The notes under the pieces: model-generated
Told to the model about the DNA's origin: nothing
What the model saw: only the letters and a program-made list of their open reading frames with translations
Databases searched by the model: none
DNA from: Alphaproteobacteria bacterium
Lineage (GTDB): Bacteria > Pseudomonadota > Alphaproteobacteria > Paracaedibacterales > CAIULA01
DNA length: 36,303 nucleotides
Direction of reading: 5' to 3'
Assembly: GCA_947475175.1 (NCBI GenBank)
Contig: CANJLN010000009.1
Location: forward strand, 1-36,303
Part shown: positions 1 through 36,303 of the stretch, in pieces
How positions within the stretch are numbered: the stretch's first letter is position 1
Layout of the letters: each line of letters starts with the position of its first letter
Made by a program: the position numbers and the translations under genes

Positions 1-104
1 CTGGCCTTTGTTCCTTGCTCAACACATTAGATTTACTGCGCGATTATGATGGAGACGATCTTAAAAATATGCTTCAAAAAATACTGAAAACTCAACTTGT
101 GTAG
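1..104 (+). CDS. 3' end of an unidentified gene
   Basis: An open frame runs in from the left edge (codons from position 3) and ends at TAG 102-104. The 33 visible residues are leucine- and lysine-rich (ending ILKTQLV) and look like an amphipathic helical C-terminus. There is too little sequence to name a family. The frame could also be chance, because only about 100 bases are visible. A decayed hairpin repeat follows immediately, as at other gene ends in this window, which mildly supports a real gene end. Confidence 0.4.
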   Translation, partial: GLCSLLNTLDLLRDYDGDDLKNMLQKILKTQLV

Positions 105-110
105 ATACCT

Positions 111-213
111 ATGGGCTTGACCCGAGGATGACAGTTGAGAAGTGAGAAGTCCGAGGAGAGAGTCCCACCTAAAAAAAGTATAAAGTCGTCATCCTCGGAC
201 TTGTTCCGAGGAT
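111..213. repeat. compound CCTCGG/CCGAGG hairpin repeat (nrdJ 3' end)
   Basis: Three pieces of one repeat family lie together. At 111-132 is a right half with a decayed left arm (gggcttgacccgaggatgac). At about 145-160 is a fragment (agaagtccgaggag). At 191-213 is an intact hairpin with a perfect 9-bp stem (atcctcgga/tccgaggat) and a 5-nt loop. On the minus strand the intact copy lies about 20 nt after the nrdJ stop, and a T7 run follows roughly 20 nt beyond it. It probably acts as the nrdJ 3' hairpin, though the T-run is too distant for a textbook intrinsic terminator. Confidence 0.7.
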
Positions 214-233
214 CTAACAACATAGTTTGACGT

Positions 234-3200
234 TCAGGAACAACCGCTTGTAGAACCACAAGTGTTGCACTTTAAACAGGTTCCATTGCGAACCATGGTA
301 AAGTTTCCACATTCACCACACGCATCCCCTTGATACCCTTGTAGTTTAGCTTGCAAACTTTTCTCAGCAACCACATCAGCTTTTTTTCGAGCCTTTGCAC
401 TTACAACAGCATAACTGACCACATTGCCATAGGTGCCTGTTGCTGATTCGATTTCCGCTCCAGTGACAAGTGAACATTCAGTTGCCTCATCATCCGTAGT
501 CCCCTTCCCTGCTTTCTCCATTTTGGAACGTACATCCGTTGCGTTTTCTTCCATCAACACAGGATAGTCAGAAGATTCACCGATGGTGTCAGGTAATAGG
601 TCTCTGGGTTGAACGTGCGCCAAATCATTTCTGCCCAAATACGTAATAGCTAACTCTCTAAAGATATAGTCTAAAATCGAGGTTGCCATTTTAATGGTGT
701 CATTCCCTTCAACCATTCCTGAAGGCTCAAACCTAGTAAAGGTAAAGGCTTCGACGTATTCTTCTAGCGGCACACCATATTGCAAACCAATAGAAATCGC
801 CATGGCAAAATTATGCATCAAGGATCTAAAGGATGCGCCCTCTTTGTGCATATCAATGAAAATCTCACCGATCAGACCATCGTCATATTCACCTGTTCTA
901 AGATAAATCTTATGACCACCAACAGCTGCTTTTTGCGTATAGCCGCCACGACGATTGGGAAGCTTGCGACGTTGTGATTGATGAATCATCTTTTCAACGA
1001 TTGTCTCAATAATGCGCTCTGCTACAACCTTAGCTTTTTCTGTTGTTGGCAAACTCATAAGGTCTTCTATGTCATCATCAAAAGCAGTAGAGCTCAGAGC
1101 CTGAGAAAGTTTGGAGCCATCTCTATAGAGAGCATTCGCTTTTAATCCCAATTTCCAAGACAACAGGTATGACTCTTCACATTCTTTAACAGTGGCATTA
1201 TTCGGCATATTGATTGTCTTTGAAATCGCCCCTGATATAAAGGGTTGAACCGCTGCCATCATATGAATATGACTATTAATCGATAACAATCTTTTGCCAA
1301 TACGACCACAAGGACTAGCGCAATCAAAAACAGGTAAATGCTCGTCTTTTAAATGTGGTGCACCTTCTAAAGTCATTGTGCCGCAGCAATGGTTATTGGC
1401 TATTTCGATTTCCTCTTTGGTAAAACCTAAAGCAGATAACATATCAAAAGTTGGATTATTCAACTGTGCATCAGAAAATCCTAAGACGTCTTTGCAAAAT
1501 TCTTCCCCTAAAGACCATTTGTTAAAAGCAAATTTAACATCAAAAGCAGTACTTAAGGCTTGCTGAAGCTTAACTAAAGCTTCTTCTGTAAACCCTTGAG
1601 CGCGGAGTTTTTCATGGTTAATTCCAGGTGCCTGTTCAAGAGTGCCCGAACCTACCGCATAAAGTGATATATCATTGATTTGTTCTTTGCTGTAACCCAA
1701 GGCTTCTAAAGCTCTTGGTGCCATTTGGTTGACAATTTTAAAGTAACCGCCACCCGCTAATTTTTTGAATTTAACAAGCGCAAAGTCAGGTTCAACACCA
1801 GTTGTATCACAATCCATTACCAAACCAATGGTTCCCGTTGGTGCGATGACGGTTGTTTGAGCGTTTCGGTAACCGTGTTTCTCGCCTAAGAATAAAGCTT
1901 CATCCCATGTTCTTTTTGCCGATTCTGCAACCTCTTTCAAAGGGCAGTCTTTGGCTTTAAGAGCAACCGGTTTGATGGCCAGTTTTTCATAGCCCTTTTC
2001 TTCTCCGTAAGCAGCACGTCTGTGGTTACGCATCACACGGAGCATATGCTCTTTGTTTTTAGCATAACCAGGAAATGTTCCGAGCTCTTTTGCCATCTTG
2101 GCTGATGTTGAGTAAGATACACCTGTCAAAACAGCAGCGAGACCGCCGGCAATAGACCTGCCTGCATCGCTGTCATAAGGAATACCCATGGCCATTAATA
2201 AACCACCAAGGTTCGCGTACCCTAATCCCAACGTGCGGAAGTCATAAGACAGCTGCGCGATTTCTTTGGATGGAAATTGAGCCATCAAAACAGAAATTTC
2301 TAAAACCATGGTCCATAAGGAAATGCCATGCTCATACAAACCAACATCAAATTTTTTGTCTTTGTAAAAAGTCACCAAATTCAAAGATGCCAAATTACAA
2401 GCAGTGTCATCCAAAAACATATATTCAGAACAAGGGTTGGATGCTTTAATGGAGCCACTTTCAGGGCACGTGTGCCAATCATTGATGGTTGTCGAAAAAT
2501 GTATTCCAGGGTCAGCACAAGCCCAAGCGGCGTAACCGATTTTCTCCCAAAGATCGCGCGCTTTTAAGGTTTTCATAACCTTGCCATTGATGCGGCCCTT
2601 GAGCTGCCATTCTTTATCATTAACAACAGCTTCTAAATAGTCATTGGTCACACTGACTGTGTTATTTGAATTTTGACCAGATACCGTTGCATACGCTTCT
2701 GAGTTCCAATCAACATCATAAGCCGGTAGATCCATATGAGTATAACCTAATTCAGCTAATTGAATGGCGCGCTGAATATAGTTTTCAGGAACTAAAACTG
2801 TTCTAGCTGCCTTCATTGCCATTCTTAAGGCCAAATTTTGTTTAGGATCAAAACGTTGATCGTCTGGTAAATCTGTGTTTAAACAGGCTTCCATAACAGC
2901 TTCTAAATGCATTTTATTGATTTTAGAGCCAGTTACAAGAGCAGCAACTTTTTGCTCCTCAATTACTTTCCACTGAATAAACTCTTCAATATCGGGATGA
3001 TCTACATCCAAAATCACCATTTTAGCCGCACGGCGTGTTGTACCACCGGATTTAATCGCTCCGGCTGACCTGTCGCCAATTTTTAAAAAGCTCATTAAGC
3101 CAGAAGATTTTCCACCTCCAGACAAAGACTCACCAGATCCCCTGATGTTAGAAAAGTTTGTCCCTGTGCCAGAACCGTATTTGAACAATCTAGCTTCACG

Positions 3201-3833
3201 AACCCAAAGATCCATGATACCACCTTCGTTGACCAAATCATCGCTAATGCTTTGAATAAAACAAGCATGAGGTTGAGGACGTGCATAAGCTGAATTGGAT
3301 GCTGTTAATACGCCTGTTTGATCATCCACATAAAAATGTCCTTGAGCAGGACCGTCGACACCATAGGACCAATGCAGCCCTGTGTTGAACCACTGCGGAG
3401 AATTAGGGGCACACATCTGCATCGCCAGCATGTAACGAAGCTCGTCATAAAAGGCTTGCGCATCCTCTTCGGCATCGAAATAATTGCCTTTCCAACCCCA
3501 ATAAGTCCAAGCACCAGCCAAACGATCAAAAACTTGTTTGGAGTCAGCTTCGCTGCCAAAGGTTGTATTCGGTTTTGCTTGACGTCTTGAAAGCCATTTT
3601 GGAATCCCCTCTTCCTTGACTGCCACCGTTTCTGAAGGAACACCCGCTTTTCTGAAATACTTTTGCGCCAATACATCACAAGCAACCTGTGACCAATGCG
3701 CAGGTACGTCAATGTCATCCTGACGAAAGACAATGGACCCATCTGGGTTTCGAATTTCACTACTTAACTTTCGAAATTCAATTCCTGTGTATGGAGATTG
3801 CCCAGCAACAGTACAACGACGGTGAATCTTCAT
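234..3833 (-). CDS. nrdJ: adenosylcobalamin-dependent (class II) ribonucleotide reductase
   Basis: It reduces ribonucleotides to deoxyribonucleotides for DNA synthesis, using adenosylcobalamin to generate the radical. At 1199 residues it matches the long alphaproteobacterial NrdJ type. Visible motifs are the redox cysteine in HACFIQS (Cys191), the active-site NPCSE loop (466-470, with Cys468 and Glu470), the phosphate-binding APTGTIG motif near residue 665, and a C-terminal cysteine-rich zinc-ribbon-like tail (about 1172-1199, CGEC...CLKC..C) that probably regenerates the active-site thiols. The ATG at 3833 has an AAAGGG ribosome-binding site 7 nt upstream. It stands alone, with a hairpin repeat after its stop and an NrdR-box-like palindrome about 75 bp before its start. 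The enzyme makes dNTP supply depend on cobalamin. No class I or III reductase is in the window. Confidence 0.97.
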
Positions 3834-3908
3834 GAAATAACCCTTTCTAAGGTTTGGCTTTAAGGTTGACTTTGACGGTTACAATAGAAGCAATTTTAGA
3901 CAAAACTT

Positions 3909-3920
3909 ACTATATATAGT
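3909..3920. promoter_or_regulatory. NrdR-box-like palindrome upstream of nrdJ
   Basis: ACTATATATAGT is a perfect 12-bp palindrome 76 bp before the nrdJ start. It resembles the AT-rich core of the NrdR repressor box known upstream of ribonucleotide reductase genes (roughly ACACWATATATWGTGT). A weaker partner, ACATCGATATGT, lies at 3938-3949. The centre-to-centre distance of 29 bp is slightly below the usual spacing of about 31 bp. The palindrome is seen directly; its link to NrdR is inference from position and similarity. Confidence 0.5.
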
Positions 3921-4075
3921 GATTTATGTGATTCTTCACATCGATATGTTGATATATTGAACACAATGGATCTAAAAAGCAAGTCTTGAAATTTGGGAAA
4001 AATGATGTTAAAAGCTCTTTGCTTTGGAAAGAATTTTCTGAGATGAATGGATTATTTTTGAAGTGCAGTGGTGGT

Positions 4076-4100
4076 GCCATTGCGAGGAATGAAAATGACG
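4076..4100. repeat. fragment resembling a dispersed alphaproteobacterial repeat
   Basis: The stretch gccattgcgaggaatgaaaatgacg resembles the CATTGCGAGGAGCGAAGCGACG intergenic repeat that I recall from Rickettsiales and other Alphaproteobacteria. It directly abuts the rplI terminator hairpin. This is the only copy noticed in the window, so its repeat status rests on recall of the motif. Confidence 0.4.
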
Positions 4101-4138
4101 AAAAAAAATTATCATCCCCGGAATAAATCCGAGGATGA
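4101..4138 (-). terminator. intrinsic terminator of rplI
   Basis: Read on the minus strand, an 11-bp stem (TCATCCTCGGA / TCCGGGGATGA, one G-U pair, loop TTTAT) is followed at once by AATTTTTTTT. It starts about 38 nt after the rplI stop. The stem is a copy of the CCTCGG/CCGAGG hairpin repeat found at other gene ends here. Confidence 0.85.
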
Positions 4139-4176
4139 CAAAGGTAGGCTCTTAAATATTTAAAACTTTTGAAAAA

Positions 4177-4677
4177 CTAAGCAGCAGCCGTCGTTTTCTT
4201 AGCATCTGCTTCCTTTTGAACAACAGCTTCTTCTTCTGATAGAGCAATGTTTACACGAACAAAAACATTTACTTCAGGATGAAGAACAACTCGTGCTGGG
4301 TGAATGCCCAAGGTTTTAATAGGTTCTTGCAATTTGACTTGCCCTTTATCCAAGGTATAACCAGCCTTATCCAAAGCATCAGAGATGTCTTTCGATCTGA
4401 CCGACCCATACAAATGACCAACTTCACTGGCTTGACGAATCAATGTCACCATAACACTATCCATCTTCTTGGCAACCAACTCAGCTTCACTTTTACGCTT
4501 CAAGTTTGTTGCTTCTAATTGAGCTTTTTGTGTCTCAAAATAAGCGACATTATCCTTTGTGACGCGAAGTGCTTTTTTCTTTGGTAACAAATAGTTACGT
4601 GCATAACCCGGTTTTACCGATACGGTTTGCCCCATTTGCCCTAATTTTTCGATTCTCTCCAGCAAGATGACCTGCAT
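4177..4677 (-). CDS. rplI: 50S ribosomal protein bL9
   Basis: A structural protein of the large ribosomal subunit that binds 23S rRNA near the L1 stalk. The N-terminal domain carries the bL9 signature MQVILLERIEKLG and the glycine-rich PGYARNYLLPKKKA motif (residues 23-36). A long charged helix (about 45-75) links it to the C-terminal domain, ending in a KKTTAAA tail. The length of 166 residues is normal. GGGAG lies 6 nt before the ATG. It is the last gene of rpsF-rpsR-DUF2232-rplI, 23 bp after DUF2232, and is followed by a strong terminator. Confidence 0.97.
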   Translation of the reverse strand: MQVILLERIEKLGQMGQTVSVKPGYARNYLLPKKKALRVTKDNVAYFETQKAQLEATNLKRKSEAELVAKKMDSVMVTLIRQASEVGHLYGSVRSKDISDALDKAGYTLDKGQVKLQEPIKTLGIHPARVVLHPEVNVFVRVNIALSEEEAVVQKEADAKKTTAAA

Positions 4678-4700
4678 CTAGAACTCCCTACAAATACAAT

Positions 4701-5648
4701 TTATCCATTATGTGGCAGATTTTTGTCTGCGAAACGCTGCGCTAACCCATACCATGGTTCAACGAAACCTAACAATACTATAATCAGCAGTGGCCAAACA
4801 AGTAAAAACGACATGATCATGATGGTTGCGAACCAAAATCTTTTAGAGTCAGTCTTTTGCACAGCTAAATAGCAAATTCGGAACCCTAAAGCCAGCAAGG
4901 GTAAACATCCCATCAGCATGATTGTTTTGCCAAGAATAGATAAAAGAGGCAAAGGCCAATAATGATGTCCCATAATTAACATCAGACCAAATGTTACAAT
5001 AATGTCCCAATAGGCATGGAAGTGTATATCTTTCGAAGTATCAATAACACGTCTGGAAAGATTCTGTCTGACAAGCAGCTGATACGCAGTCCAAGCATTA
5101 ATAAAACTTGTTGATATCCATGAAATCGTCAAAATGGACGGAAAAATATCGATAAGTTGAGCGATAGCAGTTGGCTGTACACTTGTAAAATTAGAAGGGA
5201 GAGCTTTCTCTAGAAAACTCTCAACTGACTGTCTGACATCAATTCCATAAAAAGATAAACCCAATAGCAAGACAATTAAGGTTAAAAGCAAACACAGGTT
5301 CACTTTGGAGAACACATCTGCGAGTGAATAACGAAAAGCTCCTGCGGCGTTCTCTTTTAACAAGAAATAAGACAAAAGGAGAAAAGGAACATAAGTCATC
5401 ATCAGAAAACCAATGGCGTGGTAGGCTCCACCGAAAAGAGCGAAACTAAAAATTGCAACAGTAGCAGCCCTGATACCAAATTGAAGTCCAAAAGCAAAGC
5501 TTATTAAAAATAAAGGGAGAGCATTAAAGTAGTTCAGAAAAATTCCCAAAATAGGAATTAAGCCAGAAAGAAAGGAAACGGCAAGAACAGTAACCCCAGC
5601 CAGTAAAGACAGAACCGTTGGTGAATAATTTCTAAGTTGCTCTAGCAT
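4701..5648 (-). CDS. DUF2232 multi-span membrane protein
   Basis: A hydrophobic 315-residue protein with about eight predicted membrane segments, beginning within the first 25 residues (LSLLAGVTVLAVSFLSGLIP). Its position between rpsR and rplI is the usual place for DUF2232 (YybS-like) proteins in Alphaproteobacteria, and the family call rests on that synteny plus the membrane profile. Function is unknown. No strong ribosome-binding site precedes the ATG, and a terminator-like hairpin ends only 17 nt upstream, so expression probably relies on readthrough from rpsR. Confidence 0.8.
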   Translation of the reverse strand: MLEQLRNYSPTVLSLLAGVTVLAVSFLSGLIPILGIFLNYFNALPLFLISFAFGLQFGIRAATVAIFSFALFGGAYHAIGFLMMTYVPFLLLSYFLLKENAAGAFRYSLADVFSKVNLCLLLTLIVLLLGLSFYGIDVRQSVESFLEKALPSNFTSVQPTAIAQLIDIFPSILTISWISTSFINAWTAYQLLVRQNLSRRVIDTSKDIHFHAYWDIIVTFGLMLIMGHHYWPLPLLSILGKTIMLMGCLPLLALGFRICYLAVQKTDSKRFWFATIMIMSFLLVWPLLIIVLLGFVEPWYGLAQRFADKNLPHNG

Positions 5649-5665
5649 GTAAAATCAAATGAGAT

Positions 5666-5702
5666 AAAAAAGGTTGGGAAGATTATAACTAATAATCCTC
5701 CC
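5666..5702 (-). terminator. intrinsic terminator or attenuator inside the ribosomal cluster
   Basis: On the minus strand, GGGAGGATTAT pairs with ATAATCTTCCC (11 bp, one G-U pair, loop TAGTT), and a T6 run follows 4 nt later. It begins 16 nt after the rpsR stop and finishes 17 nt before the DUF2232 start. This leaves almost no room for a new promoter, so it may set how much transcription passes from rpsR into DUF2232-rplI. Confidence 0.75.
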
Positions 5703-5718
5703 TTGGAAATCGCTGGGA

Positions 5719-6129
5719 TTAGCCGTTCACGTATGGCATTAAAGCCAAAAAGCGTGCGCGTTTGATCGCTTGCGCGAGTTCACGTTGTTTTTTGAGAGAA
5801 ACAGCACTGATACGACTTGGCATCATTTTACCGCGTTCTGACACAAACTTTGATAGAACCCGAATGTCTTTGTAATCAATTTTCATTCCATTAGGACCTG
5901 AAAATGGACACGTTTTACGACGACGGAAAAATTGACGACGAACAAAAGTCTTTTGTCCATCTGGACCAACGGAGCTATCGCCACCGCGTGAACTATCACC
6001 GCTTGGCCTGGATCCGTATGAACTTGATCCGCCTGAGCTATCGCTGCGTGAACTGGATCCGTGTGAACTTGATCCGCCTGAGCTATCGCTGCGTGAACTG
6101 GATCCGTGTGAATTGCAATCTTGACTCAT
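5719..6129 (-). CDS. rpsR: 30S ribosomal protein bS18 with Ser/Gly-rich N-terminal repeat extension
   Basis: A structural protein of the small subunit platform that pairs with bS6. The conserved core begins near residue 64 ([15 protein letters not shown]) and runs through [15 protein letters not shown] and [22 protein letters not shown] to the end, about 73 residues and thus normal length. In front is an unusual tail of about 60 residues rich in Ser, Gly, Asp and Arg. It has two perfect copies of the 15-residue unit [15 protein letters not shown] (8-22 and 23-37) and a diverged third (38-53). There is no Met between residue 1 and the core. The ATG at 6129 has AGAGTGAG about 10 nt upstream and lies 23 bp after rpsF. 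A start inside the extension at a rare codon cannot be excluded. Confidence 0.95.
5971..6108. repeat. 45-bp tandem repeat within rpsR
   Basis: Two 45-bp units (6064-6108 and 6019-6063), essentially identical in DNA, encode identical 15-residue segments. A third diverged 48-bp unit follows at 5971-6018. The repeat is in frame, so copy-number change would lengthen or shorten the S18 tail without a frameshift. Confidence 0.9.
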
Positions 6130-6152
6130 AATATTTGACTCACTCTTATGTT

Positions 6153-6569
6153 TTATTCTGTTATTTCAGCATCAGGAAGAACAACAAGCGCCTCCCCTTC
6201 TTCTTGACCATCACCAAAATCGCGTTGTTGGAAATCTTCACGATAGTGACGTTGTTGCATGAGCGTAGAAGGATTATTATCTAAGACATCAACACGGATG
6301 CTCAAATAACGCAAAACATCCTCATTTAGCTTCATTTGACGCTCAACTTCGGAGATTCCTTCAGGCGTAACAGCTAAGTTTAATAAAACATAGTGCCCTT
6401 TTTTATTCTTTTTAATGGGGTAAGCCAACGAACGTAAACCACAAAATTCAGTCTTTGTGACTTCGCCGCCGTGTGTTTTAATGACGGACGTATAGTGTTG
6501 GGTCATTGTCTCCACCTGTGCTGATGTTACATCTTGGCGGGCAATAAAAACAGTTTCGTAATATCTCAA
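6153..6569 (-). CDS. rpsF: 30S ribosomal protein bS6
   Basis: A small-subunit platform protein that binds bS18 and 16S rRNA. The sequence shows the bS6 opening [12 protein letters not shown] and the [21 protein letters not shown] motif. I chose the TTG at 6569 because a perfect AAGGAG (6576-6581) sits 6 nt upstream and the product then starts MRYYETV, as in the family. The frame continues upstream to a GTG at 6635, but those 22 residues resemble no S6. The product is 138 residues. It is the first gene of the rpsF-rpsR-DUF2232-rplI cluster. Confidence 0.95.
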
Positions 6570-6775
6570 TTCAAACTCCTTACGGTTGCTAACTTGTGAA
6601 CAAGTCACAGCCCGGAAACTCCGAGCAAGGCGCACTTAATAATTAAGCACTCATCCAGACATATAACGACAATTGTGAAGAAAAATCAAATTATTTTCTT
6701 AAAAAGGGTTTCCTTTTGTTTTTCAAAGACTAGTTTCTTTAGAGTAGAAATATATAAAATCAGCAGAGGTACGTC

Positions 6776-7390
6776 ATGAATAAAAAATTAACACTCGGAG
6801 CTCTTGCGATTGTTTTGTTAATGAGCGCAAGTCCAGTTAATGCTACGTATGATGAAGACTCAGTTTCTGGAAGAGTTGGTCAAGCTTGGCAGTCACTGAA
6901 AGATTTTGTTGTGACTAATTTGGGGCTAGATCCCCTTTTAGACGTGGATCTTAGAGGGAGTCCACGCAAAGTTGAAAGACCCGCCACAACGGCTGCAATG
7001 TTTGCAAATGCGCATTTTGAGGGTATGAGAGTTGAATCTGTTAATGGTATATCATTTATGAGTGAGCTTTTTCCAAGTGACAATAACCTTGAAAATGTTG
7101 TTTCATCTCCACAATATTTAGCCCTACAACAACTCAAAAAGCTAGAACAGGCAGAAGATCTAAGAGGGTTAGGGTTTTACGTTGATATTGATACAAAAGG
7201 AGAAGAAGCTTTGCGAGTTTCATCTATACCTTACTACGGTAGTACTGGTCGAGTTATTGATATGGGAAATAGGAATATCAACCCAGATGATAGTGATGGA
7301 ATGAGTGCTTTACTAGCACAAGCTTCATGTGCACGTACAGATAATCCAAATATCAAAAGATTAGGACTGCTGGTTTCAACGGGAGGCTAA
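6776..7390 (+). CDS. exported protein of unknown function
   Basis: I do not recognise this 204-residue protein. It starts with a clear Sec signal peptide (MNKKLTLGALAIVLLMSASPVNA, cleavage likely after residue 23), so it is probably periplasmic or secreted. No membrane segment follows. The mature part is mixed and fairly acidic (DEDS, DPLLDVD, NINPDDSDG), with a single cysteine near residue 185 and a glycine-rich end. GAGG lies 6 nt before the ATG. It stands alone between the divergent rpsF and the convergent ctrA, with a hairpin after its stop. It could be lineage-specific. Confidence 0.75.
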   Translation: MNKKLTLGALAIVLLMSASPVNATYDEDSVSGRVGQAWQSLKDFVVTNLGLDPLLDVDLRGSPRKVERPATTAAMFANAHFEGMRVESVNGISFMSELFPSDNNLENVVSSPQYLALQQLKKLEQAEDLRGLGFYVDIDTKGEEALRVSSIPYYGSTGRVIDMGNRNINPDDSDGMSALLAQASCARTDNPNIKRLGLLVSTGG

Positions 7391-7415
7391 TAACTCTAGG
7401 TTGCCCAAACAAACT

Positions 7416-7440
7416 CTGTCCTCGGGTTTCCCGAGGGCAG
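7416..7440. terminator. bidirectional hairpin between convergent genes
   Basis: Ctgtcctcggg (7416-7426) pairs with cccgagggcag (7430-7440) around a TTT loop, giving an 11-bp stem with one G-T position. It lies between the ends of the exported protein gene and ctrA. There is no good T-run on either side, so the terminator role is inferred from position and from its CCTCGG/CCGAGG core, which is shared with the other hairpin repeats here. Confidence 0.6.
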
Positions 7441-7464
7441 GACAAAGCAGACCAGAGAGAACGA

Positions 7465-8250
7465 TTACCCCAAACGGTTGATCGTAATGCTATCAGGTCC
7501 TTTGCTTAGGGTTTCAGGGAGCACAGGAAACTGATTTGGGTCAACACTCACAGCAACAACCTCTTGGTTTTCCTCGTCAGGATCACGCAAAACATAACCA
7601 CGCCCCCAAACGGTTTCAATATAATTGTCTTGTCCCAAAGCTTCAGCAATTTTACGGCGAAGTTTACAAATAAACACATCGATAATTTTTAATTCAGGTT
7701 CGTCCATACCACCATACAGGTGATTTAAGAACATTTCTTTTGTAAGCGTTGTTCCCTTGCGCAATGATAACAGCTCTAAAATGGCGTATTCTTTTCCTGT
7801 TAGGTTCAGGGTTTCGCCATCAACACTGGCTGTTCGTTTTTGTAAGTTAACGGAAAGTCGGCCTGTCTTAATCTGTGAGTCTGAGTGACCGCGTGAGCGG
7901 CGAACAATAGCATGCGCTCGCGCCAAAAGTTCAACTTTACTGAAAGGTTTTGTTAAATAATCATCAGCCCCAAAACCAAGCCCCTTAACTTTATCATCCG
8001 TTTCACTCAAGCCTGATAGAACCAAAATAGGCGTCTTAATCTGTGCAGCTCTTAAACGACGTAAAACTTCAAACCCATCAATGTCGGGCAACATTAAATC
8101 CAAGATAATAAGGTCATATTCATACAGTTTACCAATTTCAAGACCATCTTCACCAAGATCGGTTGTATCACAAATAAAACCTTCTGATTTTAGTGTTGAT
8201 TCCAAGCTTTTTGCTGTTGCAGAGTCGTCTTCAATTAATAATACGCGCAT
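7465..8250 (-). CDS. ctrA: cell-cycle response regulator CtrA
   Basis: An OmpR-type DNA-binding response regulator that in Alphaproteobacteria controls cell cycle, division and polar genes through the CckA-ChpT phosphorelay. The receiver domain (1-115) has the acidic pocket ED7-9, phospho-acceptor Asp51 (LIILDLMLP) and the Lys of LTKPF. The winged-helix domain (about 125-230) contains [17 protein letters not shown] and [14 protein letters not shown], typical of CtrA. I used ATG 8250 (MRVLLIEDD) as in known CtrA proteins. A GTG at 8268 with AAGGA 5 nt upstream would add six residues and may be the true start. The C-terminus (ITINRLG) lacks the terminal Ala-Ala that marks Caulobacter CtrA for ClpXP. 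Confidence 0.95.
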
Positions 8251-8366
8251 TATTTTACTACCGTTCACTATTGTCCTTGATTAAAATGCTAGCAAAATTT
8301 TCCTAAAATACCTAATATTATATTTTTTTATTTTGTCTTGATTCTTAACTTTTTATTTACTTCTTT

Positions 8367-8876
8367 CTATTTTTCAAGCTCCTTGCCGAACCCTTTTTCA
8401 GCCAGCCATTGCCAATCAAAATGAGGACCTGGATCGCGTTTGCGATCAGGTGCGATATCGTCATGCCCCACAATATTAGAAGGGTCGATGTTGTATTTGG
8501 TCGTTAAAACTTTTAATAGCTGAACCAAGGACTCCATCAGTGGCAAAGGATATGGATCCCAGACGTTATGTTTTAAAAAATATTCATAACCCTCGTTTTG
8601 TAATTCAATGCCAATTGAGAAATGATTGACATTGTCCCTCCCCTTCCACTGACTAACGCCAGCATGCCAAGCGCGCTTTTCATCAGCTACCAATTGGTAA
8701 ATCGTGCCATCAATGTCGACCAGGTAATGCGTACTAACTTCTGCCTTTGGATCACAAAGACGCTTCAGCGAAAGGTCAGCCGTTTCCATGTCCGTATAGT
8801 GAAGAACGATTGTCTCAATTACAGTCTCTTTAGGGCGTTCATTAAAGTTGGGAGATGGATAAGGGATAAGGTGCAT
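8367..8876 (-). CDS. ampD: N-acetylmuramoyl-L-alanine amidase, AmpD family
   Basis: A zinc amidase that cleaves the bond between N-acetylmuramic acid and L-alanine. The residues match AmpD: zinc ligands His26 (VLHYTDM), His138 and Asp148 (GHDDIAPDRKRDPG), catalytic Glu91 (GIELQNEG) and Lys146. Also present are THYLVDIDGTIYQLV and RAWHAG. At 169 residues with no signal peptide, it should act in the cytoplasm on recycled anhydromuropeptides. Sequence alone does not separate AmpD from AmiD-like members, but the missing signal favours AmpD. It follows the gspE-like gene by 19 bp. Confidence 0.9.
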   Translation of the reverse strand: MHLIPYPSPNFNERPKETVIETIVLHYTDMETADLSLKRLCDPKAEVSTHYLVDIDGTIYQLVADEKRAWHAGVSQWKGRDNVNHFSIGIELQNEGYEYFLKHNVWDPYPLPLMESLVQLLKVLTTKYNIDPSNIVGHDDIAPDRKRDPGPHFDWQWLAEKGFGKELEK

Positions 8877-8895
8877 TGGTTGCTTTGATTCAAAA

Positions 8896-10455
8896 TTAAC
8901 CTAATACCCGTTTTATCTCAGCTTGACTGATAAGACCAGTGGTCAATTTAAACGCAGCATCATCTTTCATGATCTTATAGTTATGCTCTAGGGCATATTG
9001 CTTTAATTCTGTCCGATTACCACCGCGTGCCACAATTTTATCAATATCTTCATTAAAAGGAAGAATTTCAGAAAGTACAATACGCCCCTTTAAACCCAAT
9101 TGATCACATTTAACACAGCCATCTCCTTGGCATTCCGAGCAAATCTTTCGAACCAAACGCTGAGACACAGAGCAAATAACATGCCCTGATAAAAGATTCG
9201 GATGTATCCCTAAATCGATTAATCTTGATGGCACTCCAAAACTATCACTTGTATGGAGTGTAGCGATGACCAAATGTCCCGTCATAGCTGATCTAAGGGC
9301 CATTTTAGCAGTCGCTTCATCTCTGATTTCACCAATAAAAATGACGTCAGGATCTTGCCTGAGGATTGATCTAACCCCATCTGAAAAACTAACGACACCG
9401 CCCTCTTTAATTTCTGTTTGACGGATTCCCGGCAATTGATATTCAACAGGCTCTTCTAAAGTCATGATGTTTCGAGTTTCACTGTTCATTTGCGAGAAAA
9501 GCGCATAAAGAGTTGTTGTCTTTCCAGAGCCTGTAGGGCCACTAACGATAATCATACCTTGTGGAAGTTCCGATACCTTTTTTAAATACTCAATTTGCTC
9601 AGGCACAAACCCTAAATCATTCAAACTTAAAAGTGATTTATCCTTATCCAAAAGACGCGTAACGATATTCTCTCCGTAAACTGTAGGGTGAGAAGACATT
9701 CTAAAGTCAACTTCATGCCCTGCAATTTGTCTCGTAAAGCGACCATTTTGTGGCCGTCTTGATTCTGAAATATCCATTCCACTCATCACTTTTAATCGAA
9801 CACTCAAGGTCGGCCACATAGTTTTGTGTAACGTTTGCAATGTCTTTAAAATCCCATCCAAACGATAACGAATACGAACAACCTGTTTTTCTGGTTGAAA
9901 ATGAATATCTGATGCACCAGCTTTGACAGCATGCGCTAGAATTGAGTCGACCAACTCAATTACAGAATCATCTATTTTTTCTGTTGGAAAATGAATAAGA
10001 GAAAACTCTTTGCTTTGATTGATATAAGATTCAATCGCTTGTGAATCTGCATGGTAAAACTGAACCTGAGGAATATCATGAGCCTCAAATAAGTTCTGTT
10101 TTAAACGATCAACCAATAGAATATTTTCAGGGTCAGCCATGGCAACACACAATACATTGCCACGCCAGCCAAAAGCAACAGCTCCGAGATCCATCCAAAT
10201 TTCTAAAGAAAGAAGACTCAAAGCCTTTTGATCAAGAGTGATACTTTTTAAATCAACAACAGGCAAGCCAGTGACTAAGGACAAAGCATTTTGAAGAAGG
10301 GATGGGCTAATTAATTTAAGATCCAAAAGAATCTCTGCCAGCATTTTCGGATGACGTCGCTGTTCTTCTAAGGCAACATTCAATTGATCAACAGTTAATA
10401 GTTCCTGCTGAATCAAGATATCTTTCAAGGATTTATGTGGGGAAGTCGCTACCAT
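8896..10455 (-). CDS. gspE: type II secretion / type IV pilus assembly ATPase (GspE/PilB family)
   Basis: A cytoplasmic hexameric ATPase that powers pseudopilus or pilus assembly. Order of parts: an N-terminal MshEN/GspE-N domain (about 10-140), Walker A GPTGSGKT (306-313), the Asp box around LEEPVEYQ (334-340), Walker B DPDVIFIGEIRD (369-380), a His box TGHLVIATLHTSD (392-404) and a zinc-binding Cys tetrad C439-x2-C-x4-C-x2-C450. The length of 519 is normal. None of its usual partners (gspD, F, G, L or pilC, M-Q) is adjacent, so GspE cannot be told from PilB. Confidence 0.9.
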   Translation of the reverse strand: MVATSPHKSLKDILIQQELLTVDQLNVALEEQRRHPKMLAEILLDLKLISPSLLQNALSLVTGLPVVDLKSITLDQKALSLLSLEIWMDLGAVAFGWRGNVLCVAMADPENILLVDRLKQNLFEAHDIPQVQFYHADSQAIESYINQSKEFSLIHFPTEKIDDSVIELVDSILAHAVKAGASDIHFQPEKQVVRIRYRLDGILKTLQTLHKTMWPTLSVRLKVMSGMDISESRRPQNGRFTRQIAGHEVDFRMSSHPTVYGENIVTRLLDKDKSLLSLNDLGFVPEQIEYLKKVSELPQGMIIVSGPTGSGKTTTLYALFSQMNSETRNIMTLEEPVEYQLPGIRQTEIKEGGVVSFSDGVRSILRQDPDVIFIGEIRDEATAKMALRSAMTGHLVIATLHTSDSFGVPSRLIDLGIHPNLLSGHVICSVSQRLVRKICSECQGDGCVKCDQLGLKGRIVLSEILPFNEDIDKIVARGGNRTELKQYALEHNYKIMKDDAAFKLTTGLISQAEIKRVLG

Positions 10456-10529
10456 GTAATATTTTGCTCAACAGGCCTTTAAAAAAACGATAAGGTGAAA
10501 TCTATTAAAAATTCGTTAGCAAAAGAAAA

Positions 10530-11342
10530 ATGATTGTAAAAGCTGGCCTATATATTGTGGCAACTCCAATTGGAAATTTGGAGGATATTACCTTAAGGGC
10601 TCTGAATGTCTTGAAAGAGTGTGACACCATTATTTGTGAAGACAGTCGTGTGAGCCGAAAACTATTGAATGCTTATGGAATTGAAAAACCCTTGTTGGTT
10701 TACCACGATCACAACGCAGATCAAATGCGACCTAAAATCATCCTCAAACTTGAAAGCCAAGAAAAAATGGCTTTTATCACTGATGCGGGGATGCCCTTGA
10801 TTTCCGATCCTGGTTATAAATTAGTTAGAGATTGTCGTACGCAGAATCTTTATGTAACCGTTATCCCAGGAGCATCTGCCGTTTTGGCAGGATTAGTGTT
10901 ATCTGCCATGCCGAGTGATCGATTTTCTTTTTGTGGATTTGCCAATTCTAGTCAGTTTGAAGAATTAAAATCCACAAATGGTACTTTGATTTTTTTTGAA
11001 TCTTCGCCACGTCTTGTTAAAACTTTAGAGGCAATGTCTAAAATATTTTTAGACCGCTCTGTTTCTGTTGTGCGTGAAATTACTAAAATGTTTGAAGAGA
11101 CAAAAACGGGTTCATTTGAAAACGTCATTCAATATTATAATGAGCATCCTCCTAGAGGAGAGATTGTCATTGTTCTAAGTCCCCCTAAAATCTTAGAGGC
11201 AACGGATGACAAAATTGACGCCCTATTAATAAAGTTATTGGAAGAAATGTCTTTAAAAGATGCAAGCGAAATGGTTGCAACAACTTTGGGGTTACCTCGA
11301 AAAAAGGTGTATCAAAGAGCGTTGGGATTAAAACACGGATAA
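10530..11342 (+). CDS. rsmI: 16S rRNA (cytidine1402-2'-O)-methyltransferase
   Basis: It methylates the 2'-O of C1402 in the decoding centre of 16S rRNA using SAM. The tetrapyrrole-methylase-type fold shows GLYIVATPIGNLEDITLRAL (6-25), the ICEDSRVSRKLL segment, TDAGMPLISDPGYKLV and PGASAVLAGLVLSAMPSDRF. The length of 270 is typical. It is divergent from the gspE-like gene across 74 bp and ends 2 bp from potI, so no terminator fits between them. Confidence 0.96.
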   Translation: MIVKAGLYIVATPIGNLEDITLRALNVLKECDTIICEDSRVSRKLLNAYGIEKPLLVYHDHNADQMRPKIILKLESQEKMAFITDAGMPLISDPGYKLVRDCRTQNLYVTVIPGASAVLAGLVLSAMPSDRFSFCGFANSSQFEELKSTNGTLIFFESSPRLVKTLEAMSKIFLDRSVSVVREITKMFEETKTGSFENVIQYYNEHPPRGEIVIVLSPPKILEATDDKIDALLIKLLEEMSLKDASEMVATTLGLPRKKVYQRALGLKHG

Positions 11343-11344
11343 CC

Positions 11345-12145
11345 TTACGCCTTCTTCTTTCTCATCATGATAATCCCAGCAATGGTGACACCCACGCTCA
11401 CAATCCCAACAATGATGGTCGCTAAAGCGTTAATTTCTGGGGTAATACCCAGACGCAGGCTTGAGAAAATAAGAATGGGTAGAGTTGTCGCTCCTGGTCC
11501 CGACAAGAAACTGGCAATCACAACATCATCTAACGACAAAGCAAAAGCCAATAGCCACCCAGCCAATAGTGAGGGAGCAATCAGGGGAAGTGTGATCCAA
11601 AAGAACACCTTAACTGGTCGTGCCCCCAAATCTTGAGCTGCTTCCTCCAAAGACTGCTCAAAATCTTGCAATCTTGCTTGCACAATCAAATACACATACG
11701 CCATAGCTAAGGTGATGTGAGCAATTGTTACCGTCATCATCCCCCGTTCAGATGGCCAACCAATAAGTCTTTCAAAACTCACAAACATTAATAGTAATGC
11801 CAAACCAGTGACTACTTCAGGCATAACCAAGGGAGCTGAAATCATCCCACTAAAAAGCGTACGTCCTCTAAAAGAACCAAACCTAACCATTGATACGGCA
11901 GCAAGTGTTCCTAAAATAACCGCTCCAGTCGCTGTCATGGATGCTATTTGAAAACTTGTTAAAACGGCTGCAATCAAATCTTCATTTTCAAACAAACGAT
12001 GATACCATTTGGTTGAGAATCCAGTCCAAACTCCAGGCAAACGTGACTCGTTAAATGAGAATAGGATTAGGAAAAATATGGGTAGATACAAAAAAACATA
12101 CCCTGCAATGAGAGCAGCCGTTCCTGAATAAGAAGCGCGTCTCAT
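11345..12145 (-). CDS. potI: polyamine ABC transporter permease
   Basis: The second inner-membrane permease of a spermidine/putrescine importer. About six membrane segments are visible, together with the EAA loop EEAAQDLGARPVKVFFWITL that docks on the ATPase. I chose the ATG at 12145: it forms an ATGA overlap with the potH stop and has GGAGG a few bases upstream. The frame extends further back, but that part overlaps potH and is not permease-like. The product is 266 residues. It is the last gene of the tauE-potF-potG-potH-potI run. PotC would be an equally fair symbol. Confidence 0.92.
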   Translation of the reverse strand: MRRASYSGTAALIAGYVFLYLPIFFLILFSFNESRLPGVWTGFSTKWYHRLFENEDLIAAVLTSFQIASMTATGAVILGTLAAVSMVRFGSFRGRTLFSGMISAPLVMPEVVTGLALLLMFVSFERLIGWPSERGMMTVTIAHITLAMAYVYLIVQARLQDFEQSLEEAAQDLGARPVKVFFWITLPLIAPSLLAGWLLAFALSLDDVVIASFLSGPGATTLPILIFSSLRLGITPEINALATIIVGIVSVGVTIAGIIMMRKKKA

Positions 12146-13098
12146 AATTCCTCCATAGCTTGGATTTGTTTTTTCTGAAAGTACATAATAGGAGCCACAA
12201 AAATTAAAACGATCGCAACAGCTAAAGCACACGCCAGCGGCCAATCACGATTGTTGAAAAATTCCCACCATAAAGCACGGCCAATCATCAATGTATCTGG
12301 TCCGCCCAAAATTTCTGGTATGACAAACTCACCAATAGCTGGAATAAACACCAAAACACATCCAGCGATAATACCTGACATCGATAAAGGAACAGTTATT
12401 TTCCAAAAAACACGCCAGGGTGTACACCCCAAATCAAAAGCTGCTTCGGTGTAAACAGGATCAAGTTTTTCTAAGGTCGAATAAATAGGTAAAATCATAA
12501 ACGGTAGATAACAATAAATAATCCCAAGACTAACAGCATAAGAATTATCCAAAAGCTGCAGAGGTGCTGATATAAAACCAATCTTCAGCAAAAGACCATT
12601 AATAAGGCCTTGCGTGCTTAGCAAACTCATCCATGCATAAACACGAATCAAGAACGACGTCCAAAAAGGTAAAACAACCAACAATAATAAAATCGTCCTC
12701 CACTTTTCATTTGCTCGACTGATGCCATATGCCATCATGTAACCCAAAATTAAACAGAAAAAAGTCGAAGAACCAGCTATTTTCAAAGAAGATATAAATG
12801 CTTCCCTGTAAAACGAATCCTCTAGTAAAGAAACATAATTGGTGAAATTAAACTGCATCTTTAAAAGATGATCGCTTGACCATTCAAAGATGGATGAAAA
12901 AGGGGGGATTCCTATTTGAGCGCTTGAAAAACTGATTTTAACGATCAGAATAAAAGGTACTAAAAAGAAAAGAAAAAGCCACGCATAAGGGGCAAAAACA
13001 ACACCCCAATATTGAGCTTGTTTAGTCTTACTATATAAACTTTGAAGCTTCTCTTGCCCCTGCCTCCAAGAATAAGAGAAAAAGTCTATGGTCATCAT
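12142..13098 (-). CDS. potH: polyamine ABC transporter permease
   Basis: The first permease of the polyamine importer, 318 residues with about six membrane segments. The first, after a polar N-terminus, is WGVVFAPYAWLFLFFLVPFI. The EAA loop is TEAAFDLGCTPWRVFWKITVP. The start overlaps the potG stop as ATGA, and its own stop overlaps the potI start in the same way, implying translational coupling. PotB-type naming is also possible. Confidence 0.93.
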   Translation of the reverse strand: MMTIDFFSYSWRQGQEKLQSLYSKTKQAQYWGVVFAPYAWLFLFFLVPFILIVKISFSSAQIGIPPFSSIFEWSSDHLLKMQFNFTNYVSLLEDSFYREAFISSLKIAGSSTFFCLILGYMMAYGISRANEKWRTILLLLVVLPFWTSFLIRVYAWMSLLSTQGLINGLLLKIGFISAPLQLLDNSYAVSLGIIYCYLPFMILPIYSTLEKLDPVYTEAAFDLGCTPWRVFWKITVPLSMSGIIAGCVLVFIPAIGEFVIPEILGGPDTLMIGRALWWEFFNNRDWPLACALAVAIVLIFVAPIMYFQKKQIQAMEEL

Positions 13099-14234
13099 GT
13101 CGCAAGTACCACGCTATTTTCAGCACGCCAGAACAAGTAAACTTCGTCTTCCCACTTTATGTCCCGTTCTGATAAACGCAATAGATTAGGTAAAGCAGAT
13201 TGAACCACTTTGCCTGATTCAAGCTGAACATAATAAATGGACATATCTCCCAAATACGCAATGTCGCGCACCACCCCTTTTGTGCAATTCCGATTACTCT
13301 TTGGGGGGGTAGTCGAGATCATTGTTTTCTCTGGACGAATAGCAACAACCACTTGAGAGCCTATGGGCATTGCCCCTGCAGTTGCGTACAAAAAACAATT
13401 CGCTTCTTTTGATTCAACAAGAACATGATTCGGTTCGTCTTCGGTTACAATGCCTTCGAATATATTATTGCTACCGATAAACTCTGCCACATACCGCGAT
13501 GTTGGAAATTCGTAAACATCATGAGGAACACCAATTTGACGTATCCTCCCCTCTTCCATAACAGCCATTCGTGTCGACATGGTCATTGCTTCTTCTTGGT
13601 CATGAGTGACTAAAATAAAGGTAATGCCCACACGTTCTTGAATGTTAACCAATTCGAACTGCGTTTGTTCACGTAGTTTTTTATCAAGAGCGGCTAATGG
13701 TTCATCCAAAAGCAATAACTTTGGTTGTTTGACAAGACTTCGGACCAACGCTACTCGTTGACATTGCCCACCTGAAAGTTGATGTGGTTTGCGATTGGCA
13801 TAGGATAGCATTTGAACAAGCTCTAATCCTCCTTGCACCCGCTCATGAATCTCAGCTTTACTCAACTTTTCTTGCTTTAGTCCAAAGGCAATATTTTGAT
13901 AAACTGTCATATGGGGAAATAAGGCATAAGACTGAAACATCATGTTGACAGGTCGCTGATAAGCGGGCCAATGAGTTATGTCCAAACCGTCAATTAAAAT
14001 CCGTCCCGACGTTGGTTTTTCAAAGCCGGCCATCAACCGAAGAAGCGTTGTCTTTCCACATCCAGACCCACCCAACAAGGAAAAAAGCTCCCCTTTATAA
14101 ATAGACAAAGAAACATTACGCACGGCCTGCGTTGGTCCATAATTCTTACTGACATTTTCAATTTGGATATAAGGCTTAGCAGCAGGATCTTGCCAAGGCT
14201 CTAATTTACGCATGGGTTGAGTTAGTGGAGGCAT
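13095..14234 (-). CDS. potG: polyamine ABC transporter ATP-binding protein
   Basis: It supplies ATP hydrolysis for the polyamine importer. Walker A is GGSGCGKTT (55-63), the ABC signature LSGGQCQRV (153-161), Walker B LLLLDEPLAALD (173-184) and the switch His lies in LVTHD (about 208-212). A C-terminal TOBE-type regulatory domain follows (about 270-375), as in PotA/PotG. AGGA lies 7 nt before the ATG. It starts 18 bp after potF ends and overlaps potH by 4 nt. Confidence 0.95.
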   Translation of the reverse strand: MPPLTQPMRKLEPWQDPAAKPYIQIENVSKNYGPTQAVRNVSLSIYKGELFSLLGGSGCGKTTLLRLMAGFEKPTSGRILIDGLDITHWPAYQRPVNMMFQSYALFPHMTVYQNIAFGLKQEKLSKAEIHERVQGGLELVQMLSYANRKPHQLSGGQCQRVALVRSLVKQPKLLLLDEPLAALDKKLREQTQFELVNIQERVGITFILVTHDQEEAMTMSTRMAVMEEGRIRQIGVPHDVYEFPTSRYVAEFIGSNNIFEGIVTEDEPNHVLVESKEANCFLYATAGAMPIGSQVVVAIRPEKTMISTTPPKSNRNCTKGVVRDIAYLGDMSIYYVQLESGKVVQSALPNLLRLSERDIKWEDEVYLFWRAENSVVLAT

Positions 14235-14252
14235 TTCTTAATCCTAAAAATT

Positions 14253-15404
14253 CTAACGGTTCAAACGAACTTTGGACCAAGCCCGCGTCCTGAGTCTATC
14301 ATAATTCATACTTTTCTCATCTGTTTGAGGTTTATCCAAATAAAGTTTTTTCATGACTTCTTTTGATGGGAAAACACTTGGATTAGCGCGAATGCGAGCA
14401 TCAACTAACTTATAACTCTCATGAACAGCTGTTGGAATATTGGTGTGATTGGTGATCTTTGCACTAACCTCTGGTCGTAACAAAAAGTTGATAAAAAGAT
14501 GAGCATTTTTGGGATGGGGGGCGCCAACGGGAATCGCAACACAATCAATCCACAAAGTCGTTCCTTCTTTTGGAATGACATACTTAATATTACGCCCAAC
14601 TTCTTTGGCTTCTTCTTCTGCTTGCTGCGCTTCTCCTGACCAGGCTTGAGCAATGCAAACATCACCCATCACAAGATCATTGATGAACCGTCCAGAAGTA
14701 AAACGCTTGATATAAGGTCTAAGCTTTAATAAATGATGACAGGCTTCCTCAAGATCGCTCTCAATCACACTATCTCTAGATTTTCCAAGATAGTTTTGAA
14801 TCAATGGAATGACATCAACACCTTCTTCCAAGAAACTAATACCATGCGGAGCCAATTTTTTTAAGTTCTCAGGATTAAACAAAAGATCATAACTGTCTTG
14901 AGGTACACCCGGCAAAAGGGCATTCATCTTATCAACATCAAATGCAATTCCAAGTGTTCCCCAATAATAGGGAAGAGCATATTTTAGCTCAGAATCAACA
15001 AGACGCATTTGCATTTCAATAAATGGATCCAATTGATTCAGATTTGTGAGTAATGATTTATTTAAAGGTTGATAGATTCCAACAGCAATTTGCCGAGCAA
15101 CATAGGGACTGGCAGAGGGAAAAACAATATCATACCCTGAATTGCTCGCAAGAAGCTTTGCCTCTAAAATTTCATTGTTATCATAGAGGTCATAGCGGAC
15201 ACGAATACCTGTTTCTTTTTCGAACTGCTGTATAACCTCACGGGGCAACATTCCATACCAATCGTAGATATTAACACAAGCTTCTTCTTGCTTGTTTTTG
15301 CTAGGCTTTAAAAGAAACCATCCAACAAGTATGGAGAAGACAAAGATGAGCAAATAACGAGAGATTAAACGTATTTGTGCTGCTATTTTAGGGTCTATCT
15401 TCAC
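14253..15404 (-). CDS. potF: periplasmic polyamine-binding protein
   Basis: It captures putrescine or spermidine for the importer encoded downstream. It has the family opening VNIYDWYGMLPREVIQQFEKETGIRV, the DIVFPSASPYVARQ segment and AQAWSGEAQQA, as in PotD/PotF. The 383-residue protein starts with one hydrophobic segment (about 17-37) and has no obvious lipobox. A classical signal-peptidase site is also not clear, so it may stay membrane-anchored. Which polyamine it prefers cannot be read here. It starts 5 nt after the TauE-like gene ends. Confidence 0.93.
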   Translation of the reverse strand: MKIDPKIAAQIRLISRYLLIFVFSILVGWFLLKPSKNKQEEACVNIYDWYGMLPREVIQQFEKETGIRVRYDLYDNNEILEAKLLASNSGYDIVFPSASPYVARQIAVGIYQPLNKSLLTNLNQLDPFIEMQMRLVDSELKYALPYYWGTLGIAFDVDKMNALLPGVPQDSYDLLFNPENLKKLAPHGISFLEEGVDVIPLIQNYLGKSRDSVIESDLEEACHHLLKLRPYIKRFTSGRFINDLVMGDVCIAQAWSGEAQQAEEEAKEVGRNIKYVIPKEGTTLWIDCVAIPVGAPHPKNAHLFINFLLRPEVSAKITNHTNIPTAVHESYKLVDARIRANPSVFPSKEVMKKLYLDKPQTDEKSMNYDRLRTRAWSKVRLNR

Positions 15405-15409
15405 AAGAT

Positions 15410-16489
15410 TTATGCCTGATGACGTTCGGTAACGGTTAAAAACCGATCCAAAAGTTGTTCGATTAAAATAGCTGCCACGATAACACTAAACACGCATATC
15501 AAAACGTAACTAAAGAGGGAATGATTAATCCACCCAGTAAACAAAGATGAAAACCAATGTGAAGCAGTATTTGAAAGAAGTGTGTCGGTCACTATTTGGC
15601 TTGCTTCCATCTGCGGTTTAAAGAGATCATACGTAAATTTTGATCCTATCAATAATATAACAAAACCACCCAGTAAACCCAAATAAGGACGCGGCAGTGC
15701 GTAACTTGCTCTGACACCAATTTGAGAACCAATCGTACTTCCAATCAAAAGTAACGCTACTAAAACAATATCGCAAGGTTCACTTTTAAAGCCATGCACC
15801 AAAGCCACAACTGTTGTGATAGCAAATCCCGCCAACAAGGTCGTCCCAGCTACAACTGGACTTGTGCGCCCAATCAAATAAGCAACAATAGGCATCATAA
15901 ACAAACTGTTACCACCACCCAACGTTGACGTTAAAACGCCCGTCATTACGCCAACACCTATCGGCACCAAAATACTCATCTCTGTTCGGGAACGCATAAA
16001 AATACGGTGCCATGGAAAGTAAATCATCCAATGACGCATCATAACGGCTTTTGGATGGGCATTTTTTCTACTTAAGGCCTTGATATTTTGGATAATAAAA
16101 GAGATGCCAAGACCACCTAAGACTATCACGTAAATAACGGCCATTTTAGTATAAATAGCCCCATCAGAAGGTATCGAATCCAAAAGGAGCATTTCAATAG
16201 CGGCCCCGATCATGCCACCAGCAAATAAATAGCCCGCCAAACCAAAGTCTACGTCTCTGCGTCTCCAATACCCTAAAAATCCAATTAAGTTGGTTCCAAT
16301 GGCATTATTTAATTGAGTTGAAACTGCGAAAAAGGGCTGCACGCCAATCATCATAAGAGCTGGTGTAATAATGACGCCGCTGCCAATTCCGAGCATACCA
16401 GAAGCAAACCCACCCATAAGCCCTAACCCAAGGACGACAAAGGGGTTTAAATCAATACCAGCAATCGGAAAGAAAACATCCAAACTCAT
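15410..16489 (-). CDS. TauE/SafE family membrane exporter
   Basis: A 359-residue membrane protein with about eight segments. Each half carries a related glycine-rich motif: GFASGMLGIGSGVIITPALMM near residues 27-47 and TGVLTSTLGGGNSLFMMPIV in the second half. The family exports sulfite, sulfoacetate or similar organic anions, but the substrate cannot be inferred. It ends 5 nt before potF begins, so it is likely co-transcribed with the polyamine importer, a pairing with no obvious reason. No strong ribosome-binding site is seen. Confidence 0.88.
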   Translation of the reverse strand: MSLDVFFPIAGIDLNPFVVLGLGLMGGFASGMLGIGSGVIITPALMMIGVQPFFAVSTQLNNAIGTNLIGFLGYWRRRDVDFGLAGYLFAGGMIGAAIEMLLLDSIPSDGAIYTKMAVIYVIVLGGLGISFIIQNIKALSRKNAHPKAVMMRHWMIYFPWHRIFMRSRTEMSILVPIGVGVMTGVLTSTLGGGNSLFMMPIVAYLIGRTSPVVAGTTLLAGFAITTVVALVHGFKSEPCDIVLVALLLIGSTIGSQIGVRASYALPRPYLGLLGGFVILLIGSKFTYDLFKPQMEASQIVTDTLLSNTASHWFSSLFTGWINHSLFSYVLICVFSVIVAAILIEQLLDRFLTVTERHQA

Positions 16490-16588
16490 GAGAACAGTAT
16501 GCTCTGTTTTTAAGCAAAAGTCACGTGCGATGAACCCGAACAGTACACATTTCGAGATTTATTAAATTGATTTTTTATGAATTATAAA

Positions 16589-16616
16589 GTAAACTAGTCT
16601 CATTAAACTAGTTTAA
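16589..16616 (+). promoter_or_regulatory. palindromic operator of the toxin-antitoxin operon
   Basis: TTAAACTAGTTTAA (16603-16616) is a perfect 14-bp palindrome just before the antitoxin gene. A partial copy with the same ACTAGT core (TAAACTAGT, 16590-16598) lies with its centre 14 bp upstream. Phd/YefM antitoxins usually repress their own promoter through such paired palindromes. The palindrome abuts the AAGGA ribosome-binding site (about 16615-16619), so a bound antitoxin would cover the promoter region. Confidence 0.75.
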
Positions 16617-16626
16617 GGAAAATATC

Positions 16627-16869
16627 ATGCAAACTATCGGAATGTTCGAAGCAAAAACACATTTGCCCGAAGTTGTTAGAAATGTGCAAAAAGGAGAAAG
16701 ATATATTCTCACGAATCGTAACCACGAAGTTGCGGTCATCATGTCCATTGAAGATTATAACAAAAACATAGGTTCTTTTTCTTACGATAAACTAAGAAAA
16801 ATATTTAAAGAAAATCCTTTTATTAGCAGAGAGGAAATTCTAGGCATGCGCGATGAAGGCCGCAAGTAA
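16627..16869 (+). CDS. antitoxin, Phd/YefM family
   Basis: An 80-residue antitoxin. Residues 1-50 match the Phd/YefM DNA-binding and dimerisation fold: TIGMFEAKTHLPEVVRNVQKGERYILTNRNHEVAVIMSIEDY. The charged C-terminal part (about 52-80) probably wraps the toxin. AAGGA lies about 7 nt before the ATG. Its TAA stop shares one base with the toxin ATG (TAATG), so translation is coupled. A palindromic operator precedes it. Confidence 0.92.
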   Translation: MQTIGMFEAKTHLPEVVRNVQKGERYILTNRNHEVAVIMSIEDYNKNIGSFSYDKLRKIFKENPFISREEILGMRDEGRK

Positions 16870-17273
16870 TGGATGTTTGCGTTGTTGATTGCTCGTTTTT
16901 CATCTCTTCTTTTCTGCCTGATGAAGAAAACAAAGATCTTGATTTTTTCGAATACTCTGTACACGTTCCATCAATCTTTCTCTTAGAATGCCTAAATGTC
17001 TTAGGAGTTTCTCTAAAAAAACGGCGATTAACCAAAGAACAATACAGCGAATATGTTTTTTCTTTTAAGGATTTACCCTTCATTGTCGACCACTTTTCAT
17101 CCACTCAAGAATCATTACAAAGCATATCTCGCCTTGCTCAGAAATACGATCTCACAAGCTATGACGCAAGTTATCTGGAGCTTGCATTACGCCTTAAGTC
17201 ACCAATAGGGACATTTGATAAGAAAATAATAGAGGCTTGTAAACATGAAAAAATTAGGGTTCTGTCTTTGTAA
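16869..17273 (+). CDS. PIN-domain toxin (VapC-like ribonuclease)
   Basis: A 134-residue PIN-domain protein, probably an RNA-cleaving toxin neutralised by the upstream Phd-like antitoxin. All four acidic metal-binding positions are present: Asp7 (VVDCS), Glu40 (LLECLN), Asp99 (SYDASYLELAL) and Asp117 (GTFDKK), so the active site looks intact. The length is typical of VapC. It ends 4 bp from the convergent DUF3501 gene. The target RNA is unknown. Confidence 0.9.
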   Translation: MDVCVVDCSFFISSFLPDEENKDLDFFEYSVHVPSIFLLECLNVLGVSLKKRRLTKEQYSEYVFSFKDLPFIVDHFSSTQESLQSISRLAQKYDLTSYDASYLELALRLKSPIGTFDKKIIEACKHEKIRVLSL

Positions 17274-17277
17274 AAAA

Positions 17278-17886
17278 TCAATAACACGCCTGTAAATTAT
17301 TACTCAGCGCTTGATGGGTTTTTTCTTCTAGCAGCGTTTTGTAAGCATAGTAAGGATGCCGTATTTCCAAGATGATATCTTTTCCAATTCCGCAAAAAGT
17401 CTCAACTTGGTTGGCACTCATCACAAAATGAAAAAAATGCACCGATGAGGTTTTGCCATCTTCTGTTGTTCTCTCTAAATCTTCTTCTGGTATAGCTTTG
17501 ATTTCTGTGTCACCAAAACGAAGATAAACAAAATTTTCAATACCACCTAACTCTGAGAGAGCTTGGCGACGTCTTACAAGATCCGGAATTTCAATCATCA
17601 TTGTGCTGGTAAGCTCTCGGCTCCCGTCTGGAAAAATTTGAGGGATCAAGGAACCATAAGCGTATAACTCATCTTCAATTTGCCCTTCCCCACCCTGTTC
17701 GATTCTAAGCATTTCATGGATCTGCCACCAAATGGTTTGGAAATTCTCAAAATAAAATGTCACATCAGGGCCAACATTGACCCGACGATTCTTTTTAATA
17801 TCCATAATTTCTTGTTGTTTTTGGGATCGAATCTTTAAAAATTCATTTAAAGGGAGAATATCTTTTTTAGTGAGGGAACCTTGCAT
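17278..17886 (-). CDS. DUF3501 family protein
   Basis: A soluble 202-residue protein matching the DUF3501 pattern as I recall it: LTKKDILPLNEFLKIR at the start, then NRRVNVGPDVTFYFEN, the tryptophan-rich WWQIHEMLRIEQGGEGQI and a later DLVRRRQALSELGGIENFVYLRFG. It lacks a signal peptide and membrane segments. Function is unknown. In many proteobacteria this family lies next to an iron-sulfur oxidoreductase, but none is nearby here. It is divergent from thrS across 99 bp. Confidence 0.85.
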   Translation of the reverse strand: MQGSLTKKDILPLNEFLKIRSQKQQEIMDIKKNRRVNVGPDVTFYFENFQTIWWQIHEMLRIEQGGEGQIEDELYAYGSLIPQIFPDGSRELTSTMMIEIPDLVRRRQALSELGGIENFVYLRFGDTEIKAIPEEDLERTTEDGKTSSVHFFHFVMSANQVETFCGIGKDIILEIRHPYYAYKTLLEEKTHQALSNNLQACY

Positions 17887-17985
17887 TCAGAAAACCTTTG
17901 TTTAACCGAAAGAAATTATTGAAAAGAGCTTAGTATTGATGGCAATGTAAAGCAATGGTTGTAAAGGTATTTCAGAGTTTTTCTC

Positions 17986-19899
17986 ATGTTTAGTGTTTTC
18001 TTAAAAGACGGCAGTCAACGTCAATATGAATCTCCTGTTAGTGGAGAGGAAGTTGCCAAATCGATTTCACCCAAATTAGCGAAAGAAGCTGTTGCTACGC
18101 GTGTGAATGGGGATCTGTGGGATCTGAATCGAACCTTACCTGCAAATGCCACGATTGAAATTGTCACACGCCAGGATGCAGAGGGGCTTGAGATCATTCG
18201 TCACGATACGGCCCACATTATTGCTGAAGCTGTGAAAGAACTTTATCCAGAAACCCAAATCACCATTGGGCCAGCCATTGAAAATGGTTTTTATTATGAC
18301 TTTTTTAGACAAACACCTTTTACGCCTGAAGATTTCGAGAAAATTGAAAATAGGATGCGTGAGATTGTCAAGCGAGATGAACCTTTTATTCGTGAAGAAT
18401 GGCAACGTGATGAGGCTATCCGGTTTTTCAAAGACCAAGGTGAACTGTTTAAAGCCGAATTGATTGAAAGCATTCCAGCAGACCAAGTAATTTCTATTTA
18501 CCGCCAGGGAAATTTCACTGATCTTTGTCGTGGCCCTCATTTGCCGTCGACAGGCCGCATTGGGACTGCGTTTAAATTAATGAAAGTAGCAGGTGCTTAT
18601 TGGCGTGGCGATCACCGTAATCCAATGTTGCAACGCATCTATGGAACTGCTTGGGCGACTGAACAACAATTAAAAGATCATTTAACTCAACTAGAGGAAG
18701 CTGAAAAGCGTGACCACAGACGCTTAGGAGCAGAGTTAGATCTTTTTCATCTTCAAGAAGAGGCACCAGGGAGCGTATTTTGGCATCCAAAAGGATGGAA
18801 ACTCTACAGAAACCTTGAAAACTTTATTCGAGGTCGCCTTGAAAAGACAGGCTACGTTGAGGTCAAAACGCCTCAGATCCTAGACCGCAGTCTTTGGGAA
18901 GCCTCAGGGCACTGGGAGAAATTCCGTGAAAACATGTTTACGGTTGAATCCGAAGAAAAAGTTATGGCTGTAAAACCCATGAATTGCCCCTGTCATGTAC
19001 AAATTTTCAAACAAGGCATGAAAAGCTATCGTGACCTGCCGTTGCGGATGGCTGAATTTGGCTCTTGCCACAGAAATGAACCATCGGGTTCTTTGCATGG
19101 TTTGATGCGTGTGAGAGCCTTTACGCAAGATGACGCGCATATCTTTTGCACACCTGAACAGATTGTCTCTGAAACCAAAGCGTTTTGCGATTTGTTACAA
19201 GGAATTTATAAGGATTTAGGATTTACTGATATTCGTGTCAAATTCTCAGATCGGCCAGAAAAAAGAGCCGGTGAAGATTCTGTTTGGGATGTCGCTGAGA
19301 ACGCACTCATTGATGCAGCAACGGCTGCAGGTATTGAATATGCGCTTAATCCAGGCGAAGGTGCTTTTTATGGCCCGAAGTTAGAGTTTGTCTTAAGAGA
19401 TACCATTGGTCGTGATTGGCAGTGTGGAACCTTGCAGGTGGATTTCGTTCTCCCTGAACGCCTTGATGCAACTTATGTTGGCGAAGATGGCAAACGTCAC
19501 CGACCTGTTATGTTGCACCGCGCCATCTATGGATCCTTTGAGCGTTTCATTGGTATTTTGATTGAACATTATGCGGGTAAATTCCCCTTATGGTTAGCGC
19601 CTGTTCAAGCTGTCGTTGCAACCATCACAAGTGACGCTGATTCATATGGAAATGAGTTGTATCAAGAGTTAAAAGCCAAAGGAATCCACGCTGAGTTAGA
19701 TGTTAGAAATGAAAAGATTAGCTATAAAATTCGAGAGCATTCTCTTCAAAAAGTTCCCTATCTTTTGGTTGTTGGTAAACGTGAAGCCGAAGAAGGCACT
19801 GTTGCTATCAGACGTTTAGGTGGTGAAACACAACAAGTCATGAAAAAAGAAGAGATACTTCAGCAGCTGTTGGCAGAGATAAAAGTACCAGGGGTTTGA
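17986..19899 (+). CDS. thrS: threonyl-tRNA synthetase
   Basis: It charges tRNA-Thr with threonine. The 637-residue protein has the full set: an N-terminal TGS domain (1-62), the editing domain with [10 protein letters not shown] and CRGPH, and the class II catalytic core with MNCPCH (zinc Cys), motif 2 [20 protein letters not shown] and motif 3 [19 protein letters not shown]. An anticodon-binding domain forms the last 100 residues. The ribosome-binding site is weak (CAGAG well upstream). It is followed by a 77-bp gap before metN. Confidence 0.98.
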
Positions 19900-19976
19900 T
19901 CTTTTCCAGCCAATCGCTTTTTTAAAGAAAATGTGTTATCTCTTACCTTAACTTAAATATTTTTTGCTCAATAGAA

Positions 19977-21035
19977 ATGACACGTTCAGAGCCTCACCTA
20001 AAGGTAGACGGAATCTATAAAACATTCCAACAGACAACCACAGCTGAGAAAGTTTTGGATAATGTCACCTTTGAGGTCGCAAAGGGATCCATTGTTGGTA
20101 TTATTGGAAAAAGTGGCGCTGGCAAAAGCACCCTTCTTCGCTGCCTCAATGGCCTTGAAAAACCGGATAGTGGAAAAATTTATTTCGAGGGCAAAGATAT
20201 CACGTGCCTCAAAGGGAATGAATTCAGAGTAATACGCCAAAAAATCGGCGTTGTTTTTCAGTCCTTTAATTTACTGAACTCTCGCACTGTCTATAAAAAC
20301 GTTGCTCTGCCCTTAGAGCTTTTAAAAATGCCAGAGGACGTGCAAAAAGAAAAAATTGAAAAAATACTAAAACTTGTTGGGTTATTTGAGAAAAAAGACT
20401 CATACCCAAGCCAACTCAGTGGCGGACAATGTCAGCGTGTTGCTATTGCAAGAGCGCTTGTGGTTGACGCAACTTTGCTTCTTTGTGACGAATTCACATC
20501 TGCTCTTGATCCCCATACCACGGTTGAGATTTTAGAGCTGTTGCAGAAACTGAATAAAACCTTAGGGATCACCATCATTTTTGTAACCCACGATATCAAT
20601 GTGGTCAAAGAGATTGCTCAAAAAGTATGCGTTCTTGATAAAGGTCAAATTGTCGAAAAAGGCCCCGTTGAAAAGATTTTCATCAATCCATCACATCAGA
20701 TTACAAAAGAATTGTTATCCGAGCTTTTGAAAGACAATTTACCGGATTTTATTCAGCATCAATTGCACCCACAAGGCCAAGAAAATGATGATTTGGTTTT
20801 AAAGTTGATTTTCAACAGTCAAACATCAACCAGACCCATCATTGCTGAATTAATCCAGCTCTGGAAAGTCCCTATTAATATTATGTCAGGAAATTTAGAC
20901 CACATCGGTCGCGAAACCTTTGGTCATTTGGTTATTTCTCTAAAGCACAATTTGGAAAGCTCGGATCAAATCATCGCTTTCTTAAAAGAAAATCACGTTG
21001 ATGTTCATCAACTGGGGTACATAAAATGGGCATAG
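19977..21035 (+). CDS. metN: methionine ABC transporter ATP-binding protein
   Basis: It powers methionine import. Walker A is GKSGAGKST (44-52), the signature LSGGQCQRV (147-155) and Walker B LLLCDEFTSALD (167-178; the usual sequence is DEATSALD). A C-terminal NIL-like domain (about 270-350), which senses methionine and inhibits uptake in MetN, supports the specific call. The length of 352 is typical. It overlaps metI by 10 nt. The third component, metQ, lies 3.8 kb downstream on the same strand. Confidence 0.94.
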   Translation: MTRSEPHLKVDGIYKTFQQTTTAEKVLDNVTFEVAKGSIVGIIGKSGAGKSTLLRCLNGLEKPDSGKIYFEGKDITCLKGNEFRVIRQKIGVVFQSFNLLNSRTVYKNVALPLELLKMPEDVQKEKIEKILKLVGLFEKKDSYPSQLSGGQCQRVAIARALVVDATLLLCDEFTSALDPHTTVEILELLQKLNKTLGITIIFVTHDINVVKEIAQKVCVLDKGQIVEKGPVEKIFINPSHQITKELLSELLKDNLPDFIQHQLHPQGQENDDLVLKLIFNSQTSTRPIIAELIQLWKVPINIMSGNLDHIGRETFGHLVISLKHNLESSDQIIAFLKENHVDVHQLGYIKWA

Positions 21036-21670
21036 AGCAATTGATTCTTCAGAGTACATTAGAGACTTTGTCCATGGTCTTTGGTTCAATGGTGATTGGA
21101 ATCTTTATGGGTCTTCCTTTGGGGATCCTTTTATACAACACCTCCGGCAATGGGTTAACCCCCTCCCCTCGCCTTTATCAGCCCTTAAGTTTGGTTGTAA
21201 ACAGCGCAAGGTCCATCCCTTACATTATATTAACAATTCTTTTGATCCCTTTCACACGTTTGATTGTCGGGAGCTCGATTGGGACCCTATCAGCTATTAT
21301 CCCTTTAGGCTTAGCGGCAGCTTTACTGATTGGCAGATGTGTGGAGGAGGCTTTACAAGTTGTTCCTAAGGGGCTTTCTGAGGTTGGCATTTCCTTAGGG
21401 GCTACCTCCCTTCAGACGATTAGAAAAATTATTTTTCCAGAGGGGTTACCCTCTATCATTGCAGGGATCACAACAGTTGCCATTAATATCGTTGGTTATT
21501 CAGCCATGGCTGGAACCGTAGGTGGAGGTGGACTCGGTGATTTGGCCATTCGATATGGCTATCAACGCTATGACATGGTTTTGATGTTTATCATTGTTGT
21601 GATCTTGATCGTGCTTGTGCAAGTCATTCAAATGGTTGGGCAATGGTGCGTTAATCAATGCAGGCACTAG
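21026..21670 (+). CDS. metI: methionine ABC transporter permease
   Basis: The membrane channel of the methionine importer, 214 residues with about five membrane segments. The motifs NSARSIPYIILTILLIPFTRL and the EAA-type loop EVGISLGATSLQTIRKIIFPE match MetI, as does VGYSAMAGTVGGGGLGDLAIRYGYQRYD near the end. Its start lies inside the end of metN, and its TAG stop is followed directly by the ATG of the FliJ-like gene. Confidence 0.94.
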   Translation: MGIEQLILQSTLETLSMVFGSMVIGIFMGLPLGILLYNTSGNGLTPSPRLYQPLSLVVNSARSIPYIILTILLIPFTRLIVGSSIGTLSAIIPLGLAAALLIGRCVEEALQVVPKGLSEVGISLGATSLQTIRKIIFPEGLPSIIAGITTVAINIVGYSAMAGTVGGGGLGDLAIRYGYQRYDMVLMFIIVVILIVLVQVIQMVGQWCVNQCRH

Positions 21671-22090
21671 ATGGCTCGTAAAATAATAGATTCCGTCGAT
21701 CTACTCCTTCGTCTTGAAAAACAAAAGATGGATGAATTACGTCTTGAGATTTTTAAGGCTGAAGAACAAATTACTTTAACATTGCATGCCATAGAATCAT
21801 TGAATCAAAAAATAATAGACGAACGTGATCTCAATTCCATAAAAATTGAAACAGGTCAGACTTATAGTTCATTTTCGAATACATCTAAGAAAAAACAAGA
21901 AGCGTATTTGATTGAAATGAACTGTTTAAAACTTGAATACGATGATCTTTTAAATAAACTGCGCGACAAGTTTTCTGACACAAAAGCTTATGAAAATGCG
22001 ATTGAACAATGGCAATTGCGTCTGAAGAAAGAAGAAGCTCATTTGGAACAGAAGGTGTTGGATGATATTGCGTTGAGACGGAGAAAATGA
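21671..22090 (+). CDS. FliJ-like coiled-coil protein
   Basis: A 139-residue protein that is almost entirely charged helix, with long heptad-like stretches at about 10-55 and 70-135 and no membrane segment. Length, profile and the end LEQKVLDDIALRRRK resemble FliJ, the flagellar export-chaperone escort protein. Similarity is weak and based on impression, so a generic coiled-coil protein is possible. It starts immediately after metI with no gap and overlaps the DUF167 gene by ATGA. No flagellar gene is nearby, which is odd for a real FliJ. Confidence 0.6.
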   Translation: MARKIIDSVDLLLRLEKQKMDELRLEIFKAEEQITLTLHAIESLNQKIIDERDLNSIKIETGQTYSSFSNTSKKKQEAYLIEMNCLKLEYDDLLNKLRDKFSDTKAYENAIEQWQLRLKKEEAHLEQKVLDDIALRRRK

Positions 22091-22425
22091 CCCAACTTAA
22101 ACTCTTTGATCTGCCAACGCCTCTTCCCCTTCGGGAAACCAGCAAAGGCATTGAGCTTTTTCTAAAGGTCACCCCGAAAGCGGCTAAGAATCGTATTGGT
22201 GAGATTAAAGAAGAATCCCCAGGACATTATGCCGTTAAAGTTTATGTCACAGCACCACCTGAAAATAATCAAGCCAACCAAGCGGTTATTGAGCTGATCG
22301 CCAAACAATTCAAAATAGCGAGATCACAGATAACTCTGATAAGTGGGGCTACAAGCCGTCATAAGACCCTTTTGTTGGTGAATGTTACTTTGGGTGAGAT
22401 AAGCTCGACGTTAAAGTCTTTGTAA
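22087..22425 (+). CDS. DUF167 (YggU/UPF0235) family protein
   Basis: A small soluble 112-residue protein. The DUF167 pattern is clear: LFLKVTPKAAKNRIGE, then VKVYVTAPPENNQANQAVIELIAKQFKI and the end SGATSRHKTLLLVN. Function is unproven in the family. The first 20 residues (LFDLPTPLPLRET) are a short extension before the domain. It overlaps the FliJ-like gene by 4 nt, so it belongs to the metN-metI run. Confidence 0.92.
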   Translation: MTQLKLFDLPTPLPLRETSKGIELFLKVTPKAAKNRIGEIKEESPGHYAVKVYVTAPPENNQANQAVIELIAKQFKIARSQITLISGATSRHKTLLLVNVTLGEISSTLKSL

Positions 22426-22512
22426 CTTTATATCCGCGAAAAAACGATAGCCCTAAGTAGGTTTTCTAGGGTACCATGGGGGTTAAAGTCATATTAATTG
22501 TGTTCATGCTCA

Positions 22513-23253
22513 ATGAAAAAAATACTTTCTCTTTTTTTAGTCTGTTTGTCTCTCATTGCTTGTGATGAAAAGAAAAACGAAAATACGCTCGTCGTAGCAA
22601 CTTCGGCGGATTATCCACCCTTTGAATTTTACAAAGATGGAAAAATTGTTGGGTTTGAGATTGATCTGATTACAGCAATAGCCAAAGAATTAAAAAAAGA
22701 GATTGTCATCAAAGACATGTCTTTTGATGGCATTATCGGCGGATTGCAATCAGGTCGGATCGATGTTGCGATCTCTGCCATTAGCGAAACATCTGATAGA
22801 AAAGAAAAAGTAGACTTCACGGCCCCTTACCATCGGACGATGTCTGTTATGTTGGTTGGCAAAGAATCACCTATAACTAAACCAAATGATTTGGCTAGTA
22901 AATCTGTGGGTGTACAGATGGGAACCACATACGAGAAAATGATCAAAGAAGAATGGCAACCTGTAATTTCCAACATGTCTCTTCGTTCTCTTAGTAAAGT
23001 TCCAGATCTGATTCAGGACTATAAATCTGGACGACTTGACGCTATTGTGCTGGGCGTCAGTGAAGCCGAAAGTATCGTCAAAACGTACCCTGAACTGAAA
23101 ATTATTCCTCTTCCTTCAACAGAGGCCGTTTATGCCATTGCGTTGCCAAAGGGATCACCTTTGACAGAAAAAATTAATGAGATCATTAAAAAATGGCACA
23201 CAGATGGGACACTTAAAAAGATCCAAGATGCTTGGCTTTCACCGAAAGAGTAG
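22513..23253 (+). CDS. polar amino-acid-binding lipoprotein (family 3)
   Basis: The substrate-binding part of an amino-acid ABC importer. I chose the ATG at 22513 because it opens a clean lipoprotein signal MKKILSLFLVCLSLIAC with lipobox Cys17. The frame extends five codons upstream to a TTG with no support. The mature domain has the family 3 signature VVATSADYPPFEFYKDGKIVGFEIDL and the later DVAISAISETSDRKEKVDFTAPY. Size is 246 residues. The ligand is likely a polar or basic amino acid but cannot be fixed. Permease and ATPase genes follow directly. Confidence 0.93.
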   Translation: MKKILSLFLVCLSLIACDEKKNENTLVVATSADYPPFEFYKDGKIVGFEIDLITAIAKELKKEIVIKDMSFDGIIGGLQSGRIDVAISAISETSDRKEKVDFTAPYHRTMSVMLVGKESPITKPNDLASKSVGVQMGTTYEKMIKEEWQPVISNMSLRSLSKVPDLIQDYKSGRLDAIVLGVSEAESIVKTYPELKIIPLPSTEAVYAIALPKGSPLTEKINEIIKKWHTDGTLKKIQDAWLSPKE

Positions 23254-23264
23254 AGTTTGATTCT

Positions 23265-23915
23265 ATGCATTTTTTAGAGATACTTCCTTCCTTACCCTTT
23301 ATTTTAGAAGGAGTGTTGGTCACTTTAAAGTTCACCACGCTCTCGCTCTTGTGCGGACTGCCCCTTGGAATATGCTTGGCCTTGTGCAAAATTTCACACA
23401 TTTGTGTTTTGAGAAGCATCGCAAATGTCTATACCTCGATTTTTAGAGGCACTCCCCTCCTTGTGCAGTTGAGTATTATCTTTTTTGCAACGCCTCAGCT
23501 TACGGGGTACCCTATTTCAGCCTTTCAAGCGGGTGTCATCGCTTTTTCTTTAAATTCGGCTGCTTATAGTTCGGAAACTATTAGAGCTGGCATTCAAAGC
23601 ATTGATCAAGGCCAATGGGAAGCTGCCAAGGTTTTGGGGATTTCTTATAAGCACACAATGATGAGGATCATATTACCACAAGCAGTTCGCAACATCTTGC
23701 CATCTCTGATTAGCGAAATGGCCAATCTTCTAAAAGAATCCGCCATTGTATCTATTATTGGTGAAGCAGATCTTTTAAGAAGAGCGCAAGTGGTTGCCGC
23801 TGAAAAATTTTTGTATTTTGAACCTTTGCTTATAGCAGCTCTTCTTTATTTTCTGATGGTATCGGTTATCAGCTATTTTGGCAAAAGATTAGAAAAGAAA
23901 CTGGCTTATGCTTAA
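23265..23915 (+). CDS. amino-acid ABC transporter permease
   Basis: The membrane part of the polar amino-acid importer, HisM/GlnP family, 216 residues from the ATG at 23265 (MHFLEILPSLPFILEG). The open frame starts earlier at a TTG inside the binding-protein gene, which I reject. It shows TSIFRGTPLLVQLSIIFF and the EAA loop GQWEAAKVLGISYKHTMMRI. It begins 11 bp after the binding-protein stop and overlaps the ATPase gene by 8 nt. Confidence 0.93.
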   Translation: MHFLEILPSLPFILEGVLVTLKFTTLSLLCGLPLGICLALCKISHICVLRSIANVYTSIFRGTPLLVQLSIIFFATPQLTGYPISAFQAGVIAFSLNSAAYSSETIRAGIQSIDQGQWEAAKVLGISYKHTMMRIILPQAVRNILPSLISEMANLLKESAIVSIIGEADLLRRAQVVAAEKFLYFEPLLIAALLYFLMVSVISYFGKRLEKKLAYA

Positions 23916-24618
23916 AGTTTGCAACCTTACAAAAAAAACACCGACAGGTGATATTTTAAAAGACCTTACCTTTGAAGCCAAAGAGGGTGAAATAACAGCT
24001 GTCATTGGCGCTTCCGGAAGCGGGAAAACAACTCTGCTTAGATGCCTTGCTCAGCTGGATAAAGATTTCTTGGGAAAAATGCTCTTAGGGGGTAGAGATC
24101 TTTCGTCTTTGTCACACGGGGAAATTGGTCTCGTATTTCAGAGTTTTCATTTATTTCCGCATTTGGATATTTTGCAGAATCTAACCTTAGCACCCATCCA
24201 TCAAGGCATGAGCAAAGCTGAAGCAGAGAAAAAAGCCCACAAGCTTTTGAGTCAGTTTTCTCTTAAAACAAAAGCACATCAGTATCCAGGGCAACTCTCT
24301 GGCGGTCAAAAGCAACGGATTGCCATTGCCCGTGCCCTCATTATGGATCCTCCTATCTTATTATTTGATGAACCAACATCCGCTCTTGATCCTGAATTGG
24401 TAAATGAGGTTGGGGAAATCATCAGAAGTGTGCAAGATCCAAAACGTGTTATTATTTTAGTAACTCATGAAATTAGGCTTGCTGAAAAAGTAGCTAATCG
24501 CATTTTGTTTTTGGATCATGGTTGTTTATTAGATAATATGGAATCAAGTCAATTCTTTGCAAAAGATTGCACCAAGCTTTCAAAAAGAGCCCAGAAGTTC
24601 TTATCCAATTTAAGTTAA
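23908..24618 (+). CDS. amino-acid ABC transporter ATP-binding protein (GlnQ-like)
   Basis: It energises the polar amino-acid importer. Walker A is GASGSGKTT (34-42), the signature LSGGQKQRI (130-138) and Walker B LLFDEPTSALD (151-161). The 236-residue size is that of GlnQ/HisP proteins without an added regulatory domain, unlike MetN upstream. It overlaps the permease gene by 8 nt and is followed 10 bp later by cpoB. Confidence 0.94.
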   Translation: MLKVCNLTKKTPTGDILKDLTFEAKEGEITAVIGASGSGKTTLLRCLAQLDKDFLGKMLLGGRDLSSLSHGEIGLVFQSFHLFPHLDILQNLTLAPIHQGMSKAEAEKKAHKLLSQFSLKTKAHQYPGQLSGGQKQRIAIARALIMDPPILLFDEPTSALDPELVNEVGEIIRSVQDPKRVIILVTHEIRLAEKVANRILFLDHGCLLDNMESSQFFAKDCTKLSKRAQKFLSNLS

Positions 24619-24628
24619 AGGAATATTT

Positions 24629-25438
24629 ATGAAGAAATTCGCGTTTGCCGCTGTATTGCTTTTGTCGACTGCTTCTTTTGAATCAAATAGTGCTGCAGAC
24701 CTAAGTCCAGAAGCAGCGGCTATGGACGCTGAAATTAAGAAAATGCAAGATGAGCTTCAAGAAAAAGTCGAAGTTTATAATGAGCAAGTTGCTCAAGATG
24801 CTGCCAATCATGAAGTTTCTGTACCAGAACCTGTTGCCAAAGAAACCCCAACAACCATTCTTCCTGCGCAACAAAAACCTGCCACAACAATTCCAGAAAA
24901 ACCTGACCTTGAAAAGCGTGTAGAATCTCTTGAACGTGAGCTTAAAGCCCTAAAAGATGCTAAACCTGCAGATGGTGCGCGCACACTGGAAGAAGCAGCT
25001 GCTACGAAAAAAGCCAATGACACGGCTCCGCTGCTGCCAACAAACACACCAGCCGTTGCCCAATACAATCAAGCATTGACCTTGCTCGAAAACAATGAAT
25101 TTGAAAAAGCAGCTGGCGCGTTTGAGCAAATTTTAAAAGACTATCCGAATGATCCTTATGCGCATAAGGCACAAGCGCATCTTGGAGAGGTATTTCGGAA
25201 ATTAGGAAAAATGGAAGAAGCTGAAAAAGCTTATAGTTTGGCATTAACCTATAACCTTGAAAGCCCTATTATGGTTGAATGTCGTTTGGGATTGGCCGAA
25301 ACACTCATTGCTCTCAACAAACTCAAACCAGCCTGCGATCAATTAATGATCGTTCAAAAAGAAAGTATTGACCCCACCCAAAAAAGAAGATTACAAGAAG
25401 CGCTTGGTACAGGATCATGTCAAAAGCATAGTGGTTAG
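24629..25438 (+). CDS. cpoB: periplasmic coiled-coil/TPR protein CpoB (YbgF)
   Basis: A 269-residue exported protein. A signal peptide (about 1-22) is followed by a helical, probably coiled-coil region (29-60), an Ala/Pro/Thr-rich linker, a second short coil (LEKRVESLERELKAL, about 92-106) and TPR repeats from about residue 145 (AVAQYNQALTLLENNEFEKAAGAFEQILKDYP). This is the CpoB/YbgF layout, a Tol-associated protein coordinating outer-membrane constriction and septal peptidoglycan synthesis. It is normally beside tolQRAB-pal, which is absent here. AAGGA precedes the ATG. Confidence 0.85.
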   Translation: MKKFAFAAVLLLSTASFESNSAADLSPEAAAMDAEIKKMQDELQEKVEVYNEQVAQDAANHEVSVPEPVAKETPTTILPAQQKPATTIPEKPDLEKRVESLERELKALKDAKPADGARTLEEAAATKKANDTAPLLPTNTPAVAQYNQALTLLENNEFEKAAGAFEQILKDYPNDPYAHKAQAHLGEVFRKLGKMEEAEKAYSLALTYNLESPIMVECRLGLAETLIALNKLKPACDQLMIVQKESIDPTQKRRLQEALGTGSCQKHSG

Positions 25439-25443
25439 GTTTT

Positions 25444-26238
25444 ATGAAAAAATATTTTTTAGCAATTCTTGTTATTTTCCTTGGTATTCTAGCCACTGTT
25501 TACTTAAGAGAAGTTCCTTCTTGCACAGGATTGACTTTAAAAGTAGGGGTAACCTCTGGTCCGCATGCGATGATTTTGGAGCATGTGAAAGCAAAAGCCC
25601 TTAAAGCAGGTCTATGTATTCATATCATCCAGTTTGATGATTTTATTTTACCGAATGTGGCGTTGTCTGAAGGTGATATCAACGTTAACTGCTACCAACA
25701 CAAGCCCTTTCTCGACGAACAAGTAATAACTCGAAAGTACAAAATCCACAGCATTGCTAAAACTGTTTTGATGCCGCTTGGAATCTATTCACACAAAATA
25801 AAAAGCCTTAATGAGCTAAATGACGGCAGCAAAATTGGGATTCCAAATGACCCAACGAACGGTGGACGGGCCTTACTCTTTTTACAGAAAGCTGGCTTAC
25901 TGACCTTAAAAGACAGCACCAATCCATGTCTTTTGGATATAAATGAAAACCCAAGAAAACTTCAAATTATTGAATTAGATGCGCCACTGTTGCCACGATC
26001 TTTAGATGACTTGGATTTCGCTGTTGTCAACACAGACTGGGTATTGCTAGCAAAATTAGATCCCTCATCGGCACTCTTAACTGAATCCACAGATTCTCCC
26101 TATGCGAATTTAATTGTCATTCGTGATGGAGATGAAAACATGCCTGAGATTAAGCAGTTTGTTGCTTTGTATCAATCAGAAGATACCAAAAAGTTTATTC
26201 AGGAAACCTTTAAGGGCGCTATTATTCCTGAATGGTAA
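25444..26238 (+). CDS. metQ: methionine-binding protein MetQ (NlpA family)
   Basis: The substrate-binding component matching MetN and MetI upstream. The NlpA pattern is clear: LKVGVTSGPHAMILEHVKAKA, DINVNCYQHKPFLDEQ, KIGIPNDPTNGGRALLFLQKAGLL and a final TWV-like VVNTDWVL. The 264-residue protein has a hydrophobic N-terminal segment (about 4-20) but not the classical lipobox most MetQ proteins have. Its first Cys lies in VPSC, about residue 27, so it may remain anchored by the uncleaved segment. It starts 5 bp after cpoB. Confidence 0.9.
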   Translation: MKKYFLAILVIFLGILATVYLREVPSCTGLTLKVGVTSGPHAMILEHVKAKALKAGLCIHIIQFDDFILPNVALSEGDINVNCYQHKPFLDEQVITRKYKIHSIAKTVLMPLGIYSHKIKSLNELNDGSKIGIPNDPTNGGRALLFLQKAGLLTLKDSTNPCLLDINENPRKLQIIELDAPLLPRSLDDLDFAVVNTDWVLLAKLDPSSALLTESTDSPYANLIVIRDGDENMPEIKQFVALYQSEDTKKFIQETFKGAIIPEW

Positions 26239-26240
26239 TC

Positions 26241-26507
26241 TCACCCTTTGTACATAATCTTCATTGTCAAAACACCGCCGGCAAGAAACAACGTTGCTAT
26301 GTTGGCAACAAAAATTGACAAAGAACTAATCAGCACACTATAGGCAATCCACAAACAAATCCCCAAGCAAAACAAAATATACATCCCCAAAGATATATCT
26401 TTTGTTGAACGAGTCTTAAAAACGTGAATTGCTTGCGGAACAAATGACAGAGTTGTCAAAAACCCCGCCGTGAGACCTATGAGCTCAGGATTCATAGAAT
26501 TAACCAT
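26241..26507 (-). CDS. SemiSWEET sugar transporter
   Basis: An 88-residue membrane protein with three predicted segments, the size and layout of a bacterial SemiSWEET, which works as a dimer to pass sugars across the inner membrane. The PQ-loop motif is present in the first segment (TTLSFVPQAIHVFKTRSTKDIS). The sugar is unknown. The start could be the ATG at 26507 or the one four codons later; neither has a strong ribosome-binding site. It ends 2 bp from metQ, tail to tail. Confidence 0.9.
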   Translation of the reverse strand: MVNSMNPELIGLTAGFLTTLSFVPQAIHVFKTRSTKDISLGMYILFCLGICLWIAYSVLISSLSIFVANIATLFLAGGVLTMKIMYKG

Positions 26508-26564
26508 TTTTTTATAACTTCTGTTTTATATTGTACAATAAGTCGAAAAACATAGGTACAAGAA

Positions 26565-26912
26565 ATGGCAAGTGATCTGCACGATAGACATCTATACCAA
26601 GCTGGGGAAGATATTATCTTAGAGGGGCAGGAAGCGAGACATCTCTTTATTGTTGAATCTGGCGCAGTCGAAGTTTGGAAATGGTTTGAAGGAAACAAAA
26701 AATCAATTACAAAACTTGGGCCTGGCCGAATTTTTGGTGAAATGGCAATCATTGATCAATCTCCTCGCATGGCAAACGTTAGTGCTGTTGATAATACTGT
26801 TTGTATACGCGTTTCTGAAATGAAGCTAAGAGAAGCATTGGATTCATGCCCCCCGTTTGTGAAAGCGCTTCTTAAGATATTGGTCAGTAATTTAAGGTCT
26901 GCTCAAAAGTAA
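26565..26912 (+). CDS. stand-alone cyclic nucleotide-binding domain protein
   Basis: A 115-residue protein that is essentially one cNMP-binding beta-roll. The phosphate-binding cassette FGEMAIIDQSPRMANV (57-72) keeps Glu59 and Arg68, which contact the ribose and cyclic phosphate in CRP-type domains, so ligand binding is plausible. No DNA-binding helix-turn-helix or membrane part is attached, so any effect must be through a partner protein. It is divergent from the SemiSWEET gene across 57 bp and converges on nth with 10 bp between. Confidence 0.85.
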   Translation: MASDLHDRHLYQAGEDIILEGQEARHLFIVESGAVEVWKWFEGNKKSITKLGPGRIFGEMAIIDQSPRMANVSAVDNTVCIRVSEMKLREALDSCPPFVKALLKILVSNLRSAQK

Positions 26913-26922
26913 ATGACCAGCT

Positions 26923-27555
26923 CTACCCAATCAAACTTTCGTAATAATCACACAAATCACTTATGGGGCACATTTCGCATTTAGGTGCTCTGGCTGTACA
27001 AATGTATCTTCCATGCAAAATAAGCCAATGATGTGCATAAAAACGGTATTCGGTCGGTACAACGCGTTCCAATTCTTTTTCAACGTCCAAAGGAGTTTTT
27101 CCAGAAGCAAGACCTGTTCGATTACTAACCCGGAATATATGGGTATCAACAGCAATAGTGTTCATTCCAAAAACAACGTTTAAAACAACATTGGCTGTTT
27201 TTCGACCAACACCCGGCAATGTTTCCAAAAGCTCTCTATCCGCTGGAATAACGCCTTTGAACTCACTAACTAATTTTTTTGACAAATTGATAATATTTTT
27301 AGCTTTTGTTTTATATAAACCAATTGTCTTTATATAATCTTTAAGGTTTTCTTCACCAAGTTCGATCATCTTTTCTGGCGTATCAACAACTTTAAACAAA
27401 GGTTCTGTTGCTTTATTAACACCTTTATCAGTTGCTTGTGCTGACAAAACAACCGCAATGAGCAATGTATATGGATTGAGGTATTTTAGTTCTGTCTCGG
27501 GATTAGGATTAATCGACTTTAAACGTTCGAATAGTTCATTCGCTTTTGAATACAA
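26923..27555 (-). CDS. nth: endonuclease III
   Basis: A DNA glycosylase/AP lyase removing oxidised pyrimidines in base excision repair. The helix-hairpin-helix LPGVGRKTANVVLN carries catalytic Lys119, and Asp137 lies in VDTHIFRV, one residue off the E. coli numbering (120/138). The C-terminal 4Fe-4S motif is complete: Cys186-x6-Cys193-x2-Cys196-x5-Cys202. The length of 210 is normal. It starts 10 bp after lptD ends and may share its transcript. Confidence 0.97.
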   Translation of the reverse strand: MYSKANELFERLKSINPNPETELKYLNPYTLLIAVVLSAQATDKGVNKATEPLFKVVDTPEKMIELGEENLKDYIKTIGLYKTKAKNIINLSKKLVSEFKGVIPADRELLETLPGVGRKTANVVLNVVFGMNTIAVDTHIFRVSNRTGLASGKTPLDVEKELERVVPTEYRFYAHHWLILHGRYICTARAPKCEMCPISDLCDYYESLIG

Positions 27556-27565
27556 TGGTTTTCTC

Positions 27566-29851
27566 TCAGAAGGAAGTTAGCATGGAACCAGGATACTGAG
27601 GGGCAGATGATGGTGCAAAAGATCCCAGATTTTTAAACGTAAGCTTAACCAAAAATCCTGAGTCTGGATGAATATCTCTGTCTCTGTACGACGTTTTGTA
27701 AACACCTGCATCAAGCTGAAAACATTCATCTTTATAAGTTGCTGAAATGAAATTTGCTAAATCTCGACTTCCTTGGCTTTTTTGAAGATTTCGAATTTGA
27801 GCAAACGAGACAGACCAGTTTTCCACAATTTCTGTTCCAATTTTCCAGTTCAGTTGTGATATATCTTTTTTGTTGATCGTTGATTTTTTATTTAAGAAAA
27901 CGTAACCCAAATCTAAGTTTAATCTTGCATCCCCAAATTTAAAACCCAACTCAGAATAACGAGGTCTATTATTGCCAGGTTTAATTGCTGTTCTATACCG
28001 AGCCTCAAACCAAGAAATAGGTTTTATCTTAATACGTCCAACATAATCTGATTTATGAATATCCTCACCTAATCCAATAGGAACGACTTGTTTTCTATCA
28101 AGACGCCTATCTTGTCCTAAAAATACGTTTACAAGCTTTTGCTTTGGAAAATAAAAACTGTTGTCAAAACCATAGACCAAACGATTTCCTGAATCTATTC
28201 TATCTATGCCATCAAAACGATTCGGAAGGAATAATGTTGTATCATCAAGCTCAAATGAATTTGAATCTTCATTAGGGATATGCGTGTTGTTGAGCTGATA
28301 AGGGCTAGAAACCAGCATTCCCATAGGCTGAAAAATCCAGTCAGACTGATTCAATCGTTTTAACAATGGATAACGCCAATCAAGGCTTGCTTGTGGAAAA
28401 AGACGGCCTTGCGTATGTTCTAACGAGCTGTTAAATCCAGGTGCAGGTGATCTCGTAGAAAGTTGATACCGTCTTGTATAATACCCATCCGCTCTCCCAG
28501 AAAGATTTAAGGTTATCAGTTGACCAGACTTAGTAACGTAAGGAAGCTTCCACGTTACACCTGTCGACACACGTTGCATTTCCGTTCCAAAACGCCCTGG
28601 TATTGGTGTTTGCCTAGAAAGTGCTAGAAAGTTTGAATCAAATGATAAAATACCCCCCATTTTATCTGGTTGAATCTGCTGATGGTAAGTTATGGCCGGC
28701 AACACAATAGGTGTCGTTTTTGGTGTATCTGTTTGAAAAGAAGCGCCTTTAACAGATATATAATTTTCATCTTTAAATTGCTCAACAGTTATCATCGACG
28801 TCATGTTTTTGCTTTGAGCAAAGGCTGGTGTTTGACGTGTTATGGGATAACGCGAAAGATACGTCGTATCACTTGCTCTACTAATATCAAGCAAAAGTCG
28901 ACGTTCATCGCTGATATCATAATTAACCTTACTCGCTAAATGCCAACGGTCTGACTTGGGAGGTCTTGGACCATTCAAAGGAACAGGACCTGTTTGCTTG
29001 TTCAAGCCATGTGATTTTGTGTAACTACCAGCAAACTTAGCTTCCCCTTTATAAAATCGATGACGATATTCTATAATCATGACTGGACCTTGTTTTGTCG
29101 TCAGCATCGGGGTCAAAGTTAAATCACGATTAGGAGCAATTGCATAAAAAGCCGGTAAACTTATAAGAGTTCCTAAGTCTTTCGACATCCCATACGTTGG
29201 AAAAAGAAGCCCAGATTTGCGCTTAACAGTAGGATCCGCATGAGAAAAATAAGGAAGATAAAAGATGGGGACTCCTTTTATTTCTAACCGGGCATGCTTA
29301 TAAATGACTTTTTGTTCCGCTTGGTCGTGTATTACTTTATCCGCTTTTATTTGCCAAAGAGGATATTGATTATTATTCTCCACTTTGCAAAATTTGCACG
29401 GAGAATAGACGGCTTTTTCAAACTCTGATTCACATCCATTTTCTCTTTTGCCACGAGATGCTGCTAATTGCGCTTGATCATTAGTCCATATGTGAAGAGC
29501 TTTGCTCACACCCTCTTTAAAATCACCTGTAAAAACAACTTCATCGGCTGTGATAATATCACCCGTTGGCTCTTTTAATTTGACATTGCCTTTGGCAATA
29601 ATCTCATTTTTCTTTTGGTTATACAGAACATTTTCAGAGCGTAAAACCCGCCATCCTTGATCAGGCACATATTGACTAATCTCCACATTCCCTTGAGCTA
29701 TTACGGTTTCTTGTAAGCTATCATATGTTAGCTCATCTGCTTTCATTAAGATGGGTTGATGAGCATCTTTCATTGTCAAAGAAGTGGAAGCTTTTGCTTC
29801 TCTTAAGACAAAACTTAAAACAATCATCATAAAAACGAAAAAAACTCTCAT
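27566..29851 (-). CDS. lptD: LPS-assembly outer-membrane protein LptD
   Basis: The outer-membrane beta-barrel that, with LptE, inserts lipopolysaccharide at the cell surface. A signal peptide (about 1-21, ending AKA) precedes the OstA/LptA-like domain (about 30-115: MKADELTYDSLQETVIAQGN). The C-terminal barrel (about 200-755) contains GLLFPTYG and repeated alternating strands. Cysteines at 140, 152 and 155 and one near the C-terminus could form the disulfides LptD needs. Size is 761. It overlaps lptG by ATGA. Together with lptF and lptG it indicates a genuine LPS layer. Confidence 0.95.
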   Translation of the reverse strand: MRVFFVFMMIVLSFVLREAKASTSLTMKDAHQPILMKADELTYDSLQETVIAQGNVEISQYVPDQGWRVLRSENVLYNQKKNEIIAKGNVKLKEPTGDIITADEVVFTGDFKEGVSKALHIWTNDQAQLAASRGKRENGCESEFEKAVYSPCKFCKVENNNQYPLWQIKADKVIHDQAEQKVIYKHARLEIKGVPIFYLPYFSHADPTVKRKSGLLFPTYGMSKDLGTLISLPAFYAIAPNRDLTLTPMLTTKQGPVMIIEYRHRFYKGEAKFAGSYTKSHGLNKQTGPVPLNGPRPPKSDRWHLASKVNYDISDERRLLLDISRASDTTYLSRYPITRQTPAFAQSKNMTSMITVEQFKDENYISVKGASFQTDTPKTTPIVLPAITYHQQIQPDKMGGILSFDSNFLALSRQTPIPGRFGTEMQRVSTGVTWKLPYVTKSGQLITLNLSGRADGYYTRRYQLSTRSPAPGFNSSLEHTQGRLFPQASLDWRYPLLKRLNQSDWIFQPMGMLVSSPYQLNNTHIPNEDSNSFELDDTTLFLPNRFDGIDRIDSGNRLVYGFDNSFYFPKQKLVNVFLGQDRRLDRKQVVPIGLGEDIHKSDYVGRIKIKPISWFEARYRTAIKPGNNRPRYSELGFKFGDARLNLDLGYVFLNKKSTINKKDISQLNWKIGTEIVENWSVSFAQIRNLQKSQGSRDLANFISATYKDECFQLDAGVYKTSYRDRDIHPDSGFLVKLTFKNLGSFAPSSAPQYPGSMLTSF

Positions 29852-30951
29852 TCGTTACTCTCTTGATGAATAAGAAAAGTTGTGCTTAGCATCAGAGTCA
29901 AAAGAGCAGGCATCCAAGCAGCTAAAAAAACGGGGATTTTTGCAGCAAGCCCCAACGCATAAATAACATCACTCATAAAGTGGATAACGAAACCAATGAG
30001 AATACCACCCGATATCAGGGCTGGAACATTTCTATACCTGATAGGATGCAAACAAAAGGTAGCCGCCAGGAAAAGCATTGAAACCATCAGTCCCAAATTA
30101 GCAATTTGACCATGCCAATACAGCCTGTACCTAAGACTTGATAAACCTGTTTTTTCTAAAATTTCGATGTATTGAGGTGTTTTCCAAAAAGAAATAGTTT
30201 CAGGCGATGCATAGCTTTCTTGAATCTTACCAAGCGTAAGATCACTGGGACGTTGTAAAGTTTCATAAGTTTTCTTCACATTTTCCCGGTCGAAGTAAAT
30301 CACTTCATTCAGTGTCCAAGAACCTTCTGTTAATGATGCTGATCTTGCATCAGAACGCCCCCTATAGTTTCCTTTATCGTCAAAATCGTAAAAAGTAACG
30401 CCTTGAAATTTGTTATTCGAAAAATCAAAAGAGTTTGAGTGAAAAATTGAGCTTGCTCCTTTATTAAACTCTTTTAACCACAAACCCGTTGTTGAAATGG
30501 CCAAATTATGACTTTGATTATTGAAAACTTTGCCCTCAAGTTGATTGAGTCTCGCGGTCATCGCTGCGCTTAAAGGATTTAGAAATATTAAATGAACAAG
30601 CCCTATTATCACTATAGCCGAACTTAACCCGATAACAATCTGCCATACAGAAACGCCAGCAGTGCGCGCTGAAGTTATTTCCTGAGTGTGATTGAGTCGC
30701 CATAGACCTAAAATTGATGCAAAGAAGACAACAAACGGTAGCAATTTATCAATATGACTCGGCAGTTTTAAGATAATCATTTCAGCAATTACTGAAAATG
30801 AGATCTGCGGATGCGTCATGGACCTTCTTAATAACTCAGCCATTTCAAAAAAACTAACAATCGCAAGAAAAACACCCAAGGTTAAAACGAACCAAAAGAG
30901 CAAGCATCTACAAAAATATCGATTTAATGAGGAGAATAGAAAGAGAATCAC
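29848..30951 (-). CDS. lptG: LPS export ABC transporter permease LptG
   Basis: One of the two inner-membrane permeases that pull LPS out of the inner membrane with LptB. The YjgP/YjgQ architecture is visible: a first segment, MAELLRRS, two further segments, a large periplasmic jellyroll and three C-terminal segments. I chose the GTG at 30951. It has AAGGAGG (30960-30966) 8 nt upstream and overlaps the lptF stop as GTGA. An ATG at 30996 would add 15 polar residues inside lptF with no such support. The product is 367 residues. Confidence 0.92.
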   Translation of the reverse strand: MILFLFSSLNRYFCRCLLFWFVLTLGVFLAIVSFFEMAELLRRSMTHPQISFSVIAEMIILKLPSHIDKLLPFVVFFASILGLWRLNHTQEITSARTAGVSVWQIVIGLSSAIVIIGLVHLIFLNPLSAAMTARLNQLEGKVFNNQSHNLAISTTGLWLKEFNKGASSIFHSNSFDFSNNKFQGVTFYDFDDKGNYRGRSDARSASLTEGSWTLNEVIYFDRENVKKTYETLQRPSDLTLGKIQESYASPETISFWKTPQYIEILEKTGLSSLRYRLYWHGQIANLGLMVSMLFLAATFCLHPIRYRNVPALISGGILIGFVIHFMSDVIYALGLAAKIPVFLAAWMPALLTLMLSTTFLIHQESNE

Positions 30952-32084
30952 GATCTTTCCCTCCTTTTTAAAAGAGAAAACGATATTCTTCCCCATTCAA
31001 GAGATACAAATAAACCACCAATGATAGACGCTATCAATAAATAGATATAGGTGATGAGAAAAGGATGTTGGACGCTTAGATTAAGCAATACGTGTAAAGA
31101 AATGTGTAAAAATAAAGATAGCGTAACGCCAGTTAAGATACGATATTTGCGCCCTTTGCGACCAAAATCGCCTATAAGCATAAATGTACACACAATCAGA
31201 ACATCAATCAAAGAAAACCAGGGTGTTAAAAGACGTTGATGCCCTTCGACACGCATACGGGATTTTAAATTTGGATCACTCGTTGCGTCTTGACTAAAAA
31301 GCTCAGTTAAGCTTTTTTCATACGGTTTTGTTACTCTTGTGCTTTCTTGTTTAATGACGGTTGAAAGATCCAGAGTGAACTCTCCAAAATTAACAAAAGA
31401 TAATTGCCCCGTCACAGAATCTCTTTCTTGCCTGCTTCCATTTTTAAGAACAAGAACGAGATCTTCTTCTGTTTGGCACAAATTACCTTCTTCAGCAATA
31501 ATGGTTTGAGACGTTGGCGATGCTCCTTCTCCATTAGTATCTTTTTGAACTTGAGGGTTATAGATCAAAATCCCGTAAAGTTCTCCCTTCTCTCCTCTGG
31601 CTCGAACATAAGCTGTTATTCCTTTGACAATATTAAAGGTACCTTCTCTGATCAAAGAACCAGAAAATTGATTTCTAATTTGATGTTCTTGGTCCCGAAA
31701 CTTTTGAAAAGAAAGCGGCATAATATAAATATTAATAAGAAAGACTACTCCAGTTGTCAGCAATCCTAAAATAAGCAACGGCTTTGCTATTTGAAAGTTA
31801 CTGAGACCAAGAGCTCTAATAACCTGAATTTCATGATCATTGGTCAGTTTGGAATATACATGTATTCCACCAATCAAAAGACAGATGGGTAGAGTTGTCG
31901 CCATTAAATCGGGAATGAGATAAATGATTAGTGAAAAATATCCCCACAAAGAAACACTATGGTTAACAATCACTTCAATAAACCGCAAAGATTGTGTTAA
32001 CCAGATTGCTCCTATGAAAATGATCGTTAAGAGAGCGATTGTAACGGTCATTTTTTTAAAGAGGTATCGAGATATTAATAACAT
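30948..32084 (-). CDS. lptF: LPS export ABC transporter permease LptF
   Basis: The partner permease of LptG, 378 residues, YjgP/YjgQ family. It begins MLLISRYLFKKM, as in the family, followed by membrane segments at about 10-30, 50-75 and 95-120, the marker MPLSFQKFRD, a periplasmic domain and three C-terminal segments. It overlaps lptG by 4 nt. It is the first gene of lptF-lptG-lptD and is divergent from surA across 169 bp. No strong ribosome-binding site is visible. Confidence 0.93.
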   Translation of the reverse strand: MLLISRYLFKKMTVTIALLTIIFIGAIWLTQSLRFIEVIVNHSVSLWGYFSLIIYLIPDLMATTLPICLLIGGIHVYSKLTNDHEIQVIRALGLSNFQIAKPLLILGLLTTGVVFLINIYIMPLSFQKFRDQEHQIRNQFSGSLIREGTFNIVKGITAYVRARGEKGELYGILIYNPQVQKDTNGEGASPTSQTIIAEEGNLCQTEEDLVLVLKNGSRQERDSVTGQLSFVNFGEFTLDLSTVIKQESTRVTKPYEKSLTELFSQDATSDPNLKSRMRVEGHQRLLTPWFSLIDVLIVCTFMLIGDFGRKGRKYRILTGVTLSLFLHISLHVLLNLSVQHPFLITYIYLLIASIIGGLFVSLEWGRISFSLLKRRERS

Positions 32085-32203
32085 GTTTTTCTGGAATATT
32101 ACTTATAAAGGTATTATATAAATATGATGTATGATGACATACGCGGATACACCGTTATTAAAAGCTCAAAAAAAAGAAAGACGTCCTGTATCTAGAATTA
32201 CCA

Positions 32204-32215
32204 CGCTTTAAAGCG
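32204..32215. promoter_or_regulatory. palindrome in the lptF/surA divergent spacer
   Basis: CGCTTTAAAGCG is a perfect 12-bp palindrome 38 bp before the surA start, within the 169-bp spacer shared with lptF. Its position suits an operator of an envelope-related regulator, but I do not recognise the motif and no second copy was noticed. Confidence 0.35.
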
Positions 32216-32253
32216 GATGCATAGATGCTTGCTGTATTTTTTAAAAGGCCAAC

Positions 32254-33714
32254 ATGACTAAAAAATTTATGATTCAGAAAATTTTTTCCATTATTTTAGT
32301 AAGCTCTACAGTTCTTTCTGCTAGTTCACTTGCTCCTGTTCCTGCATCAGCGATAGGCTCTCTTTCTCCTCAGCCAAAAACAGAGGCAAAAAAAGAAATA
32401 AGAGAAAAGTCACAGGAAAAACCAAAGGAAAAATCAAAAGCAGAGCCAATTGTTTCAGCTCCTCCTATCAAAGCAAAAGACGGTGCGGAAATTGCTGTGA
32501 TTGTCAATAAAGATGCTATTAGCAAGCAAGATATCTATGACCGGGCCAAACTCATTTTGTTAACATCAGGGATGGCTAACAATCAGCAGATGTTTGAAAC
32601 CATAAAAGAACAAGTTAAAAAAAGTTTAATTGATGAGAAAATTCAATTGCAAGCTTCAAAAGAACAGAAAATATTTGTAAGCGAAGCAGAAATTACAGAT
32701 GGGTTGAAAAACATATCTTCTGATAATGGCATGACTGTTGACCAAATGAAGGAAATGTTTAAAAAACAAGGTATTTCGATTAAGACATTGGAAGATCGAT
32801 TAAGAGCTCAGATTTCTTGGGTTCGCACCGTTCGTGATGCCTTTGGCGGGATTGTGCACATTAATGAAAAGGACGTATCGGCAGAACTTTCAAAAATTCA
32901 ACAAAATAAAAATAAAAACCAATATGACCTTTTTGAAATTTTCCTTCGAGTGGAAAATCCTAATCAAGAATCAATCATCAAAAAAGATGCCGATAGAATT
33001 CATCAGCAATTAAAAGCGGGGGCACACTTTCACGTTATAGCCCAGCAATTTTCCCAAGCAACATCGTCTGCAAAGGGCGGTCATGTTGGATGGATGACTC
33101 AAGGGCAAATGGAACCACCTGTTGAGGCAAACATTCAGAACTTACACATTGGAGAGTTCTCGACGCCTATTCGCACAACCATGGGGTATAAAATTATCCT
33201 TGTGAAAGACATAAAGATGGCGGGACAACCAGCTTACGGTCAAACTGAAATCACGTACAGACAAGTTTATATCCCTTTCACCGATGATATGACCGAAGCG
33301 CAATATCAAATGATCGACACTCATATCCAAGAAATGCATCAAATAAAGTCTTGTGATAGGTTGTCCCAAAAGGCGAAGGATCATGGATACGAGTGTGAAA
33401 TCTCTAACAAGGCAAGCTTTAATAGCCTGCCGGCTGGTTTCCAAAAACTTTTTCATAACGCCAAAATTGGACAGTGTCATATGCCTATCCGGCAGGAAGA
33501 TCATTTGATTGTGGCTATGGTATGCACGAAAGAATCACCCGAAGAAAAGTTACCGAAACCTGATGAGATTCGAATGTCTTTGGAACAAGAAAAACTCAAC
33601 AAGATTGCAACGCGTGAATTTAACAAGCTAAAAAGCGTTTCTTTTATTGATGATAAATCAGCCGTTTCATCTGTGGTCTCCTCAAAACAAGAGTCAGCAG
33701 CTCTTGCCGGATAA
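32254..33714 (+). CDS. surA: periplasmic chaperone / peptidyl-prolyl isomerase SurA
   Basis: A chaperone for outer-membrane proteins such as LptD. After a signal peptide (about 1-33) comes an unusual Lys/Glu/Pro-rich linker (about 39-75). The SurA N-terminal chaperone domain follows (about 78-200: IAVIVNKDAISKQDIYDRAKLIL), then one clear parvulin domain (about 222-320, with GGHVGWMTQGQMEPPVE and TTMGYKIILVKD). The second parvulin position (about 333-435) is degenerate and cysteine-containing. The length of 486 exceeds E. coli SurA. AAAAGG precedes the ATG. Its end overlaps rsmA. Confidence 0.92.
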   Translation: MTKKFMIQKIFSIILVSSTVLSASSLAPVPASAIGSLSPQPKTEAKKEIREKSQEKPKEKSKAEPIVSAPPIKAKDGAEIAVIVNKDAISKQDIYDRAKLILLTSGMANNQQMFETIKEQVKKSLIDEKIQLQASKEQKIFVSEAEITDGLKNISSDNGMTVDQMKEMFKKQGISIKTLEDRLRAQISWVRTVRDAFGGIVHINEKDVSAELSKIQQNKNKNQYDLFEIFLRVENPNQESIIKKDADRIHQQLKAGAHFHVIAQQFSQATSSAKGGHVGWMTQGQMEPPVEANIQNLHIGEFSTPIRTTMGYKIILVKDIKMAGQPAYGQTEITYRQVYIPFTDDMTEAQYQMIDTHIQEMHQIKSCDRLSQKAKDHGYECEISNKASFNSLPAGFQKLFHNAKIGQCHMPIRQEDHLIVAMVCTKESPEEKLPKPDEIRMSLEQEKLNKIATREFNKLKSVSFIDDKSAVSSVVSSKQESAALAG

Positions 33715-34582
33715 TCAATACAAAAGCCTTCTCCCCCTTCGACAAGTTGTTGGAGACAATGGACTGTTAAGTCGGCATGGCTTTTCCAAAAAATTAGGGC
33801 AGAATTTTCTTTTAGATCTTGATATAACGCGCCGCATTGCAAAAATTGCGGCTCCTTTAAAGGGATGTACTGTAATCGAAATAGGGCCCGGGCCAGGCGG
33901 GCTCACGCGTGCAATTCTTGAGCTGGAACCGGACAAAGTCTTTGCAATCGAAAAAGATTCAAAGTGCATTGATGCACTTGCTGAATTGGTTAAGTTGAGC
34001 GAAGGTGTTTTATCAATCGTTGAAGGAGACGCTCTAAAGACCAATTTCCAGAGTTTAGTTGATGGTTCTATGAAAATTATTGCCAATCTCCCTTACAATA
34101 TTGGCACGCAGCTCTTAATTAATTGGCTGCATAATTTATCTAACATCTCTTCACTTACTCTCATGTTCCAAAAAGAAGTCGCTCTTCGAATCACAGCAGA
34201 ACATGGGAACAAGGACTATGGTCGTTTATCGGTGTTGTGCCAATATTTGTGTGATGTGACGCTTGTATTTGACCTTCCCCCGCATGTCTTTAAACCAGCT
34301 CCTAAAGTTTTTTCTTCAGTGATCCATCTTGTCCCTAAAAAATTGGAGAAAAAAGATTTAGATCTCGTTCCCTTTATCGAAAAAATGACAGGGGCTGCTT
34401 TTGGTCAACGACGAAAAATGCTTCGTGTAAGCCTTAAGAGTGTTTTCCCTGAGGGGGATTTAAATAAAGCCTTTGAGACATTGAATATCGCACCAACGGA
34501 AAGAGCAGAAAACTTGAGCGTTGAGCAATTTGTGAGTCTTGCTCAGTTTTTGTCATCATTGGACTCTATACCCAGGGGATAA
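33704..34582 (+). CDS. rsmA: 16S rRNA dimethyladenosine transferase
   Basis: It dimethylates A1518 and A1519 of 16S rRNA with SAM. The motifs KLGQNFLLD, VIEIGPGPGGLTRAILE (SAM binding) and NLPYNIGTQLLI (catalytic) are complete. The start is uncertain. The frame is open back to an ATG at 33647, 68 nt inside surA. Alphaproteobacterial RsmA usually begins just before LPPLREV; here the matching LLPLRQVV is preceded by a TTG at 33704, giving an 11-nt overlap with surA and a 292-residue product. pdxA, often between surA and rsmA, is absent. It converges on the NO reductase with 5 bp between. Confidence 0.95.
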   Translation: MPDNQYKSLLPLRQVVGDNGLLSRHGFSKKLGQNFLLDLDITRRIAKIAAPLKGCTVIEIGPGPGGLTRAILELEPDKVFAIEKDSKCIDALAELVKLSEGVLSIVEGDALKTNFQSLVDGSMKIIANLPYNIGTQLLINWLHNLSNISSLTLMFQKEVALRITAEHGNKDYGRLSVLCQYLCDVTLVFDLPPHVFKPAPKVFSSVIHLVPKKLEKKDLDLVPFIEKMTGAAFGQRRKMLRVSLKSVFPEGDLNKAFETLNIAPTERAENLSVEQFVSLAQFLSSLDSIPRG

Positions 34583-34587
34583 ATCTC

Positions 34588-36138
34588 TTACCTTCGATAT
34601 ATCATCTTTTTAATTACAAGAACAACTAAACCAAGCGAGCCCAGGCCGAATAATGTGTCGCCAAAAGCACGCATCCAAATAAACATGTGCACTATTGGTT
34701 GCGAAGTAAAATGTTCAGAACGTGCATACCACATGTCATGTGTAATACTTGTCCAAGCCTGATATAAACCAACAGGTAATAAGCTAAAGAAACACATACT
34801 TGCAATGCCCACATTCAAAAGCCAGAACACCCACGAAACAAGCTTCTCATCGCGAATAATATTTTTCTTGTTGATAAAAGAATTCATACAAAAAAGGAGT
34901 AACCCGATTGACAGATTTCCATATACACCGTAAAGAGCTGCGTGAGCATGTAAAGGTGTTGTGTTTAAACCTTGAACATGATAGAGAGCTGATGGCATAT
35001 TGATTAAAAATCCAAACAAACCTGCGCCTACTAAATTCCAGAAACTTACAGCAATAAAGAAGTAAATTGGCCATTTATAGATTGCAACCCAAGGAGAGGA
35101 TTTACTAATTTCATAATTATGATACGCCTCAAAACCCATTAAGGTTAAAGGAACGACCTCTAAAGCACTAAAAATACCGCCTAATATGATAACTGTTTGT
35201 GGCGTGGCTGTGAAATACAGATGATGAAAGAGACCTATAATTCCACCAAAAGCATAGATACTGGTTGCTAACAAAACAGTTTTTGTCGCTTTATGACGAT
35301 CAAGCAATCCTAAATTAACAAATAAGAATGCAACAGCGGTCGTGGTGAAAATCTCAAATATTCCTTCGACCCAAAGGTGGACAACCCACCAACGCCAATA
35401 TTCTACAATAGCAAGATTGGTATGCTCTCCCCACATAAACCCAGCACCGTAAAAAGCAGTAATTGTAAAAACAGCAATGCAAAAGAGGAAAAGCAAACTC
35501 CTGTTCTGCGTCTTATTTCTTAGAGCTGGCATCATGGCACGAACCATTAGAATTAACCAAACACAAAGACCAACCATTAAAAATGATTGCCAAAAACGAC
35601 CCAAGTCAACATATTGATACCCTTGATGTCCAAACCAGAAATTCATTTTTAATGAAAGGAACTGCTGAATTCCAAACCATTCACCAGTCATCGACCCTAA
35701 AACAATAATAACCAGGCATACCCACAGAAAATTAACCCCCCATCTTTGATATGGTGGCTCGTATCCTGAGATCATGGGTGCTAAATAAAGACCTGTGCCG
35801 AGAAGAGCCGTTGCAATCCAAAATAATGCCAATTGAACATGCCAGGTTCTTGAAACTGAGTATGGCAGAATTTCTCCTGTTCTAATACCAAAAAAAGCAT
35901 TGCCCTCAACTGTATAATGGGCGGTTATTACTCCAAACACTACTTGTAACAGAAGCAATAATGCAACAATGAGAAAGTATTTCTTTGTCGCAATCATCGA
36001 AGGGGTTGGAGCTTGAAAAACAGGCTCTTTTTGTATGGTTATGCCCTGATGCCCTGACTTTAGATGAACTGCGTAATACCAAACCATAACACCAATCGCT
36101 GCCAGGAGAAGCACAACACTCATGATTGATGACATCAA
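34588..36138 (-). CDS. norB: nitric oxide reductase large subunit (qNOR type), 5'-truncated
   Basis: A heme-copper-family membrane enzyme reducing NO to N2O. The 12-segment catalytic core is intact: TWHVQLALFW (heme ligand), EYWRWWVVHLWVEGIFE (FeB His and Glu), LFHHLYF (FeB His pair) and THAHAAL-like LHAHAALYGVYG. Full qNOR proteins are about 750 residues, with an N-terminal segment and a periplasmic domain of about 240 residues; here the ORF begins where that domain would end. Codons upstream to about 36157 still read like qNOR (NTAPPVLLM), then a stop appears in what looks like IS sequence. It is probably a pseudogene, but a shortened product from TTG 36138 or ATG 36135 cannot be excluded. 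Confidence 0.8.
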   Translation of the reverse strand: MMSSIMSVVLLLAAIGVMVWYYAVHLKSGHQGITIQKEPVFQAPTPSMIATKKYFLIVALLLLLQVVFGVITAHYTVEGNAFFGIRTGEILPYSVSRTWHVQLALFWIATALLGTGLYLAPMISGYEPPYQRWGVNFLWVCLVIIVLGSMTGEWFGIQQFLSLKMNFWFGHQGYQYVDLGRFWQSFLMVGLCVWLILMVRAMMPALRNKTQNRSLLFLFCIAVFTITAFYGAGFMWGEHTNLAIVEYWRWWVVHLWVEGIFEIFTTTAVAFLFVNLGLLDRHKATKTVLLATSIYAFGGIIGLFHHLYFTATPQTVIILGGIFSALEVVPLTLMGFEAYHNYEISKSSPWVAIYKWPIYFFIAVSFWNLVGAGLFGFLINMPSALYHVQGLNTTPLHAHAALYGVYGNLSIGLLLFCMNSFINKKNIIRDEKLVSWVFWLLNVGIASMCFFSLLPVGLYQAWTSITHDMWYARSEHFTSQPIVHMFIWMRAFGDTLFGLGSLGLVVLVIKKMIYRR

Positions 36139-36162
36139 AAGAACAGGTGGGGCTGTATTAAC

Positions 36163-36303
36163 GCGAGTTCGGGATTAGAAGTGAGTATTTGCAAAGGGTA
36201 GAGGGATGTTTTAGTTATAATTTTAGAGAAAAACAACAAAACAGATCCCTCTAATGAAAAAAGATATCACAGAATTGTTTACGTTTGTCGACGATTTTTT
36301 TAA
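36163..36303 (+). mobile_element. left end of an insertion sequence
   Basis: The NO reductase homology stops near 36160. About 90 bp of AT-rich sequence follows, then the start of a transposase-like ORF at 36254, running off the window. The element end is estimated at about 36160-36175 (near acgcgagttcgggattag). The terminal inverted repeat cannot be confirmed because the other end is outside the window. Confidence 0.55.
36254..36303 (+). CDS. transposase, N-terminal fragment (IS982-like)
   Basis: Only 16 residues are visible, MKKDITELFTFVDDFF, open at the window edge. The pattern (I-T-E-L-F-x-F-V-D-D-F) resembles the start of IS982-family transposases. The fragment is short, so the family is tentative. 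No strong ribosome-binding site is seen. Confidence 0.5.
   Translation, partial: MKKDITELFTFVDDFF

Follow-up and report, generated by a model that had tools for sequence, protein, structure and literature searches.

A qNOR-type nitric oxide reductase gene broken by an IS982-family insertion sequence in an alphaproteobacterium

Nitric oxide (NO) reductases of the qNOR type (NorB/NorZ; PDB entries 6qq5, 6fwf, and 3ayf) unite a cytochrome c-like domain (Pfam NorB_cytochrome_c-like, PF22085) and a COX1-like catalytic core (PF00115), and the solved representatives are uninterrupted. The same holds for a 753-residue qNOR from G003, a genome of the same family as the one studied here, in which domain and core are fused in one chain. 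NorB of cNOR shares distant homology with the core only. Here, we analyzed a window of 36,303 nucleotides, which is the whole of contig C9 of an alphaproteobacterial genome (G000; 1.57 Mb, 66 contigs). The original prediction for this window described a qNOR-type gene cut at its 5' end by an insertion sequence (IS), reflecting either loss of NO detoxification by transposition or a trimmed core resembling the shorter NorB. We are highly confident that a copy of a multicopy IS982-family element simply inserted into this gene, leaving a split and most likely null allele, with the link between the two halves through the IS being deduced.

Two parts of one gene on two contigs

The C-terminal part of the split gene lies at positions 34588 to 36160 on the minus strand and begins at the equivalent of Ala221/Asn222 in the intact gene, from where it runs to the stop codon, comprising transmembrane (TM) helix II and the catalytic COX1-like core. 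Its longest start-to-stop frame (34588 to 36138, minus strand; 516 amino acids) begins with TTG, part of a TTG/ATG start pair at 36138. This frame aligns to residues 231 to 741 of solved qNORs with an E value of about 1e-159, compared to only 7e-30 for NorB of cNOR, and covers positions 3 to 435 of the 436 of Pfam COX1, which bears out the predicted intact core: it is complete and open. Upstream of the TTG start, qNOR-like reading continues to 36160, where the IS begins; such a continuation had been anticipated, with the boundary placed three bases off at about 36157. The C-terminal part contains neither the N-terminal signal-anchor helix nor the periplasmic domain. It is flanked by ksgA on one side and by the IS on the other, and no norC was found among these neighbors in the window.

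Residues 1 to 229 of the G003 qNOR served as the query for the missing half in the same genome and gave a single match, at positions 121 to 789 of contig C46 (minus strand), 76% identical over G003 residues 1 to 223. The N-terminal part spans positions 97 to 789 of C46 on the minus strand and contributes 221 qNOR residues to a frame of 230 amino acids, which ends in IS sequence. It matches PF22085 with an E value of 2e-68 and adjoins a hydrolase gene and leuS. Its gene-strand sequence ends ...SNWPSEQLIAN and then enters the second IS terminus, ACCCTAGTTCGGGATTAG. The predicted N-terminal product would consist of the signal-anchor helix and the periplasmic domain, followed by 8 to 9 residues read from the IS. 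Thus, the N-terminal residues expected to be missing are indeed absent from the window, but they number 221 rather than about 240 and are still present in the genome, where they border the same IS at its opposite end, as a search beyond the element had been expected to reveal.

The junctions fit together precisely. On the N-terminal side, the sequence reads ...CTGATTGC TAATA followed by the IS; on the C-terminal side, the IS is followed by TAATA CAGCCCC.... This TAATA, at positions 36156 to 36160 (minus strand) and again at the junction on C46, provides the target-site duplication whose presence had been proposed as a check. Translation up to the N-side junction gives ...L I A N, and translation from the C-side junction opens with N T A P P, while the intact G003 gene reads ...L I G N T A P P..., with N as residue 222. 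Joining the N-terminal part, the duplication, and the C-terminal part yields a sequence in frame with the G003 gene, with no residue gained or lost. The TAATA match carries little weight by itself, since this is the commonest target of the element (7 of 11 right ends); the weight lies on frame and homology. In the proposed sequence of events, the IS would have entered a single-gene qNOR of about 753 residues at codon 221/222, a point that lies after the periplasmic cytochrome c-like domain and ahead of TM helix II, and the insertion would have duplicated the 5-bp target TAATA.

The IS982-family element and its other insertions

The right end of the element occupies positions 36161 to 36303 (143 bases, plus strand), where it is cut by the contig end, and comprises the terminal inverted repeat ACGCGAGTTCGGGATTAG (36161 to 36178, plus strand) as well as the 16 opening codons of the transposase gene, which start at about 36255 on the plus strand and read away from the qNOR remnant. 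About 120 bases of the IS precede the junction on C46, and the two termini form inverted repeats identical at 16 of 18 positions. The stretch from 36156 to 36303 has ten further copies in the genome with 99 to 100% identity, all of them at contig ends, in agreement with the IS-like sequence foreseen at the 5' end of the gene. The flanks of the copies diverge beyond CTAATCCCGAACTCGCGT, and therefore the IS terminus was set at 36161. Given this identity of the copies over the compared end and the absence of stop codons from both gene halves, the insertion was probably recent.

The protein start encoded from about 36255, MKKDITELFTFVDDFF, also begins a complete 292-residue protein in the same-genus genome G001, inside a full copy of the element (L123) that is about 975 bp long according to its coordinates and that at its right end shares 94% identity with the IS end in the window. 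The G001 transposase scores 263.7 bits against the IS982 model NF033520 (cut-off, 130) and 230.6 bits against DDE_Tnp_1_3. The transposase C-terminal ends in the genome under study match NF033520 below the cut-off because they are cut short.

At least five further genes appear to be split by the same element, with matching 5-bp duplications: an SSB-like gene (C39 and C7; L115/L010), confirmed by Pfam, and, by our own reading of the sequence, genes for a CheY-like receiver (C41 and C15; L121/L008) and a histidine kinase (C2 and C56; L116/L007), an enoyl-CoA-hydratase-like gene (C12 and C29; L117/L011), and an adaptor-protein-like gene (C8 and C43; L118/L012). A second, intact SSB gene is located on C13. 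The rare duplications TAGTA, TAAAA, and TATCA each pair one left end with one right end, whereas TATTA occurs at one right end and two left ends. Since rare duplications pair and the type of gene on one flank of a pair resumes on the other, gene splitting by insertion with a 5-bp duplication is the normal behavior of the element in this genome, which calibrates the inference of its insertion into the qNOR gene.

Two further repeats were observed on C9. Positions 1 to 135, at its left end, belong to another multicopy repeat, different from the IS982 element and found at about 10 other places, mostly contig ends, with 96 to 100% identity. Within positions 186 to 220 lies a sequence of about 30 bases that is scattered over more than 40 places in the genome, often as pairs in opposite orientation 50 to 250 bases apart, resembling a palindromic intergenic repeat.

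Relatives and competing explanations

A search of 95 other genomes with the remnant identified four matches: G003 (frame of 763 codons), G030 from the same order (761 codons), G077 from the same class (816 codons), and G083, also from the same class, with a NorB-like frame of 477 codons that is only 29% identical. The proposed comparison with relatives thus yielded a full-length 753-residue qNOR in the same family, to which the C-terminal part is 89% and the N-terminal part 76% identical. The gene was detected in one of seven other genomes of the family, which indicates a patchy distribution, and the same-genus genome G001 gave no match to the remnant. The silent sites of both halves are saturated relative to G003 and are unusable for dating or for comparing dN/dS between the halves. 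In a phylogenetic tree, the two qNORs are sisters (support, 100/100) on a long stem without a close donor and with long branches meeting, and for these reasons we make no statement on transfer of the gene.

Among 82 related loci with a measurable frame, 80 have frames of at least 716 codons, and none has a natural 516-residue form. The two shorter frames, L050 and L043, were considered as natural trimmed cores and rejected; the former lies at a contig edge, and the latter has its N-terminal part directly upstream behind a stop codon. L043, from a Bacteroidota metagenome-assembled genome, is of interest in its own right: in this qNOR, the cytochrome c-like domain is immediately followed by a stop, which leaves segments at 5300 to 5983 and 6016 to 7542 with no IS between them. 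The break lies close to the position of the one in the window and is either natural or due to a sequencing error.

That the remnant functions as a trimmed, NorB-like core without NorC, expressed from a promoter inside it or in the IS end, is very improbable. The complete and open catalytic core and the start pair would permit it; however, apart from the NorB-like G083 frame, such a form is absent from all relatives examined, and we found no promoter-like match near the start of the 516-residue frame and no sigma-70-like promoter reading out of the IS end. In addition, the window has no NorC gene next to the remnant, the transposase gene faces away from it, and the IS fully accounts for the break. 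Equally slim are the chances that the cell still produces the 516-residue core, without its periplasmic domain, and that this core retains some activity as an NO reductase or another oxidoreductase. The trimmed-core branch of the original prediction hence appears unlikely, while transposition as the cause is upheld by both gene halves, both IS ends, their common TAATA, and in-frame collinearity with G003.

Simple insertion would leave one IS copy still joining the halves on C46 and C9, as we infer, with neither the interior of the IS nor the physical connection itself present in the assembly. An assembly artifact, in which wrongly joined repeat ends conceal an intact gene, might be suspected because both halves stop at contig ends, but it is extremely improbable: the junctions lie well inside the contigs, at exact IS termini, a misjoin would not be expected to create a duplication, and the same pattern recurs at several other split genes. 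A rather less remote, though still unlikely, scenario is that the IS split the gene and later recombination between IS copies moved the halves apart on the chromosome, leaving the gene broken all the same. Their different neighborhoods are compatible with this, as leuS lies about 120 kb from ksgA in G005, but gene order is poorly conserved in the family, so that this distance says little, and the common duplication fits simple insertion. Relatives' gene order was also considered as a test of C46-C9 adjacency and rejected, as the surroundings of ksgA and leuS vary and the qNOR gene of G003 sits at yet another place.

Consequences and comparison with known systems

The C-terminal part is most likely a null allele, considering that its product would lack the signal-anchor helix and the periplasmic domain and that transcription of the transposase gene leads in the other direction. 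Judging from known qNOR structures and the break in the gene, NO reduction is very probably abolished. The gene state was read from the assembly, in which a subpopulation with an intact gene would not appear. No second NO reductase was found in the assembly; the only other COX1-family gene, on C13, is a stronger COX1 match and was missed by the qNOR query. Of the predicted loss of NO detoxification, the gene break is established, and the loss itself is its probable consequence. The strain is probably devoid of qNOR-based NO detoxification, in which case its annotation as NO reducing would be wrong. The locus cleanly documents transposition-driven loss of a patchily distributed gene, the only copy of which in this small genome is broken.

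No published case linking an NO reductase gene and IS982 was recognized in titles and abstracts. The case amounts to commonplace gene inactivation by an IS, documented at both ends, with no new mechanism involved. The element shares with the IS982 family a transposase far above the model cut-off in the G001 copy, the DDE_Tnp_1_3 domain, and 18-bp inverted repeats, and differs in nothing notable; its duplications measure 5 bp in the genome under study, and that of the G001 copy is apparently 6 bp long. From NorB of cNOR, the remnant differs in its far greater closeness to qNOR, in having no norC adjoining in the window, and in being a fragment. With qNOR, the two halves jointly share both domains in collinear order, and the core has qNOR sequence; in contrast to the solved enzymes and the G003 gene, the cytochrome c-like domain is severed from the core by the IS at codon 221/222. 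As far as can be read from its sequence, the locus is a broken qNOR gene and not a working qNOR.
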